Origin: Campylobacterota bacterium
Lineage (GTDB): Bacteria > Campylobacterota > Campylobacteria > Campylobacterales > Sulfurovaceae
DNA: 64,000 nt
Direction: 5' to 3'
Assembly (NCBI GenBank): GCA_003252535.1
Contig: QKDN01000008.1
Location: forward strand, 1-64,000
Part shown: piece by piece, positions 1 to 64,000 of the stretch
How the letters are laid out: each line of letters starts with the position of its first letter
Numbering within the stretch: position 1 is the stretch's first letter
Notes under the pieces: generated by a model
Told to the model about the DNA's origin: nothing
Seen by the model: the letters and a program-made list of their open reading frames with translations, nothing else
Database searches by the model: none
Translations under genes and position numbers: made by a program

Positions 1-689
1 ATCGTATTTTCTTCAAGGTAATTGTATTGATTGGTATTAAAAAGCATATCATTGAATTTGACTCTATCGAACTCTATTGATTTATTAAATTGACAAGTAT
101 AATCAAATTGTGAATATCTATAAACTGCTAACTTATCGGATTCCTCAGGTGTATAATTTGATACTATTTGATTAAAAATGCAAGTCTGATAGATAACATT
201 GTCTTCATTTTCCAATAAACCATAATCAAAAAGTGTCCAATTTTTATGAAATTTGCAATCTTGAAAAAAACACTCTGTATCTTTCAAATCCAAGCTCGAT
301 AAATAAAATTCACAATAATTAAAATGGATTTTTCCAAAAAGATTTAATACTTTTATATAGTCAAAAGTATCTCTACGGTCTCTAGTTGGAAAATGAATAC
401 AACTTGGTACAAAAGTTGTATTCTTTAAGACTTCATTAAAATTTTGATTGTCTAATTGGTGACTTCTAAAATATGTTTTAAGTTCTTCTTTTGAAAATTG
501 ATCGTTTAATAAGTTATCATCGCTGCATATCTCTTCAACGATGTACTCTATAAATGCATTAAAAAAATCTGATAATAGTCCAGAGTTCCAATCTTTAGAA
601 TAGACATTTTTTTTACAGTGTAATATACACCCTTTATCAAAATAAACATCTTTTTGACACTTACCATAACAATCGATATTACATTTCAA
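1..689 (-). CDS. Partial pentapeptide-repeat-like protein (3' end outside window)
   Basis: On the minus strand a reading frame stays open from a TTG at 689 down to the window edge, about 229 codons without a stop. The TTG is preceded by AAGGA with good spacing, and in-frame TGA and TAG codons lie just upstream, so TTG is the only sensible start. The N-terminus has a cysteine cluster (CNIDCYGKC, then CILHC at about residue 26). From about residue 115 the protein has spaced F/C/L positions of the kind seen in pentapeptide-repeat solenoids (for example FNYCEFYLSSLDL and FFQDCKF). The Cys-rich head may bind a metal; this is inference. The gene is strongly AT-rich compared with the cellulase region next to it, which suggests separate acquisition. 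Function unknown; the 3' end is missing. Confidence 0.6.
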   Translation of the reverse strand, partial: MKCNIDCYGKCQKDVYFDKGCILHCKKNVYSKDWNSGLLSDFFNAFIEYIVEEICSDDNLLNDQFSKEELKTYFRSHQLDNQNFNEVLKNTTFVPSCIHFPTRDRRDTFDYIKVLNLFGKIHFNYCEFYLSSLDLKDTECFFQDCKFHKNWTLFDYGLLENEDNVIYQTCIFNQIVSNYTPEESDKLAVYRYSQFDYTCQFNKSIEFDRVKFNDMLFNTNQYNYLEENT

Positions 690-912
690 TTTTATTCCTT
701 TTGGATATAGCTATCATATACAACAAACACTTTACAAAAAATAGCTCTAATATATCTTGATAATTGAGTGGCTTCTTTGCATAGATTTGTATCCTGAATA
801 ATAATCCAATTCCTGACACTTTCCCCTTAAACAACCCAAAAATCTTCACACATTCCCCAATCCCCTCCATTCCAAAAAATTCAAACAAATTATCCCAAAT
901 CGTTAGAAATCT

Positions 913-931
913 TATAATTTTTCACTATACT
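913..931 (+). promoter_or_regulatory. Possible -10 elements before the lipoprotein/cellulase operon
   Basis: Two -10 like hexamers, TATAAT (913-918) and TATACT (926-931), lie 29-47 bases before the ATG at 960 in AT-rich DNA. No clear -35 box is seen, as is usual for the main sigma factor in Campylobacterota. Transcription from here would read through the lipoprotein into the GH9 gene. Confidence 0.35.
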
Positions 932-959
932 AATGGGACAAAAACTTTGAGGAGATACA

Positions 960-1397
960 ATGATACACAACAGGATCATCCAGTTGATCGCAAGTGTTTT
1001 GGTACTCGCTGGATGTGGGGGAGGCGGCGGCTCTGAAAGCTCGGAGACGAACGGGACGACGGAGTTTGCGAAGTCGGTCACGATCGGCTATGGCAACGAC
1101 GGCGAGATCATCTTCGTCTGGGAGAAGGGGGATGATACGGAGCAAACCCTCTACAGCTCGCTTGATAGCACCATCGATGAGAGCGACTCTCAGATCGTCG
1201 CCAAAAGCGCGGCGGGGAGCTACACCATCACCTGCCGCCCGGCACAGAACGGCGATACGACGCTCCTCTATAGCTGCGACGGCGGGGCGAGTCTCACGAT
1301 CGTCAAGGGGAAATCCAACGCCATCCTCCTAAGCGGAGCGGCGACAGAGCAGGTAGGGAGTATCGAGATACTCCTCGCCGAGACCAAAGCGAAGTAG
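960..1397 (+). CDS. Small lipoprotein of unknown function
   Basis: A 145-residue protein with a lipoprotein signal: a short basic N-terminus, a hydrophobic stretch and a LAGC lipobox with Cys19, followed by a Gly/Ser-rich tether. The mature part is a compact acidic domain with two cysteines near residues 97 and 110 that could form a disulfide. A good ribosome site (GAGGAGA) sits just before the ATG. It ends 9 bases before the GH9 cellulase start and is on the same strand, so the two are probably co-transcribed; it may be an envelope partner of the cellulase, but that is inference from position only. I do not recognise a family. GC content is high, like the cellulase gene. Confidence 0.7.
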   Translation: MIHNRIIQLIASVLVLAGCGGGGGSESSETNGTTEFAKSVTIGYGNDGEIIFVWEKGDDTEQTLYSSLDSTIDESDSQIVAKSAAGSYTITCRPAQNGDTTLLYSCDGGASLTIVKGKSNAILLSGAATEQVGSIEILLAETKAK

Positions 1398-1406
1398 GGG
1401 GAGCGG

Positions 1407-3773
1407 ATGAAGAAGCTTATCATAGCAGCAGGACTGACACTCGGGACGCTCTGCGGGGCGGCGGATTTCCAGGCGGACTACTCGAAGGCGCTCTCGCTCT
1501 CGCTGGAGTTCTACGACGCGCAGGGTGCGGGTGCGAGAGGGGAGAGCTGGCGCAGGGTGGAGTGGCGCAACCCCTCCGTGCTCACCGACGGGCAGGATGT
1601 CGGCGCTGATCTGAGCGGCGGATGGTTCGATGCGGGGGATCATGTCAAGTTCTCCCTCCCGATGTCCTACAGTGCCTCGATGCTCGCATGGGGCTACCTC
1701 GAGTACAGGGACGGCTACAAGACCGCAGGCGAAGAGGAGTACTTCAGGAACAATCTCAAAGTCGCCCTCGACTACTTCCTCAGCAGCTACCGTGACAACG
1801 GCACGGCGGGCGTGAGCGACGACCGGATACACTACCAAGTAGGCGACGGCGGTGCCGACCATACCTTCTGGGGGCCGCCTGAGCTGATGACGATGGCGCG
1901 CCCGACATACACCTGCGACAAGGACAAGAGGTGTACCGAGGTCGCCGCAGGAGTAGCAGCAGCTCTCTCCTCGGGGGCGATGGTCTTCGCCGACAGCGAC
2001 GCGTCGTATTCGCAGACGCTCCTCTCCAAAGCGAAGAAGCTCTATGAGTTCGCCAAAACCTACCAGGGGAACAACGGCTACACCGCCGCATCGGGCTACT
2101 ACACCTCCTACAGTGGCTACAACGACGAGCTCTCATGGGCGGCGATCTGGCTCTACCGGGCGACGGGCGAGAGCGCCTACCTCGCCGATGCCAAGAGCTT
2201 CGTCGCCAAGGCGGGGAGCGCCATCTACTGGGCGCAGAACTGGGACAATGTCTCCAACGGCACCTACCTCCTCCTCGCCAAGAGCGGCGATACCGACGCA
2301 GCCGCCAAGATCAAGACCCACCTCGACTACTGGCTCACTGGTGTCAGCCGCACCCCTGCGGGTCTCGCGCACCTCAATGAATGGGGAAGCCTCCGCTACG
2401 CCTCGACGACCGCCTTCATCGCGTTCGTCTACAGCGACTGGGTGAGCGACGCGACGCAGAAGCTCACCTACCGTACCTTCGCCGCCGAGCAGATGAACTA
2501 TATCCTCGGCAACAACCCGCTGGGGCTCAGCTACCAGATCGGAACGGGGACGAAATACCCGATCAACCCGCACCACCGCGCCGCCCACTACTCGACGAGC
2601 AACAATATCAACTCCCCGACCAACAACACCTACCTCCTCAAGGGAGCGCTCGTAGGGGGGCCAAAGACAGCCAATGACTACGACTACAAGGACGACCGCA
2701 GCGACTATGTCCGCAACGAAGTGGCGACCGACTACAACGCCGCCTTCACCGGGGCGCTGGCGAAGATGACGCTGCTCAACCCCGCCTCGGCAGCTGTGGA
2801 GGTCAATACAAGCGTCGAGACCAATACGACCGAAGAGGCGGCGGAGAACCCTGTCGCCACCCTCGCGGTCGTGAGACAGAATACCGACGAGTGGGAAGGC
2901 GGCTACTGCCAGGAGGTGGCGATCCTCAACTCCACCTCACAGCCGCAGGTCTGGTCGATCGACCTTGGTGTCCCGGAGGATATCATCTCGAGCCACGATG
3001 TCAATATCACCGAAACGGGCGGGGCGAAGATCGCCGTGGGGCTTGAGTACAATGCCGCCGTGCCGCCGCAGGGGAAAGTGACCTTCGGCTTCTGTGCGGG
3101 TACGCCGCAGGAGACAGAGACGACCCAGACCCAGCCGCAGACCACCACGCAGCCCCAGACGACGGTGAGCACCGGTGGGCTGGAGGTGACCCGCACCCGC
3201 AGCTCCGACTGGAACGACGGCTACTGCGAGAATATCGATATCCTCAACACAAGCGACGCCAATATCGCCTGGCAGCTCACCCTCGAAGTGGAGGGGAGCA
3301 TCTACAATCTCTGGAACGCCTCCTACGCCCAGAGCGGCTCCACCCTCACCGCGAGCGGTCTGAGCTGGAACGCGCTCCTCTACCCGGACAAATCGGCCTC
3401 GTTCGGATTCTGCGCCAACAAATCCTCTGCGCCGATGGAGCAAAACGGCGAGCTCGCCATAAGCGTGGAGCAGATACTCGCGCAGGGTGTCGACATGGGG
3501 GACGCATCGGTGAGCAACGACGGCACGCTGGAGGTGAAGCGGATCACCCAGACTGACTGGGGGACGGGCTACTGCGAGGATGTCTATATCAGAAACATCT
3601 CGCAGGGGGATATCCTCTGGGAGGTGAGCTTCGCCTACGAGGGTGAGATATACACCCTCTGGAACGCCGACTACACCGCCGCCAACGGCCAGCTCACCGC
3701 CTCGGGCGTAGAGTGGAACGCCCTCATCACCCCGGGCAGCGAAGCGAGCTTCGGGTACTGCGCGAATCGGTAG
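1407..3773 (+). CDS. Secreted GH9 endoglucanase with three C-terminal CBM2-like modules
   Basis: A 788-residue glycoside hydrolase family 9 cellulase, expected to cut beta-1,4-glucan outside the cytoplasm. Residues 1-19 form a Sec signal peptide. The (alpha/alpha)6 catalytic domain spans about 22-455 and keeps the family's key residues: DAGDH (Asp75 and Asp78, which activate water), NPHHRAAH (His389-Arg391 region, substrate binding) and NEVATDYNAAF (Glu438, general acid). Three modules follow, at about 484-565, 592-675 and 708-788, separated by linkers, one of them Thr/Gln-rich. Modules two and three match CBM2 (a W at the start, NLWNA or TLWNA, and a closing SFGF or SFGY); module one is degenerate. 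Each carries a GYC...G(F/Y)C cysteine pair. DNA is clearly GC-rich relative to neighbours. GH9 plus CBM2 is typical of cellulose degraders and unexpected in a chemolithotrophic group, so transfer is likely. Its last 41 bases recur at 6545-6585. Confidence 0.93.
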   Translation: MKKLIIAAGLTLGTLCGAADFQADYSKALSLSLEFYDAQGAGARGESWRRVEWRNPSVLTDGQDVGADLSGGWFDAGDHVKFSLPMSYSASMLAWGYLEYRDGYKTAGEEEYFRNNLKVALDYFLSSYRDNGTAGVSDDRIHYQVGDGGADHTFWGPPELMTMARPTYTCDKDKRCTEVAAGVAAALSSGAMVFADSDASYSQTLLSKAKKLYEFAKTYQGNNGYTAASGYYTSYSGYNDELSWAAIWLYRATGESAYLADAKSFVAKAGSAIYWAQNWDNVSNGTYLLLAKSGDTDAAAKIKTHLDYWLTGVSRTPAGLAHLNEWGSLRYASTTAFIAFVYSDWVSDATQKLTYRTFAAEQMNYILGNNPLGLSYQIGTGTKYPINPHHRAAHYSTSNNINSPTNNTYLLKGALVGGPKTANDYDYKDDRSDYVRNEVATDYNAAFTGALAKMTLLNPASAAVEVNTSVETNTTEEAAENPVATLAVVRQNTDEWEGGYCQEVAILNSTSQPQVWSIDLGVPEDIISSHDVNITETGGAKIAVGLEYNAAVPPQGKVTFGFCAGTPQETETTQTQPQTTTQPQTTVSTGGLEVTRTRSSDWNDGYCENIDILNTSDANIAWQLTLEVEGSIYNLWNASYAQSGSTLTASGLSWNALLYPDKSASFGFCANKSSAPMEQNGELAISVEQILAQGVDMGDASVSNDGTLEVKRITQTDWGTGYCEDVYIRNISQGDILWEVSFAYEGEIYTLWNADYTAANGQLTASGVEWNALITPGSEASFGYCANR
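3733..3773 (+). repeat. Direct repeat, copy 1: 3' end of the GH9/CBM2 gene
   Basis: The last 13 codons of the cellulase gene, including its stop codon, match 6545-6585 at 37 of 41 positions with no gaps. The two copies bracket the outer-membrane protein gene and the BspA-like gene. Confidence 0.85.
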
Positions 3774-3830
3774 CAGGGTGATATTCCGGCATTTGTATAT
3801 GACCGGAAATCGTTCCCGTCTCGTGACATA

Positions 3831-3865
3831 GGATACGGGTAACATTCACTGCGTTACCCGTATCC
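3831..3865. terminator. Perfect 13-bp stem-loop downstream of the cellulase gene
   Basis: GGATACGGGTAAC (3831-3843) and GTTACCCGTATCC (3853-3865) pair perfectly around a 9-base loop. No run of T follows, so it is not a canonical intrinsic terminator, but it is the only strong hairpin between the cellulase stop and the next gene and may stop or protect transcripts. A weaker TTCCGG/CCGGAA pair (3784-3789, 3813-3818) lies just before it. Confidence 0.45.
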
Positions 3866-4047
3866 ATCTGGCCTCTTACCAAAACAGCGGCTGCACCATA
3901 CCCTGCATCCTGAAAATAATCCACACAAAATACATTATCATAAAGATTTATAATACAGCTTCATATATATTTGATAAGATTTAACCTGAAAAAACACAAT
4001 AGTTCGCTACTATGCTGCTTAAAAATTGTTCTCATAAAGGATTAATA

Positions 4048-4677
4048 ATGATGAAACATATATCAAATCATACGATAATGCTTTTTGCAGCATCGACTTC
4101 GCTGCTCATGGGCGGTGGCGACCTGGCTCCTGTCCCTGTCCCGGCAGTGCCTATCCCGGTCGTCGAAAAAACTCCTTTCTATATAGGTGTGGCTGCTTCA
4201 GATATGAGACTGCTGAACCAGGATACCGATGAGGAGTTCAGTGCGACGGGTATCACGCTGCAGGCAGGGTATATCTACAGTGAATACCTCTCGATAGAGC
4301 TTCGATACAGTCAGAATGCCGGCAGTGTCTCGTACGAGAACGGTATCACGACCACTGTGGCCGACACCGATGACTACTCCACAGACTTCGTCAATATGGG
4401 GATATATCTCAAACCTGCCTATAGCATCGACTCTCTCACGCTTTATGCACTGCTGGGGTACGGTGAGGTATCGCTCACCAATATCCCCGAGGGCGATACG
4501 GACAGGGGAGAAGACGGCTTCCAGTGGGGTGTAGGGCTCAGCTATGCGATAGATGAGAGCTGGAGCCTCTTCGCAGACTATATGTCGCTCTACAGCGGAG
4601 AGGGATTCGACCATCTGGCGATCAACAATGATAATGAAGCTACACTCGTCAGTGTAGGTATAAGCTATAGATTCTAG
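4048..4677 (+). CDS. Outer-membrane beta-barrel protein (OmpA-type 8-strand barrel)
   Basis: A 209-residue protein started at the ATG at 4048 because AAAGGA lies six bases upstream; a longer frame from 4012 has no ribosome site. It has a signal peptide, then GGGDLAPVPVP, the Pro-rich leader common in Campylobacterota outer-membrane proteins, then alternating aromatic/hydrophobic strands (FYIGVAASDM, ITLQAGYIY, YLSIELRYS, FVNMGIYLKPAY, LYALLGYGEV, QWGVGLSYAI, WSLFADYMSLY) ending in ISYRF. The C-terminal Phe is the usual BAM recognition signal. This fits a small eight-stranded barrel of the OMP_b-brl type; ligand unknown. It lies 13 bases before the BspA-like lipoprotein gene, and the pair sits inside the direct repeats made from the cellulase gene's 3' end. 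Confidence 0.8.
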   Translation: MMKHISNHTIMLFAASTSLLMGGGDLAPVPVPAVPIPVVEKTPFYIGVAASDMRLLNQDTDEEFSATGITLQAGYIYSEYLSIELRYSQNAGSVSYENGITTTVADTDDYSTDFVNMGIYLKPAYSIDSLTLYALLGYGEVSLTNIPEGDTDRGEDGFQWGVGLSYAIDESWSLFADYMSLYSGEGFDHLAINNDNEATLVSVGISYRF

Positions 4678-4690
4678 GAGGAGAGACCTG

Positions 4691-6544
4691 ATGGGAACAT
4701 TGACTACAAAACAACTGCCCGGCATGATGATGCTTTGCCTGCTGCTCCTGTTGAGCGGGTGTAAGGGGAACGGTGAGAGCGGTGTCGAGACGGCAGATGG
4801 ATACATGGGTACGGTACAGGCAGAGGGGAAGAATAGTGCAGTACCGGAAAGTCAGGAACCGACAGTAGAAAACAACAGTTCGGTACCTGAAACGACCGAT
4901 ACAACACCTGAAACTAACAATTCGGTACCTGAAACCAGCGATTCAATACCTGAAACGAACGATTCGATACCTTTGGTACCGGTGAACCATGCGCCGGAGG
5001 CAGTGGACTCCGATATCAGTCTTGATGAAGATACGGTAGCCAGTATCAAGCTCACGGGGCAGGATACAGACGGTGATACACTCACCTATGCCGTGACACA
5101 GCAGCCTGCCCATGGGACACTCTCCTGTACGGCAGATGCATGCACCTATACGCCCGATGCCGATTACTATGGCAGTGATACAGTGAAATTCATCGTGAAC
5201 GACGGAAAAACGGATAGTGCCGAAGCTACGGTCTCTATCACGGTCAACAGTGTCAACGATGCACCTGCTGCCGATGCGGGAGCCGACAAGATCGCATTGA
5301 GATCGGAGAGTTTCGATCTCAACGGCACCGGGACAGATATAGACGGGACGATCGTCAGCTATCTGTGGACACTCGATACCAATAGCTCTTTCAGCGCTGC
5401 GACCAAAGGGGTCAGCATCGGAGGACTCGGAGTGGGTATATATACCTTCACGCTCACTGTCATCGACAACGAGGGAGAAACTGCCACCGATACTATGACG
5501 GTCGAGGTCAAGTCCAAACCTTTCATCATCACTGTCAAGGTCACGGATGGTACCTTCGAGATCGGTACAAACAGTTTTTATCCCACCTACAACTATGATG
5601 TAGATTGTGACAACGACGGTACTATCGATGAGGTCGGGATCACAGGTCCCTATACCTGTAACTATACAGAACCCTACAACGGCAAGGTCGTCATCCATGA
5701 CAATGATGGGAATGATACAGGCTTCCCTGCACCTGCATTTGCGAACAACAGTGAACTTACCGGGGTCAACCAGTGGGGTGATATGCAGTGGCAGTCGATG
5801 AGCGATGCCTTCCGTGGCTGCAGCAAGCTCAATGATGACGGAGGGTGGGCGACGGATCTGCCGAACCTCACCTATGTCAAGAGTATGAACTCGATGTTCC
5901 AGGGTGCAGCTGAGTTCAACCAGAGCATCGGAGCGTGGGATACCGGCAGTGTGACCGATATGAGTTATATGTTCGAGAACGCTATCTCTTTCGACAGGGA
6001 TATCGGGAGCTGGGATACCAAAAATCTGACACGGGCTCTGGCAACATTCAAGGGAGCTGTAGCATTCAACCAGGATATCGGAGACTGGAATACCAGCAAG
6101 GTAAATGCTATGGCAAAAATGTTCATGGGAGCTACATCGTTCAACCAGGATATCGGAGGTTGGGATACCCACCTTGTGATGTGGATGTACAGTATGTTCG
6201 AGGGGGCTACGGCATTCGACCAGGATATAGGAGCCTGGGATGTAGGCACGGTAGTATGGATGTACAACATGTTCAAGGGGGCTACGGCATTCGACCAGGA
6301 TATAGGAGCCTGGAGACCCGGCAATGCAATGTGGATGGATGGTATGTTCGAGGGGGCTACATCGTTCAACCAGGATATCAGCGGATGGGATACACATAGT
6401 GCGGGTTGGATGGACAATATGTTCAAAAATGCCACATCGTTCAGCCAGGATCTAAGCGGCTGGAATGTCTCGAGTGTCGGCTGGCATAGCAATTTCAGCC
6501 TCAATTGGGGAGGTATCCCCGCATTCGAACCGATCTGGAATTAG
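4691..6544 (+). CDS. Surface lipoprotein with Ig-like domains and DUF285/BspA-type repeats
   Basis: A 617-residue protein with a lipoprotein signal peptide (LLSGC, Cys24), so likely anchored to the outer membrane. Residues 55-95 are a low-complexity tether of imperfect SVPETxD units. About 98-195 is a cadherin/VCBS-like Ig domain (APEAVDSDISLDEDT, then YTPDADYYGSDTVKFIVNDG), and about 196-275 is PKD-like. After a spacer with an Asp-rich, possibly calcium-binding stretch (DVDCDNDGTIDE), eight 25-residue repeats (402-601) follow the DUF285/BspA pattern MFxGAxxFNQDIGxWDTxxVxxM. Proteins of this family usually mediate adhesion to cells or polymers. Next to a CBM2-tipped cellulase, attachment to particles is plausible but unproven. 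The stop codon abuts the duplicated CBM2 tail exactly, and adjoining repeats are nearly identical at DNA level, so repeat number may vary between strains. Confidence 0.85.
   Translation: MGTLTTKQLPGMMMLCLLLLLSGCKGNGESGVETADGYMGTVQAEGKNSAVPESQEPTVENNSSVPETTDTTPETNNSVPETSDSIPETNDSIPLVPVNHAPEAVDSDISLDEDTVASIKLTGQDTDGDTLTYAVTQQPAHGTLSCTADACTYTPDADYYGSDTVKFIVNDGKTDSAEATVSITVNSVNDAPAADAGADKIALRSESFDLNGTGTDIDGTIVSYLWTLDTNSSFSAATKGVSIGGLGVGIYTFTLTVIDNEGETATDTMTVEVKSKPFIITVKVTDGTFEIGTNSFYPTYNYDVDCDNDGTIDEVGITGPYTCNYTEPYNGKVVIHDNDGNDTGFPAPAFANNSELTGVNQWGDMQWQSMSDAFRGCSKLNDDGGWATDLPNLTYVKSMNSMFQGAAEFNQSIGAWDTGSVTDMSYMFENAISFDRDIGSWDTKNLTRALATFKGAVAFNQDIGDWNTSKVNAMAKMFMGATSFNQDIGGWDTHLVMWMYSMFEGATAFDQDIGAWDVGTVVWMYNMFKGATAFDQDIGAWRPGNAMWMDGMFEGATSFNQDISGWDTHSAGWMDNMFKNATSFSQDLSGWNVSSVGWHSNFSLNWGGIPAFEPIWN
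5894..6493 (+). repeat. Eight tandem 75-bp repeats in the DUF285/BspA lipoprotein gene
   Basis: Period is 75 bases (25 codons), each unit opening with an MF or TF dipeptide. The units starting near 6194 and 6269 share a run of more than 35 identical bases, whereas earlier units have diverged, pointing to recent expansion toward the 3' end. Confidence 0.85.
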
Positions 6545-6585
6545 CGGGCAGAGAAGCGAGCTTCGGGTACTGTGCGAACAGGTAG
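6545..6585 (+). pseudogene. Remnant of a CBM2 3' end (direct repeat copy 2)
   Basis: These 41 bases match the cellulase gene's end (3733-3773) at 37 positions. Read in the original frame they give GREASFGYCANR then TAG, against GSEASFGYCANR in the intact gene. Within the codons, three of the four differences are silent (TGC/TGT, AAT/AAC, CGG/AGG) and one changes Ser to Arg. The remnant starts immediately after the stop codon of the BspA-like gene and lies in a different frame. It looks like the orphaned end of a CBM2-containing gene left behind after insertion or replacement. Confidence 0.8.
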
Positions 6586-6605
6586 GGTGACCGTATCCTG
6601 CTCTT

Positions 6606-6658
6606 GTCATACCGGACTCGATCCGGCATCCATGGTGTTCGGTACGGTTTCCCGTACC
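6606..6658. repeat. REP-like palindromes between the CBM2 remnant and metE
   Basis: GTCATACCGGA-CTCGA-TCCGG (6606-6626) resembles the GTCATxCC palindromes dispersed in many bacterial genomes; related GTCATCC elements occur here at 13116 and 36687. A 7-bp hairpin, GGTACGG/CCGTACC (6641-6658), follows. Either could lie at the shared 3' boundary of the two convergent transcription units. Confidence 0.5.
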
Positions 6659-6705
6659 TTCATGTGTGATAGTCCCGTATATCCCATGCCTGGTAGTGGA
6701 GTGAG

Positions 6706-8994
6706 TCAAGCACTTTTGGGAGCACTGGACCGTACTCTCCGGACTGCCTCGACCATATTATAGAGGCTTGGTTTCACCTCTTCCCATTTTCTTGTTTTCA
6801 AACCGCAATCAGGGTTGATCCACAACTGCTCTCTGGGTAAGACATCTAACAGAAGTTGTATCTGCTCGACCATCTCTTCGACACCTGGGATACGGGGAGA
6901 GTGGATATCATAGACTCCAGGTCCGATCTCTTGTCTGTAACCTGCTTGCCTGAATATCTTGAGGAGCTCATTACCGCTTCGAGCCGTCTCTATGGAGATC
7001 ACATCAGCATCCATCGCTTCGATCGTCCCGATGATATCATTGAATTGACTGTAGCACATATGGGTATGGATCTGCGTCTCTTTGAGCGCACTGCTTACAG
7101 CGATTTTGAAGTCCCTCACCGCCCATGACTCGTAGTGTTTGATCCTGGCAGTTCTGAGTGGGTATCCCTCTTTGAACGCCGCTTCATCGACCTGTATGAT
7201 CGAGATCCCGCTTTTTTGGAGATCATCGATCTCATCACACAGCGCTACGGCTATCTGTTTGGAGACCTCGTCTCTACCAAGATCATCCCGAACAAATGAC
7301 CAGTTGAGCATCGTCACCGGACCAGTGAGCATCCCTTTCATTGGTTTGGAGGTAAGACTTTGGGCATAAGTGATCCAGGCTGTGGTCATCGGCTGGGGTC
7401 TGCTGATATCACCATAGATAAACGGAGGCTTCACACATCTGCTTCCATAGCTTTGTACCCATCCGTTGCTGCTGAAACCATATCCTCTCAGCTGTTCGCC
7501 AAAATACTCTACCATATCGTTCCGCTCAGGCTCTCCATGGACGAGAATATCAAGGCCACACTCCTCCTGGAAAGAGACACACTCATCGATATACTCCCTC
7601 ATCCTCTCTTCATACTGCCCTCTCTCAATGAGCCCTTTTTTGTACTCCTCTCTGGCTTTTCTCACCTGTGGCGTTTGCGGGAAGGAGCCTATCGTCGTGG
7701 TGGCAAGCTCAGGATATCCCAGATGCTCTTTCTGGAGAGCTATTCGCTCCTCATAGACTCCGTCCCGAGTGAATTTCGTCAGACCTTTCACCCGCTCCTG
7801 TACCCTGAGATCGTGAATGATCGGAGAGTTTTTTCTGCTTTGATTGGATTCTTTGATCGATTGCAGGAGCTTTTGATCCTTGCTCTTGAGTGATTCCTCT
7901 CCATCGTAGAATATCCTGGCAATGAGAGATACTTCATCGAGCTTCTCCACTGCATAGCTCAGCCATGATCTGATCTCCTCATCCATCTTTTCCTCATAAT
8001 CGAGGGTGAATGGAGTATGGAGCAGAGAGCATGAGGTAGAGAGCGTGATACGCTCTTTTGGTATCTCTCTGGCAAGAACATCAAGCAGTGCGAGGGTTGT
8101 GGTGATATCGTTTCTCCAGATATTGCGACCATCGACGACTCCTGCGATGAGCTGCTTGTCGCTCCCGGCAATGAGTGGGAGCGTATCAAGATTCTCTCTT
8201 CCATGCACCAGGTCCAGTCCAACTCCCCAGATCGGGGTATTCAGGAGAATCTTCGTCGCTTCATTGGAGTGCTCAAAATAGGTTGTGACAATGAGCTTGA
8301 GATTTGATGCACAGGATGCAAGACGATCATATGTCGGTTTGATCAGACTCAGTACTTTCGGCTCCAGGTCGGTGACAAATATCGGCTCATCTATTTGCAG
8401 CGTGATATCCTCATCAAGGGCAGAGAGCAGCACAAGCAGCTCCTCGTAGAGCGGGAGGATTCTGGAGTGGAGCTCATAGCACTCACCCCGGTCGACTCTT
8501 TTGGAGAGACCGAGGAAGGTGATGGGGCCGATGAGATTGATCTTGGTATTGATACCGTGGGCTTTCGCCTCCCGGTACTCTTCGATGATCTTGGCCGCAT
8601 TGAGCGTATAGTGGTCCTCGTTACTGAGTTCAGGGACGATATAGTGGTAGTTGGTATTGAACCACTTGGTCATCTCCATCGCTACTGCTTCATCTGTACC
8701 CCGTGCCATTGCAAAATAGCGCTCCTCATCGTGAAGATGACGAAAGCGGGCAGGGATCGCTCCCAGCATCACCGCCGTATCGAGCATATTGTCATAGAGC
8801 GAGAAGTCATTGGACGAGATACAATCGATCGACGCATTCACCTGGTAGTCCCAGTGGCGTTTGCGTAGACTCCTGGCTACCGATTGGAGCTCTTCCAAAC
8901 TACTGCTGCCGCTCCAGTAGCTCTCCAGCGCTCTCTTGAGTTCTCTTTGTTCTCCGATTCTCGGGAATCCTACAATATAGCTTTTTTTTGACAT
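6706..8994 (-). CDS. metE: Cobalamin-independent methionine synthase
   Basis: A 762-residue MetE, full length for the family (E. coli about 753). It transfers a methyl group from 5-methyltetrahydropteroyl-triglutamate to homocysteine in the cytoplasm, the last step of methionine synthesis. The N-terminal half carries the folate-domain start VGFPRIGEQRELKRALE; the C-terminal barrel has the zinc ligands His645, Cys647 (HTHMC), Glu669 and Cys730 (NPDCGLKTRKW), with the same spacing as in E. coli. The start ATG at 8994 lies behind AAGGATACAACC. The gene stands alone, convergent with the surface-protein region, and nothing around it suggests a riboswitch. Very safe assignment. Confidence 0.97.
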   Translation of the reverse strand: MSKKSYIVGFPRIGEQRELKRALESYWSGSSSLEELQSVARSLRKRHWDYQVNASIDCISSNDFSLYDNMLDTAVMLGAIPARFRHLHDEERYFAMARGTDEAVAMEMTKWFNTNYHYIVPELSNEDHYTLNAAKIIEEYREAKAHGINTKINLIGPITFLGLSKRVDRGECYELHSRILPLYEELLVLLSALDEDITLQIDEPIFVTDLEPKVLSLIKPTYDRLASCASNLKLIVTTYFEHSNEATKILLNTPIWGVGLDLVHGRENLDTLPLIAGSDKQLIAGVVDGRNIWRNDITTTLALLDVLAREIPKERITLSTSCSLLHTPFTLDYEEKMDEEIRSWLSYAVEKLDEVSLIARIFYDGEESLKSKDQKLLQSIKESNQSRKNSPIIHDLRVQERVKGLTKFTRDGVYEERIALQKEHLGYPELATTTIGSFPQTPQVRKAREEYKKGLIERGQYEERMREYIDECVSFQEECGLDILVHGEPERNDMVEYFGEQLRGYGFSSNGWVQSYGSRCVKPPFIYGDISRPQPMTTAWITYAQSLTSKPMKGMLTGPVTMLNWSFVRDDLGRDEVSKQIAVALCDEIDDLQKSGISIIQVDEAAFKEGYPLRTARIKHYESWAVRDFKIAVSSALKETQIHTHMCYSQFNDIIGTIEAMDADVISIETARSGNELLKIFRQAGYRQEIGPGVYDIHSPRIPGVEEMVEQIQLLLDVLPREQLWINPDCGLKTRKWEEVKPSLYNMVEAVRRVRSSAPKSA

Positions 8995-9632
8995 GGTTGT
9001 ATCCTTTGATATAAATATTTGATTGAAAATAGCTTAGTGTGTAATCGAAAATATCAGGATACAAATGGAGGATGCACACCGCTTCTGCGGAATGCAAAAT
9101 AGGTCGTATAGTAGGGACAACGGGGGATAAATGTATTGAGTTTGAGGATGAGACGGGCGCGGACCTTATAGAGGCGTTTGCACCTGCATGGCCGCACATT
9201 GTCATGAAGGAGCGGAGTGAGGAGTGCAGCAGGTGGATCGTTCTCCTCAGCAGAGCTCTCCTTGTCACCTTTGAAGTGTTTGACAAAATCTTCACACCGT
9301 ACTTTCTGCCCCTCCAGTCTCCTCTGGACACTATAGGCCAATATCGATGCGAGTGTAAAATAGCTCTTGCCAAACCCTCTAGGTGACCTCACGTCTTCCC
9401 TCGTTGATAAATTTTCTGGGATTATATAAGCAAAGTAATTAAATTTAACCCACACATGCTAAGAAACAGCCGGGCACCATTCCGATGACCCGTAGGTCGG
9501 AGTCCCCCGACCTACGCACGAAGCAACATTTCAATCGTACAAGGGTGGGCGAATCCCACCGATTGTTCCAAACGGTAGTAACGGTATTCAATGGAAGTGT
9601 TCTTTCTGTTGAAGATCAAGTATGGTTTTTTA
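8995..9632. other. Long intergenic region without a convincing gene
   Basis: Between metE and the UDG-like gene. Short overlapping frames exist on both strands at 9054-9455, but none has a ribosome site or a recognisable family, and they occlude each other, so I do not call a gene; a decayed one is possible. The stretch 9490-9565 contains strong inverted repeats, listed separately. The first 60 bases are AT-rich and presumably hold the metE promoter. Confidence 0.5.
9491..9565. repeat. Cluster of inverted repeats (possible mobile-element relic)
   Basis: CGTAGGTCGG (9491-9500) and CCGACCTACG (9507-9516) form a perfect 10-bp stem with a 6-base loop. A second hairpin GGTGGG/CCCACC (9544-9560) follows, itself bracketed by CAATCG (9532-9537) and CGATTG (9560-9565). 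The arrangement resembles intergenic palindromic repeats or short MITEs. Confidence 0.55.
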
Positions 9633-10397
9633 TCAAGTGATGATAGGAATCAGACAAAATTTTTCATATGCTGACTGGATTGCTTTTGCTCTGTACCTTG
9701 AGTGTTCTTCATTCTGTGCTCTAGGATGTGCAATTCTTATGCAATCTATGCCATCACACACAAAGCGCCAGTATCTACCTTTAATAATTTCATTCGAAAT
9801 ATAGCCATTTAAATGTTCATTGCATAATTTTTTTATAGTTTGGTCATTGACTTTGTTGCAACCAACAGCAAATATGATCATATCAGGTTTATTAAATTTT
9901 ATACTTGTAGCTATAAGTCTTACAGAAATATCCTGGATTATTTTAAACTCTGAATTCTTTCTTTTTGTAGGGGATGTTCCATTGAAATCCCATGCATAAA
10001 GGTTTTGATAGATAAGAGCTCGCGAGTCAATTTCAAGACTCTTTGCAACATTCAAAAAAAAACGTTTAAACCAACTTTGTGATGTTTTTTTGGCATTTCC
10101 ATTTTTTTTGTCGAGTAAGTGCCAGGAATAGCGTTCCAAAGATTCCTCAATGATCTTATTCAAAGTATTAGAAGAATTTGCTGCAACGATTCTGGATATA
10201 CTATTTCTGTTATTTTTTGTGTTCCAACCCGAGGTTTCTCTACCAACAACCATAACTTTTTTTGGGGTGGATTTATACTCATCAAAAGGCTGAGATAGAA
10301 ATACACCTGAGTATAAATCCTCTCCTGAAATAAAGTCGGATGATGTTATAGAAGACAGTATTTCTTGATATCTATTGATTAGCTGAGTCTGTTCCAT
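9633..10397 (-). CDS. Uracil-DNA-glycosylase-fold protein of unknown specificity
   Basis: A 254-residue protein started at the ATG at 10397, seven bases after the antiporter's stop codon; a GTG at 10415 is the alternative, and neither has a clear ribosome site. The motif KVMVVGRETSGWN near residue 48 resembles the first motif of the UDG-like superfamily (VMVVGxExxGW), and DCIRIAHPRA near residue 222 resembles the closing strand-His motif. The middle (ALIYQNLYAWDF, PDMIIFAVGCNKV) fits the alternating fold. Substrate cannot be told; these UDG-like hypotheticals occur in DNA repair and defence settings. The gene is much more AT-rich than the antiporter it follows, which points to recent acquisition. 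Family assignment rests on motifs only. Confidence 0.5.
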   Translation of the reverse strand: MEQTQLINRYQEILSSITSSDFISGEDLYSGVFLSQPFDEYKSTPKKVMVVGRETSGWNTKNNRNSISRIVAANSSNTLNKIIEESLERYSWHLLDKKNGNAKKTSQSWFKRFFLNVAKSLEIDSRALIYQNLYAWDFNGTSPTKRKNSEFKIIQDISVRLIATSIKFNKPDMIIFAVGCNKVNDQTIKKLCNEHLNGYISNEIIKGRYWRFVCDGIDCIRIAHPRAQNEEHSRYRAKAIQSAYEKFCLIPIIT

Positions 10398-10404
10398 CTT
10401 GCAA

Positions 10405-12012
10405 CTACAACTCACACTTCAAGATCGAATCCACGATCCCCCGTGCGATCTGTTCCGTCCCTACGATGATCTCGTAGCGGGGGAATTCGCGGTGGAGGAG
10501 GGCGCGCTCCTGGAACTTGCTCACCGTGATGATCACCTTGGTCTCGGGGGCGATCTGGGTGAGGGCGTTGCAGACGAGGTGGATGTGGTCGTTGTTGTCC
10601 ATCGCGACGACGACGGCTGTCGCGGAGTGGACGTGGACCGATTCGAGGATGCTGCTCTGGGCGGCATTACCGAGGATCACCTTTTTGCCCAGCCCCCTGG
10701 CGCGGAGGACGCTTTCGTTGTTGTGCTCGATGGCGATGTGGGGGATGCTACGCGATTCGAGCTTGTCACAAATCTTCTGTCCGAGTCTGCCGTAGCCGAG
10801 CACGACGATGTGGTCTTCGAGGTCTCTTTTGGGGAAGGAGGCGGCCATGACGGCGAGTTTTTCATTGCCGAAGAAGAGATCGACGATATCGGTGAGCCTG
10901 CGCAGGACGAATGGGGTGAGCACCATCGAGACGATGATGACACTGATGAGTATCTGCGAGAGCTCGGTCGCGATGAGGTCGGCATTGCGTGCGAGCTCGA
11001 AGACCACGAGCCCGAACTCCCCGAGCTGGAAGAGGCTCAGCGCGCTCTTGAGGGCGACCCTTTTGGCGGTGGCGCGCTTGAGGAGGAGGTAGATGACGGT
11101 GACCTTGATGAGGGCGAAGAGGGCGACGAGACCGAGGATGAGGGGGAGATTGTCACCGACGATACGCAGGTCGATCTGCATCCCTACCGTGACGAAGAAG
11201 AGCCCCAACAGCAGGTCGCGGAAAGGGATGAGGTCGGCCTCCACCTGGTGCTTGTAGTGGGTCTCGGCGATGATCATCCCCGCGATGAAGGCGCCCAGCG
11301 AATAGGAGAAGCTCAGCGAGTGTGCCAGCAGCGACGCCCCCATCACCAAAAAGAGGATCGAGCCGATGAATATCTCGTTGGAGTTGCTCCGCAGCACGCG
11401 TGAGAGGAAAGGGTCGAGGACATAGAGCCCGAAAGCCCACAGCGCGGCGAAGAGGACGATCGCTTCGGCGAGTGTCTTGAGGAGCAGCGGCGCGATATGG
11501 ACATCACTCGCGGAGAATATCCCGATCATCAATAGGATGGGGATCACCATGATATCCTGGAAGATCAGGATGCCCAGCGCCCTGCGCCCGAACTCCTCGC
11601 CGATCTTACGGCTGGCGGTGAGGAGCTTGAGGACGATGGCGGTCGAGGAGAGGGCGAGCGCGCTGGCGATCACGAGCGAGGGCTTGTTGGGGATATCGGC
11701 AGCGAAGCGGGCGAGGAGGAAGAATATCGCCATGCTGATCCCCACCTGCAACCCGCCGTAGAAGAATATCTCTTTGCGCATCAGCTTGAGGTGCTTGATG
11801 GAGAACTCCAGCCCGATGGTGAACATCAGAAATACGATCCCGAACTCCGCGATGAGCTCGAGGTCATGCGACTTGCTGCTGTGCAGACCGAAGAGATAGG
11901 AGAGGACGAGCCCCGTAACGATATACCCGATGATGGTGGGGATGTGGTATCTGGTGAAGATGATATTGAAGAGTGTGGCGATAAAGATACCCGCTACGAT
12001 GATCTCAAGCAT
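10405..12012 (-). CDS. Monovalent cation:proton antiporter (CPA2/KefB type) with RCK domain
   Basis: A 535-residue inner-membrane protein. Residues 1-375 hold about a dozen hydrophobic segments of the Na+/H+ exchanger fold, including GLVLSYLFGL, the acidic ion-site segment FGIVFLMFTIGLEFS and FQDIMVIPILL, all typical of the CPA2 (Kef/YbaL) family. Residues 395-510 are a TrkA-N Rossmann domain starting HIVVLGYGRLGQKIC, which usually binds NAD(H), AMP or glutathione conjugates and gates flux. The likely role is potassium or sodium efflux coupled to proton entry for pH or electrophile stress. GC content is high. The UDG-like gene follows closely. Length is between those of YbaL and KefB; the Kef-specific ancillary protein gene (kefF/kefG) is absent nearby, so I give no symbol. 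Confidence 0.88.
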   Translation of the reverse strand: MLEIIVAGIFIATLFNIIFTRYHIPTIIGYIVTGLVLSYLFGLHSSKSHDLELIAEFGIVFLMFTIGLEFSIKHLKLMRKEIFFYGGLQVGISMAIFFLLARFAADIPNKPSLVIASALALSSTAIVLKLLTASRKIGEEFGRRALGILIFQDIMVIPILLMIGIFSASDVHIAPLLLKTLAEAIVLFAALWAFGLYVLDPFLSRVLRSNSNEIFIGSILFLVMGASLLAHSLSFSYSLGAFIAGMIIAETHYKHQVEADLIPFRDLLLGLFFVTVGMQIDLRIVGDNLPLILGLVALFALIKVTVIYLLLKRATAKRVALKSALSLFQLGEFGLVVFELARNADLIATELSQILISVIIVSMVLTPFVLRRLTDIVDLFFGNEKLAVMAASFPKRDLEDHIVVLGYGRLGQKICDKLESRSIPHIAIEHNNESVLRARGLGKKVILGNAAQSSILESVHVHSATAVVVAMDNNDHIHLVCNALTQIAPETKVIITVSKFQERALLHREFPRYEIIVGTEQIARGIVDSILKCEL

Positions 12013-12207
12013 ATTGTTTCCTTATAGAATTCTTGCGGTATTATAGTATTGTTTGCTTGGAAAGGGCGGAGTAAGGTATTTGATTTTATTTATTACAAAT
12101 TGACAAAAAATTCATTATAATAAAAATTGATTTCCATATAAATTAGAAATGCACATACAATTGTTGTGAGTATATCAGCATTAAACTAAAATAGATAAGG
12201 ATAGAAT

Positions 12208-12951
12208 ATGGGGCAAGTGATCGATATGAGTATAGATACTTCATCGTTAAATTTTAATGCATTGTTAAAAACTTATTTTGATATACAATTGAAAAATATT
12301 GGATTAACAGAAAAGCAAATTGGAGAACAATCCATTTCAGAACTTTATGAGAGCTTAGAGAGAGTTAATGAAGCTTTAATAAATCCTGAGAGTTTTGGTG
12401 AAGTAAATATAGGCTATGGTGCCACATCACCTTATATCGCTAAATCAGGTTCAAAATATCATTCGAAAATTGGTATTGCATCTATTTTGATTGAAAGAAA
12501 AAAACTTATTTTGGATAGAATCAAAGAATTGACTACTAATGAAAAATTAGAAAGTTTACATGATTTGATCAATGGTATAAAGGATAATGAACTAAAAAAT
12601 AAACTTTCTATTCAATTAGAATCCTTACAAAAAGAAGCTAAAGAATATTCTGAAGAAAGCAAAAAAATAGCCACAAAAGAAGCTGAAGAGAAACTAAGGC
12701 TTGAACAAGAAATTGCAAAACAAAAATTAGAGTTGTTTAAAGAAAAGAGTAAGATTTGGCAATCATATTTAAAAAAAGAATCTGTAGCAACTATTGTGGG
12801 AGGTTTAATATTAATTGCTTTTACAATTACTCTGATAGCAGCAATGTTTTTCAAAATAGAAAGTACTGAGATAATTAATAATGGGTTTTTGGTAATTTTA
12901 GGATACTTCTTTGGCCAGCAAGCTGTTAAAACAGAGAAAGAAGATAAGTAA
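12208..12951 (+). CDS. Coiled-coil protein with C-terminal transmembrane hairpin, unknown
   Basis: A 247-residue protein, strongly AT-rich. Residues 1-95 form a mixed region with no known motif. Residues 95-185 are a Lys/Glu-rich coiled coil (KEAKEYSEESKKIATKEAEE and onward). Two hydrophobic segments close the protein, about 191-213 (VATIVGGLILIAFTITLIAAM) and 223-238 (GFLVILGYFFGQQAV), giving a membrane hairpin with both ends likely cytoplasmic. A ribosome site (AAGGAT) precedes the ATG and a TATAAT lies at 12116-12121. It has no operon partner. Stand-alone coiled-coil plus two-helix proteins are often phage-defence or stress effectors, but nothing here proves that. Unrecognised. Confidence 0.6.
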   Translation: MGQVIDMSIDTSSLNFNALLKTYFDIQLKNIGLTEKQIGEQSISELYESLERVNEALINPESFGEVNIGYGATSPYIAKSGSKYHSKIGIASILIERKKLILDRIKELTTNEKLESLHDLINGIKDNELKNKLSIQLESLQKEAKEYSEESKKIATKEAEEKLRLEQEIAKQKLELFKEKSKIWQSYLKKESVATIVGGLILIAFTITLIAAMFFKIESTEIINNGFLVILGYFFGQQAVKTEKEDK

Positions 12952-13080
12952 TTCATAAATAATTTTAATATTTTTATATGGTTCAGTAGTCTAGTCTTTA
13001 TCAGTTGACTGAAGATAAAGCATAATATTTAGTTTAGTTATAGAAAGGATGAATTATTTTACTGAATCGGAGACTTGACC

Positions 13081-13247
13081 CCAATGCCAATGAATTAGTG
13101 ATAATCTACGGGTTCGTCATCCTCGCGAATGCGGGGATCTATCACTCCCACACCGTTTGAGATTCCCGTTTTCACGGGGATGACAAAGCACAGGCATTAA
13201 GACAGAATCTACGGATCACTGATATGAGCTTAATTCATTGGCATTGG
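13081..13247. mobile_element. MITE-like element with perfect 17-bp terminal inverted repeats
   Basis: CCAATGCCAATGAATTA (13081-13097) is the exact reverse complement of the bases at 13231-13247. The 167-bp interior encodes nothing, carries a second shorter inverted pair AGTGAT/ATCACT (13097-13102, 13215-13220) and contains the REP-like unit at 13116. Size, non-coding content and termini fit a miniature inverted-repeat element. No clear target-site duplication was found, and no matching transposase lies in the window. Confidence 0.65.
13116..13213. repeat. REP-like palindromic repeat, copy A
   Basis: Opens with GTCATCCTCG and closes its palindrome with GGGGATGAC at 13184, then continues with AGGCATtAAGACaGAATCTAC. 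The same layout and tail occur at 36687-36785, so this is a dispersed family in the genome. Confidence 0.75.
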
Positions 13248-13294
13248 ACTTCAGCCCCCCCCCGAAAAAGTGAAGCTGAAGCTTTCGGTTCCTA

Positions 13295-13357
13295 TCTATC
13301 GCCAGTAAGTCACCCCGTCCTTGATGATATAGCTCTGCGACATATTGATCGAGTGGT
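13295..13357 (-). pseudogene. Duplicated 3' end of lnt (direct repeat copy 1)
   Basis: These 63 bases match 14273-14335 at 60 positions, at a constant offset of 978. On the minus strand they encode the final Lnt residues HSINMSQSYIIKDGVTYWR and a TAG stop, the same peptide as the intact gene; the in-frame differences are synonymous (GTG for GTA, CGA for AGG). Homology stops sharply at both sides. The remnant has no start and lies just beyond the PIN toxin gene. It is the displaced or donor-borne end of lnt. Confidence 0.88.
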
Positions 13358-13400
13358 CGAAGGCACTCTGAGGAAAAGTGTTCTGGATAATTGAAAAGTA

Positions 13401-13877
13401 TTACATGATCTCCGATAGTTTTGCGAAAAACAGCTCTTCAAGCGCTTTGGATATCCTAAGACCGTTTTGTTTGAAGAGACTGAAACAGTAGCGGCACTCT
13501 TCGGCAGAGATGCAGTTCTGCCTGTAGTTCTCTATCAGTATACCCAGGATACCGACTACCTTGACCCCCTGGCTCTGGGCAATTTTCCTCCCTTTCCTCT
13601 CATCGATGATCAATGGCAGGTCGAGCTCAAGAGCCAGTGTGATCGCTTCGGTCTCGCCGATATCGAGTTTGAAGTCGGGTATTTTGTTCGTTACTGGTCT
13701 GACCACGATCTGTTCGAACCGCTCGATCCTGTACCGGACAATATCATCTTTGAAATAGAGTTCGTCTTTGACAGCCTGGGGGATAAAGACCTTTTCAAAG
13801 AGATTTGAAAGCAGTCTGAGCTGATCGGCTTTGGCGAAAACGATAAGTGCGGTTGTATCGCTGATGACTATATTCAT
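13401..13877 (-). CDS. PIN-domain toxin (DUF3368 family)
   Basis: A 158-residue PIN-domain protein, probably an Mg2+-dependent ribonuclease toxin. It starts with the family signature VISDTTALIVFAK (Asp7) and keeps further acidic positions at DIGETEAITLAL and LPLIIDERKGRKIA, the pattern expected for a PIN active site. DUF3368 proteins are regularly encoded after a UPF0175 protein, as here, where the partner ends 8 bases upstream. The pair is read leftward, in the same direction as lnt, and sits between two copies of the lnt 3' end, so it appears to be an inserted cassette. RNA target unknown. Confidence 0.85.
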   Translation of the reverse strand: MNIVISDTTALIVFAKADQLRLLSNLFEKVFIPQAVKDELYFKDDIVRYRIERFEQIVVRPVTNKIPDFKLDIGETEAITLALELDLPLIIDERKGRKIAQSQGVKVVGILGILIENYRQNCISAEECRYCFSLFKQNGLRISKALEELFFAKLSEIM

Positions 13878-13885
13878 ACGGTATT

Positions 13886-14188
13886 TCAGCTAAAAGCGTT
13901 AAACTCTTGCTGCATGTACTCTTCATCCGCTTCCACATAAGGGATGTCATACTTCTCCAGAAGATCCATCACCTCAAGCTTTGTCAGATCGAGGATAGTG
14001 GCGACTTGACCCAATGAGAGTTCACCGTGACTGTATGCCTTCAGAAGATTGTATTCGTAGGTCTCGATCTTTGTCTGTCTGGTGAAGAGACCTTTGATCA
14101 TTTCGATAAATTTATCTTTATCGTTATGGAACTGCGTCTCGATCAAAGTAGTTATAAAAGGATCTCGTATCTGTATACTGGTCATCAT
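13886..14188 (-). CDS. UPF0175-family antitoxin
   Basis: A 100-residue protein of the UPF0175 type, the usual partner of DUF3368 PIN toxins. The C-terminal half contains a helix-turn-helix (SLGQVATILDLTKLEVMDLLEKYDIPYVEADEEYM), so it probably binds its own promoter and neutralises the toxin. A ribosome site (AGAGGAAAG) precedes the tandem ATG codons at 14188, and a TATAAT at 14222-14217 (minus strand) lies in the 80 bases that separate it from the lnt stop, giving the cassette its own promoter. The following toxin gene is 8 bases away, consistent with translational coupling. Confidence 0.83.
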   Translation of the reverse strand: MMTSIQIRDPFITTLIETQFHNDKDKFIEMIKGLFTRQTKIETYEYNLLKAYSHGELSLGQVATILDLTKLEVMDLLEKYDIPYVEADEEYMQQEFNAFS

Positions 14189-14272
14189 CTTTCCTCTAAC
14201 TATAAAATCTGTCTCATTATATCAAATTGCGGGAGATTTGCAAATACGCATTTATCCTGCCCGCACATGCGA

Positions 14273-14335
14273 TCTACCTCCAGTAAGTTACCCCGTCCTT
14301 GATGATATAGCTCTGCGACATATTGATCGAGTGGT
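14273..14335 (-). repeat. Direct repeat copy 2: functional 3' end of lnt
   Basis: The intact gene's last 20 codons plus one base past the stop; 60 of 63 bases match 13295-13357. Together the copies flank the toxin-antitoxin cassette. Confidence 0.88.
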
Positions 14336-15554
14336 AGATGGTGGTGCCGTAGAGGCGGTTGTAGTAGAGGAGGAGGAGACGCTGCTGGGTCGGCTCGATG
14401 GAGGGGGTGAACCAGCCGTTGTTGCTGATGGCGATGAGGTTGGCAGGTCTGTCCTCGTAGAATACTCCGCTCGTCGCCTCATAGCAGATGGCGCTGCGGT
14501 ACCGGGTGCCGTCGATATCGAAATCGGTGAACCCGGAGCTCGCCTGGTAGTCCACCGCGCCGTCGAAGAAGATGTCGTTGACGATATCGCTGAGCCAGTC
14601 GGGGAGGGGGTTGCGCTCGCCGAAGGGGACGAGTACCACCTTGTCGGCGATGGTGACCTGCCCGTTCTCGAAAAGGTAGGCGGAGTTGTAGGGGATACCC
14701 TGTGACTCTTTGAGCGCGCCGATGACGACGGTGATATGATGGGAGAGCTCTTTGAAGCGTGTGAGCATCATCTCGTCACGGTTGAGGAAATCGGTGATGA
14801 TAGACTCGGGGAAGATCACGATCCTCTTGCCGTTTGCGATCGATCTCTCGATCTGCTCGAAAGCCGCTTCGTATGTAGGGATGAGATTGACCGGTTCCCA
14901 TTTCACATCGATTGGTGTGTAAGTGGTGACGATGTCGATATCGTCAGCGGGCGGAGTGGATGGGGCAGGGGGGAGCTCGACGGCCAGGAGGAGGGCAAGC
15001 AGCCAGAGCTTCCTGCGTGTCACTATGGCCAGCGAGATGGAGAGGAGGACGAGGGTGAACTGCCATTTCGCCACCCCGACAAAGCTCTGGATGAAAACAA
15101 GCTCGGGCTTGAACCAGTCGAAGCCGAGAGGATGGAGGTAGCTTGCCGTGACCAGGAAGATGGCCTTGATCCATACGGCGTTCAGGGAACTCCTCTCCTC
15201 CAGCCGTCTGCCGAGATAGGCAGGGCCGTAGAATATCGCACCGTAAATTATGGATATGATAACGACGCCTATAGGCAGGGCCCATCCGAAACCGTACTTC
15301 TCAAAGCTCAGCGGTATCCACCAGAACCACATCGCTGCGATGAAGGTACCGCTCCAGAACCAGTCGCGCTCCGGGGCCCGCAGAAGGAGGAAAAAGAAGA
15401 GGATTCCGGCAAGGGTATTGAATGGTAACAGGGTGATATCAAGCCATGCGCTATAGAGGTACAGGGAACCCGAAAGGGCGATCAAAAAGCCTCTTGTTAT
15501 CGAGAAAGTGGTATGATACCCGTCTATTAATTTTCTAATCAAAAGGAACCTCAT
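14274..15554 (-). CDS. lnt: Apolipoprotein N-acyltransferase
   Basis: Transfers an acyl chain from phospholipid to the N-terminal cysteine of lipoproteins in the inner membrane, the last step of lipoprotein maturation. Counting from the ATG at 15554 (426 residues), about 190 residues of hydrophobic helices precede a periplasmic nitrilase domain with the catalytic triad Glu250 (IVIFPESI), Lys305 (IADKVVLVPFGE) and Cys357 (SAICYEATSG). It is shorter than the E. coli enzyme, normal for Campylobacterota. The start is uncertain: this ATG overlaps the yajC start on the other strand, and a TTG at 15542 is also possible. The C-terminal transmembrane helix of longer homologues is absent, so the protein ends at the duplicated tail IIKDGVTYWR. 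Confidence 0.9.
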   Translation of the reverse strand: MRFLLIRKLIDGYHTTFSITRGFLIALSGSLYLYSAWLDITLLPFNTLAGILFFFLLLRAPERDWFWSGTFIAAMWFWWIPLSFEKYGFGWALPIGVVIISIIYGAIFYGPAYLGRRLEERSSLNAVWIKAIFLVTASYLHPLGFDWFKPELVFIQSFVGVAKWQFTLVLLSISLAIVTRRKLWLLALLLAVELPPAPSTPPADDIDIVTTYTPIDVKWEPVNLIPTYEAAFEQIERSIANGKRIVIFPESIITDFLNRDEMMLTRFKELSHHITVVIGALKESQGIPYNSAYLFENGQVTIADKVVLVPFGERNPLPDWLSDIVNDIFFDGAVDYQASSGFTDFDIDGTRYRSAICYEATSGVFYEDRPANLIAISNNGWFTPSIEPTQQRLLLLYYNRLYGTTIYHSINMSQSYIIKDGVTYWR

Positions 15555-15843
15555 GGAAGCCGGACAAGGTAGTGCATTCGCGCAACTCATCCCACTAATT
15601 TTGCTTTTTGCAATCTTTTATTTCTTGATCATCAGACCTCAGAACAACGAGAGAAAAAGACACCGAGAGATGCTCGATGCCCTTAAAAAAGGTGATGAGA
15701 TCGTCACTTCCGGCGGGCTCTATGCAGAGATCGTCAAAGTAGAAGAGGAGTTTATCAAAATCAAACTAAATGATAGCTCTATCGTGAAGCTCGACAAGAA
15801 CTTTGTCGCCAGAAAGATCGAGTTCAGTAATGAAGCGGCTTAA
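15553..15843 (+). CDS. yajC: Preprotein translocase accessory subunit YajC
   Basis: A 96-residue single-span membrane protein. Residues 9-27 form the helix [19 protein letters not shown] ending in the family's RPQ motif, followed by the conserved cytoplasmic part [26 protein letters not shown]. YajC associates with SecDF and SecYEG. AAAAGGA lies five bases before the ATG. It heads the rightward yajC-secD-secF-DUF6394 operon and its end overlaps the secD start by 14 bases. The promoter must lie within the 5' part of lnt on the opposite strand. Confidence 0.95.
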
Positions 15844-17395
15844 TTACCGGGTAGTTATCTTTCTCTTTGCCCTTATTTTCGGTGTGGTATTCTCCATCCC
15901 ATCGCTCACTCAGAGCGAGCAGGGGAAGAAGATCACACTAGGTCTTGACCTCCAGGGAGGTCTCCATATGCTTCTTGGTGTCAAGACCGACGAAGCGATC
16001 AAATCCAAGGTCAAATCGATAGCCGGTACCATCAAGTATATCCTTGATGAGAACGAAGTGATCTTCGATGAGCTGGCGATAGACGAACAGCAGATATCGT
16101 TCGAGCTCCTTGACCAGGATGACGTAGCCAAGCTCAAAGAGCTCATCGCCAAAGAGCTCAAAGGTGTGACGATGACCCAGAACGGGCTCAAGTTCGTCTT
16201 CGAGATGACACCTGAAGAGATCACACTGACCAGGACCAATGCGATACTCCAGGCGGTCGACACGATCCGTAACCGTCTCGACCAGTTCGGTCTGGCAGAG
16301 CCTACGGTAGCCAAGCAGGGCGAGGACAAGATCCTCGTCGAGGTACCCGGTATCAAGACACCCCAGGATGAGCAGCGTATCCGCGAGCTCATCGCCCGTA
16401 CGGCGCACCTCCAGATGATGGCGGTAGACGAGGACAGGGCGGCGCGTGTCATGACGATCGGATCGCTCGAGGCCAAGAAGTACGGCGACGTGATCCTGAA
16501 CGATGTCAAGACCGAAGAGAAGTACCTGCTGCGGGAGATACCTATCCTTGACGGTTCGATGCTGACCGATGCCAAAGTAGGGTTCGACCAGAACAACCAG
16601 CCGGTGATCAATTTCGAGCTCAGTGGACAGGGTGCGAAGATATTCGGCGATTTCTCAGGCAAGAGCGTTGGCAAGAGAATGGCGATCGTCCTCGACAACA
16701 AGGTCTACTCTGCACCGGTGATCCGTGAAAGGATCGGCGGGGGAAGAGGGCAGATATCGGGCAACTTCACCGTACCCGAAGCGCATGATGTCGCTATCGC
16801 CCTTCGAAGCGGTGCGCTCCTCGCACCGGTCTATGTACTTGAAAAAAGAAGCGTAGGACCGAGCCTGGGGGCTGACAGTATCAAAGCCGCCTCTATCGCA
16901 CTTGGACTCGGATTTGTCCTTGTTGTCGTCTTTATGATCGTCTATTACAGTATGGCGGGTGTGATCGCCAATGTGGCGCTCATCGCCAACCTCTTCCTGA
17001 TCATAGCGGTGATGGCGCTCTTCGGCGCCACGCTCACGCTGCCGGGTATGGCGGGTATCGTCCTCACCGTCGGTATGGCGGTCGATGCCAACGTCATCAT
17101 CTCTGAGCGTATCAGGGAGCTGCTCCACAGCGGCGATTCGGTAGCGAGGGCTATCGAAAGAGGATATGACAATGCATTCGCAGCTATCTGGGATGCGAAC
17201 ATCACGACGCTGATCGCGGCAGTGGTGCTCTATGCCTACGGTACGGGTCCTATCAAAGGGTTCGCGATCACGATCAGTATAGGTATCCTCGCTTCGATGC
17301 TGACGGCGATACTCGGAACTCACGGCATCTACCAGATGCTGATGCACAGGATCGACCGTAAAAGGCTCGGTTTCTGGTTCGGCTCGAAAGCGTAA
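15830..17395 (+). CDS. secD: Protein translocase subunit SecD
   Basis: A 521-residue RND-family subunit that uses the proton gradient to pull exported proteins through the Sec channel. Start chosen at the ATG at 15830 ([13 protein letters not shown]), overlapping yajC; the TTG at 15803 would add a tail with no hydrophobic character. The first helix is followed by the signature [17 protein letters not shown], a large periplasmic domain (about 100-335) and five more helices from about 350, with the family's D-x-N motif in [19 protein letters not shown] content is moderate to high. It is followed 9 bases later by secF. Confidence 0.96.
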
Positions 17396-17404
17396 GGAGA
17401 GAAG

Positions 17405-18376
17405 ATGGAATTATTCAGATATGAAAAGCCTGTAGGGTTTATGGGGGCAAGCAAGAAGTTCGGTATGCTCTCGCTGACATTGGTGATCGCTTCGATCGTA
17501 TTGCTCTTTACAAAGGGGTTCAATTTCGGTATCGATTTCGCCGGGGGTACGCTCATACAGCTCAAGTACAACGGTGATGCACCCATCAGCGATATCAGGA
17601 AGACACTCGATGCAAGCAAGGACTTCAAGAACGCCAACGTCACGTTCTTCGGCTCCAACGAAGAGGTGGTGATCCGTATCAAGACCACCTCCGGTGATGT
17701 CGGGCAGGATATCGGTGACAATATCAGGGGTGTCCTCAAGACAACCGGAGACTTCGAAGTGAGAAGGGTCGATATGGTCGGACCCAAGATCGGTAACGAG
17801 CTCAAGGAGAAGGGACTGATGGCGCTTGCACTGGCAATATTGGGTATCCTGATCTATGTATCGGTTCGATTCGAATGGCGTTTCGCCCTCGCTTCGGTGA
17901 TCGCACTCGTACACGATATCACCATCGCTATGGGTGCGATATCGCTCTTCCAGGTCGAGGTCAACCTCGATATCCTGGCGGCTTTGCTTACGTTGCTCGG
18001 TTATTCGCTCAACGATACCATCATTGTCTTCGACCGTATCAGGGAAGGGATCAGAAGTCACAAGAGCCATGCGCTTGACCAGATCATCAATGATTCGGTG
18101 ACGAAGACCCTTTCAAGAACGACATTGACCTCGTTGACCACGTTCTTCGTGATCCTGACCCTCTACCTGTTTGGGGGCGAGATCATCTACGGATTCAGTT
18201 TCACGCTTCTTGTAGGTATCATCGTGGGTACATACTCTTCTATCTTCGTCGCTTCGCCGATCCTGATGTGGCTGGGCTTCAGCGTCCTCGGATTCAGAGA
18301 GAAGGAAGCTGACAAGCTCAAAAGGGAGAAGGAGAAAGAGAAAATGAGAGCCATGTATGAGCAGGGGACGATCTGA
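17405..18376 (+). CDS. secF: Protein translocase subunit SecF
   Basis: A 323-residue partner of SecD. It has the family start helix, FGIDFAGGTLIQLKY, a short periplasmic region, then five helices with LLGYSLNDTIIVFDRIRE, the conserved NDTIVVFDR proton-pathway motif. AAGGAGAGAAG forms a strong ribosome site. The stop TGA overlaps the next gene's ATG by one base. In other Campylobacterota this slot is often followed by leuS and lptE; here ovothiol genes follow instead, after the DUF6394 gene. Confidence 0.96.
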   Translation: MELFRYEKPVGFMGASKKFGMLSLTLVIASIVLLFTKGFNFGIDFAGGTLIQLKYNGDAPISDIRKTLDASKDFKNANVTFFGSNEEVVIRIKTTSGDVGQDIGDNIRGVLKTTGDFEVRRVDMVGPKIGNELKEKGLMALALAILGILIYVSVRFEWRFALASVIALVHDITIAMGAISLFQVEVNLDILAALLTLLGYSLNDTIIVFDRIREGIRSHKSHALDQIINDSVTKTLSRTTLTSLTTFFVILTLYLFGGEIIYGFSFTLLVGIIVGTYSSIFVASPILMWLGFSVLGFREKEADKLKREKEKEKMRAMYEQGTI

Positions 18377-18714
18377 TGCAGTGGGGTAAGGTCTTTTATA
18401 TATTCTTCACATTGATGAGCTTGACGACGAGTGCGGCATTTCTCTACGAGTATTCGGAGACAGCGCTCTTCGTAGCGGGGAGTGTGAATGTCGTCTCGAC
18501 GATACTCAAGCTCGGTATCCGGAATATGCTCTCGGCTGAGCTTCTTGCGGGTTCGCTCGTGGCCGACCTCCATCTTATCCCGGCATTTTTCGCCATGCAT
18601 TTCTACAACAACCATGCTTTCGCGATCGGTCTGGTCATCGGTGCGGTCATAGCCAATATCTACACGCTCATCATCAGCATGATCGAAAGTGCAAGAGAGA
18701 AAGAAGAGTTTTAG
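18376..18714 (+). CDS. Small integral membrane protein (DUF6394-like)
   Basis: A 112-residue protein with three to four hydrophobic segments (VFYIFFTLMSLTTSAAF, ALFVAGSVNVVSTIL, LLAGSLVADLHLIPAFFAM, FAIGLVIGAVIANIYTLII) and a charged C-terminal tail. It resembles the short membrane protein commonly found after secF in Campylobacterota (DUF6394); the function is unknown. The ATG overlaps the secF stop, so translation is probably coupled. A link to protein export is suggested by position only. Confidence 0.75.
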   Translation: MQWGKVFYIFFTLMSLTTSAAFLYEYSETALFVAGSVNVVSTILKLGIRNMLSAELLAGSLVADLHLIPAFFAMHFYNNHAFAIGLVIGAVIANIYTLIISMIESAREKEEF

Positions 18715-18726
18715 CAAGGGGTTGGA

Positions 18727-20820
18727 ATGACAGGAACTCCATTGCTAAGCGGCACTGATGCCGCGCTCAAAAGAGAGGAGATCAGAAAGTACTTTACGAC
18801 GGTCTATGACCGCTATGAACTCCTTTTTGAACTCCTGAACTGTGACGAAGCCTTCTACCAGCGCCCGGAATCCCTCCGCCACCCGTTGATCTTCTACTTT
18901 GGGCATACCGCCGCATTCTTTGTCAACAAGCTCAAACTCGCCGGGATCATCTCTAAGCGCATCGACCCGAAACTTGAATCGATCTTTGCCGTCGGAGTCG
19001 ACGAGATGAGCTGGGATGACCTCAACGAGGCGCATTATGACTGGCCTGAGGTAGGGGAGGCAAAGCTCTACCGTGCCAAGGTGAAGGAGCTGGTCCTCTT
19101 CCTGATCGATACTTTGCCGATCTCGCTCCCAGTCACGAAATCCTCCCCGTGGTGGGTACTGCTGATGGGGATAGAGCATGAGAATATTCATCTCGAGACC
19201 TCTTCCGTACTTCTAAGACAGCTCGATATCCGCTACATCAACCCGCACGAAGCATGGAAGATATGCTCCGAGTACGGTGATGCCCCACAAAATGAGCTTG
19301 TACCGCTTCAGGGTGGCACGGTGTCACTGGGCAAGAGAGAAGATGCTTCGCTCTACGGCTGGGATAATGAATACGGTCGCCACACCAATACGCTCAAAGA
19401 GATCGAAGTCTCGAAATACCTCGTCTCCAATGGCGAGTACCTGGAATTCGTAGAGGCCGGCGGGTATGAAAACGATGCATTCTGGAGCGAGGAGGGGCTT
19501 TCATGGAAAAGGTTCAAAGATGCAAAGCACCCGACCTTCTGGATCGCTGCGGAGGAGGGGTATAGCTACCGTGCATTGAGTGCCGTGATCCCGCTTCCCA
19601 TGAATTGGCCTGTCGACGTGAACTATCTCGAGGCCGAGGCATTTTGCAGCTGGCTGGGCAAAAAGCTCGGCAAGTCCGTCAGCCTCCCGAGCGAAGATGA
19701 GTATATGCTCCTCCACCAAAGAAGCAACATTCCGAATGTAGATGGCTGGAATATGAAGGCTCCTGCCAATATCGATCTGGAATATTTCGCTTCGGCAGTG
19801 CCGGTAGACCGTTTCGAACACAACGGGTTCTATGATGTGATCGGGAATGTATGGCAATGGAGCAGGACTCCTATTTACCCCTACGATGGCTTTGCGGTCC
19901 ACCCTGTCTATGATGATTTCACCGTCCCCACCTATGACAACAGGCACAACCTGATCAAAGGGGGATCATGGATCAGCTGTGGCAATCTCGCAGATGCGCA
20001 GAGCCGCTACGCCTTCAGACGGCACTTCTTTCAGCATGCAGGATTCCGTTATGTTTCAGGTAGCAATGAAGAGACGATCCGCAACGCTACCTATGAGGAG
20101 GATGAAGAGATCGCGCTCAGATGCCATGCGTCATGGGGAGAAGAGTATTTCGGTGCAGGGAACTTCTATGCCGTCAGTGCCAGGAAGGCGCTTGAAGTGA
20201 TGGGGGAGAGACCCAGACGAAGAGCCCTTGATCTCGGCTGTGCAGCAGGGCGCTCTGCATTTGAACTGGCCCGGGAATTCGAGAGTGTGACGGGTATCGA
20301 TTTCACTGCCCGTATGATCCTCAATGCCCAGGAGATGAAAGAGACAGGGATATTGAGATACGCCATCCCAAAAGAGGGAGAGATCAAAAGATTCTGCGAG
20401 GTCGATATCCGTAGTTTCGGATTCGAGGAAGCCGGAGAGAGGGTAGAGTTCTGGCAGGGTGATGCAAGCAATCTCAAACCGATCTTTACCGGGTATGACC
20501 TGATCATTGCTCACGATATTCTCGACCGTCTCTATGATCCTTTGAAATTCCTTGAAAGTATGAGAGAGAGGATCGTCAGGGGCGGTTTGCTGATCATCAC
20601 GAGCAGCTATGACTGGAGCGAGCGATACACACCGAAAGAGAAATGGGCGGGAGCGCTTAGAAAAGACGGTGAGAACTATCTGAGTATAGAGGCGATGGGG
20701 GACATACTGGGATCAGAATTCAGACTGGTTGAGACGGGTGATATTGAGCGGGTGCAGTATCTCGGTGAGAGGCGTTTCCTGCATACTCTGCCCCAGATGA
20801 GCATATGGGAAAGGTCCTGA
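18727..20820 (+). CDS. ovoA: 5-histidylcysteine sulfoxide synthase / mercaptohistidine methyltransferase
   Basis: A 697-residue OvoA, the key enzyme of ovothiol A synthesis. It couples cysteine to C5 of histidine using Fe(II) and O2, and its methyltransferase later N-methylates 5-thiohistidine. An N-terminal DinB-like domain carries the iron-binding HX3HXE motif (His151, His155, Glu157 in EHENIHLE) plus His52/His60; an FGE-sulfatase domain spans about 190-440 (NGFYDVIGNVWQWSRTP, LIKGGSWISC); a SAM methyltransferase starts near 480 with motif I ALDLGCAAGRS. All three domains are intact. The next gene starts on the base after its stop codon. The peptide thiol made would protect against peroxide, fitting life at oxic-sulfidic interfaces. 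Confidence 0.93.
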   Translation: MTGTPLLSGTDAALKREEIRKYFTTVYDRYELLFELLNCDEAFYQRPESLRHPLIFYFGHTAAFFVNKLKLAGIISKRIDPKLESIFAVGVDEMSWDDLNEAHYDWPEVGEAKLYRAKVKELVLFLIDTLPISLPVTKSSPWWVLLMGIEHENIHLETSSVLLRQLDIRYINPHEAWKICSEYGDAPQNELVPLQGGTVSLGKREDASLYGWDNEYGRHTNTLKEIEVSKYLVSNGEYLEFVEAGGYENDAFWSEEGLSWKRFKDAKHPTFWIAAEEGYSYRALSAVIPLPMNWPVDVNYLEAEAFCSWLGKKLGKSVSLPSEDEYMLLHQRSNIPNVDGWNMKAPANIDLEYFASAVPVDRFEHNGFYDVIGNVWQWSRTPIYPYDGFAVHPVYDDFTVPTYDNRHNLIKGGSWISCGNLADAQSRYAFRRHFFQHAGFRYVSGSNEETIRNATYEEDEEIALRCHASWGEEYFGAGNFYAVSARKALEVMGERPRRRALDLGCAAGRSAFELAREFESVTGIDFTARMILNAQEMKETGILRYAIPKEGEIKRFCEVDIRSFGFEEAGERVEFWQGDASNLKPIFTGYDLIIAHDILDRLYDPLKFLESMRERIVRGGLLIITSSYDWSERYTPKEKWAGALRKDGENYLSIEAMGDILGSEFRLVETGDIERVQYLGERRFLHTLPQMSIWERS

Positions 20821-21987
20821 GTGGGTTTTGAAGCAGTAGACAGAAGCGGTACCTACAGTGTCAAATGGGAGAGCCGGAGAGAGAAGTTCGGTATGGACGA
20901 TCTTCTCCCCCTCTGGGTGGCCGATATGGACCTGGCCTCCCCTCCATGTGTCGCGGAGGCGATCGTAAAGAGGGCAAACCACCCCCTCTACGGCTATACG
21001 ATCTATCCAGAGAGCTTTTATGAGGCCATTATCGGCTGGCAGCAGGAAAGGTTCGGCTGGAACATCGTGAAAGAGGATATCATCCCGTCGCACGGTGTCG
21101 TTTCCTCACTGGCGCTCTGCCTCGAAGCATACAGTGTGCCGGGCGAGGGGGTGATCGTCCAGACCCCTATCTATCCCCCGTTTCTCTCCCTGACCCACAA
21201 GCACAGGAGAAAGCTCCTTGAGAACAGGCTGCTCTATAGTGAAGGGGGCTATTCCATCGACTTCGACGATCTCGAAGCCAAAGCCAAAGAGGCGAAACTC
21301 TTTCTCTTCTGCTCACCTCACAACCCGACGACAAGGGTGTGGGATCGGGAGGAGCTCGAGATGGTGGCAGCGATATGCAGGGAGCATGATCTGATCGTCG
21401 TCTCCGACGAGATACACTCCGATGTGGTCTATAAGAAGAGACATATTACCCTTGCGTCACTCCTCCCCGAGAGGACGGTCCATCTGAGCGCTCCGTCAAA
21501 GACATTCAATATCGCAGGTCTGGGTACCTCCTATGCTATCATCCCCGAGCGGAAACTCCGAAGGCTCTACCAGAGCGAACAGCGGAAGTGTGCTCTCAGC
21601 GACGGCAACCCCTTCGGTATCGAGGCGCTCATCGCTGCGTATACACAGGGGAGTGAGTGGCTGGAGTCGCTCAAAGAACATCTGTGGAGCAACCGGGAGT
21701 TCGTCAGGGATTTTTTGAGAGAGAATAGCATTCCGATAGTACCAGTACCGACGGAGGCGACCTACCTTATGTGGCTCGATTGTCGCGGGATGGGGATGGA
21801 TGACAGGGAACTGGAGAGTTTTTTTGTCTTTGAGGCAAAGCTTGGGCTCAATACAGGGGTGAGTTTCGGCGAGGCCGGAAGCGGCTTCATGCGGCTCAAT
21901 ATCGGAACTTCTCAAGAGGTTTTGGAAATAGCTATGGTAAGATTACGCAATTCATATTTTTTAAGGAAAAAAACTCATGGTGACTAG
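20821..21987 (+). CDS. ovoB: PLP-dependent C-S lyase, probable 5-histidylcysteine sulfoxide lyase
   Basis: A 388-residue fold-type I PLP enzyme of the MalY/PatB family. It has LLPLWVADMDLASPPCV at the start, the Asn/Asp cofactor contacts in CSPHNPTTRVW and IVVSDEIHSDVVY, and the Schiff-base Lys227 in SAPSKTFNIAGLGTSYAI. In Erwinia, a PLP lyase called OvoB cleaves the histidylcysteine sulfoxide made by OvoA to release 5-thiohistidine. Here the GTG start directly follows the ovoA stop, so a coupled ovoA-ovoB operon is the best reading. A general cystathionine beta-lyase (MalY-like) is the alternative, as the sequence motifs alone do not separate the two. Confidence 0.82.
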   Translation: MGFEAVDRSGTYSVKWESRREKFGMDDLLPLWVADMDLASPPCVAEAIVKRANHPLYGYTIYPESFYEAIIGWQQERFGWNIVKEDIIPSHGVVSSLALCLEAYSVPGEGVIVQTPIYPPFLSLTHKHRRKLLENRLLYSEGGYSIDFDDLEAKAKEAKLFLFCSPHNPTTRVWDREELEMVAAICREHDLIVVSDEIHSDVVYKKRHITLASLLPERTVHLSAPSKTFNIAGLGTSYAIIPERKLRRLYQSEQRKCALSDGNPFGIEALIAAYTQGSEWLESLKEHLWSNREFVRDFLRENSIPIVPVPTEATYLMWLDCRGMGMDDRELESFFVFEAKLGLNTGVSFGEAGSGFMRLNIGTSQEVLEIAMVRLRNSYFLRKKTHGD

Positions 21988-23608
21988 AGTCGTAACGAAT
22001 ATCATTCTTTTGTGGGGGTTGGCCATTGGCGGACTCTTTGCCGACTTCCTCCCTTCATCCCTCGAGGGGATCATCAACAGGAGCGGCTTTTCCAAAAGTG
22101 AAATATCAGTATTTATCAAGGAGACGAAAAGCGAGCAGGTCGTCGCTTCGCTCAATATCGACAAGCGGATGGTGCCGGCTTCGATCATCAAGGTCTACAG
22201 TGCTTACGCAGCGTTGCTCGAGTTGGGGTTTGATTACAGATGGCAGACCAATTTCTATACAGTGGGGGGCAATCTTGTCGTACAGGGGGGCGGTGATCCC
22301 ACCCTCGCGAGCAAGCATATCCCCGGTATCGTCTCCGCTCTCAAGCAGCGCGGGGTTCGCTCCATCAAAGGGAATATCATCATTGACAGAAGTTATTTCG
22401 AAGTGCCGACCAATGATACTTCGTTCTTTGATGAGAACACCTACAGCGCATACAACGCCATGCCTGACGCCCTGATGTTCAACGAACATGTGAGCAAGTT
22501 CTCACTGGTCGCAAAAGGGGGTGCTGCCTACATCGCCAAAGCGATACCGGGAGAGAGCTTCGCCGTATCGAACCAGATGAGGAACGGCGGAGGGTGTGCA
22601 CCGAAGATCAGTGTCGATTACGGTACCTATAATACGACCCTGAACCTGTCAGGCAACTATGCATCCAACTGCGGGAGACGCTCCTATACGATGATCGTCG
22701 CCAAAAGCTACAGGGACTTCTACTATGCTCTGGTGAGCGAACTGAGAAAACAGGGGATCGGGTACAAAGGAAAACTGGTACTGGCACGAGTCCCCAACGG
22801 TGCAAAAAAGATCTATACCTACTACTCGCCTACACTTGAAAATGTCATCTCGACGACACTCAAAAAAAGCAATAACCTCTTCGCCAGACACCTGATGCTG
22901 ACACTGGGAGCAAAGATATACGGTGCTCCGTCCAATCTTCAGAAGGGGAGAAAAGCGGTCGAAAATGTCCTCAATCGCTACTCTCTGCTGAGCGGTTCGG
23001 CGACCTATATCGACAACGGCAGCGGACTCTCCAACAGGTCCAGGATCACTGCCAGAAGCATGGCAAAAGTACTTGACCATGCGTTCAGGAGCTATGGGCA
23101 GCGATGGATGAACACCCTCTCGATCGCAGGGGTCGACGGGACGATCAAAAGACGTTTTCAAGGTTCCATTGTCAACCGCAAAGCATGGATGAAGACCGGA
23201 ACGCTCAAAAAAGCCAAGAATATCACAGGGTATGTCAAAAGCAATTCCGGAAAATACTATACCGTCGTCATCATCGTCAACAGCCCGAGAGCCAAAGGGG
23301 CCGGGAAAGTACTGGAAGATAATGTCGTCAAGTGGGTGGTCGAACAGAATGTCGCCACTGCATGTAACGCAGAAACGCCGGAGAAATGCGATACAAAAAG
23401 ACTCTTTGTGCAGGTGGGATCGTTCAGCACCCAACCGGGCAATGAATTCCTCGATCGCCTCAAATCGGCAGGGTTTATCTACAAGATCACGAAACAAGAT
23501 CAATACTACAAAGTATACGCCGGTCCTTTCTCCACACCCCAAAGTGCCTCAAGTGCCCTGAAAGCTCTCAAGAGTATATCAGCCGGTGCTTATGTTGTGG
23601 AGCTATAA
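21977..23608 (+). CDS. dacB: D-Ala-D-Ala carboxypeptidase/endopeptidase (S13, PBP4-like) with SPOR domain
   Basis: A 543-residue periplasmic peptidoglycan hydrolase. A signal peptide covers about 1-22. The S13 catalytic domain keeps SxxK (Ser69-Lys72 in PASIIKVYS), SxN (Ser298-Asn300 in KKSNNLFAR) and KTG (Lys406-Gly408 in WMKTGTLKK). Residues about 468-543 form a SPOR domain (RLFVQVGSFSTQ, YYKVYAGPFSTPQSA), which binds denuded septal glycan strands. E. coli DacB lacks a SPOR domain, so this version is probably directed to the division site. Its ATG overlaps the ovoB end by 11 bases, making it the last gene of the ovo operon, though a shared function is not evident. Confidence 0.9.
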   Translation: MVTRVVTNIILLWGLAIGGLFADFLPSSLEGIINRSGFSKSEISVFIKETKSEQVVASLNIDKRMVPASIIKVYSAYAALLELGFDYRWQTNFYTVGGNLVVQGGGDPTLASKHIPGIVSALKQRGVRSIKGNIIIDRSYFEVPTNDTSFFDENTYSAYNAMPDALMFNEHVSKFSLVAKGGAAYIAKAIPGESFAVSNQMRNGGGCAPKISVDYGTYNTTLNLSGNYASNCGRRSYTMIVAKSYRDFYYALVSELRKQGIGYKGKLVLARVPNGAKKIYTYYSPTLENVISTTLKKSNNLFARHLMLTLGAKIYGAPSNLQKGRKAVENVLNRYSLLSGSATYIDNGSGLSNRSRITARSMAKVLDHAFRSYGQRWMNTLSIAGVDGTIKRRFQGSIVNRKAWMKTGTLKKAKNITGYVKSNSGKYYTVVIIVNSPRAKGAGKVLEDNVVKWVVEQNVATACNAETPEKCDTKRLFVQVGSFSTQPGNEFLDRLKSAGFIYKITKQDQYYKVYAGPFSTPQSASSALKALKSISAGAYVVEL

Positions 23609-23761
23609 GATACTACTGCTTCTGAATGTTGTTCAAAAATAAACATTGTTTGAAAAAGCGAAGAAAATACATAGATAATTATCATTCAAAAATGCATTAA
23701 GAGAAATGATGGTATTATTAAATACAGTAATAAATATCAGAATATATGCAGAGAGTTTGTC

Positions 23762-24280
23762 ATGAAAAAGTGGATAGTATTGCGCAGAAGCAGAAGAGCA
23801 TTTACAATGGTTGAGTTAGTAATGGCAATAGCTATTATCGGCGTCTTGGCTGCGGTTGCCGTGCCAAAACTCTTCCTTACAAGAAATGATGCTAAAATTG
23901 CGATATGTTTTAATGAGACAAAAAGGTTGATGACAGACATCACAAATTCTTATGCATATTACGGCTTTAGTCGTTTTACGAATACAGATATTAAAGACCT
24001 TGTTGCAGGGTTTGAATATAATGTGACAATGGGTAATGGTATCAGGGAACCAGCAGATACACTTATGAGTCAGGGTATAACATATATTTGTCAGGGTGAA
24101 GCGGTAGCCACTTTTCAGGGATATCAATCGCCACATGATTATAATCTGACACTCAGGGATATGAATCCGCAGACCGAGCCAGTGGCAATTGGGACAGCGG
24201 AAAAATTTAGAACGATACATATGATCAGTAAACCGGGTGGATCTCATACCTATGTACTTTTTTCAGATGAATTGCTTTAA
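23762..24280 (+). CDS. Type IV prepilin / pseudopilin
   Basis: A 172-residue protein with a class III signal: a basic leader, then RRAFTMVELVMAIAIIGVLAAVAVPKL, where cleavage would fall before Phe and the fifth mature residue is Glu. The rest is a variable globular head with two cysteines (CFNETK and CQGEA). It would be processed by a prepilin peptidase and assembled into a pilus or pseudopilus, plausibly by the Msh-type machine at 42-51 kb, which lacks its own pilin gene in this window. The gene is AT-rich, stands alone, and lies downstream of lptB where Campylobacter carries rpoN. Confidence 0.85.
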   Translation: MKKWIVLRRSRRAFTMVELVMAIAIIGVLAAVAVPKLFLTRNDAKIAICFNETKRLMTDITNSYAYYGFSRFTNTDIKDLVAGFEYNVTMGNGIREPADTLMSQGITYICQGEAVATFQGYQSPHDYNLTLRDMNPQTEPVAIGTAEKFRTIHMISKPGGSHTYVLFSDELL

Positions 24281-24337
24281 TGTTTTTGCTGACTCATGTC
24301 GGTTTGAATGTAGGCAAATTTTATATGGAGTGCTCCA

Positions 24338-25060
24338 CTAAAGACTGAACTCTTCACCCAAATAGTATTTTCTTACATTCTCATCATTAATGATCTCTTC
24401 ACTGTTCCCTGATGCGAGCATTGCACCGCTTTTCATTACGTAGCCCCTGTCACAGATCCCCAGCGTCTCACGGACATTGTGGTCGGTGATGAGGATACCC
24501 ATATCGAGATCAACAAGCTGGCGGATGATGTTCTGGATATCGATCACGGCGATAGGGTCGACACCGGCGAACGGTTCGTCAAGGAGAAGGAATTTGGGGT
24601 TGCCTACCAGTGCCCTGGCGATCTCGACACGCCTCCGTTCTCCGCCGCTGAGGCGGATACCGATACGGTCACGGATATGGGTGATATTGAATATCTCCAG
24701 CAGTTTTTCGATACGGGGTTTGATCTCTGATGGTTTGAGTCTGAGCGCTTCGGCAGCAATGATAAGGTTCTGTTCTGCCGTAAGGTCTTTGAAGATACTC
24801 GACTCCTGCGGGAGATAGCCGATCCCTTTGGCCGCCCTCGCACTTAAGGGAAGTTTCGTGACATCTTCTTCATCGATAAGCACCTGACCACCGGTAGCAT
24901 CCGTCAGGCCACATATCATGTAGAACGATGTTGTCTTGCCGGCACCGTTCGGGCCGAGAAGTCCGACGATCTCTTTGCTTTTAAGCTCTACAGAAACATC
25001 GTGGACGATCTGTGTCTTTTTGATGGTCTTGGAGAGATTTTTGGCTGTAAGTGTGTGCAT
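24338..25060 (-). CDS. lptB: LPS export ABC transporter ATPase
   Basis: A 240-residue ABC ATPase that powers lipopolysaccharide extraction from the inner membrane with LptF, LptG and LptC. Motifs are complete: Walker A GPNGAGKTT, Q-loop LPQESSIF, signature LSGGERRRVEIA, Walker B FLLLDEPFAGVDP, switch His in ITDHNVRE. LptB is set apart from related branched-chain amino acid ATPases by the GYLPQESSIF region. Its ATG overlaps the tsaE stop (TGATG), as part of the leftward dapD-to-lptB run. Confidence 0.95.
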   Translation of the reverse strand: MHTLTAKNLSKTIKKTQIVHDVSVELKSKEIVGLLGPNGAGKTTSFYMICGLTDATGGQVLIDEEDVTKLPLSARAAKGIGYLPQESSIFKDLTAEQNLIIAAEALRLKPSEIKPRIEKLLEIFNITHIRDRIGIRLSGGERRRVEIARALVGNPKFLLLDEPFAGVDPIAVIDIQNIIRQLVDLDMGILITDHNVRETLGICDRGYVMKSGAMLASGNSEEIINDENVRKYYLGEEFSL

Positions 25061-25479
25061 CAGTACTCTATCTGGTAATCTCTGCTATCACCAAGAGTTG
25101 TGATAGTAACGAAGATACAATTATATCCCGCATTGGCTAAAAAGCTTTTAAGTTCTTCATTGGCCCATTCTATGATATGCCAGCCGCTTTTCTCCAGTTC
25201 TTCATGAAGTCCAAGGTCGAAGAACTCCACATTATCTATCCGGTAGAGATCGTAGTGGTAGAGGCTCTCGCAGTAGGTCTGCTGGAGCGAAAAAGTAGGG
25301 GATGTAGCCCCTGTACTTACCCCTTTTGACCTTGCTATAGCGGATGTGAGGGTGGTCTTTCCCGCGGCAAGATCGCCGGTGAGGAATATAATGGCATCGT
25401 CCGGGGTATGTTCTCCGAGGTAGTCGACTACCTTGTCAATCTCTTCCAGCGTAGCGTGCAGATGGACTGAATTTTTCAT
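25060..25479 (-). CDS. tsaE: tRNA threonylcarbamoyladenosine biosynthesis ATPase
   Basis: A 139-residue P-loop ATPase that works with TsaB and TsaD to place t6A at position 37 of ANN-decoding tRNAs. The Walker A stretch is FLTGDLAAGKTTLTSAI, followed by the conserved SPTFSLQQTY and YHYDLYRI. The C-terminus IIEWANEELKSFL matches the family. Both ends overlap neighbours by TGATG junctions (trpD before, lptB after), so the three are translationally coupled. A TsaC-like gene is present at 60409. Confidence 0.94.
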   Translation of the reverse strand: MKNSVHLHATLEEIDKVVDYLGEHTPDDAIIFLTGDLAAGKTTLTSAIARSKGVSTGATSPTFSLQQTYCESLYHYDLYRIDNVEFFDLGLHEELEKSGWHIIEWANEELKSFLANAGYNCIFVTITTLGDSRDYQIEY

Positions 25480-26462
25480 CAGGCGAGTGACTGCGATATA
25501 TTGACAATGGTTTCGAGATGTTGCAGGGCCTTCTTACCCTCGAGGGCATCAAGGACCATCTCTTTTGCCTCTTTGAGATCGCGTACTCTGCCGTCTGCAA
25601 AAAGTGCGAACGATGCATTAAGCGCCACGATATCCCTCTTGGCGCCGGTCTCGGTACCGGCAAAGATATCTCTTGTGATCTGTGCATTGTGTGTTGCATC
25701 ACCGCCAAGGATCGCTTCTTTGGGAGCAAGTTCATAGCCGTATTCCCGCGGATCGACAATTCCCCGTGAGACTTTGCCCGACTCGACGTAGGCAAACTGT
25801 GAAGTGGTCACGATAGAGAGTTCATCCATCCTGTCGTCACTGCTTACGACATAGGCCCTTTTGGTATCAAGTTCGACGAGGGCATCGGCCATGACATCGA
25901 TGAAGTCAGGGCTGTTGACACCAAGGAGATATTTCCTGGCACCGGCAGGGTTGGTGAGGGGACCGAGGAGGTTGAAGATCGTACGGTGTTCGATAGAACG
26001 GCGGATAGGCATGATGTGCTTCATTGCAGGGTGGTGGTTCATGGCAAAGATGAAGCAGAAACCACACTCTTCGAGCATCTGAACCTGTTTTTCCGGTGTC
26101 AGGTTGAGATTGATACCCAATGCTTCGAGAAGATCTGCCGAGCCGGAATTACTGGTGATACTTCGATTGCCGTGTTTAGCGACATAGGAACCCATCGAAG
26201 AGAGGAGCAGCGATACCGTTGAGGATATATTGAAGCTGCCGCTTTTGTCCCCGCCTGTACCTACGACATCGATCACGATCTCCTGGAGATCTTTTGAAAT
26301 AGGAAGCTTGATGGAGTGTTCACGCATTACCGATGCAGCTGTCGCGATATCATCGCCGCTCTCTCCTTTTTCATAAAGAGATATCAGGAACTCTCTCCCC
26401 TCTTCAAACTCCATTTTGTTATCGAACAGTTTCTCGAATTGCTCTTTTGTCGTCGTCATCAT
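25479..26462 (-). CDS. trpD: Anthranilate phosphoribosyltransferase
   Basis: A 327-residue enzyme that joins anthranilate to phosphoribosyl pyrophosphate in tryptophan synthesis. Diagnostic motifs are VGTGGDKSGSFNIS (PRPP loop), VAKHGNRSITSNSGSADLLEALG and the Mg2+ site SDDRMDELS. Length is normal. No other trp gene is nearby; the stand-alone trpD-tsaE-lptB order is a known arrangement in this phylum. A gap of about 95 bases separates it from the S4 protein gene upstream. Confidence 0.95.
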   Translation of the reverse strand: MMTTTKEQFEKLFDNKMEFEEGREFLISLYEKGESGDDIATAASVMREHSIKLPISKDLQEIVIDVVGTGGDKSGSFNISSTVSLLLSSMGSYVAKHGNRSITSNSGSADLLEALGINLNLTPEKQVQMLEECGFCFIFAMNHHPAMKHIMPIRRSIEHRTIFNLLGPLTNPAGARKYLLGVNSPDFIDVMADALVELDTKRAYVVSSDDRMDELSIVTTSQFAYVESGKVSRGIVDPREYGYELAPKEAILGGDATHNAQITRDIFAGTETGAKRDIVALNASFALFADGRVRDLKEAKEMVLDALEGKKALQHLETIVNISQSLA

Positions 26463-26558
26463 CTTCTCTCTTCTATCATATTTAGTACAAAATCAAAAAC
26501 TCTGTTCACAAGTCCTTGATTCTATACTTTTACAGATCAGTATGTAGCCGGGCTCTTT

Positions 26559-26804
26559 TCAGAGTTCCCTGACATACTCTTCTTTCTGACTTTTTGGGAT
26601 CGTTTTGGTCGTCGGGATCTTGAGAACCTCATACGCTTTATCTCCCTTGAGATAACTGATAGTGATCTTATCCCCAACAGCTACGTTTTTGGAAGCTTTG
26701 ACAACGCTGCCGTTGACCGACACGACTCCATTTTTCACCATATCGGAGGCTATGGTCCTCCGTTTGACCACGTTGACTGCACTGAGCCACTTGTCTATGC
26801 GCAT
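26559..26804 (-). CDS. S4-domain RNA-binding protein
   Basis: An 81-residue single S4 domain: MRIDKWLSAVNVVKRRTIASDMVKNGVVSVNGSV, with the alpha-L loop, followed by a short basic tail. Similar to the HslR (Hsp15) group, which binds stalled 50S subunits carrying nascent peptides in E. coli. It is shorter than HslR, which lacks nothing of the S4 core but has an extended tail, so function by analogy is uncertain. The gene starts 3 bases after the stop of the Sel1-like gene. Confidence 0.85.
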   Translation of the reverse strand: MRIDKWLSAVNVVKRRTIASDMVKNGVVSVNGSVVKASKNVAVGDKITISYLKGDKAYEVLKIPTTKTIPKSQKEEYVREL

Positions 26805-26807
26805 CGG

Positions 26808-27086
26808 CTATCCTTTGCAGCAGGCGGTCGTGGTCTGGACGATCTCGAGTATGGCGTACTGTGCATAGAGGTTGCCACGTTTGCTCGATCGCTTCCATAT
26901 ATCCATCGCTTTCTCTTCGCTTGCCTCAACCCCGAGCCCGTCGATATAGTGGCGTCCGAGGAAATACATCGCCTCGGGGTCTTTGTCCCTGCGTACCAGT
27001 GTCTCGAAGAGTCTGAACGATCTGTCAAAATCGTCTGCTTCGAATGCTTCTATTGCATTTTCGAGTGTGATGTTCTCTGTTTCCAT
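26808..27086 (-). CDS. Sel1-like repeat protein
   Basis: A 92-residue cytoplasmic protein built from about two Sel1/TPR-type helical pairs; AMYFLGRHYIDGLGVEASEEKAMDIWKRSSKRGN is a clear Sel1 repeat. The C-terminus ends in a CC pair (TACCKG). Such small repeat proteins act as interaction adaptors; the partner is unknown. It sits between a 78-residue unknown protein and the S4 protein in a tight leftward operon with gaps of 11 and 3 bases. Confidence 0.8.
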   Translation of the reverse strand: METENITLENAIEAFEADDFDRSFRLFETLVRRDKDPEAMYFLGRHYIDGLGVEASEEKAMDIWKRSSKRGNLYAQYAILEIVQTTTACCKG

Positions 27087-27097
27087 CTTTATCTCTC

Positions 27098-27334
27098 TTA
27101 GTGTATCTTGAACTCGGCTTCAGCAGCTTTGGCCACTGCTATCCCTTTGACGGAGAGCTGCTCATTGATGATATACTGGTCTCTCTTGAGCTCTTCGAGG
27201 ATATTTTGACCCTCTTCGAGCTTGAACATCCCCGTATTGGCCAGTGATCTGGTCACCTCCTGGAGGGATTCGTCGGGGGCCTTTGTGAGCACTGCCAGCA
27301 AAAATACTTTTTTTACGATATCCTCTTCACCCAT
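27098..27334 (-). CDS. Conserved small protein of unknown function
   Basis: A 78-residue acidic, helical protein (MGEEDIVKKVFLLAVLTKAPDE and onward) that looks like a small winged-helix fold: helices, then EGQNILEELKRDQYIINEQLSVKGIAVAKAAE. No signal or membrane segment. It lies 9 bases after dapD and 11 before the Sel1 gene, all on one strand, with TTTCTAGGAAAG-type spacing suited to translation. I cannot name a family. Confidence 0.65.
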   Translation of the reverse strand: MGEEDIVKKVFLLAVLTKAPDESLQEVTRSLANTGMFKLEEGQNILEELKRDQYIINEQLSVKGIAVAKAAEAEFKIH

Positions 27335-27343
27335 TTTTCTTTC

Positions 27344-28531
27344 CTAGTGAAGCGATTCGTTGAGCTTGACCTCTTTGGTACTTCTCTTGACGAGATATTG
27401 ACCGCTTTGAGAATCTGATCTGAAGTGAAGACCGTTCAATCCTGCAAGATCGGCTGCTTTCATGATATTGCTCAGTGTTGCGTGCGGGTTGACCTCTTTG
27501 AGCTTGAATATCTCTACATCGCTGATATAGACCTTTGTCCCTGCAAAGATCGCAAGGCCGCCGTCGACGATACAGCCGTCACCGAGCGGGATACCTGTGG
27601 TTGAGTTTGCACCGAGCAGGGTGTTTCTGCCGATCGTGATAGGGTTGCCGTCAGTCCCGCTGAGGACGCCGAGGATACTGGCTCCTCCGCCCACGTCACT
27701 GCCGCTTCCGACGACAGCGCTCGATGAGATACGCCCTTCCACCATCACCGGTCCGAGTGTTCCTGCGTTGAAGTTGATATAGCTCGCTCCCGGCATGACT
27801 GTCGTACCGGCTGCGAGCTGGGCGCCCATCCTGACCTTCGAGCTGTCAAGTATCCTGGTGTTTTCAGCCGGGATGATATGCTGGAGGTATCTCGGGAACT
27901 TGTCGACGCTCTCTATGGTCGGGTAAGTACCGTTGATCTTCATCTCGATCTCGTTCTCTCTGAGGTATTCGAGCTCATACGGTGTTCTGCCTGACCATGC
28001 AACGTTGCTGAGTACCCCGAACGCACCGTTCAGGTTGAGGCTTCTGAGCTCTGCTTTCCCTGTAGAGAGCGCATAGAGTTTGAGGTAGACCGCTTCGACG
28101 CTCTTTGGCGCATCGTCTTCGAAGAGGAACACGATGCGGTAGTTCTTGCCGATATCCTCAAGATGAGAGAGGGCTTTGATCACCTGCACGTTCCTGTGTG
28201 CATCACCTGTAGCTTCAGCAATATAGGGAGCGAATGCAGCCATTGAGTTCCTGACGAAGTTGTCATTGATCGTTGCCACGAATTCACTGCCTGAGAAATC
28301 TACATTTATCTTGGATTCAGCAAGAGCCTTGATGAATACCGCTGCCGAACCGTAGTTCTCTTTCCAGTTGATGATCGGAAATGTAGCCTGAAGGATCTTC
28401 TCGGCGTTCTTCTGGCCTCTGTCTACTCTGGTGATCCCGAATGCAATCGGCTCTCTGTAGCCTTCACCTGCTTTTGCACTTTCTACCAATTGCTTGAAAT
28501 CTTCAACCGTTACGATATTTTCAATTGCCAT
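27344..28531 (-). CDS. dapD: Tetrahydrodipicolinate N-succinyltransferase
   Basis: A 395-residue enzyme of the long DapD type found in Campylobacterota. It succinylates tetrahydrodipicolinate in the lysine and meso-diaminopimelate pathway that feeds peptidoglycan. The C-terminal half has left-handed beta-helix hexapeptides (VRMGAQLAAGTTVMPGASYINFNAGTLGP; SSSAVVGSGSDVGGGASILGVLSG), and the N-terminal domain has IAFGITRVDRGQKNAEKILQATFPIINW. First gene of the leftward operon; divergent from atpB with about 160 bases between them that must hold both promoters. Confidence 0.92.
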   Translation of the reverse strand: MAIENIVTVEDFKQLVESAKAGEGYREPIAFGITRVDRGQKNAEKILQATFPIINWKENYGSAAVFIKALAESKINVDFSGSEFVATINDNFVRNSMAAFAPYIAEATGDAHRNVQVIKALSHLEDIGKNYRIVFLFEDDAPKSVEAVYLKLYALSTGKAELRSLNLNGAFGVLSNVAWSGRTPYELEYLRENEIEMKINGTYPTIESVDKFPRYLQHIIPAENTRILDSSKVRMGAQLAAGTTVMPGASYINFNAGTLGPVMVEGRISSSAVVGSGSDVGGGASILGVLSGTDGNPITIGRNTLLGANSTTGIPLGDGCIVDGGLAIFAGTKVYISDVEIFKLKEVNPHATLSNIMKAADLAGLNGLHFRSDSQSGQYLVKRSTKEVKLNESLH

Positions 28532-28647
28532 TAAAACCTTCTCCTTGTAAAAACATATGTCGTAATAATAAGTGGGTTATTATACTTTTTTTATATTAAG
28601 CTTACAAACACAATCCCCGGGACAAGGGTATCTAAGTAAAAAACAGA

Positions 28648-28653
28648 TATAAT
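28648..28653 (+). promoter_or_regulatory. Probable -10 box of atpB
   Basis: TATAAT (28648-28653) lies 38 bases before the atpB ATG, in AT-rich DNA with T-rich stretches upstream and a GAGGATA ribosome site downstream. Confidence 0.5.
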
Positions 28654-28690
28654 CTCGCAAAATATTTGACATTAATTGTGAGGATAGCAT

Positions 28691-29386
28691 ATGGGTGAAA
28701 GCGTATTTACTTATATTGGTGCGATCGTAGGGCACGGTGAAGGTATGATCATCGGTCACTTGATCCTGGTAGCTGTGATTGTATTGTTGTTGGCAAAGAG
28801 TGCGACAAAGAGCCTCAAGGCAGTTCCGAGCGGTTCTCAGAACATTCTTGAAGCATACCTTGGCGGTGTGATCTCTATGGGTAGAGATGTTATCGGAGAA
28901 GCGAACGCAAGAAAATATCTTCCGCTCGTAGCGACTGTAGGTCTTTTCATCTTCGTATCGAACGTGATCGGTATCATCCCGGGATTCGAATCTCCGACAT
29001 CGAATATCAATGTCACACTTCCTTTGGCGATCATGGTATTCGTATATTATAACTATGAGGGTATCAGAGCGCAGGGTCTCGTACACTACTTCGCGCACTT
29101 TGCAGGACCGGTGAAGCTTCTTGCTCCGCTTATGTTCCCTATCGAGATCGTATCGCACATCTCCCGTATCATCTCTCTTTCGTTCCGACTTTTCGGTAAC
29201 ATCAAGGGTGACGACCTGTTCCTTTGGGTACTTTTGATGCTCGTTCCGTATTTTGCTCCGCTTCCGGCGTACCTGCTCCTTACGTTCTCTGCACTGCTCC
29301 AGACGTTTGTATTCATGATCCTTATCTATGTATACCTTGCAGGTGCAGTAGCTCTGGAAGAGCACGACAACAAAGCGCACGCTTAA
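28691..29386 (+). CDS. atpB: F0F1 ATP synthase subunit a
   Basis: A 231-residue inner-membrane stator subunit that forms the proton half-channels beside the c-ring. The key helix carries [21 protein letters not shown], with the essential Arg, and the last helices ([30 protein letters not shown]) include the conserved Gln. In Campylobacterota atpB is encoded away from the main atp operon, as seen here. The gene starts at ATG 28691 after GTGAGGATAGC. Confidence 0.96.
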
Positions 29387-29408
29387 TCTTTCTTTCACAA
29401 GTTTGATC

Positions 29409-29711
29409 ATGAGAATTCAACGTTCAAAATTGAATTCCCTGGTCAATTTTCTCCTTGGCGTCTCCTGGGCTTTCGTGTTCATCAGTGCCGGTTATACGTT
29501 TCTCCATTCATATCTCTTTGGTATTCTCGACGCATTGTTCCTGAGCTTCTTTGCAGCACTTCCGGCTCTTTTTGTCGTAGCGCTGCTAGAGTATGTCATC
29601 GCAGGGCAGGAGAAGCTTGATGAGATGAGAAAACAGACGGAACTGCTCGAACAGATACTTTCCAGGCTTCCTCAGACTCCTTCGACCGATGACAGCCTAC
29701 GCGATCACTGA
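29409..29711 (+). CDS. Small membrane protein after atpB, unknown
   Basis: A 100-residue protein with two hydrophobic helices (SLVNFLLGVSWAFVFISAGYTFL and ILDALFLSFFAALPALFVVALLEYVIA) followed by a short amphipathic coiled tail. The ATG at 29409 was chosen over a TTG two codons earlier; neither has a strong ribosome site. It lies 22 bases behind atpB and overlaps the next gene by 23 bases. Its place next to atpB recalls AtpI/AtpZ-like helper proteins, but it shows no clear sequence match, so that is a guess. Confidence 0.65.
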   Translation: MRIQRSKLNSLVNFLLGVSWAFVFISAGYTFLHSYLFGILDALFLSFFAALPALFVVALLEYVIAGQEKLDEMRKQTELLEQILSRLPQTPSTDDSLRDH

Positions 29712-30234
29712 TCCCTCGATACTAGGTTTCGATACCCTCCGAAGCGATCTTGAACGTATCGCAGCAAAAGCCGATATGATCGTCTACCGTGACAAACACA
29801 ATCCAGATTATGCCCGAAATGCAGCCATCTTTCTGTCATATGCCAAAGAGCTTGGTTTCGACCGTGTGCTGCTCCATACTGATATCGCGCTCGCGGCGGG
29901 GCTTGGTGCTGACGGGGTGCATCTGACCAGCTCCCGGATCGAGTTTATTCCAGAGGCCAAAGCCAATGGGCTTTTCATCATCGTTTCCACTCACACGCCT
30001 GAGGAGGCTCTTATGGCGCAGGAGCTAGGAGCCGATATGATCACCTACAGTCCCATCTTCGCGTCACCTGGCAAAGGGATTCCCATAGGTTCTCACGCTA
30101 TCATCGAGCTCAAAAAGCAGGTATCGATACCAGTCATCGCTCTTGGGGGAATAGTGACTCAGGAGCAGATAGCAGAGGTAGAGAGGGCAGGGGCAAGCGG
30201 GTTCGCTTCTATCAGGTATTTTGGAGTTTCTTGA
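29689..30234 (+). CDS. Thiamine phosphate synthase/TenI family protein
   Basis: A 181-residue TIM-barrel protein of the ThiE/TenI superfamily. It has AKADMIVYRDKHN (phosphate and Mg2+ side), LGADGVHLTSS, and the closing phosphate-binding motif IPVIALGGIVTQEQIAEVERAGASGFASIRYF. It is shorter than typical ThiE (about 210) and lacks the full pyrophosphate-binding QLREK sequence (YRDKH here), so it may be a TenI-like or divergent ThiE. It overlaps the end of the convergent HD-domain gene by 23 bases. Confidence 0.8.
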   Translation: MTAYAITDPSILGFDTLRSDLERIAAKADMIVYRDKHNPDYARNAAIFLSYAKELGFDRVLLHTDIALAAGLGADGVHLTSSRIEFIPEAKANGLFIIVSTHTPEEALMAQELGADMITYSPIFASPGKGIPIGSHAIIELKKQVSIPVIALGGIVTQEQIAEVERAGASGFASIRYFGVS

Positions 30235-30907
30235 TTTCCCCGGCGATATTCTCCCTTGCCGCTCTTTCGTATCGCTGCCGGAAATACTCCGTAGAGTAGA
30301 TCTGTTCACGATCCAGGAACGATCGGAGTACCCTGATCCTCCCTTCGTTGTATACCGTATCGGAGAAGTGCGCATACTCGGCTCTGACCTGCCCGGCGTA
30401 ACTGTCATAGGTGTGCTTGTCCGATCCCAGTATGGCGAGGTCTATGTCTATGATAGCGCGTTCGTCATCACCCTGTGGTGTCGATGTGTGTTTGGTAGCC
30501 ATGATCAGTATTGTAATGGTCTCTTTGCCCTGTTGCGGTATAGTAAACGGTTCAAGTATCTCCGCAGCCAGCCTGGCGCTCTGCTCTTCGTTGTCACTGC
30601 GTTGCGCATCATAGACAATGTCGTGGAACCACAGGGCGAGCTCGATATACAGCGGCTCCCGTAGCGTCGCTTTGACACTGTCGAACAGCAGCAGCAATGA
30701 CCCGATATGCCCGATGGTGTGATAGAACCTGCCGGACTCACCATAGTGTGCGGCAATGATCCCGAAGGTCTCCTCATCGCAGTCTGGATGGAGCGACAGC
30801 CAGCGTTCCCTCAGTACAGCGGTTCGATCGCTTGCAACCGATACCGAAATCACGGACGAGTCCATAGCATACTCCACATCGTTTGATTTGCCACGATTAT
30901 ACATCAA
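30212..30907 (-). CDS. HD-domain phosphohydrolase
   Basis: A 231-residue predicted metal-dependent phosphohydrolase. The metal ligands are in GRFYHTIGHIGSLL (His), ALWFHDIVYDAQRSDNE (His-Asp) and a later Asp (ERAIIDIDLAILG). Proteins of this form (often annotated as predicted metal-dependent HD hydrolases) have no proven substrate; nucleotides are likely. The gene is read leftward and converges on the TenI/ThiE gene with overlapping 3' ends. A start at Met15 is possible, since the first residues look unstructured. Confidence 0.82.
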   Translation of the reverse strand: MMYNRGKSNDVEYAMDSSVISVSVASDRTAVLRERWLSLHPDCDEETFGIIAAHYGESGRFYHTIGHIGSLLLLFDSVKATLREPLYIELALWFHDIVYDAQRSDNEEQSARLAAEILEPFTIPQQGKETITILIMATKHTSTPQGDDERAIIDIDLAILGSDKHTYDSYAGQVRAEYAHFSDTVYNEGRIRVLRSFLDREQIYSTEYFRQRYERAARENIAGEIKKLQNT

Positions 30908-30995
30908 CCATACTGTAGCGAAGTATGTGAAAAGCCCCCTGTTTAGGACTGTTTCATAAGAGACAGGGTATAATTGCCTTACTTATAATCTGATG

Positions 30996-31126
30996 TTACG
31001 CACTTTTTGAGCAAAGCCCAAAAAGCGGCAGGGACAAATGTCCCTACAACCCCCTAAAGCTAGTCGCACCTTTCGCGTGCGACAGAATAACTGACCGTTT
31101 CCGCCCTTTTTTACAAAAGTGCGTAA
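30996..31126. mobile_element. 131-bp MITE-like or structured element upstream of gatB
   Basis: Perfect 12-bp terminal inverted repeats, TTACGCACTTTT (30996-31007) and AAAAGTGCGTAA (31115-31126). Inside are three hairpins: CTTTTTG/CAAAAAG (31003-31025), AGGGAC/GTCCCT (31030-31045) and GTCGCAC/GTGCGAC (31063-31083, 7-bp stem). A further pair, ATAACTGAC (31087-31095) and GTCAGTTAT (31128-31136), crosses the right terminus. TATAAT boxes lie just before it (30969, 30984). It encodes nothing and is either a MITE or a folded RNA leader of gatB. Confidence 0.6.
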
Positions 31127-31155
31127 AGTCAGTTATTATGCCCTGTGCGGTAGAT

Positions 31156-31161
31156 TATAAT
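31156..31161 (+). promoter_or_regulatory. Probable -10 box of gatB
   Basis: TATAAT (31156-31161), 26 bases before the ATG and 30 bases after the MITE-like element. If this is the main promoter, the element lies upstream of the transcript, not in its leader. Confidence 0.45.
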
Positions 31162-31186
31162 ACTCCTGGATTTACAAAGGTTTAGA

Positions 31187-32617
31187 ATGTTTGAAATAGT
31201 TATCGGTCTGGAAGTGCATGTACAGCTCAACACAAAGACAAAGATATTCTGCTCATGCCCCACAAGTTTTGCCCATGAACAAAATACTAATACCTGCCCC
31301 ACCTGTCTCGCACTCCCCGGAGCGCTCCCCGTGCTCAATATCGAAGCGGTCAGAAAGGCGATGTCGTTCGGGTATGCGGTCAATGCCACGGTGAACCAGA
31401 GATCGATCTTCAACAGAAAAAGTTACTTCTATCCCGACAGTCCCAAGGCCTACCAGATATCGCAGTTCGATGTGCCCATCGTAGAGCATGGCGAGCTCTT
31501 CCTCGACCTTGAGGACGACACGACCAAGCGCGTAGGGATCACCAGGGCGCACCTCGAAGCCGATGCGGGCAAGAGCATCCACGAAGGCGCTATCTCCAAG
31601 GTCGATCTCAACCGTGCCGATACCCCGCTGCTCGAGATCGTATCAGACCCTGATATGCGAAGCGCCGACGAAGCGGTGCTCTACCTCAAGAAGCTCCACT
31701 CCATCGTCCGCTACCTCGATATATCCGACGCGAACATGCAGGAGGGGTCGTTCCGATGCGATGTGAATGTCTCCATCCGTCCCAAAGGACAGCAGGAGTT
31801 CGGCACAAGGGTAGAGATCAAGAACATCAACTCGTTCAAGTTCGTCAAGGCTGCGATACAGTACGAGGTACAGCGACAGATCGAGGCATACGAGGACGGG
31901 TACTACGAGCAGGAGGTCTACCAGGAGACGAGACTCTGGGATGTCGCCAAAGGTGTCACCAAGTCTATGCGTGGCAAAGAGGACAGTGCGGACTACCGCT
32001 ACTTCCCGGACCCCGACCTCAGACCTGTACTCGTCACTGACGAGATGATGGAAGAGGCGAAGAAGATCCCAGAACTTCCTGACGCCAAGGTGGCGAGATA
32101 TGTAGATAAGCTCGGTATCAAGCATTACGATGCCGTGGTGATCTGCGCCCAGAAGGAGATGGCATACTATTTCGAAGCGATGCTTGAGAGTAACATTGCG
32201 CCAAAGACGGCCGTCACATGGCTCACCTCCGAGCTCCTCGGCAGGCTCAACAAAGCCGGTCACGATATCACCGAGTCTCCTGTCGATGCGAAGACACTCG
32301 GTACACTTGTATCGAAGATCGAGGACAATACCATCTCCGGCAAAGGGGCGAAGGATGTCCTCGACTACATGATGGAGAGTGATAGCAGGGATATCGATGC
32401 GATCATCGATGAACTGGGTCTCGCACAGGTGAGCGATGACTCGGCGATCCTTGCGATCATCGACGATGTCATCGCCAGGAACCAGGACAAGGTCGCCGAG
32501 TACAAGAGCGGCAAGGACAAGCTCTTCGGCTTCTTCGTCGGACAGACGATGAAAGCGAGCAAAGGGAGCGCCAACCCTGCCAAGGTCAACGAACTTCTCA
32601 AAGAGCGTTTAGGCTAA
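31187..32617 (+). CDS. gatB: Aspartyl/glutamyl-tRNA amidotransferase subunit B
   Basis: A 476-residue subunit of GatCAB, which converts Glu-tRNA(Gln) and Asp-tRNA(Asn) to the amides. It has the family start [20 protein letters not shown], zinc-site cysteines ([19 protein letters not shown]), the kinase-site region [15 protein letters not shown] and the C-terminal YqeY domain (about 330-476) that grips the tRNA. Length is normal. gatA and gatC are not in the window. The following channel gene is 19 bases away on the same strand. Confidence 0.97.
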
Positions 32618-32636
32618 AAAAACATAGCGATATCTG

Positions 32637-34178
32637 ATGAAACAATTACTGATAGATATCGCCTTTTCCCTCTACAACTCACCCAGGTATCGCGGGATCA
32701 AGGAGTTTTTCGACTCGATTCTCAACGACTCGCGCAACAGCTACAAGAAATATCTCGACCTGATGATGATCTTTTTCATCATCTCTTCTATCATTATCCT
32801 CATCTACGAGGTACAAAACCCCATCCCGGAATGGCTTGCGTATTACGATATCTACTTTATCTCTTTTTTGTTCCTTATCGAGTATCTTTTACGTTTCTGG
32901 GTCTCTAACGACATACACAAGCTCATCGTAGACGAATACCAGAAGTCACAGTTCATCGGCAAACGGTTCAGACTGCGCGGACCGCTCAAAAAAGGGATCA
33001 AAGAGAAACTCTCCTATATGATCACACCGGGTGCTATTATCGATATACTGGCAATCCTTCCTGCCTACAGACCGTTGAGGATACTTCGTTTCTTCGTGCT
33101 CTTCAGGGTCTTCAAACTCCTTCGCTATACCAAGAGCCTCAACCAGTTCGTGGATGTCCTCGCCAATAAGCGTTTCGAACTGCTGACACTCCTTTTCATG
33201 CTCTTTTTCGTGGTGAGTGCATCCGGGGTGGCGATCTATGTCCTCGAAGAGAAGGTCAATCCCGATATCACGACCCTTTTCGATGCGCTCTACTGGGCCC
33301 TTGTGACCATCTCGACGGTCGGGTACGGGGATATCTCCCCGGTAACTGTCGAGGGGCGTACGGTATCGATGGCTGTTATCGTCAGCGGCATGGTCATGTT
33401 CTCTTTTGCCACTTCGGTGATCGTCTCGGCATTCTCGGAGAAACTTGACAAGCTCAAGGAACGCAAGGCTTTCGACAGGATCGATCCCCGTAAGCCGCTG
33501 ACGATCATCTGCGGGTACGGTGAGCTGTGCAAGATGTTCATGGAGTACAATGAAGAGGAGCTGGAGAACTACATCATCCTCGAAAAGGACCCGCAAAGGG
33601 TCAAGGAGGCCACGGAAAACGGTTACAATGCGATCAGGGAGGATGCCACGAGCCAGGATGCCCTGCGCAAATACAACGGCAGCTATGACAATATGGTCGT
33701 CCTCGCCCTGGTGAGCAATGACATTGAGAATATCTATATCACCCTCAATGCCCGAAGTCTCTCCCGCAAGATCACTATCATCTCCCGTACAAGCGACAAA
33801 AGACTCCTCAACAAATACAAACTTGCAGGGGCGAACCACGTCATCGTCCCGGACGATGTCGCCAATGTCATGCTGATGATGGCCATCAGCCATCCGACAA
33901 TCTACAAAGCAAGCCACGCGATACTCACCGGAAAACACATGGCCGTCATTGATGAGATAGCAGCCAGGGCTGGGGACCACTTCGTAGGAAAACACCTCGA
34001 TGATATTCATTTCAAAGAGCAGAAACTGCTGCTTGTGGGGATCGAACAGAACAGGACCAGGGAGTTCCTCTTCAACCCACAGGAGAATATTCTCATCGAA
34101 GAAGGGGATGTCCTGCTTGTGATGGGGACGCACCTGAACCTTGAGTACTTCAAAGAGATATACAAGGTAGGCAACTGA
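32637..34178 (+). CDS. Voltage-sensor-type potassium channel with RCK domains
   Basis: A 513-residue inner-membrane channel. Helices fit a six-span plan: S1 (43-57), S2 (71-88), S3 near 131-142, an S4-like Arg ladder RPLRILRFFVLFRVFKLLRY (145-164), then pore helices with the selectivity filter TVGYGD (227-232). Residues about 285-420 form an RCK/TrkA-N domain (LTIICGYGELCKMF), and a TrkA-C domain (about 430-510) follows. Such channels tune potassium permeability to ligands or redox state. The ATGA overlap with the next RCK protein gene implies joint synthesis. Whether it really senses voltage cannot be told from sequence. Confidence 0.88.
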   Translation: MKQLLIDIAFSLYNSPRYRGIKEFFDSILNDSRNSYKKYLDLMMIFFIISSIIILIYEVQNPIPEWLAYYDIYFISFLFLIEYLLRFWVSNDIHKLIVDEYQKSQFIGKRFRLRGPLKKGIKEKLSYMITPGAIIDILAILPAYRPLRILRFFVLFRVFKLLRYTKSLNQFVDVLANKRFELLTLLFMLFFVVSASGVAIYVLEEKVNPDITTLFDALYWALVTISTVGYGDISPVTVEGRTVSMAVIVSGMVMFSFATSVIVSAFSEKLDKLKERKAFDRIDPRKPLTIICGYGELCKMFMEYNEEELENYIILEKDPQRVKEATENGYNAIREDATSQDALRKYNGSYDNMVVLALVSNDIENIYITLNARSLSRKITIISRTSDKRLLNKYKLAGANHVIVPDDVANVMLMMAISHPTIYKASHAILTGKHMAVIDEIAARAGDHFVGKHLDDIHFKEQKLLLVGIEQNRTREFLFNPQENILIEEGDVLLVMGTHLNLEYFKEIYKVGN

Positions 34179-34876
34179 TGAAGAAGCAGGCATTCGTATT
34201 CGGCTACGGTAAACACGGCAGGACTATGGCCCGGGATCTCAAAGAGAACAACTTCCGTCTCGTGATCGTAGAGTCCGATGAACACAACTATGCCGCCGCG
34301 GTCGAGGATGGCCATCTCAATACCCAGCTGATCGATGTCACCGACGATGATGCCCTCCAAAAGCTCTCGATAGACAGGGACGACAAGCTCATCTGCATCA
34401 TGGATGACGAGCATCTCAATGTATTCCTGACCCTCTCGCTCCGTTCGCTCTATCCTGATATCACCATCTATTCGATCTCCAACTCCACCGATACGGCGCA
34501 GAAGCTCAAGATGGCTGGGGCAAGCCGCATCATCGACCTCTACGAGGTGAGTGCCATGAAGATACATAATATTCTCAAAAAACCCGTGGCGACCAAATTG
34601 CTCGACAGTTTCCTCACCAACGAAAGCGAGATCAGTTTTGCCGAGATGTTCGTCTGCGAGGACTCTGGCCTGGTCGGTGAGAGATCAAGCGGGATAGATT
34701 TCGCTTCACATGGTATACTGCTGGTCGGTATCGTTGAGGCGAGGAACGATGAGTTCGTCTTTGCCACGCACGGGCTCGACCACTCCATCGGTACGGGGGA
34801 TATCCTCGTAGTGATGGGGAAGAACAATGATCTCAGGGTATTTGGAGAGCAACTAAAATGCAGGAGTGTTTCATGA
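34178..34876 (+). CDS. Soluble RCK (TrkA-N/TrkA-C) regulatory protein
   Basis: A 232-residue cytoplasmic protein with an N-terminal Rossmann RCK domain (AFVFGYGKHGRTMARDL, acidic end of beta-2 in VIVESDE) and a C-terminal TrkA-C domain (about 150-225, ending GDILVVMGKNNDL). It resembles the regulatory half of the preceding channel without a pore. Overlapping start and stop codons with that gene suggest it forms part of, or modulates, the channel's gating ring. The 3' end overlaps gpsA. Confidence 0.83.
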   Translation: MKKQAFVFGYGKHGRTMARDLKENNFRLVIVESDEHNYAAAVEDGHLNTQLIDVTDDDALQKLSIDRDDKLICIMDDEHLNVFLTLSLRSLYPDITIYSISNSTDTAQKLKMAGASRIIDLYEVSAMKIHNILKKPVATKLLDSFLTNESEISFAEMFVCEDSGLVGERSSGIDFASHGILLVGIVEARNDEFVFATHGLDHSIGTGDILVVMGKNNDLRVFGEQLKCRSVS

Positions 34877-35760
34877 AAATAGCTATCATCGGTGCGGGCA
34901 AGTGGGGTCAGGCGTTGTGCCACGCCTACAGGGAGAAGAACACCGTCGTGATCTCCTCGCGAACTCCGAGGGATATCGAGGGGTTCGTCCCTCTCGAGGA
35001 GGCCCTGGAGTGTGAATACATCGTCATGGCGATCCCTGCCCAGGCGGTACGGGGGTGGATGGAGGAGCATTTCGTCGACCACGCTCAAAAGCTCCTCGTC
35101 GCTGCTAAGGGGATCGAGACTGCCACAGGTTCGTTCCTCAACGAGATATACGGTGAGTTCGTCCCTGCCGAGCGGCTGGCGTTCATCTCCGGCCCCTCGT
35201 TCGCCGCAGAAGTGGTGCAGTCGCTCCCGACCGCGCTGATCATCAGCTCGACCAACAGGGAGCTCGCCAGGGTATTCTCCGACGCGCTGCCGTCATTTAT
35301 CAAAGGGTATGTCGATGACGATGTGGTCGGTGCGGAAGTAGCCGGGGCGTATAAGAATGTCATCGCCATAGCCGGCGGCGTATGCGACGGTCTGGGGCTC
35401 GGCAACAACGCAAGGGCGGCGCTGATCTCGCGCGGGCTCGTGGAGATGAGCCGCTTCGGACAGTTCTTCGGCGCCAGACCCGAGACCTTCCTCTCGCTCG
35501 GCGGCGCAGGAGACCTCTTCCTCACCGCCAGCTCCACCCTCTCGCGGAACTACCGCGTCGGCCTGGGGCTCGCACAGGGTAAGGCGATCGATCTCATCCT
35601 CGAAGAGCTGGGAGAAGTGGCAGAAGGCGTCCCCACCACCAAAGCTCTCCACACCATCGCTATAGAAAAAAACCTCTACCTCCCCATCGCCGCCGAGGTC
35701 TACAAGATGATCGAGGAGGGTAAGAATCCTATGGAGAGTGTGAGGGATTTGTTGAAGTGA
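34873..35760 (+). CDS. gpsA: NAD(P)-dependent glycerol-3-phosphate dehydrogenase
   Basis: A 295-residue enzyme that makes sn-glycerol-3-phosphate for phospholipids. Start set at the ATG at 34873 (MKIAIIGAGKWGQALC), which overlaps the preceding stop and has AGGAG upstream; a frame from 34858 would add five residues before the Rossmann start. Other motifs: AKGIET, FISGPSFAAEV and the catalytic Lys in GAYKNVIAIAGGVCDGLGLGNNARAALI. GC is raised through the second half. Normal length is about 330, so this is slightly short, as in other members of this phylum. Confidence 0.95.
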   Translation: MKIAIIGAGKWGQALCHAYREKNTVVISSRTPRDIEGFVPLEEALECEYIVMAIPAQAVRGWMEEHFVDHAQKLLVAAKGIETATGSFLNEIYGEFVPAERLAFISGPSFAAEVVQSLPTALIISSTNRELARVFSDALPSFIKGYVDDDVVGAEVAGAYKNVIAIAGGVCDGLGLGNNARAALISRGLVEMSRFGQFFGARPETFLSLGGAGDLFLTASSTLSRNYRVGLGLAQGKAIDLILEELGEVAEGVPTTKALHTIAIEKNLYLPIAAEVYKMIEEGKNPMESVRDLLK

Positions 35761-35775
35761 TTCTAGGTCTGATCT

Positions 35776-36648
35776 ATGAATTGGTATAAAAAAATCATAG
35801 CATTGTTTCTTTTCTCGTTAAGTGTTGTCGATGGATATGCCGATACTTTATCGAATGATACCTATATCATAGAAGCTGAACAGCTTTATAGCGTCAATAT
35901 TGTTACGAACAAATATTCAAATAATCACTTATCTGTATCTGTCAAACCGGAGTATTGGGAACCACTGTTTGAGTATGCATTGGCTCATATGGATAAACAA
36001 GGCCGTTTTAATGTTGGTGGTGTAATTGTTGAACCCTATATCCGGGATTTGGTCTATCATGATATCCATTTTATGTTTGGTGATGATAACGAAACCCATA
36101 AGGCATTTACTAGACTGCGTGAGCAAGTAAAAGGTGTGAAGACTGAAGTTGAAAACAAACAAAAGCTCGCCTTTCTTGAGAAGATGTATAAGAAACACAC
36201 CAAAAATTCTATGTTGATCGTATCGCAACTTATCAATGATTATCATTCGGAAAACACCCTGGAAGCAAGTCACCGATGTGTAGAGATATATGATGCGGTC
36301 GAGAATAATCAAACAAAATTGGAAATCCTACAAAAGGTACATAATAAGATTTATGATTGTTATACCGATCTGAATCAAACTGCACAGGCTAGATCACTGT
36401 TGGATATTATGGATTCATCTATAGCCATTCAAGATCGATATTTGCAACTAGAAAAAAGGGCTTATCTTTATGTTATCGAAAATAATCCTCAACAAGCCAG
36501 GTTATATTATCAGAAAGCATTGGAATCTCTCAAACAGACAGATTTCTTTCAAGATACACTTTACTTGACTCTGCAGGAGAAACAAGATATTAATGCTTCA
36601 ATAAATCAAGAGATTAAAAGGTTTGAAGAGATACTAAGAGATTTATAA
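35776..36648 (+). CDS. Exported helical-repeat protein of unknown function
   Basis: A 290-residue AT-rich protein with a signal peptide (KKIIALFLFSLSVVDGYA). The mature part is helical with TPR-like features in the second half (ASHRCVEIYDAVEN, LLDIMDSSIAIQDRYLQLEKRAYLYVIENNPQQARLYYQKALESL). It is likely periplasmic. The gene follows gpsA by 15 bases but differs sharply in base composition and is followed by a REP-like repeat, so it may be a late addition. No family recognised. Confidence 0.6.
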   Translation: MNWYKKIIALFLFSLSVVDGYADTLSNDTYIIEAEQLYSVNIVTNKYSNNHLSVSVKPEYWEPLFEYALAHMDKQGRFNVGGVIVEPYIRDLVYHDIHFMFGDDNETHKAFTRLREQVKGVKTEVENKQKLAFLEKMYKKHTKNSMLIVSQLINDYHSENTLEASHRCVEIYDAVENNQTKLEILQKVHNKIYDCYTDLNQTAQARSLLDIMDSSIAIQDRYLQLEKRAYLYVIENNPQQARLYYQKALESLKQTDFFQDTLYLTLQEKQDINASINQEIKRFEEILRDL

Positions 36649-36686
36649 TGTATTAAGATTTTTTCGTTTTACCCTACAATTTTTTC

Positions 36687-36785
36687 GTCATCCTCGGGCT
36701 TGACCCGGGGATCTACAACTGTTGCAGTTTTGGAGATTCCTGCTTTCACGGAAATGACGCAGCAGGCATGAAGACGGAATCTACA
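36687..36785. repeat. REP-like palindromic repeat, copy B
   Basis: Opens GTCATCCTCG and closes GAAATGAC (36751-36758), then AGGCATgAAGACgGAATCTAC, the same tail as copy A at 13116-13213. An internal palindrome, CCTCGGGCTTGACCCGGGG, differs from copy A at compensating positions, so the arms have co-varied. It lies between two convergent genes. Confidence 0.75.
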
Positions 36786-36798
36786 ATTTACCTGGATT

Positions 36799-38775
36799 TT
36801 ACTCCTCGATTCCATACAGCTTCAAGAGACTCTTCGTCTGCGGTCTTCGCCCGAGCCATTCGTGGTAGAGTTCGCTCATCTCTTTGACACCTCCGTTGGC
36901 GAGGATGTATTCTTTGTACCCCTGAGCCATGATCGGATTGATGCCGCTGGTTTCGTCGAGACATTCGAAGAGGGCGTCGGCGCTGAAGACCTCTGCCCAC
37001 TTGTAGCTGTAGTATCCTGCTGCGTAGCCTCCTCCGAAGATGTGGCTGAACCCATGCTCGAAGCGGTTGTAGCTCGGTGGGGTGGTGACGGCTACTTCGG
37101 CTCTGACCGACTCGAGGAGAGTGTGTACCTCTTCGCCCTGATAGGGTGCGCCGTCCCTCCCCTGGTGAAGGAGGAAGTCGAAGAGTGAGAACTCTACCTG
37201 GCGGAGCATCCCCATCGCAGCCTGGAAGTTCTTGGCGTCGTTGATCTTTTTGAGGAGCTCATCTGGGATCGGCTCGCCGCTCTCGTAGTGGAAGCCGAAG
37301 CGCTTGAGGATCGCCGACTCGTAGGCGAAGTTCTCGAGGAACTGCGACGGGAACTCCACCACATCCCACGCCACGCCGTTGATACCCGATACCGACCGCT
37401 CTTTGGCCTTGCTGAAGAGATGGTGGATACCATGACCCATCTCGTGGAAGAGGGTGATGACATCATCGTGGCGCAGCAGCGACGGGGTGTTTTTGGTGGT
37501 CGGTGCGAAGTTGCAGACGATGAAGGCCGAGGCGAGGTGCTCGCGTCCCGCACCGTCGATATAGTGCGTCTCGAAATCATGCATCCATGCCCCGCCGCGC
37601 TTCTCTTTGCGCGCTTCGAGGTCGAAGTAGATACGCGCCATCGCCTCATCGCCTTCATAAATATCGTAGACCCTCACACACTCATGCCATGTCGGGATAT
37701 CGGCTCTCCTGAACTCCACACCAAAGAGCTCCGAGACGATATCGAGCATACCGCTCACGACACGGGACTGCTCGAAGTAGGGCTTGGTCATCGTATCGTC
37801 GAAATCGAACTGCTCTTTCTTGAGCTTCTCCGCGTAGTAGGAGAGGTCGTAGCTCTCGAGCTGTTCGATGCCGTCGAGTCTGCGGGCGAACTCCCGGAGC
37901 TCGTTGAGCTCTTTTTGGGCAGTAGCGCGGGAGAGTGTGGCGATCTCGCGGAGGAAGGCGACCACATCCTCTTCGCTCACTGCGTCACGGTTCTCGAGGG
38001 CGTACTGTGCATAGTTGGCGAAGCCCAGTAGCTTGACCTTCTCATCTTTGAGGGCGAGTATCTCATCGATGACAGCGCCGTTTTGGGGCGCGCGGGTGGA
38101 GTAAGCGCGGTAGAGCTCCTGTCGGATAGCACGGTTGGGTCCGTAGGTCATGTAGGCGAGGTAGCTGGGCATCTGGAGGGTGAATACCGCTACCTCTCTG
38201 CCGTCGCGCTCCTCCATCGCCGCATCGATGTCGCTCTGAGGGAGCCCTGTGAGGTCTGCCGGGTCTTCGATGATCTGCTCATAGGCATTGGTAGCATCGA
38301 GGAGGTTTTGCGAGAAAGTGTTGGAGAGTTCGCTGAGTCGCATATTGATCTCTTTGATCCGCTCTTTTGGCTCGGCTGGGAGGTCGACACCCGAGAGGAC
38401 GAAGTCGCGCAGGTCGTTGGCGAGTACCTTATGGGTCTCGATGTCATCGCTTGTGATCTCTCTGATCTTGGCATAGAGCGCTTCGTTTTGGGAGAGCTCC
38501 GAGCCGAACTTCGAAAGGAGCGGAAGGGAGGCTTCGTAAGCTTTTTGTGTTGCTTCGGAGTTGCAGATGCTGTTGAGGTGGGAGAGCGGGGTGAAGAAGA
38601 GGCTCATCTCCTCGTCCATATCGTGGAGCGGTTTGATCACATCGGCGTAGCTTGTCGAGTCGCCGCCCGTGATCGCATCGATGCGCGCCTGGTGGTCAGC
38701 CAGGAGAGCCGTGAGTTCGTCCACAAAGGTATCGTAGTTTGGGGTATTGAAAGGTTGGAACATGTTATCATCCAT
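36799..38775 (-). CDS. prlC: Oligopeptidase A (M3 family zinc metallopeptidase)
   Basis: A 658-residue cytoplasmic zinc peptidase that degrades short peptides, including cleaved signal peptides in E. coli. The active site is HEMGH (His444-His448) in TLFHEMGHGIHHLFS, with the third ligand Glu about 25 residues later (WDVVEFPSQFLENF). Length agrees with the OpdA/PrlC branch (about 680). The start ATG at 38775 is followed by a second possible one at 38763. It is divergent from rplI. The symbol follows the E. coli homologue and is less sure than the family. Confidence 0.92.
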   Translation of the reverse strand: MDDNMFQPFNTPNYDTFVDELTALLADHQARIDAITGGDSTSYADVIKPLHDMDEEMSLFFTPLSHLNSICNSEATQKAYEASLPLLSKFGSELSQNEALYAKIREITSDDIETHKVLANDLRDFVLSGVDLPAEPKERIKEINMRLSELSNTFSQNLLDATNAYEQIIEDPADLTGLPQSDIDAAMEERDGREVAVFTLQMPSYLAYMTYGPNRAIRQELYRAYSTRAPQNGAVIDEILALKDEKVKLLGFANYAQYALENRDAVSEEDVVAFLREIATLSRATAQKELNELREFARRLDGIEQLESYDLSYYAEKLKKEQFDFDDTMTKPYFEQSRVVSGMLDIVSELFGVEFRRADIPTWHECVRVYDIYEGDEAMARIYFDLEARKEKRGGAWMHDFETHYIDGAGREHLASAFIVCNFAPTTKNTPSLLRHDDVITLFHEMGHGIHHLFSKAKERSVSGINGVAWDVVEFPSQFLENFAYESAILKRFGFHYESGEPIPDELLKKINDAKNFQAAMGMLRQVEFSLFDFLLHQGRDGAPYQGEEVHTLLESVRAEVAVTTPPSYNRFEHGFSHIFGGGYAAGYYSYKWAEVFSADALFECLDETSGINPIMAQGYKEYILANGGVKEMSELYHEWLGRRPQTKSLLKLYGIEE

Positions 38776-38874
38776 AATAGTGTTTTGGCGATTGTATCAA
38801 AAGAATTTTAAATCGATTTGATTTTAGAAAAGTTGGATAAAATAGCGTATACATTCACAAGATAAAGGAAAATT

Positions 38875-39318
38875 ATGAAAGTATTATTGATTAAAGATGT
38901 GAAGACACTCGGCAAAAGCGGCGAGATCAAGGAGGTGAAGGATGGATACGGACAGAACTTCCTCATCGCCAAAGGTCTTGCCAAACTTGCTACCCCCGAT
39001 GTGGTAGAGAACTGGAAAGCAGAGCAGGCGCGTATCGCACAGGAGCTCAAGGATGAGCTCGCAAGACTCGAGAACGAAAAGAAGGTCCTTGAAGCGACCA
39101 CGATCAAGATCCAGAAACAGAACGCACCTGTAGGGATCAAAGGTTCGGTAGGGAACGGCGATATCGCCGATGCTGTCAAAGAGCAGCTCAATATCGAGAT
39201 CGATAAAAAGAGTATCACGCTTAAAAAACCGATCAAATCTACAGGAGTACATGAGGTGGATGTCAAGCTCGGTCACGGCATTCATGCCATGATCAAAGTT
39301 GAAATAGAAGGAGTCTGA
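38875..39318 (+). CDS. rplI: 50S ribosomal protein L9
   Basis: A 147-residue ribosomal protein with the typical N-terminal domain [31 protein letters not shown], a long connecting helix rich in Glu and Lys, and the C-terminal rRNA-binding domain. It begins the rplI-hslV-hslU-era run, the same order as in Campylobacter. AAAGGAAAATT precedes the ATG, and the stop lies 2 bases before hslV. Confidence 0.97.
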
Positions 39319-39320
39319 TC

Positions 39321-39851
39321 ATGTTCCATGCTACAACCATACTCGCATATAAAGGGAAAGAGAAAGCAGTCATCGGCGGCGACGGGCAGGTGACGTTCGG
39401 CAACAGTGTCCTCAAGGGCAATGCTGTTAAGATCAGGTCTTTGCACCACGGCGAGGTGCTCGGTGGGTTTGCCGGGAGTACTGCCGATGCGTTCAATCTC
39501 TTCGAGATGTTCGAAGGGATACTCAATGAGAAAAAAGGTGATCTTTTCCGCGCGGTTGTAGCATTTTCGAAAGCATGGAGGAAGGACAAACACCTACGCC
39601 AGCTCGAAGCGATGATGATCGTCCTCAATCGTGATCATATCTTTATCCTCAGCGGGACAGGCGATGTGGTCGAACCCGAGGACGGTATGATCGCCGCGAT
39701 AGGGTCAGGGGGCAATTATGCACTCTCGGCTGCAAGAGCCCTGCAAAAGCACTCAGCTCTCAGTGAAACTGATCTGGTACGAGAATCGTTGATGATCGCA
39801 GGAGAACTCTGTATCTATACCAACCAGAACATCAATATATTAGAACTGTAA
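39321..39851 (+). CDS. hslV: ATP-dependent protease peptidase subunit HslV
   Basis: A 176-residue proteasome-like peptidase. Cleavage of the short propeptide MFHA would expose the catalytic Thr of TTILAYKG; the fold's [10 protein letters not shown] and [26 protein letters not shown] motifs are intact. It forms a double hexamer capped by HslU and removes damaged proteins. The gene starts two bases after rplI and ends ten bases before hslU. Confidence 0.96.
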
Positions 39852-39861
39852 AAGGATATTT

Positions 39862-41190
39862 TTGGAAAATCTTACACCAAAAGAGATAGTCGCGTATCTT
39901 GACAAGTATGTCATCGGTCAGGATAATGCCAAGAAGACCATTGCTATAGCACTCCGAAACAGGTATCGCAGGATGCAGTTGAGCGAAGAGATACAGCATG
40001 ATGTGGTACCCAAGAACATCCTGATGATAGGGAGTACCGGGGTGGGCAAGACCGAGATAGCCAGAAGGCTTGCCAATATGCTCGAGCTCCCCTTCATCAA
40101 AGTAGAAGCGAGCAAATACACGGAAGTGGGATTCGTCGGACGGGATGTGGAATCGATGATCCGCGACCTCGCTTCCATCTCACTGAAACTGGTCCGTGAG
40201 AGCGAAAATCGAAAGAACGAGGAGAAGATCGAAGCGTATATCGAGAACAAGATCATCGAGAAGCTCCTCCCGCCGCTCCCTGCCGGTGCAAGCGATGAGA
40301 AAAGGGCAGAGTATGACGTTTCGTTCGAGAGGATGCAAAGAAGATTCGAGAATGGGGACCTTGACCACCTGAAGATACAGGTGGAGGTGCCAGAGGCGAA
40401 GATCGACCTGGGTGACAGCGGTATGCCGCCGCATATCATCAATGTCCAGGAGTCGATCACCAAAGTACTCGGTGGCATGAATAAGAAAAAGCTCAAAGAG
40501 GTCACTGTAAAGGAGGCCAAAAAGATACTCGAAGCCGAAGCAAGCGAGAAGCTCATCGATGACGAGCACCTCAAGGAGCTGGCAAGAGATAAGGTCGAGC
40601 ACGGAGGGATCGTTTTCATCGATGAGATCGACAAAATAGCCGTATCATCAGGCTCGCAGGGGAGACAGGACCCCAGCAAGGAGGGGGTACAGCGCGATCT
40701 TCTGCCTATCGTGGAGGGGAGTTCCGTCCATACGAAACTGGGGCTGATCAATACCGACCATATCCTCTTCATCGCGGCGGGCGCGTTCCACCTGAGTAAA
40801 CCGAGCGACCTGATCCCGGAGCTGCAGGGGAGATTTCCGCTGCGTGTGGAGCTCGACTCTCTCAACGAGGAGACCCTCTACCGTATCCTTACCGAACCGA
40901 AGAATTCGCTTAAGCGGCAGTATGAAGAGCTCCTGAGGGTAGAAGGGGTCGAACTGCTTTTTGAAGAAGAAGCACTTCGGGCCATTTCCCACTATTCATC
41001 CATGGCCAATGAAAAAACTGAGGACATCGGTGCAAGAAGGCTTCATACCGTCATGGAGAAGATACTCGAAGATATCAGCTTCAGTGCCGACGAATACAGT
41101 GGTCAGAGCATCAGCGTGGACAAGACGCTGGTACAGGAGAAACTTGAAAGCGTGGTAGAGAGCGAAGATGCCACACGCTATATACTATAA
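39862..41190 (+). CDS. hslU: ATP-dependent protease ATPase subunit HslU
   Basis: A 442-residue AAA+ unfoldase, partner of HslV. The start is a TTG at 39862 with AAAAGGA seven bases ahead. It has LTPKEIVAYLDKYVIGQDNAKKT, Walker A GSTGVGKTEIARRLA, an I-domain from about 105 to 235, Walker B GIVFIDEIDKI and the C-terminal tail that docks into HslV, though it ends RYIL and differs from the E. coli ending. Followed by era after 9 bases. Confidence 0.96.
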   Translation: MENLTPKEIVAYLDKYVIGQDNAKKTIAIALRNRYRRMQLSEEIQHDVVPKNILMIGSTGVGKTEIARRLANMLELPFIKVEASKYTEVGFVGRDVESMIRDLASISLKLVRESENRKNEEKIEAYIENKIIEKLLPPLPAGASDEKRAEYDVSFERMQRRFENGDLDHLKIQVEVPEAKIDLGDSGMPPHIINVQESITKVLGGMNKKKLKEVTVKEAKKILEAEASEKLIDDEHLKELARDKVEHGGIVFIDEIDKIAVSSGSQGRQDPSKEGVQRDLLPIVEGSSVHTKLGLINTDHILFIAAGAFHLSKPSDLIPELQGRFPLRVELDSLNEETLYRILTEPKNSLKRQYEELLRVEGVELLFEEEALRAISHYSSMANEKTEDIGARRLHTVMEKILEDISFSADEYSGQSISVDKTLVQEKLESVVESEDATRYIL

Positions 41191-41199
41191 AGGTCGCAG

Positions 41200-42093
41200 A
41201 TGAAAGATATCGGGGCAAAAGCAGGTTTTGTAGCTGTGGTCGGTAGACCCAATGCAGGGAAGAGCACGCTGCTTAATCATATTGTGGGCGAGAAACTGGC
41301 CATGGTCTCCCAGAAAGCCCAGGCGACAAGAAAGAGGATGAATATCATCGTGATGCACGGTGACGATCAGATCATTTTTGTCGATACGCCGGGGCTGCAT
41401 GAGAAGGAGAAACTGCTCAACCAGTTCATGCTTGATGAAGCGCTCAAGGCAATGGGTGACTGTGACCTGATCCTCTTTCTCGCTCCAGTGACCGACAATC
41501 TCAAAGAGTATGAGAAGTTCCTTGAACTGCCACAGACAAAGAAGCTCAGGCACATCATACTCCTGACAAAGATCGATTTTGTCAAGCCGGCCGAACTGCT
41601 GAACAAACTGGGACAATACCAGAAGTACCAGGATCGTTTCGAAGCGATCATCCCTTTCAGTGTCAAGAAAAATGTCGGCAAGACACAACTGCTTGACGAG
41701 ATTGTCAAGTACCTGCCGGTTTCTCCCCATCTTTACGACCCTGAACTGTTGACAACAGACAATATCCGTGATATATACAGAGAACTTGTTCGTGAATCGA
41801 TCTTTGAGAATGTCAGTGACGAGATACCGTATGAGAGCGATGTTGTCATTGACAAAATCGAGGAAAGTGATGAGATGGATCGTGTCTTCGCCACTATAGT
41901 CGTCGAAAAAGAAACCCAGAAAGGGATACTCGTAGGCAACAGAGCGGAGACGATCAAACGGGTCGGTAAAAGTGCAAGAGAGCAGATGGAACTTTTCTCC
42001 GGTAAAAAGATTTATCTCGATCTGTTCGTAGCGGTCAAGAAGGGCTGGAGCAAGAATAAAGAATCACTTGAGGAATTTGGGTATATTTTCTAA
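41200..42093 (+). CDS. era: Ribosome maturation GTPase Era
   Basis: A 297-residue GTPase that binds the 3' end of 16S rRNA. G-motifs are GRPNAGKST (G1), DTPG (G3) and LTKIDF (G4, TKxD form of NKxD); a type II KH domain occupies about 205-297 with GILVGNRAETIKRVGKSAREQMELFSGKKIYLDLFVAVKKGW. It ends the rplI-hslVU-era operon; 95 bases of AT-rich DNA with a promoter separate it from the msh cluster. Confidence 0.96.
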   Translation: MKDIGAKAGFVAVVGRPNAGKSTLLNHIVGEKLAMVSQKAQATRKRMNIIVMHGDDQIIFVDTPGLHEKEKLLNQFMLDEALKAMGDCDLILFLAPVTDNLKEYEKFLELPQTKKLRHIILLTKIDFVKPAELLNKLGQYQKYQDRFEAIIPFSVKKNVGKTQLLDEIVKYLPVSPHLYDPELLTTDNIRDIYRELVRESIFENVSDEIPYESDVVIDKIEESDEMDRVFATIVVEKETQKGILVGNRAETIKRVGKSAREQMELFSGKKIYLDLFVAVKKGWSKNKESLEEFGYIF

Positions 42094-42153
42094 AGATTTT
42101 ACCCATTGATATGAATAATATACCAAGTAAGAGAGTTTTAATATTATAACATA

Positions 42154-42159
42154 TATAAT
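42154..42159 (+). promoter_or_regulatory. Probable -10 box of the msh cluster
   Basis: TATAAT (42154-42159) in very AT-rich DNA, 30 bases before the ATG of the first gene, with AAGGA as ribosome site. It is the only good promoter candidate before the eight-gene run. Confidence 0.5.
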
Positions 42160-42188
42160 GGTTTAATCAATAAGGAACCCTAAAGAAA

Positions 42189-43712
42189 ATGAGCGCAAAA
42201 AAATCGAAGATCAGTACAATCGTCAGTATCAATGCTTACTCGGATGTCTTTTACGGTTTGAGGGATCAATCGTTTAAACCGATCAAGAAGCTGTCGTTTA
42301 ACAATTCCAACTATCTTGTATCATACCTGAGCAATAAAGATATGATCACCACCACCGTAGAGGTGAGTCGAAGTATCGAAAGTGAAGATCTTCATGATAT
42401 GATCGAAACCCAGGTATACGAAGATCTGGGCCTTGACCAGGCTAATGAGTATATGATCGAAACGATCGAAGGTGAAAGCAGCGGGGACAACAGGGTCTTT
42501 CATGCATTTGTCGTCGAGCCGGAGAAGATCAGGAACATCTATGCAGAAACAATAGAAGAAACGAAGTACATCGATCTGATCCTGCCTGCACCGCTCATCT
42601 ACAAGCCGCTCTATACCAGGGAGATCCTTCACAAAGAGGATGGAGTCCACTGTTTTATCTACTTTACCCTTCGGGATGCTTTCGTAACATTTTACAAGAA
42701 TGGAGAATATCTTTATTCGAAATCGATCGAATATTCGCTTAACCATATCTATGAGAAGTTCTGTGAGTATATCGGCGAACAGGTAGATGAGAAGGAGTTT
42801 TACAAGATCCTCGAAACCGAAGGTCTCAAGACGCACCATGCAGAGTATCAGCAAAACCTGATGCGACTGTTCGGTGAGATATTTATCACTATCAACGATA
42901 TTGTCATTTATGTCAAAAGAGCACATGATCTGCCATCGATCGATCAGATGTATATCGGTACCTCAAGAGGTCCTATACTTGGCCTTGATGAGTATAGTGA
43001 AAATTACCTTGGTCTCAAGTCATCCGAACTGAATTTTAACTACGAGCTCGAGAACGAAGAATGGTATGTCGACCAGTTCCAGTATCTTATGGCGTTGTCT
43101 GCAATATACTACATGGAGGACGATGCTTCAACTGTCAACCTGACACTCTTCAGAAGACCGCCGGTCTTCTATAAACGTACAAGTGGGCAGTTCATTATCT
43201 CTATCGTTTCAGCTATTATGCTCGGTATATCTTATCCGCTTTATTTCTTATTGGGTTCTTATGCAAACGACACCCAGAATTTCATTCTCCAGAAAGAAGA
43301 AAATGAACTGACAACTATTGCCAACAAGTATAAAGCGATACTGAGTCAAAAACAGGAGGTCATCAATGGTCTTGATGAAGAGATAAAGAAACTGAGTATC
43401 ATTCAGTCGGGTAAAGAGAAAACAATAACCTCGATCTACGATAAGAAAGTACACTATAACCTGAAATCGGAGCTTTATTACAATTTTTCAAAAGATATCA
43501 CCAATTTCAAAGTGCATATCAATGAGGTTGAAAGCGACAATGATAATTTCACTTTTTCACTTCTCAGTGAAGATGAGAAAGAGATTACCGGACTTATCAA
43601 GTTTATTTCGGAGAAATACTTCAACAAGATTTCGTTGATCAATATCGATACGATCAGTAAAGAGGATAATGCCTCGCTCTACAGTGGTGTATTAAAGGTG
43701 AATCTAAAATGA
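42189..43712 (+). CDS. mshI: Type IV pilus inner-membrane platform protein, PilM/PilN fusion (MshI-like)
   Basis: A 507-residue protein. Residues 1-320 resemble the actin-like PilM/GspL cytoplasmic domain in length and secondary structure, although sequence similarity is faint. A transmembrane helix lies at about 336-358 (FIISIVSAIMLGISYPLYFLLG), followed by a periplasmic coiled coil and ferredoxin-like part as in PilN. One polypeptide thus covers the roles of PilM and PilN, as MshI does in the Vibrio MSHA system. First gene of the cluster, with a 4-base overlap to the next. Name assigned mainly by gene order. Confidence 0.72.
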   Translation: MSAKKSKISTIVSINAYSDVFYGLRDQSFKPIKKLSFNNSNYLVSYLSNKDMITTTVEVSRSIESEDLHDMIETQVYEDLGLDQANEYMIETIEGESSGDNRVFHAFVVEPEKIRNIYAETIEETKYIDLILPAPLIYKPLYTREILHKEDGVHCFIYFTLRDAFVTFYKNGEYLYSKSIEYSLNHIYEKFCEYIGEQVDEKEFYKILETEGLKTHHAEYQQNLMRLFGEIFITINDIVIYVKRAHDLPSIDQMYIGTSRGPILGLDEYSENYLGLKSSELNFNYELENEEWYVDQFQYLMALSAIYYMEDDASTVNLTLFRRPPVFYKRTSGQFIISIVSAIMLGISYPLYFLLGSYANDTQNFILQKEENELTTIANKYKAILSQKQEVINGLDEEIKKLSIIQSGKEKTITSIYDKKVHYNLKSELYYNFSKDITNFKVHINEVESDNDNFTFSLLSEDEKEITGLIKFISEKYFNKISLINIDTISKEDNASLYSGVLKVNLK

Positions 43713-44359
43713 AAGTAATAGCCAATAAGCTCGAAGAGCTTGACAAATATTTTGAGAAAAAAGCCGAAAATGAGAAATGGGTAATGATTATCCTGACTGC
43801 CGGTATCATTACTCTAATCGCATACAGTTATTTTCTTCCGTATGCAGAGGGACTTTTGAAAAGCAGTGAAAGTACCAAACAAAGGTTAACCAAAAATATT
43901 GCTACGCAAAGGACATATATCCAGTCGATCACCAAAAACGGAGATCGGGATTATTATGTAAAAAAATTCGACTCCGATATCATCAGTAAAAAGAATAAAA
44001 TAACACGACTCAATGAAACAATCCTCTATATCGATGAAGGTTTATTGAAACTCAGCGATATGCTCTTCAACCAAAAAAGCTGGGCGATATTTCTAAATTC
44101 AATCACTGAGATTGCGACAAACCAGGAGATAGAGATATTGACAATGAAGAACAGGTATGCCGACAGCAACGGTAGCTTTGGGCATGTTCTTGAGATAGAA
44201 TTGACGAGCAAAGGGAAGTTCGAAAGTATGATACGCTTTATGAACGAACTGGAGCAGAATACATTGGTCACTGATATCTATACCACGAAATTCAGGGGTG
44301 ATGCCCGTGATAATATTGAGGCCGATATTAAGGTATCTGTATGGGGGATCAACCACTAA
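43709..44359 (+). CDS. mshJ: PilO/MshJ-like inner-membrane pilus assembly protein
   Basis: A 216-residue bitopic protein: a short cytoplasmic start, one helix (28-48, IILTAGIITLIAYSYFLPYAE), a periplasmic coiled coil (about 55-115) and a C-terminal ferredoxin-like domain (EIELTSKGKFESMIRFMNELEQNTLVTDIY), the plan of PilO/GspM. It would pair with the preceding protein to align the assembly machine. Start and stop overlap neighbours on both sides, so the first three genes are coupled. Confidence 0.75.
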   Translation: MKVIANKLEELDKYFEKKAENEKWVMIILTAGIITLIAYSYFLPYAEGLLKSSESTKQRLTKNIATQRTYIQSITKNGDRDYYVKKFDSDIISKKNKITRLNETILYIDEGLLKLSDMLFNQKSWAIFLNSITEIATNQEIEILTMKNRYADSNGSFGHVLEIELTSKGKFESMIRFMNELEQNTLVTDIYTTKFRGDARDNIEADIKVSVWGINH

Positions 44360-44766
44360 TGAAAAAAAGTACTTTAATTGTCTGTCTTTTGAGCAGCTTG
44401 TCATTCGGGGAAGCCGGAACACAGGAGATAGACAGAATGATCAATGCTATCAAACATCCGAGAGCCGGTCTACCCCTAGAGGGACTTAGTCTGGAAACCA
44501 GTCCATTCAAACCCTATATGGCGGAGATAAATACTACTGCTGTCGGGGTAAACAAGGTCGAAGAGCGGGTTTTCACATTGAACGCAATCATGAACCACAG
44601 GGCATATATTGATGGCAAATGGTATAAAAAAGATGATGAAGTAGCGGATTATGTACTGAGATTTGTCGGTACCAAAGGTGTGGTCATGACACGGGAACAG
44701 ACTGTAATGAAGCTTTTTCTGAATAAAAAAGACCAGGATATTTTTACATTTAAGGGAGAGAGGTAA
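44359..44766 (+). CDS. mshK: PilP/MshK-like periplasmic pilus assembly protein
   Basis: A 135-residue exported protein started at the ATG at 44359, which overlaps the previous stop (TAATG). It has a signal peptide (MKKSTLIVCLLSSLSFGEA), then a linker and a small beta domain (NKVEERVFTLNAIMNHRAYIDGKWYKKDDEVADYVLRFV), which fits the MshK/PilP role of bridging the inner-membrane complex to the secretin. Sequence alone is not diagnostic; order and size support it. Confidence 0.68.
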   Translation: MKKSTLIVCLLSSLSFGEAGTQEIDRMINAIKHPRAGLPLEGLSLETSPFKPYMAEINTTAVGVNKVEERVFTLNAIMNHRAYIDGKWYKKDDEVADYVLRFVGTKGVVMTREQTVMKLFLNKKDQDIFTFKGER

Positions 44767-44771
44767 TAAAA

Positions 44772-46334
44772 ATGCTCAAAGGGAAATTAACTGCTATCAT
44801 AATGTTTATGTTGATTATGCTGATACCGACATACAGTAGCGCGGCCTCATGTGAGTCAAAACTGTTTACAGTCACTATCGATAGCAAACTTTCGATCGGT
44901 GATGCGATCGAAAACCTTGCTGATACATGTGACCTGACCGTAACGGTAAAGGACGAGTGGGCAAGAAAGAGGCTGGAAAAGAAACTTTATTTTGTTAAGC
45001 TGAAGAACACAACACTGACAGGTTTTCTTGATACGGTATTGAAGGACAACGATCTTAACTATACACTTGAAGGTAACAGACTTTTGATCTCCTATCTGAT
45101 CACGAAGACCTACAGGGTTCATTATGTATCAGGGAAAAGAAAGGGGAAAAGCTCCGCTAACGTAACTATTGCCAACTCGAACAATTCAGGGGGGAATACT
45201 GGTGCTGATGCCGGGGGCTCAAAAACAGGTATTATTATAGAGAGTGATGACGAGTTCAAGTTTTGGTCAACAATCGAAACTGAAGTTCAGAGGATACTCA
45301 TCGGAGCGGGTGACGGAAGTACTCATTATACCAAGAGCGGTAAAACCTGGACGGGCCCGGATGGGAAGGTATGGGAATACAATCCTGTAGCGCCGATCAT
45401 TAATGCCGATGCCGGTATGGTAACAGTAACCGGAACGCAAAGACAGATTGATAGAGTAGACAGGTACATAAAGACACTTGAAAGTCAGATCAGTAAGCAG
45501 GTTCTTATCGATGTTAGGATACTCACCGTTACTTTTGACGATTCTTCTACAACTGGTGTTGACTGGAGTGAACTCTACAAACTTCAGAATGTCAATATCG
45601 GTTTTTCTGCCATGAAACAGTACAATACAGATTCTTGGACAATGGATTCGACTACTGGAAGTATGAGTGGTACAACATATGCAAGCGGTACGGATCCAAA
45701 ATCTGGTAATGTTATCGAAGTTTCAGGAGGTACAAGTGTCGCAGATGTCGTGAAGTTCCTTGGTACACAGGGGGATGTTAAATCGATCTCAAGCCCAAGG
45801 GTTATGACATTGAACAACCAACCGGCACTTATCAGTGTCGGTAAAGAACTCTTTTATAAGATAAAATCGAGTTCTACGGCCAGCAGTACCGGAGGTGCCG
45901 TGGCAGCAGAGGGTGAGATGGTTGATTCTGTCTTTGCCGGTGTACTCCTTGATATCACTCCTGAGATAGGGAATGATGGTGAAGTAACATTGAAGATTAA
46001 TCCATCAATCACCGATACGCTTGATGTAATTACTTCGGATGGTACTACCAGGTCTATCCCGCCCGATCTTATCAAAAGACAGATCGCAAGTGTGATCAAG
46101 ATAAAAAATGGCAACCATGCCGTGTTGGGTGGACTTATTACGACACAGACTGGTAAGCAGATCAGTAAGGTACCTTTACTTGGAGATATCCCACTATTGG
46201 AATATGCATTCAAAAAAGAAGAAAAAATCGAGAATGTAGTCGAGTTGGTGATCATTATTACACCTCACATTGTGACTGAAGAGAGTGAAGTTACATTAAG
46301 AGATTTGGGATACCGAAAAATCAATGGAAAGTAG
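44772..46334 (+). CDS. mshL: Outer-membrane secretin (MshL/PilQ type)
   Basis: A 520-residue secretin subunit that forms the outer-membrane pore for the pilus. Signal peptide about 1-25; an N0/STN-like domain to about 110; a Gly/Asn/Ser-rich linker (ANSNNSGGNTGADAGGSK); an N1/N3-type domain (MVTVTGTQRQIDRVDRYIKTLE); and the secretin core from about 245 with VLIDVRILTVTF, ISSPRVMTLNNQPALISVG, and the signature VPLLGDIPLLEYAFKKEEKIENVVELVIIITPHIV. Its end overlaps the next gene by 11 bases. Confidence 0.92.
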   Translation: MLKGKLTAIIMFMLIMLIPTYSSAASCESKLFTVTIDSKLSIGDAIENLADTCDLTVTVKDEWARKRLEKKLYFVKLKNTTLTGFLDTVLKDNDLNYTLEGNRLLISYLITKTYRVHYVSGKRKGKSSANVTIANSNNSGGNTGADAGGSKTGIIIESDDEFKFWSTIETEVQRILIGAGDGSTHYTKSGKTWTGPDGKVWEYNPVAPIINADAGMVTVTGTQRQIDRVDRYIKTLESQISKQVLIDVRILTVTFDDSSTTGVDWSELYKLQNVNIGFSAMKQYNTDSWTMDSTTGSMSGTTYASGTDPKSGNVIEVSGGTSVADVVKFLGTQGDVKSISSPRVMTLNNQPALISVGKELFYKIKSSSTASSTGGAVAAEGEMVDSVFAGVLLDITPEIGNDGEVTLKINPSITDTLDVITSDGTTRSIPPDLIKRQIASVIKIKNGNHAVLGGLITTQTGKQISKVPLLGDIPLLEYAFKKEEKIENVVELVIIITPHIVTEESEVTLRDLGYRKINGK

Positions 46335-47148
46335 ATATTCTGCTGCTAAAAACGTTTTTGTCGATTCGATCGATATAGATGACTATATTGCGCTGGACTC
46401 CTCGGTTCGCTCATACAGGCAGCTGAAACAAAGTATCGAGAAACCACTCAAGATGATACTCGTATACGGACGTCCCGGTACGGGTAAGAGTATGTTGCTC
46501 AACTATCTTTATGAAAACCTTAAATATCAAAAAGATATCCATTATTTTGCTACGCCTGCAACCGACGAAAAGGAATTCTTCTACAAGATATTCAAAGTGA
46601 TCACAAAAAAAGACCTCCCTGCCAATACAACAGTGAATTTCGCAAAGCTTGTAGATTACTGCAGAGAGATCAAAGGGAAGCGTGAGATAATCATTCTCCT
46701 TGATGAAGCACAAATGTATTCGAGCGATATGATGGAGAGGATCAGGCTGCTTTCCGATACCAGATCAGTAAAATTTGTGATCGTATTGCATAAGACCGAC
46801 CAGGAAGATCTTATAGCCAAAGAGCATTTTAAGTCGAGGATCTGGGAAGTGATCGAACTAAATAATGGTTCCTATGAAGATATTCAGAGTTACATTCACA
46901 AAAAACTGCTCAAGAAGAATTTTTTCGAAGTTGCGGACAGTATAAAGAAAAGTCATATCTCATTGATATACAAATTTACCAGAGGAAACTATAGGGAAAC
47001 GAATAAACTGATCTTCAGTACTTTCGAAATATGTGACTATTACTATCAAAAAAGTGTTGATGACGAATCGGGTAATGAGAACGATGAATTTTTTACAACC
47101 AAAGTGATAGAGATGGCTGCTATAAAATTAGGATATATTGATGCATAG
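46324..47148 (+). CDS. mshM: AAA ATPase of the pilus cluster (MshM/ExeA type)
   Basis: A 274-residue AAA+ protein. Walker A is YGRPGTGKSMLLNYL, Walker B IIILLDEAQMYSSDMMERIRLL, with sensor motifs after it. This is the MshM/ExeA fold, which in other systems helps secretin assembly through peptidoglycan. Unlike ExeA it has no C-terminal peptidoglycan-binding domain, in keeping with MshM. It overlaps both neighbours (11 and 8 bases). Confidence 0.87.
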   Translation: MESRYSAAKNVFVDSIDIDDYIALDSSVRSYRQLKQSIEKPLKMILVYGRPGTGKSMLLNYLYENLKYQKDIHYFATPATDEKEFFYKIFKVITKKDLPANTTVNFAKLVDYCREIKGKREIIILLDEAQMYSSDMMERIRLLSDTRSVKFVIVLHKTDQEDLIAKEHFKSRIWEVIELNNGSYEDIQSYIHKKLLKKNFFEVADSIKKSHISLIYKFTRGNYRETNKLIFSTFEICDYYYQKSVDDESGNENDEFFTTKVIEMAAIKLGYIDA

Positions 47149-47821
47149 TATAGAACTGCTTGAGAAACGATGGGAGAGATATAGGTTGAAGCGGCGAATG
47201 CCATGGTATGGTTACACGCTCCTTGTCATTATGTTATTCTCCTATCTTCATTACAGAGGTGAAGTAGGAATATATGCAAAGGGACTTTTCCTTGATTACA
47301 ATGATACTGTTGTTGCACTAGTTGACAATCAGAAAAATGAAAATGTACAAAATAGTGATAAGCCAGCAATAGAAACAAATGAATCTGTAGCCTCAGTGGA
47401 TAAAAAACCGGCAATGGATATTGAATTTACTGAAGAAAAACCGAAGGAACATGAGAGAAAATATCTCAATATTATTGTGACAGATAAGGTTGAAGCAAAT
47501 GAACAGAATGCCTCGAGTGTTGATGCAATCAAACTGGTTGAAAAAAGATTCGCATCAAAGCCCGCATATGAAGATGCACTTTATCTGGCTAAGAATTATT
47601 ACCTCAAGGGTGATTATGAAAGTTCGGTAAAATGGTCTTTGGCAAGTAACAATCTCAACAGTAATTCTGAGGAGAGTTGGATAATTTTTGCAAAATCAAA
47701 AGCAAAACTGGGTAAAACAAGAGACGCAGCCAGAATACTGGAAGCCTACCTCAAGGAAAATACTTCAGAAAAAGCACAGGAGCTTCTCGAAAAACTGAAT
47801 AGCGGAGAGAAGATCGACTAG
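47141..47821 (+). CDS. mshN: TPR protein of the pilus cluster (MshN-like)
   Basis: A 226-residue bitopic protein: a short basic start, one helix near 25-40 (WYGYTLLVIMLFSYLHY), a disordered acidic linker rich in Lys/Glu (about 60-130) and a C-terminal pair of TPR motifs (YEDALYLAKNYYLKGDYESSVKWSLASNNLNSNSEESWIIFAKSKAKLGKTRDAARILEAYL). Layout and place match MshN. The ATG at 47141 lies within the end of the previous gene. Confidence 0.8.
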   Translation: MHSIELLEKRWERYRLKRRMPWYGYTLLVIMLFSYLHYRGEVGIYAKGLFLDYNDTVVALVDNQKNENVQNSDKPAIETNESVASVDKKPAMDIEFTEEKPKEHERKYLNIIVTDKVEANEQNASSVDAIKLVEKRFASKPAYEDALYLAKNYYLKGDYESSVKWSLASNNLNSNSEESWIIFAKSKAKLGKTRDAARILEAYLKENTSEKAQELLEKLNSGEKID

Positions 47822-47904
47822 AGTTAGAGTTGAGAAGAGCAGATTATCTTTTTGGAAATAAAAAAGTGTATAATTGTACAGAATAGAATCAAGGAAGAGG
47901 CAAG

Positions 47905-49644
47905 ATGGTAAAACTGATTAAAATAATGCTTGATGAAGGGCTTATCTCTAAAGATGCTATTTCAGCGCTTGTAAAAAGTAGGCCTCCCAAAAAGATTTCA
48001 TTCAGTAACCTTGTTGCAGAAGGGATGATCGATCTACATACTGTTGAGGTCTTTTTGGCCAAAAAAGTACGCGAAGGGGTCATAACCCTTTCCCACCTTG
48101 AACAGATACAGGGTATTAACCTCTCACCGATACTTGAACTTGTTGCAAAAGAACTAAGGATCAAATATATAGATCTTGATGAGTCTGATATCGATATGCA
48201 CCTTTTTAGCAAGATCCCTTATAAGCAGCTGCTTAAATATAATGCTATGCCGATAGAGGAGACAGACCTTAATATCCTTGTTGCCTTTGAAGATGCATTG
48301 GACATGGGGGCACAGGAAGCACTTCAGAGACTTTTCCCGAAAAAACCAATTATCCTAGGGATAGCCAAACCTTCACAGATCAGAAAATACCTTCAGCAGC
48401 TTGAAATATCGGAAAGTGTTAAGGGGCTCGTTGATGATGTCAGAAAAGATCTTACGAAATCAGGTGGCGACGATGATGATCCGACTGCATCTCCCGCTGT
48501 TGTCAAGCTTATCGATGTGATCCTGAGATCGTCGATCGTTGGTAAGGCGAGTGATATCCATGTCGAAGCTACTGAGAAGAACTGTGTCGTGCGAGACAGA
48601 ATTGATGGTATGCTCAAACAAAGCTTTATCTTCGACAAAGATATCTTTGCGCCTCTTGCTTCCCGTCTGAAACTGATGTCTGGACTTGACATTGCTGAAA
48701 AGAGAAAACCGCAGGATGGAAGGTTTTCGGCAACCGTTGCTGGAAGAGAATTCGACTTCAGGATATCGACCTTGCCAACAATGTATGGTGAATCAATCGT
48801 TATGAGGATCTTGGATAAATCGAAAGTTATGATCCGTCTTGAGGACTCGGGAATGAGTCAGGAGAATTTTACCAAGCTTTCCAGGGCAATTGATGTTCCT
48901 TATGGTATCGTGCTTGTAACGGGTCCTACGGGAAGTGGTAAGACGACCACGCTTTATGGTGCACTCAATGCGATCAGGGATCCAAGGGATAAGATCATTA
49001 CCGTTGAAGATCCCGTCGAGTACCAGATGGGTGGTATACAACAGGTACAGGTCAAAGCTGATGTAGGTCTTAGTTTTGCAGCAGCTCTCAGATCGATCCT
49101 GAGACAGGATCCTGATAAGATTATGATCGGGGAGATACGTGACCAGGAGACACTCAGGATCGCAATCCAGGCGGCTTTGACAGGTCACCTTGTTCTTTCG
49201 ACCCTTCACACGAACGATGCGATCAGTGCAATCAACAGGATCCTGGATATGGGGATCGAGAGTTATCTTGTGAGCGGTGCACTTGTCGCTGTACAGGCAC
49301 AAAGGCTTGTCAGAAAGATATGCCAGGCTTGCAAAGTTGAAACGATCCCGGAAGAACGACTGGTAAGGGATATACGTGATCTTTTGCCAGAGAACCCTGT
49401 TTTCTATACCGGCGAAGGGTGTAAAGAGTGTAACCATTCAGGATATACAGGAAGGGAAATGATCTCAGAGGTACTGGTGATCAGCGATCAACTTTCAAGA
49501 ATGATTGCTAATGGCGCAAGCAAGGAAGAGTTGGCAAAGCAGGCGGAAGAAGAAGGATTCAAACCGATGTTTGCAGACGGTGTGAGAAAGGTAATGGAAG
49601 GTAAGACTTCGATTGAAGAGATATACAGGGTGGCTAGAGAGTAA
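47905..49644 (+). CDS. mshE: Type IV pilus extension ATPase (MshE/GspE/PilB family)
   Basis: A 579-residue hexameric motor that drives pilin polymerisation. Two N-terminal MshEN-like units (about 1-75 and 85-165) are of the class that can bind cyclic-di-GMP. The ATPase core has Walker A GPTGSGKT (340-347), the Asp box and Walker B (ILRQDPDKIMIGEIRDQET), a His box (GHLVLSTLHTND) and the zinc-binding C473xxC476...C506xxC509 found in extension ATPases but not in PilT. Ends at the start of the next gene. Confidence 0.94.
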   Translation: MVKLIKIMLDEGLISKDAISALVKSRPPKKISFSNLVAEGMIDLHTVEVFLAKKVREGVITLSHLEQIQGINLSPILELVAKELRIKYIDLDESDIDMHLFSKIPYKQLLKYNAMPIEETDLNILVAFEDALDMGAQEALQRLFPKKPIILGIAKPSQIRKYLQQLEISESVKGLVDDVRKDLTKSGGDDDDPTASPAVVKLIDVILRSSIVGKASDIHVEATEKNCVVRDRIDGMLKQSFIFDKDIFAPLASRLKLMSGLDIAEKRKPQDGRFSATVAGREFDFRISTLPTMYGESIVMRILDKSKVMIRLEDSGMSQENFTKLSRAIDVPYGIVLVTGPTGSGKTTTLYGALNAIRDPRDKIITVEDPVEYQMGGIQQVQVKADVGLSFAAALRSILRQDPDKIMIGEIRDQETLRIAIQAALTGHLVLSTLHTNDAISAINRILDMGIESYLVSGALVAVQAQRLVRKICQACKVETIPEERLVRDIRDLLPENPVFYTGEGCKECNHSGYTGREMISEVLVISDQLSRMIANGASKEELAKQAEEEGFKPMFADGVRKVMEGKTSIEEIYRVARE

Positions 49645-50894
49645 TGAAGTACTTTAATGTGACGATTATCGATAAAGGGAAAAAGCGGGTTGAATCACTC
49701 TATGCTGAGGACAAACGCGATGCGGTCGTAGTGGCAAAAAAGAAGCTTCCGGGAATCATGGTCGTCAAAGCGGTTGAAGCTGCTGCACCTCTGGAAGACC
49801 GTATCAGCAATTTTTTCAAAAACCTTAAAAAAGGTTCAAGGAAAAAAGTCCCACTTCAAGATAAAATAGCAACCATTAGACAGATCGCTGTTATGACCGA
49901 TGCAGGTATTGCGATCAATGAGACATTGACGGAGGTCGGTGAAAATACTACGAACCAGACTCTTCGTGATATCTATCTTGCTATAAGCAGTGATATCAAT
50001 GCAGGTAAGAGTATGACAGCGGCTTTTGAACCTTACCGCGAAGATTTTGGTCATGTTGCGATGGCGATGACAGAACTTGGAGAGCGTACAGGTAATATTA
50101 CGGGAGCTTATCATACTCTTGCAGATATCCTTGAAAACCTCAGAGATAATACCGCAAAATTCAAAAAAGCGATACGCAGCCCTATTATAACACTCGTTGC
50201 TATGGGTATAGCATTTACGATTCTCATTATGGTCGTTGTTCCAAAGTTCAAGGGCATTTTTGAGAAGTTTAAAACAGAACTGCCTATTCCAACACAAATT
50301 TTGCTCAAATTGGAACATATATTAAATAATTATGGTCTTTTTGTTCTGGGGGGGTTGATTCTGATAATTGTATCAATACAGTATTTTTATAAAAACAGTA
50401 AAGAATTTAAATACTATATGGATAAACTAATGATCCATCCAAAGTTCTACCTGATCAATGAAGCGGTTTATCTCTCTACTATGTACAATTATACTCTGGT
50501 CTTTGGCGAACTTGTCAAAGCAGGTATTCCAGTTGCAGAAGCACTAGATTCTTCGGTGGGTATGGTGACCAACAGTGCAATGAAAGAGAAGTTCAAGACT
50601 GTCAATGCAAATATCGGAAGGGGTATGAGCTTGGGGGAGGCATTTCAGATCACAGGTCTCTTTGAGAATATGCTTCTTCAGATGATCAAAGCAGGAGAAA
50701 AGGGTGGTCAGCTTGAGACGATGTTGGATAAAGTGACCGGATATTATCACAGAAAGTTTGCAGATTTAATCGATAACCTCTCCTCATATATTGAACCGAT
50801 TATGATGTTCTTTATTGCAGGTCTGGTACTTTTGATGGCACTTGGAATTTTTATGCCAATGTGGGATCTCGGTAAAGCTGTTAAAGGTGGATAA
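49644..50894 (+). CDS. mshG: Type IV pilus inner-membrane platform protein (MshG/GspF/PilC family)
   Basis: A 416-residue polytopic protein with a short N-terminal domain, then two tandem GspF domains (about 70-190 and 275-395), each starting with an amphipathic helical bundle (KIATIRQIAVMTDAGIAINETL; VYLSTMYNYTLVFGELVKAGIPVAEAL) and followed by membrane helices. It couples the extension ATPase to the growing pilus. The final helix IEPIMMFFIAGLVLLMALGIFMPM is typical. Last msh gene here; hemH follows 9 bases later. Confidence 0.93.
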   Translation: MKYFNVTIIDKGKKRVESLYAEDKRDAVVVAKKKLPGIMVVKAVEAAAPLEDRISNFFKNLKKGSRKKVPLQDKIATIRQIAVMTDAGIAINETLTEVGENTTNQTLRDIYLAISSDINAGKSMTAAFEPYREDFGHVAMAMTELGERTGNITGAYHTLADILENLRDNTAKFKKAIRSPIITLVAMGIAFTILIMVVVPKFKGIFEKFKTELPIPTQILLKLEHILNNYGLFVLGGLILIIVSIQYFYKNSKEFKYYMDKLMIHPKFYLINEAVYLSTMYNYTLVFGELVKAGIPVAEALDSSVGMVTNSAMKEKFKTVNANIGRGMSLGEAFQITGLFENMLLQMIKAGEKGGQLETMLDKVTGYYHRKFADLIDNLSSYIEPIMMFFIAGLVLLMALGIFMPMWDLGKAVKGG

Positions 50895-50903
50895 TAGAGG
50901 AAA

Positions 50904-51842
50904 ATGAGAAAAACACTTTTACTGCTCAATATGGGTGGTCCGAGCAATCTTGACGAAGTTGAAGTTTTTTTACAGAATATGTTTTCAGATAAGCATATTC
51001 TTCCAGTCAATCCTATTATAAGAAGTTTGATACGGATGATCATTGTCAAGAAGAGACTTGAAGAAGCCAAAGAGAACTACAGGGAACTCGGGGAAAAATC
51101 TCCTCTCCTTGGTATCACAAACAGCTTGATCCACAAGCTTTCAGAGAAGCTGCATCTACCGATCTTCGCTGCAATGCGCTATGTTCCTCCTTTTGCGAAG
51201 GATGCCCTTCTGGAGTGTAAGAGACAAGGTATAGAGGAGTTGTTACTCTTTCCGATGTATCCACACTATTCAACCACAACGACTCTTTCATCGGTTGAGG
51301 ATGTCAAAGAACAGTGTAGAGAACTCGATTATTTTCCTGTTATCAAGGTAATTGAACCGTATTATAATGACAGGGATTATATCGATCTCTGTATCGAACA
51401 GATACTCACGGCAACGGAAGGGATAGAGAGAAGTACATATCAGCTCCTTCTCTCTGCTCATGGACTGCCGGTAAGTATCATCGAAGCGGGTGATCCTTAT
51501 GAGAAACATATTACGGCAAATGTTGAGTCGATCAAAAATGCTTTGGCTGAGCGCGATATAGTCTTTGCTGATATAGAGCTGGTCTACCAGTCTAAAGTAG
51601 GTCCTTCAAAGTGGCTTGAACCTAATCTTGTTGATGTTTTGCGTAATCCCAAATATCTCAAAGTGGTTGTCTATCCGCTTGCATTTACAATCGATAACTC
51701 CGAAACTGATTTTGAACTTGATATTGAACACAGGGAGATAGCCCACAAGATAGGTTATGAAGATTACAGAGTTGTAAAATGTTTCAATGCCAGTGACAGC
51801 TTCGTTGAGTTGATCGTAAAGCGGGTTCGAGGACTTGAATAG
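50904..51842 (+). CDS. hemH: Ferrochelatase
   Basis: A 312-residue enzyme that inserts Fe2+ into protoporphyrin IX, the last step of classical haem synthesis. Characteristic pieces are LLLNMGGPSNLDEVEVFLQNMFSD, the active-site His in LLLSAHGLPVSIIEAGDPY, and the metal-side VVYPLAFTIDNSETDFELDIEHREIA. Its haem would supply c-type cytochromes such as the one at 62.7 kb. It appears transcribed with the msh genes by position. Confidence 0.95.
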   Translation: MRKTLLLLNMGGPSNLDEVEVFLQNMFSDKHILPVNPIIRSLIRMIIVKKRLEEAKENYRELGEKSPLLGITNSLIHKLSEKLHLPIFAAMRYVPPFAKDALLECKRQGIEELLLFPMYPHYSTTTTLSSVEDVKEQCRELDYFPVIKVIEPYYNDRDYIDLCIEQILTATEGIERSTYQLLLSAHGLPVSIIEAGDPYEKHITANVESIKNALAERDIVFADIELVYQSKVGPSKWLEPNLVDVLRNPKYLKVVVYPLAFTIDNSETDFELDIEHREIAHKIGYEDYRVVKCFNASDSFVELIVKRVRGLE

Positions 51843-51852
51843 TATAAATGAG

Positions 51853-52413
51853 ATGTCTGAAGGATTTATAGAAGTAAAACGTTCGAAGTTTATTGCATAT
51901 CTTGTGCCGATATCAGGATTTAAGAATTTTGGAATGATCCTGAGGGAAGAGAATCCAAAAGCCAACCATATCGTTTATGCATATCGAACTATCAATGACA
52001 ACGGACAAGTCGTTGAAAACAGCAGCGATGATGGTGAACCGAAAGGGTGTGCTGGGGTACCTGTGCTCAATGCTCTTCGTGGAAAAGAACTTGTTGCATG
52101 CGGTATCTATATCGTACGCTATTTCGGTGGGATCAAACTCGGTACGGGAGGTATGGCCAGGGCATATGCACAGGCAGCCAATGACGTGATATCAAAGGCC
52201 GATTTGAACAGCTACCACAAAATGATCCGATTTTCTTTTGAAACACCATACAATACGATCAACAGAGTACTCTATCTGCTGGGGCTCACCGGTATCAGGG
52301 ATTATGAACGTATTTTTGAGAATGAACGGGTCAGATGGATGGTATCTTCCCGGCAGGAGCTGATAGAAGAGCTTCAGTCAACCTTAGAGTCTGAGCGTAT
52401 CATAGCTCGATAG
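51853..52413 (+). CDS. yigZ: YigZ/IMPACT family protein
   Basis: A 186-residue cytoplasmic protein of the UPF0029/IMPACT family. It has FIEVKRSKFIAYLVPI, then ANHIVYAYRT, SSDDGEPKGCAGVPVLNAL and the family signature GIYIVRYFGGIKLGTGGMARAY. Role in bacteria is unproven, with a link to translation suggested. The ATG at 51853 was preferred over a TTG at 51835 that would overlap hemH. Confidence 0.88.
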   Translation: MSEGFIEVKRSKFIAYLVPISGFKNFGMILREENPKANHIVYAYRTINDNGQVVENSSDDGEPKGCAGVPVLNALRGKELVACGIYIVRYFGGIKLGTGGMARAYAQAANDVISKADLNSYHKMIRFSFETPYNTINRVLYLLGLTGIRDYERIFENERVRWMVSSRQELIEELQSTLESERIIAR

Positions 52414-52471
52414 CAGCGCTTAACAATTATTTTGATAGAATTACGATATTTTCTCACAAAAGGGTACTATT

Positions 52472-52924
52472 TTGTTGTTTGATGTTGTTGCTATTCAAGG
52501 TATACTACCACACCGCTATCCATTCTTGCTCGTTGACAGAATCACCGAACTTGAAACCGGAAAATCGATCGTAGGTTATAAAAATGTCTCTATTTCCGAG
52601 CCGGTATTCGAGGGGCATTTCCCGGGCCACCCGATCTATCCTGGTGTCATGATCATTGAGGGTATGGCACAGGCGGGCGGACTTCTGGCATTTAAAAGTC
52701 TTCCGGAAGAGGGGCAGGAAGATGCCAAAAGCAATAAAGTGGTCTATTTCATGAGTATAGACAAAGCCAAGTTCAGGTCACCTGTCACACCGGGTGACAG
52801 ACTGGTCTACAAAATTGAGGTTCTCAAACACAAAGGGAGCGTATGGCAGTTCGAAGCCAAAGCATACGTGGATGAGAAGCTTGTCGCTGAAGCTGAACTT
52901 AAAGCAATGATCGTCGATAAATAG
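52472..52924 (+). CDS. fabZ: 3-hydroxyacyl-ACP dehydratase
   Basis: A 150-residue hot-dog fold enzyme of fatty-acid and lipid A synthesis. The active-site residues are His in [13 protein letters not shown] and Glu in [24 protein letters not shown]. The start is a TTG at 52472 (a second TTG follows directly), behind AAAAGGG. It opens the fabZ-lpxA-clpX-mreB-mreC block that Campylobacter keeps in the same order. Confidence 0.96.
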
Positions 52925-52936
52925 GTCGATTTGTCA

Positions 52937-53740
52937 ATGTCAATAAGCAGCACGGCAGTCATACACCCTACTGCGATCATCGAAGAGGGTGCTGTGATAG
53001 GTGAGAATGTCACGATAGGACCATTTTGTTTTATCAGGTCCGGTGTAACGATCGGTAAAGGGACAAGTGTTGCCTCTCATGTACTGATCGAGGGAAATAC
53101 GACTATCGGAGAGAATAATCGGATATTTTCACATGGTGTATTGGGTTCGATACCACAGGATCTGAAGTTCAAAGGTGAAAAAACTACTCTCGTCATAGGT
53201 GATAATAACACGATACGGGAGTTTGCATTCTTCAACCCCGGTACACAGGGTGGAGGTGGTGTCACACATATAGGTGACAATAACCTGTTTATGGGTTATG
53301 TACATCTGGGACATGATGTACAGGTTGGAAACAACTGTATTTTGGCAAATGCGGTGAATGTAGCCGGTCATGTCGAATTTGGAAACTACAGTGTAATAGG
53401 TGCGATGAGCGGAATACACCAGTTTGTCAAGATCGGTAACTATGCGATGCTTGCAGCTGCAAGTGCTCTGACACAGGATCTGCCTCCATACTGTATGGCA
53501 GAGGGAGTCAGAGCAACTCTGAGAGGACTGAATGTGAATGGTCTGAGAAGACATATGGAACGTGAAGATATCGATGAACTTAAAAGAGCCTATAAAGAAC
53601 TTTTTGAACAGGGACAGCCGATGCAGGATATAGCAAAAAAGCTCATCGAGACAAGTGATTCTGCAAATGTTGTGGAACTGGCCAAATTTGTTTCGAGCTC
53701 TAAAAGAGGAATACCATTTACAAGGAAGATGAATGTCTAA
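52937..53740 (+). CDS. lpxA: UDP-N-acetylglucosamine acyltransferase
   Basis: A 267-residue enzyme that starts lipid A synthesis by adding a 3-hydroxyacyl chain to UDP-GlcNAc. The left-handed beta-helix hexapeptides run from [27 protein letters not shown]; the catalytic His is in [19 protein letters not shown], and [11 protein letters not shown]-type sequence is present ([14 protein letters not shown]). ATG 52937 is used; a TTG two codons earlier is possible. Overlaps clpX by 8 bases. Confidence 0.96.
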
Positions 53741-54950
53741 GAATGTCTGCGGTTTTTGTCATGCTGTCGACAGCGAAAAAAACCCGTTAATAGCCGGTGC
53801 TGATGCATATATCTGTTCCAACTGTGTCATTTCGGCATACAAGATCCTGTTTGGTGAAGAGGAGCAGGGGGAATACGAAGAGTTCAACAGGGAACTTCTC
53901 AAGCCAAAAGAGATCAAAGCAATTCTCGATGATTATGTCATAGGTCAGGAGAGCGCGAAGAAGACGCTAAGTGTGGCAGTATACAACCATTATAAGAGAA
54001 TATTCAAAGACACTGTCGAAGACGATGATACGCAGATCGCCAAATCGAACATCCTTCTCATCGGCCCTACCGGAAGCGGCAAGACCCTTCTGGCCCAGAC
54101 GATAGCGAGATTTCTCAACGTTCCCATTGCTATAGCTGACGCGACCAATCTTACCGAGGCCGGGTATGTAGGAGAGGATGTGGAGAATATCCTCACGAAA
54201 CTTCTCCAGGCAGCAGACGGTGACGTGCGACTTGCCGAGCAGGGGATCGTATTTATCGACGAAGTGGACAAGGTCGCAAGGATGGGTGAGAACCGCTCTA
54301 TCACCCGTGATGTATCTGGCGAAGGGGTACAGCAGGCACTTCTGAAGATCATCGAGGGTTCTGTGGTCAATATCCCGCCAAAGGGGGGAAGGAAACATCC
54401 AAATCAGGACTTCATCCAGATCGATACATCGAATATCCTCTTTATCTGCGGCGGTGCGTTCGATGGGCTCAATGACATCATCAAAAGAAGACTCGGCAGC
54501 AATATCATGGGCTTCGGCCAGGAGAAGCGCGGTAAAAAAGAAGATGAGAACCTGCTGCATCTGGTAGAATCAAGCGATCTTGTCTCATTTGGTATCATCC
54601 CGGAACTTATCGGGAGACTTCATGTCCATGCGACGCTCAATGAGATCACTATAGAAGATATGGTGAGAATACTGGTAGAGCCGAAGAACTCCCTTGTCAA
54701 ACAGTATCAGAAGCTCTTTGCTATCGATGGTGCGATACTTACTTTCGAGGAAGAGGCGCTGGAGACGATAGCACAGCTCGCTATCGAAAGAAAGACGGGC
54801 GCAAGAGGACTTCGTTCGATCATGGAGCATATCCTTCTGGATGTCATGTACGAGTTGCCGGAGCTTGAGGATTATGAAGTGATCATCACGGCCGATGTTG
54901 TCAAAAGTTCGGCAGCGCCGATCTATATCAAAAATAAAAAAAGTGCTTAA
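53733..54950 (+). CDS. clpX: ATP-dependent Clp protease ATP-binding subunit ClpX
   Basis: A 405-residue AAA+ unfoldase that feeds substrates to ClpP. The N-terminal zinc domain has Cys6, Cys9, Cys28 and Cys31. The core has [22 protein letters not shown], Walker A GPTGSGKT, Walker [11 protein letters not shown] and the pore loop AGYVGEDVE; the ClpP-binding IGF-type loop sequence is NIMGFGQ. clpP is not in the window. Confidence 0.97.
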
Positions 54951-54979
54951 GCAATATAGAACTTCACAAAAGGATTTGA

Positions 54980-56014
54980 ATGTTTAAAAATATTTTAGGA
55001 GCCTTTTCAAGCGATTTGGCTATCGACTTGGGTACGGCAAATACATTGGTACTAGTCAAAGGGCAGGGGATCAGTATCAACGAGCCCTCTGTCGTCGCGA
55101 TCCAGTATGACAAACACGGTCAGGAGCATATCCTTGCAGTAGGACAGGAAGCGAAGGATATGGTCGGTAAAACACCGGGGAATATCAAGGCGATCAGACC
55201 GATGAAAGACGGTGTTATCGCCGACTTCCATGTCACCGAGATGATGATCAGATATTTTATTGAAAAAGCGCACAAGAGAAAGAGCTTCTTCAGCCCGAGG
55301 ATCATTATCTGCGTCCCTTACGGACTGACGCAGGTCGAGAGGAAAGCGGTCAAGGAGTCGGCGATGAACGCTGGGGCAAGGTATGTCTACCTGATCGAGG
55401 AGCCTATGGCAGCCGCTATCGGTGCAGGACTTCCTATCAGGGAGCCTAACGGAAACCTCGTCGTAGATATAGGTGGTGGTACGACCGAGATCGGCGTTAT
55501 CTCACTTGGCGGTCTTGTACTCAGTAAGTCTATCCGTGTTGCCGGTGACAAGATCGATGCAAGTATCACAGACTACATCAAGAAGAGATTCAACCTCCTC
55601 GTCGGTGACAGGGTTTCAGAAGAGCTCAAGATCAAGATCGGTACTGCCTCGCAGCTTCCTGAAGAACTCCGTACCATAGTCAAAGGTAGAGATCAGGTAG
55701 AAGGTATGCTCACTTCGGTCGAGATATCAAGTGAGGATATCCGTGAAGCGATCAAGGAACCGCTCAAAGAGATCGGTGAAGCACTCAAGTCTGTACTTGA
55801 AAAAATGCCTCCTGACCTTGCGGGGGATATCGTCGAGAACGGGATCGTCCTTACAGGAGGCGGTGCATTGATCAGAGGTTTGGACAAATACCTCTCCGAC
55901 CTGGTCAAACTTCCGGTATATGTGGCTGAAGATCCGCTCCTTGCCGTTGCCAAAGGTACGGGAAGAGCTCTTGATGAGATAGACCTGTTGCAGCAAACTG
56001 CTTTTGAAGACTGA
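54980..56014 (+). CDS. mreB: Rod-shape actin-like protein MreB
   Basis: A 344-residue bacterial actin that guides lateral wall synthesis. It has AIDLGTANTLVLVKGQG (phosphate 1), VDIGGGTTEIGVISLGG (phosphate 2) and LTGGGALIRGLD (adenosine motif), with the amphipathic start MFKNILGAFSSDLA for membrane contact. Its presence predicts a rod or elongated cell. mreC starts 5 bases downstream. Confidence 0.97.
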   Translation: MFKNILGAFSSDLAIDLGTANTLVLVKGQGISINEPSVVAIQYDKHGQEHILAVGQEAKDMVGKTPGNIKAIRPMKDGVIADFHVTEMMIRYFIEKAHKRKSFFSPRIIICVPYGLTQVERKAVKESAMNAGARYVYLIEEPMAAAIGAGLPIREPNGNLVVDIGGGTTEIGVISLGGLVLSKSIRVAGDKIDASITDYIKKRFNLLVGDRVSEELKIKIGTASQLPEELRTIVKGRDQVEGMLTSVEISSEDIREAIKEPLKEIGEALKSVLEKMPPDLAGDIVENGIVLTGGGALIRGLDKYLSDLVKLPVYVAEDPLLAVAKGTGRALDEIDLLQQTAFED

Positions 56015-56019
56015 TCTAT

Positions 56020-57078
56020 ATGAGAAATAGACTAATTGTTCTGATCTTGGTTCTTCTGGTTATCTTTATGATAGCCGCAAGGAAGAACGAACAAATAGTC
56101 AACACTCTTTTGGGGGTGGTCAACCCGATCAAACACTCCTATACCAATTTTACACGAGAGATCGAGGACAAGTCCCAGGGGTATATTCACCAAAAAGAGC
56201 AGATACAAAAGCTGAACCGGGAGAATATCCTTTTGAGAAAGCACCTGCTCGAACAGAAGAATTACATAGCACAGGTCAAAGACCTCTATGCGAAAATTCC
56301 TTCACTGGAACGTATGCCGAAGAACTCCGTAGAGATCGTCCAGACCATCTCGTATGTCAAGCTCAACAGCTTCAGCGAAGTGATACTGACGACCCCGCCC
56401 AATTTTGAGATACAGGAAGAGAAGCTTTACGGTCTGATCCAGAACGACGTTGTAGCAGGTGTTGCGCAGATCAGGAACTCCAATCTCTATGCTTCGTTCA
56501 CATCCAATAAAAAATGCTTTTTTTCCGTCTATGTTGGCGGCAAAAGGGCCCCTGGTATTGTATTCGGGGTGAATACAAACAAGATGGTCGTGAAGTTCAT
56601 ACCGAAATGGCTTGAGATTGAAGTGGGTGATGAGGTGATCACTAGCGGGCTTGACTCTATTTTCTTTGCAGGTGTCCCAGTGGGGAAAGTGGAGAAGATC
56701 GAAGTGGAGAGCAGCTACAAGATAGCTTATATCAAGAGCTATGCGGATGTACTCCACCCGGATTATTTTTATCTTGTCACAGATGCTTCGCCGTCTCTCG
56801 TTTCAACACTTGATGACAATCTCGATATAGGCAGGGATGTGGTCAAGAGAAAGGATACCGATGGCAATGCAAGTGATGAACAGAATATCTCCAGTATCCC
56901 GTCATTTGTGATCGAAGATCATCAGAATATCGTCCAGACGAACGATGCCGAAGTCAATGAAGAACAGCTCGAAGTACCTGTTGATCCGAACGTCGACAAA
57001 AACAAAGTCAAGGAGCAAAAACCGGTCAAAAAACGAAGAAGACCGCAGCCAAAAGTCGAAAATCTCGATGTTTTCTAA
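56020..57078 (+). CDS. mreC: Rod-shape-determining protein MreC
   Basis: A 352-residue bitopic protein: one N-terminal helix (LIVLILVLLVIFMIAAR), a periplasmic coiled coil, and the beta-rich MreC core (about 105-260, with VVAGVAQIRNSNLYASFTSNKKCFFSVYV and GDEVITSGLDSIFFAGVPVGKVEKI). Beyond 275 an acidic then Lys/Arg/Pro-rich tail (KEQKPVKKRRRPQPK) extends it past usual MreC length; this may be disordered. No mreD is seen after it; carB follows behind its own promoter. Confidence 0.93.
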   Translation: MRNRLIVLILVLLVIFMIAARKNEQIVNTLLGVVNPIKHSYTNFTREIEDKSQGYIHQKEQIQKLNRENILLRKHLLEQKNYIAQVKDLYAKIPSLERMPKNSVEIVQTISYVKLNSFSEVILTTPPNFEIQEEKLYGLIQNDVVAGVAQIRNSNLYASFTSNKKCFFSVYVGGKRAPGIVFGVNTNKMVVKFIPKWLEIEVGDEVITSGLDSIFFAGVPVGKVEKIEVESSYKIAYIKSYADVLHPDYFYLVTDASPSLVSTLDDNLDIGRDVVKRKDTDGNASDEQNISSIPSFVIEDHQNIVQTNDAEVNEEQLEVPVDPNVDKNKVKEQKPVKKRRRPQPKVENLDVF

Positions 57079-57101
57079 GAGATTTTTGACTCTTCAAACA
57101 G

Positions 57102-57107
57102 TATAAT
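57102..57107 (+). promoter_or_regulatory. Probable -10 box of carB
   Basis: TATAAT (57102-57107), 28 bases before the ATG, with TTGACT at 57086-57091 too close to act as a standard -35 box. Confidence 0.45.
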
Positions 57108-57134
57108 ACAACACCAAAAACAAGGGTAGACTCT

Positions 57135-60395
<3,261 letters not shown>

Positions 60396-60408
60396 TAGTG
60401 CCTGTGAG

Positions 60409-60855
60409 ATGAGAGACTTCAAAGAGCAGGTTTTTCTCACCCCCACCGATACGACCATAGGGTTCGTATCGCAAAACTCCGATCGGATCGACTGTATCAA
60501 GCAGCGACCAGCCAGCAAATACTACATCATCGCACTTCCCACGCTTCAAGCCCTCAAATCCAAGACAAGAGTTCCTGACAAATACCATAACATAGTACGA
60601 AGAGCACGAAAGACCACTTTCATCCTCCCTGACGGCAATTCGTACCGTGTCATCAGAGGCCAGGCTCATACCCATCTTCTGAACCGTCTGGGGTGGAGTT
60701 ACACCACTTCTGCCAATCTCAGTGGGCACGGATACGATGCAGCATTTGCCAAAAGTGCAGCAGATATCATTGTAGGTATGCCATCCAAAACCGGACAGGG
60801 TACTGCATCGAGAATACTGAAGATCAATAATCGAACAGTCAGAAGGGTTCGATAA
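60409..60855 (+). CDS. TsaC/Sua5 (YrdC-domain) family protein
   Basis: A 148-residue single YrdC domain, started at the ATG at 60409, 13 bases after the carB stop; a longer frame from 60193 would lie inside carB. Family motifs are LTPTDTTIGFVSQ, a KQRPASKYYIIAL stretch (the KxR signature) and YTTSANLSG. TsaC makes threonylcarbamoyl-AMP for t6A. Domain is short at the C-terminus relative to E. coli TsaC (190 residues), so it could be a YciO-like relative; with tsaE at 25 kb, a t6A role is reasonable. Confidence 0.82.
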   Translation: MRDFKEQVFLTPTDTTIGFVSQNSDRIDCIKQRPASKYYIIALPTLQALKSKTRVPDKYHNIVRRARKTTFILPDGNSYRVIRGQAHTHLLNRLGWSYTTSANLSGHGYDAAFAKSAADIIVGMPSKTGQGTASRILKINNRTVRRVR

Positions 60856-60988
60856 TGCATTCTTTTGGTCAAAAAGTTCATTAATTGATTATTTTTTAAT
60901 CATATCATTCAAAATTGCATAATTATTCTACAGAATTGTGGATCAAAATCATTCAATTAAACTATCTTTTTCTAACACCAAGAGCTGT

Positions 60989-60994
60989 TATACT
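60989..60994 (+). promoter_or_regulatory. Probable -10 box of amtB-glnK
   Basis: TATACT (60989-60994), 26 bases before the ATG, followed by AGGGGGAATT as a strong ribosome site. The 130 bases upstream are extremely AT-rich. No convincing sigma-54 GG/GC pair was seen. Confidence 0.45.
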
Positions 60995-61020
60995 CTCCTA
61001 ATTATTATTTAGGGGGAATT

Positions 61021-62190
61021 ATGGAAATCAAGTATGTAGTCGATACGCTTTTTATCATTTTTTCGATGACGCTTATCGTACTGATGGTGCCTGGTTTTGC
61101 GATGCTCGAGGCCGGACTCGTCCGCACCAAGAACGTTTCGGCTGTTTTGACTGTCAATGTGATGATCTATGCAGTAGCATCTATGGCGTTTCTGCTCGTC
61201 GGGTTCAGTTATGCTTTTGGAGGCTGGGAGAGCCAGGATACGGTCAGCAAATGGGCATTCTTTATGTTCCAGATGGCATTCGTAGGGAAGAGTATCAATA
61301 TCATGAGCGGCGGTGTGAGCGAGCGTTCCCGTATCCTTCCACTGGTCGTATTCACCGTTGTGATGGGGGCGTTCATCTACCCGACGATCGTCAATCTCAC
61401 CTGGGGTGCGAACTTCCTCGAAGGGACATTCCTGGATATCTCGAACATGTACGATCTGGCAGGCTCAACTGTGATCCACTCTACCGGAGGCTGGGCGCTG
61501 CTGGCTGCTATTTTGATCATGGGGCCACGACGCGGGAGGTATGCAGGTAATAAGATCAAAGTGATCCCTGCATCCAATATTCCTCTTGTGACACTGGGTG
61601 CTTTGCTGCTCTGGATAGGCTGGTTCGGTTTCAACGGCGGAAGTGTCGGTGCCATCTCTTCCAAAGAGAGCGCCGATACGGTCGCATTGACGATCATGAA
61701 TACCAATACTGCGGGACTTGCCGGTGCGATCGTTGCATGGATCATGATGTATGTACAGTACAGGAAGTTCGATATCACGATGATACTCAATGGCGCGCTT
61801 GGCGGGCTTGTAGCCGTGACGGCCGGTCCTGATCTCTATTCGATCCATCAGCCGATAATTATCGGTGCGATAGGGGGAGCGCTGGTGGTCTTTGCAGTAC
61901 CATTCTTCGACAGACTCAGACTAGACGATCCTGTCGGTGCTCTGTCGGTCCACCTGGTCAACGGTATATGGGGTACGATCGCGGTAGGGCTGTTCACAGA
62001 TCATAAACTAATCGACCAGCTCAAGGGCATTGTCGTAGTGGGATTGTTCGTATTTGTCGTATCGTTTATCGTCATCTATGTTATCAACAAACTTATCCTT
62101 CTCAGGGCAGACGATGACGAACAGCTCGAAGGGCTTGATGCGGTCGAGTGCGGTATGGAAGCATATCCGGAATTCACGAGAACAATCTAA
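61021..62190 (+). CDS. amtB: Ammonium transporter
   Basis: A 389-residue Amt-family channel for ammonium uptake, with about eleven membrane helices. It has MVPGFAMLEAGLVRTKN, GSTVIHSTGGWALLAAI (first pore His region), WFGFNGGSVGAI and GALSVHLVNGIWGTIAVGLF (second pore His). There is no cleaved signal of the E. coli type; the first helix starts near residue 8. The 30-residue C-terminal tail would bind GlnK. It lies 12 bases before glnK. Confidence 0.95.
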   Translation: MEIKYVVDTLFIIFSMTLIVLMVPGFAMLEAGLVRTKNVSAVLTVNVMIYAVASMAFLLVGFSYAFGGWESQDTVSKWAFFMFQMAFVGKSINIMSGGVSERSRILPLVVFTVVMGAFIYPTIVNLTWGANFLEGTFLDISNMYDLAGSTVIHSTGGWALLAAILIMGPRRGRYAGNKIKVIPASNIPLVTLGALLLWIGWFGFNGGSVGAISSKESADTVALTIMNTNTAGLAGAIVAWIMMYVQYRKFDITMILNGALGGLVAVTAGPDLYSIHQPIIIGAIGGALVVFAVPFFDRLRLDDPVGALSVHLVNGIWGTIAVGLFTDHKLIDQLKGIVVVGLFVFVVSFIVIYVINKLILLRADDDEQLEGLDAVECGMEAYPEFTRTI

Positions 62191-62202
62191 GAAGGAGCGA
62201 GT

Positions 62203-62541
62203 ATGAAAAGGATCGAAGCGATTATCAAGCCCTATAAGCTGGAAGAGGTCAAAGAGGCTTTGGTAAGGGTCGGTGTGGTCGGCATGACCATCTCCGAGGT
62301 CAAGGGGTACGGAAGACAGCAGGGGCATTCGGAACTCTACCGGGGTGCAGAATATGTCGTCGAATTTATACCCAAGATCAAAATGGATATCATCGTCGAA
62401 GAGAGTAACACCCAAAGTGCAATTGATGCGATCCTTCAGTCGGCACATACCGGAAAGATCGGTGACGGTAAAATGTTTCTATCAGAGGTAGAAAAAGCCA
62501 TCCGTATACGTACAGGCGAAGAGGATGAAGAGGCTCTTTGA
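62203..62541 (+). CDS. glnK: Nitrogen regulatory protein P-II (GlnK/GlnB)
   Basis: A 112-residue P-II signalling protein. It has MKRIEAIIKPYKLEEVKEALV, the T-loop GYGRQQGHSELYRGAEYVVEFIPK with the uridylylation-type Tyr51, and the ATP site TGKIGDGKMFLSEVEKAIRIRTGE. Being next to amtB marks it as GlnK, which plugs the transporter when nitrogen is ample. Order is amtB-glnK, opposite to E. coli. Confidence 0.94.
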   Translation: MKRIEAIIKPYKLEEVKEALVRVGVVGMTISEVKGYGRQQGHSELYRGAEYVVEFIPKIKMDIIVEESNTQSAIDAILQSAHTGKIGDGKMFLSEVEKAIRIRTGEEDEEAL

Positions 62542-62556
62542 GCCTTCATCTTTTCC
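62527..62556 (+). terminator. Candidate intrinsic terminator after glnK
   Basis: AGGCTC (62531-62536) and GAGCCT (62540-62545) form a 6-bp stem with a 3-base loop overlapping the glnK stop, with a T-rich run TCATCTTTT after it. Confidence 0.45.
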
Positions 62557-62686
62557 AAAAGTAGTCACTTAATAATTGCAAAAACTCTCCCCGTATCATA
62601 TTTGATTCATAAAACTCTTGATTTGGCTCAAGTTTAAGATTATTAATTGTAAGATTTATGACAATAGTTTTGAATAAGGATTAATA

Positions 62687-63880
62687 ATGATGAGGATTTT
62701 GATCTTGGTTGCTTTGGCAGTATCATTACATGCGACTATAGACCAGAAATGGTCTTCAAACAAGAATTGCCAGGCATGTCATCAAAAGATATCAAAGTCA
62801 TGGGAAACATCGAGACATTCCAATTCCCATTTTACAAAGAATGATCTTTTCAAAAAGTCGCTGGAGTATATTGTCCTGAAAAACCCCAAAATGGTTCTCG
62901 AAGAGATCAAGGTCGACTGTGCACGCTGTCACAATCCGAGAATAGCCAAAGACCATCTCAGAACAGACGAAAAGATACTCCTCGCCCTCGAGAACGATAC
63001 GACCAAAGAGGAGTTCCAGGATATGCTCAATGCAGAGCATATGAAGAACGGGATCAACTGTATCGTATGTCACAATGTGGATGAAATCCACCTGGACAAA
63101 GGGAAGGGCTCCCAGGGGCTTGGAAGTGTCAAGTTCGGTGTACAGGGGACAATGTTCGGTCCGTTCAACGATGCAGTGTCTCCATACCACAAAACGGCTC
63201 AGAGAGGGCACTTCGCTTCAGATACTCCTGATCTGTGTTTCGTATGCCATTACAGCACCAAGAACAGACACGGTGTAGAGGTCTACTCAACAGGCAAAGA
63301 GTACGATGCCGGTTCAAATGGCAATGAAGGGTGCAGGGACTGCCATATGAGCGAAAAGAAAGACGGTTTTGCATCCAACTATGCAAAAGCAGACGCCAAG
63401 CCAGTACCGAGAAGTGTGAGGGATCACGTATTCGCTAGTGTCGATAACAGTGATATCCTGGCAAAGTATGTTTCGATAGCTGTGCAGAAGGTAGAGAATA
63501 AGGTCGAGGTAACCCTCACCAACAACTCGCCGCACAGAGTACCGACCGGATATGGACTCAGAGAGCTTTATGTCAAGGTTGAGTTCCTTGATATCAATAA
63601 CAAATCGCTCGGGAAAGACAGCAAGCTCATCAGTGCACAATGGAAAGACAAAGAGGGCAAAGCGACCATACCGCATGAAGCGACCTCCAAAAGTATGGAT
63701 ACCAGGATCGATCCCAAAGCATCAAGAGCGTTTATGTTCGATATCCCTGAAGGGGCCGTGAAGGTCAAATACTCACTCGGCTACAGGCTCATCAGCAAGG
63801 AAATGGCTGAGCTGATCAATGTAGAAGACCCGTTCTTCCTCAGGGAGTATAAGACCAGGGCACAGACTCAGGCACTCTGA
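62687..63880 (+). CDS. Periplasmic pentaheme cytochrome c
   Basis: A 397-residue protein with a signal peptide (MRILILVALAVSLHA) and five CXXCH haem sites: Cys28-His32, Cys78-His82, Cys125-His129, Cys184-His188 and Cys216-His220. The haem part (about 25-240) fits the cytochrome c554-like class; extra His residues (for example His44, His48, His168, His175) could be distal ligands. Residues 265-390 are a haem-free beta domain. It likely transfers electrons or reduces a small substrate in the periplasm; the substrate cannot be told. AAGGATTAATA precedes two ATGs (62687, 62690). No ccs or reductase genes adjoin it. Confidence 0.9.
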   Translation: MMRILILVALAVSLHATIDQKWSSNKNCQACHQKISKSWETSRHSNSHFTKNDLFKKSLEYIVLKNPKMVLEEIKVDCARCHNPRIAKDHLRTDEKILLALENDTTKEEFQDMLNAEHMKNGINCIVCHNVDEIHLDKGKGSQGLGSVKFGVQGTMFGPFNDAVSPYHKTAQRGHFASDTPDLCFVCHYSTKNRHGVEVYSTGKEYDAGSNGNEGCRDCHMSEKKDGFASNYAKADAKPVPRSVRDHVFASVDNSDILAKYVSIAVQKVENKVEVTLTNNSPHRVPTGYGLRELYVKVEFLDINNKSLGKDSKLISAQWKDKEGKATIPHEATSKSMDTRIDPKASRAFMFDIPEGAVKVKYSLGYRLISKEMAELINVEDPFFLREYKTRAQTQAL

Positions 63881-64000
63881 TTACTCTCTCCTCACAAAGG
63901 TCGTATGTCTTCCAAAGCTTCTTTTTGGATTGCATAGACCATTTCAAATCCTTGTGATACTCTTAAGCGATTACAAGGTATTATCTTCAATTATATTGCA

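Follow-up and report, generated by a model that had tools for sequence, protein, structure and literature searches.

A duplicated cellulase 3' end beside a surface-protein gene pair, and similar duplicated gene edges elsewhere in the same genome

Introduction

Bacterial genomes commonly contain small gene sets that carry no transposase or integrase, and the route by which these entered is usually obscure. The locus described here raises this question in a concrete form: why does the very end of a cellulase gene, stop codon included, stand a second time directly behind a lipoprotein gene further downstream? An earlier note on this DNA offered two answers: the second copy could be the original end of the cellulase gene displaced by an insertion, or it could be what is left of a deleted paralogue with CBM2 modules. 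We compared the window (the whole stretch of DNA that was analysed, 64,000 bases long, i.e., bases 1-64000 of contig C39 in our numbering of the genome) with other parts of the same genome and with relatives.

Gene content of the cellulase locus

The features of the locus, in the order of their positions in the window, are as follows.

1407-3773, plus strand: cellulase, GH9 followed by three CBM2 modules, the intact gene whose edge is repeated (Pfam Glyco_hydro_9, 1e-131; CBM_2, 2e-37, three stretches)
3733-3773, plus strand: first edge copy, the final 41 bases of the cellulase gene including the stop (37/41 to 6545-6585)
3774-3874, plus strand: region after the cellulase stop, with a strong hairpin (GGATACGGGTAAC/GTTACCCGTATCC; fold z = -5) and a collinear likeness to 6586-6696
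4051-4677, plus strand: first gene of the putative insert, outer-membrane beta-barrel protein (Pfam OMP_b-brl, PF13505, 5e-21)
4691-6544, plus strand: second gene of the putative insert, lipoprotein with Big_9, PKD and DUF285 (PARCEL) repeats of 75 bp (profile matches)
6545-6585, plus strand: second edge copy, probably the displaced cellulase 3' end, abutting the lipoprotein stop (repeat match)
6586-6696, plus strand: region after the stop of this remnant, with a dispersed palindrome at 6605-6630 and a likeness to 3774-3874
6706-8994, minus strand: metE, the convergent neighbour beyond the scar (Pfam Meth_synt_1, Meth_synt_2)

The gene identities proposed in the earlier note, namely a GH9/CBM2 cellulase, an outer-membrane barrel, a DUF285 lipoprotein and metE, are borne out. 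The cellulase has a changed domain order, with GH9 first and CBM2 at the C-terminus; in the GH9 relatives inspected CBM2 is N-terminal, and none of them has it at the C-terminus. The lipoprotein ends in EPIWN-stop, and since this resembles the EPxWND or EPxW ends of the DUF285 lipoproteins of relatives, the protein appears to be complete but for about one residue.

The barrel and lipoprotein genes occur as a pair at two more places in the genome, on contigs C16 and C12, where the barrel paralogues are 77% and 71% identical, respectively, to the one in the window. No host-gene repeats were found around these two pairs, which means that the barrel and lipoprotein genes also arrive or duplicate in other ways. 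Lipoproteins with a Big_9-type N-terminal part and a C-terminal domain ending in VRCVRxG are present at three further loci (contigs C16, C32 and C11), and each of them directly precedes a small gene made of the same VRCVRxG-type C-terminal domain. None of the nine congeners has metE, and the nearest match in the relatives searched (72%) belongs to another family, so the gene may itself have been acquired.

Two copies of the cellulase 3' end

The cellulase gene's terminal 41 bases (3733-3773) match positions 6545-6585 at 37 of 41 bases without a gap, with E = 4e-9 when the whole genome (2.92 Mb in 77 contigs) is searched. This confirms the recurrence reported in the earlier note. The duplicated end is real and well above chance, and the search of the whole genome returned no third copy of it. 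The remnant was also said to abut the stop of the BspA-like lipoprotein gene, and its first base is indeed the one that follows the TAG at 6542-6544. It is in frame and ends with the same stop codon as the cellulase gene: the remnant reads (A)GREASFGYCANR-stop and the cellulase end (P)GSEASFGYCANR-stop (AGREASFGYCANR-stop and PGSEASFGYCANR-stop, respectively). That most codon differences are silent also holds, three of the four (TGC/TGT, AAT/AAC, CGG/AGG) being so and the remaining one exchanging S and R. Among the three CBM2 modules the remnant is nearest to the end of the third (29/33 bases, against 21/30 for module one and 19/33 for module two), and no similarity to the cellulase gene was found 5' of position 6545.

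A widespread CBM2-coding repeat, found at many places with no link to insertions, had been named in the earlier note as the observation that would speak against its reading. It was looked for and is rejected: the sequence is present at only two places in its own genome and at none in the nine congeners, and an exact 26-base pattern has no match in the contigs of the GTDB genome collection. Viral contigs gave no match either. A weak extra match in contig C70 lies outside any CBM2 gene and is at chance level.

Sequences downstream of the two stop codons

The similarity of the two copies continues beyond both stop codons, where it is collinear over approximately 100 bp (70 of 90 aligned bases identical, with 12 gap runs). 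By dinucleotide shuffles its probability ranges from 0.001 to 0.02 according to the length and method used. Over 100-120 bp, none of 83 real post-stop regions of the same genome matches the region after the cellulase gene as well as the region after the remnant does, and the latter was the only match above the score cut-off among the loci of the genome that were scanned. As proof of duplication, a common downstream terminator loses weight because a dispersed palindrome (6605-6630), with about ten relatives across the genome, lies in the region after the remnant, and because the two regions fold differently. The similarity past the stops counts as support for a duplication, short of proof. A scan of the region for promoters and terminators gave nothing exceeding shuffles.

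The palindrome has the form CATnCC(G/C)GAC..GATC(C/G)GGnATC, is present in about ten copies and is also found on contig C2 at approximately 16.5-17.5 kb, where a gene pair resembling REP-associated transposases lies amid many-copy short repeats.

A second case at lnt

A blind scan of gene ends led to a second case in the window, 8 kb from the cellulase scar. Here the 3'-terminal 70 bases of lnt (14272-14341) have a second copy at 13294-13363, with 93% identity. The features of this case are listed below.

14274-15590, minus strand: lnt, apolipoprotein N-acyltransferase, the host gene (TIGR00546, 157 bits, above the cut-off)
14272-14341, minus strand: first edge copy, the lnt 3' end with its stop (93% over 70 bases to 13294-13363)
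13886-14188, minus strand: UPF0175 protein of the putative insert, antitoxin-like (Pfam UPF0175, 8e-11)
13401-13877, minus strand: PIN-domain protein of the putative insert, toxin-like (Pfam PF20698, 2e-7; a weak DUF3368 match, 0.011)
13294-13363, minus strand: second edge copy, probably the displaced lnt 3' end, with a core that reads HSINMSQSYIIKDGVTYWR-stop

The core of the second copy encodes a protein end identical to that of lnt, all differences within it being silent. The UPF0175 and PIN genes together look like a toxin-antitoxin-like pair. Genomes normally have a single copy of lnt, which makes a deleted paralogue an unlikely origin of this repeat.

Frequency of bracketed inserts in the genome and in relatives

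The gene-end scan took the last 41 bases of every open reading frame of at least 120 amino acids and searched for them within 12 kb, in the window and in other stretches of the genome, and it was repeated on 515 kb with 449 open reading frames, gene starts and gene middles serving as controls. These scans, like the self-comparison described below, took in sampled stretches of the 2.92 Mb. Among the 449 ends in 515 kb, only that of lnt (38/41) equals that of the cellulase gene for a same-strand match within 12 kb; the next best (33/41, contig C16) stems from two neighbouring genes that share a C-terminal domain, and the rest reach at most 27/41.

The self-comparison was directed at unique direct repeats of 35-400 bp that are at least 80% identical, lie 0.3-6 kb apart and do not fall in the same open reading frame. 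It gave five clean cases in 460 kb and no clean one in a further 383 kb, i.e., five in 843 kb. In these five, inserts of 0.6-2.8 kb stand between unique direct repeats of 41-178 bp, with no third copies, which are 87-99% identical. Besides the cellulase and lnt cases they are the following.

Contig C49, 126503-126657 and 127275-127428: 155-bp repeat, 90% identical, around one gene of 190 amino acids with no assigned function
Contig C49, 101619-101696 and 103135-103212: 78-bp repeat, 98.7% identical, around addiction-module and PIN genes
Contig C16, 77403-77580 and 79124-79300: 178-bp repeat, 87% identical, around a gene of 389 amino acids with no Pfam match

The 78-bp repeat takes in the start of a von Willebrand-type gene, and the 178-bp repeat consists of the promoter region and the first 68 coding bases of an aldo/keto reductase gene. 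Taken together, the repeats of the five cases lie at two gene 3' ends, at two gene starts and at one intergenic position, and the target sequence differs each time. No integrase, transposase or other recombinase family was recognised in any of the five inserts, two of the inserted proteins having no Pfam match. Several other repeats were rejected as cases: tandem or many-copy repeats on contigs C49 (27 kb), C2 (16 kb) and C54, a pair on C49 (90036/92181) that represents paralogous leader sequences, and a repeat on C38 that resembles a duplication of prophage tail genes.

Candidates of the same kind are present in relatives. Two candidate bracketed inserts were found in 400 kb of genome G031 (contig C1, 213026-214776 and 360028-364487) and one in 321 kb of genome G009 (contig C68, 22115-24021), with repeats of 142, 85 and 63 bp around an ATPase-like gene, a two-component histidine kinase pair and small genes with no assigned function. 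In small control samples, 400 kb of G043, a genome of the same order as the host, gave no clear case, and 50 kb of E. coli gave none. Given two such scars 8 kb apart, the genome seems to gain small gene sets repeatedly, with no visible transposase or integrase.

Divergence of the edge copies

In the coding parts of three cases, 7 of 12 differences between the copies are silent. If both copies were free to drift, a silent fraction of 0.20 would be expected (P = 0.004); under a fairer null, in which the intact gene is constrained and the remnant drifts, 0.33 is expected (P = 0.06; P falls to 0.02 once two differences at the very margin of the lnt repeat are disregarded). The silent excess is borderline against the fairer null and not decisive. 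It leans towards the copies being alleles of two strains, each of which would have been a real gene end before they met. In the C16 case the displaced copy reads RVSPICMGTM, as do the aldo/keto reductases of congeners, and the intact gene reads RVSLICMGTM; the displaced copy thus shares with the orthologues of congeners a proline in place of which the intact gene has leucine.

Gene order in relatives

The gene order around either of the window cases, cellulase or lnt, is kept in no relative examined. A comparison of synteny revealed no uninterrupted cellulase-metE junction in them, and with gene order unconserved no empty site was found in them beside metE or beside the antiporter gene at 10405-12012. 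The genome has one other CBM2 gene, in which these modules are N-terminal. When 175 genomes of the family were searched, CBM2 matches were obtained in 21.

Alternative explanations

Of the two options in the earlier note, the displaced original end is favoured because the same structure recurs 8 kb away at lnt and, within the 843 kb compared, at three other places; for the deleted paralogue the searches brought no support. According to the latter option, a second gene ending in CBM2 once lay between the lipoprotein gene and metE, and a deletion fused the lipoprotein end to its last 13 codons. An in-frame remnant with mostly silent differences and diverged downstream DNA is what old tandem paralogues would be expected to leave, and the lipoprotein does seem to be short of about one residue and of its own stop region at the junction. 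However, there is no intact paralogue with C-terminal CBM2 in the genome and none was seen among the CBM2 matches in the 175 searched genomes of the family, the inspected architectures having CBM2 N-terminally, and a deletion of this kind leaves the lnt case and the other three unexplained. We consider it unlikely. A still less probable scenario is that the lipoprotein gene once ended in CBM2, that this end was exchanged for DUF285, and that the old 3' end was left behind the new stop, as in Rhs genes. The lipoproteins of the genome do share Big_9-type N-terminal parts while differing in their C-terminal domains (DUF285, VRCVRxG-type and others), and orphan 3' ends arise in this way in Rhs (PMC2935791) and type VI effector loci (PMC5361080), but no lipoprotein with a CBM2 C-terminus was found in this genome or in those of the family, the similarity past the stop points to the 3' region of the cellulase gene itself, and the lnt case involves no such modular protein.

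Attachment sites of integrative elements are often gene 3' ends with recoded synonymous copies, and two of the five repeats are of this description. Elements that used such sites, with integrases lost or acting in trans, are nevertheless a very improbable source of the five cases, given that the target sequence is different in each, that the remaining three repeats are found at gene starts (two) and between genes (one), and that no recombinase family was recognised in any insert, though two inserted proteins have no Pfam match. As to chance or an assembly artefact, the genome is indeed an assembly of 77 contigs, but the E value of 4e-9 speaks against chance, a 41-bp repeat whose copies have diverged does not confuse assemblers in the way that identical copies would, and the same structure is seen in several contigs and in other genomes; we give this explanation hardly any credence.

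Probable insertion with duplication of the host gene edge

The remnant is best explained as the 3' edge of the cellulase gene, duplicated and displaced when the barrel and lipoprotein segment was inserted, the same having happened at lnt and at three other sampled places; we put the probability of this reading at about 0.6. The import, the single crossover and the direction of the event, i.e., which copy is older, we infer, the direction because no relative with an uninterrupted junction was found. By the most likely route, DNA of a related strain would have been taken up by natural transformation, carrying the cargo together with 40-180 bp of a diverged host gene edge. A single crossover inside this edge would then have integrated a recircularised fragment; alternatively, homologous recombination on one side may have been combined with illegitimate joining at the other end. 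In either scenario the host gene would retain a complete edge and stay functional, and the second edge copy would land beyond the cargo. A ComEC homologue is encoded in the genome (PF03772, 2e-22), and the bacterium may be naturally competent.

Several observations count against insertion. The copies of the barrel and lipoprotein pair on C16 and C12 have no bracketing repeat of a host gene. That the lipoprotein gene has lost its stop region at the junction would be a coincidence that the model does not require. Five cases were found in 460 kb, yet no clean one in a further 383 kb.

It is possible, although we would not count on it, that in this Campylobacterota family a recombinase-free route repeatedly adds small cargo, such as toxin-antitoxin-like pairs and surface-protein genes, at gene edges, and that the two diverged, readable edge copies of each event record the import from another strain. 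If so, the edge copies would let such import events be dated and counted genome by genome. Short diverged duplications of host edges would be a readable trace of entry, open to automated searches. Provided that the edges are imported alleles, a homology of 40-180 bp at an ordinary gene edge suffices for gene import into a competent bacterium, and new genes enter without damage to the gene that is hit.

Comparison with known systems

The lipoprotein belongs with the PARCEL (DUF285) surface lipoproteins (NCBIfam TIGR02167, NF045896), with which it shares the 75-bp repeats coding for DUF285 units. It is an ordinary member of this group and is cargo, not cause.

In the displacement of rhs C-termini and at type VI effector loci (PMC2935791, PMC5361080), an incoming module leaves the orphan 3' end of the old gene downstream, much as here. 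In those systems the host gene gains an unrelated C-terminus, whereas the orphan end described here equals the current end of the cellulase gene.

Homology-facilitated illegitimate recombination and the integration of shortened circles share with the present cases that one short homologous anchor suffices. In an E. coli experiment a single crossover with shortened circles duplicated 109-950 bp of a gene end (PMC3240628), and the repeats found here (41-178 bp) are shorter than those. Classical homology-facilitated illegitimate recombination has homology on one side and little or no microhomology at the other junction, and it usually deletes recipient DNA. Here a one-sided junction is visible at 6540-6546, but recipient DNA seems to be duplicated.

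Insertion with long target duplication was described for restriction-modification genes of Helicobacter pylori (Nobusato et al. 2000, as relayed in PMC1643837 and PMC3154945). In both situations a small gene unit stands between direct repeats of host DNA with no transposase, and the repeat lengths found here (41, 70, 155, 78 and 178 bp) agree with such insertions. H. pylori, a competent bacterium, is likewise a member of Campylobacterota, and the cargo is of a selfish type in two of the five cases. The cargo here consists of toxin-antitoxin-like, surface-protein or unassigned genes and not of restriction-modification genes, which are the usual association there and no part of a definition. In contrast to the Helicobacter case, the copies have diverged (87-99% identity), often silently, and no empty site was found in the relatives examined. 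A single event of this sort is known in kind; new here are its recurrence, its toxin-antitoxin-like and surface-protein cargo, and the diverged edges.
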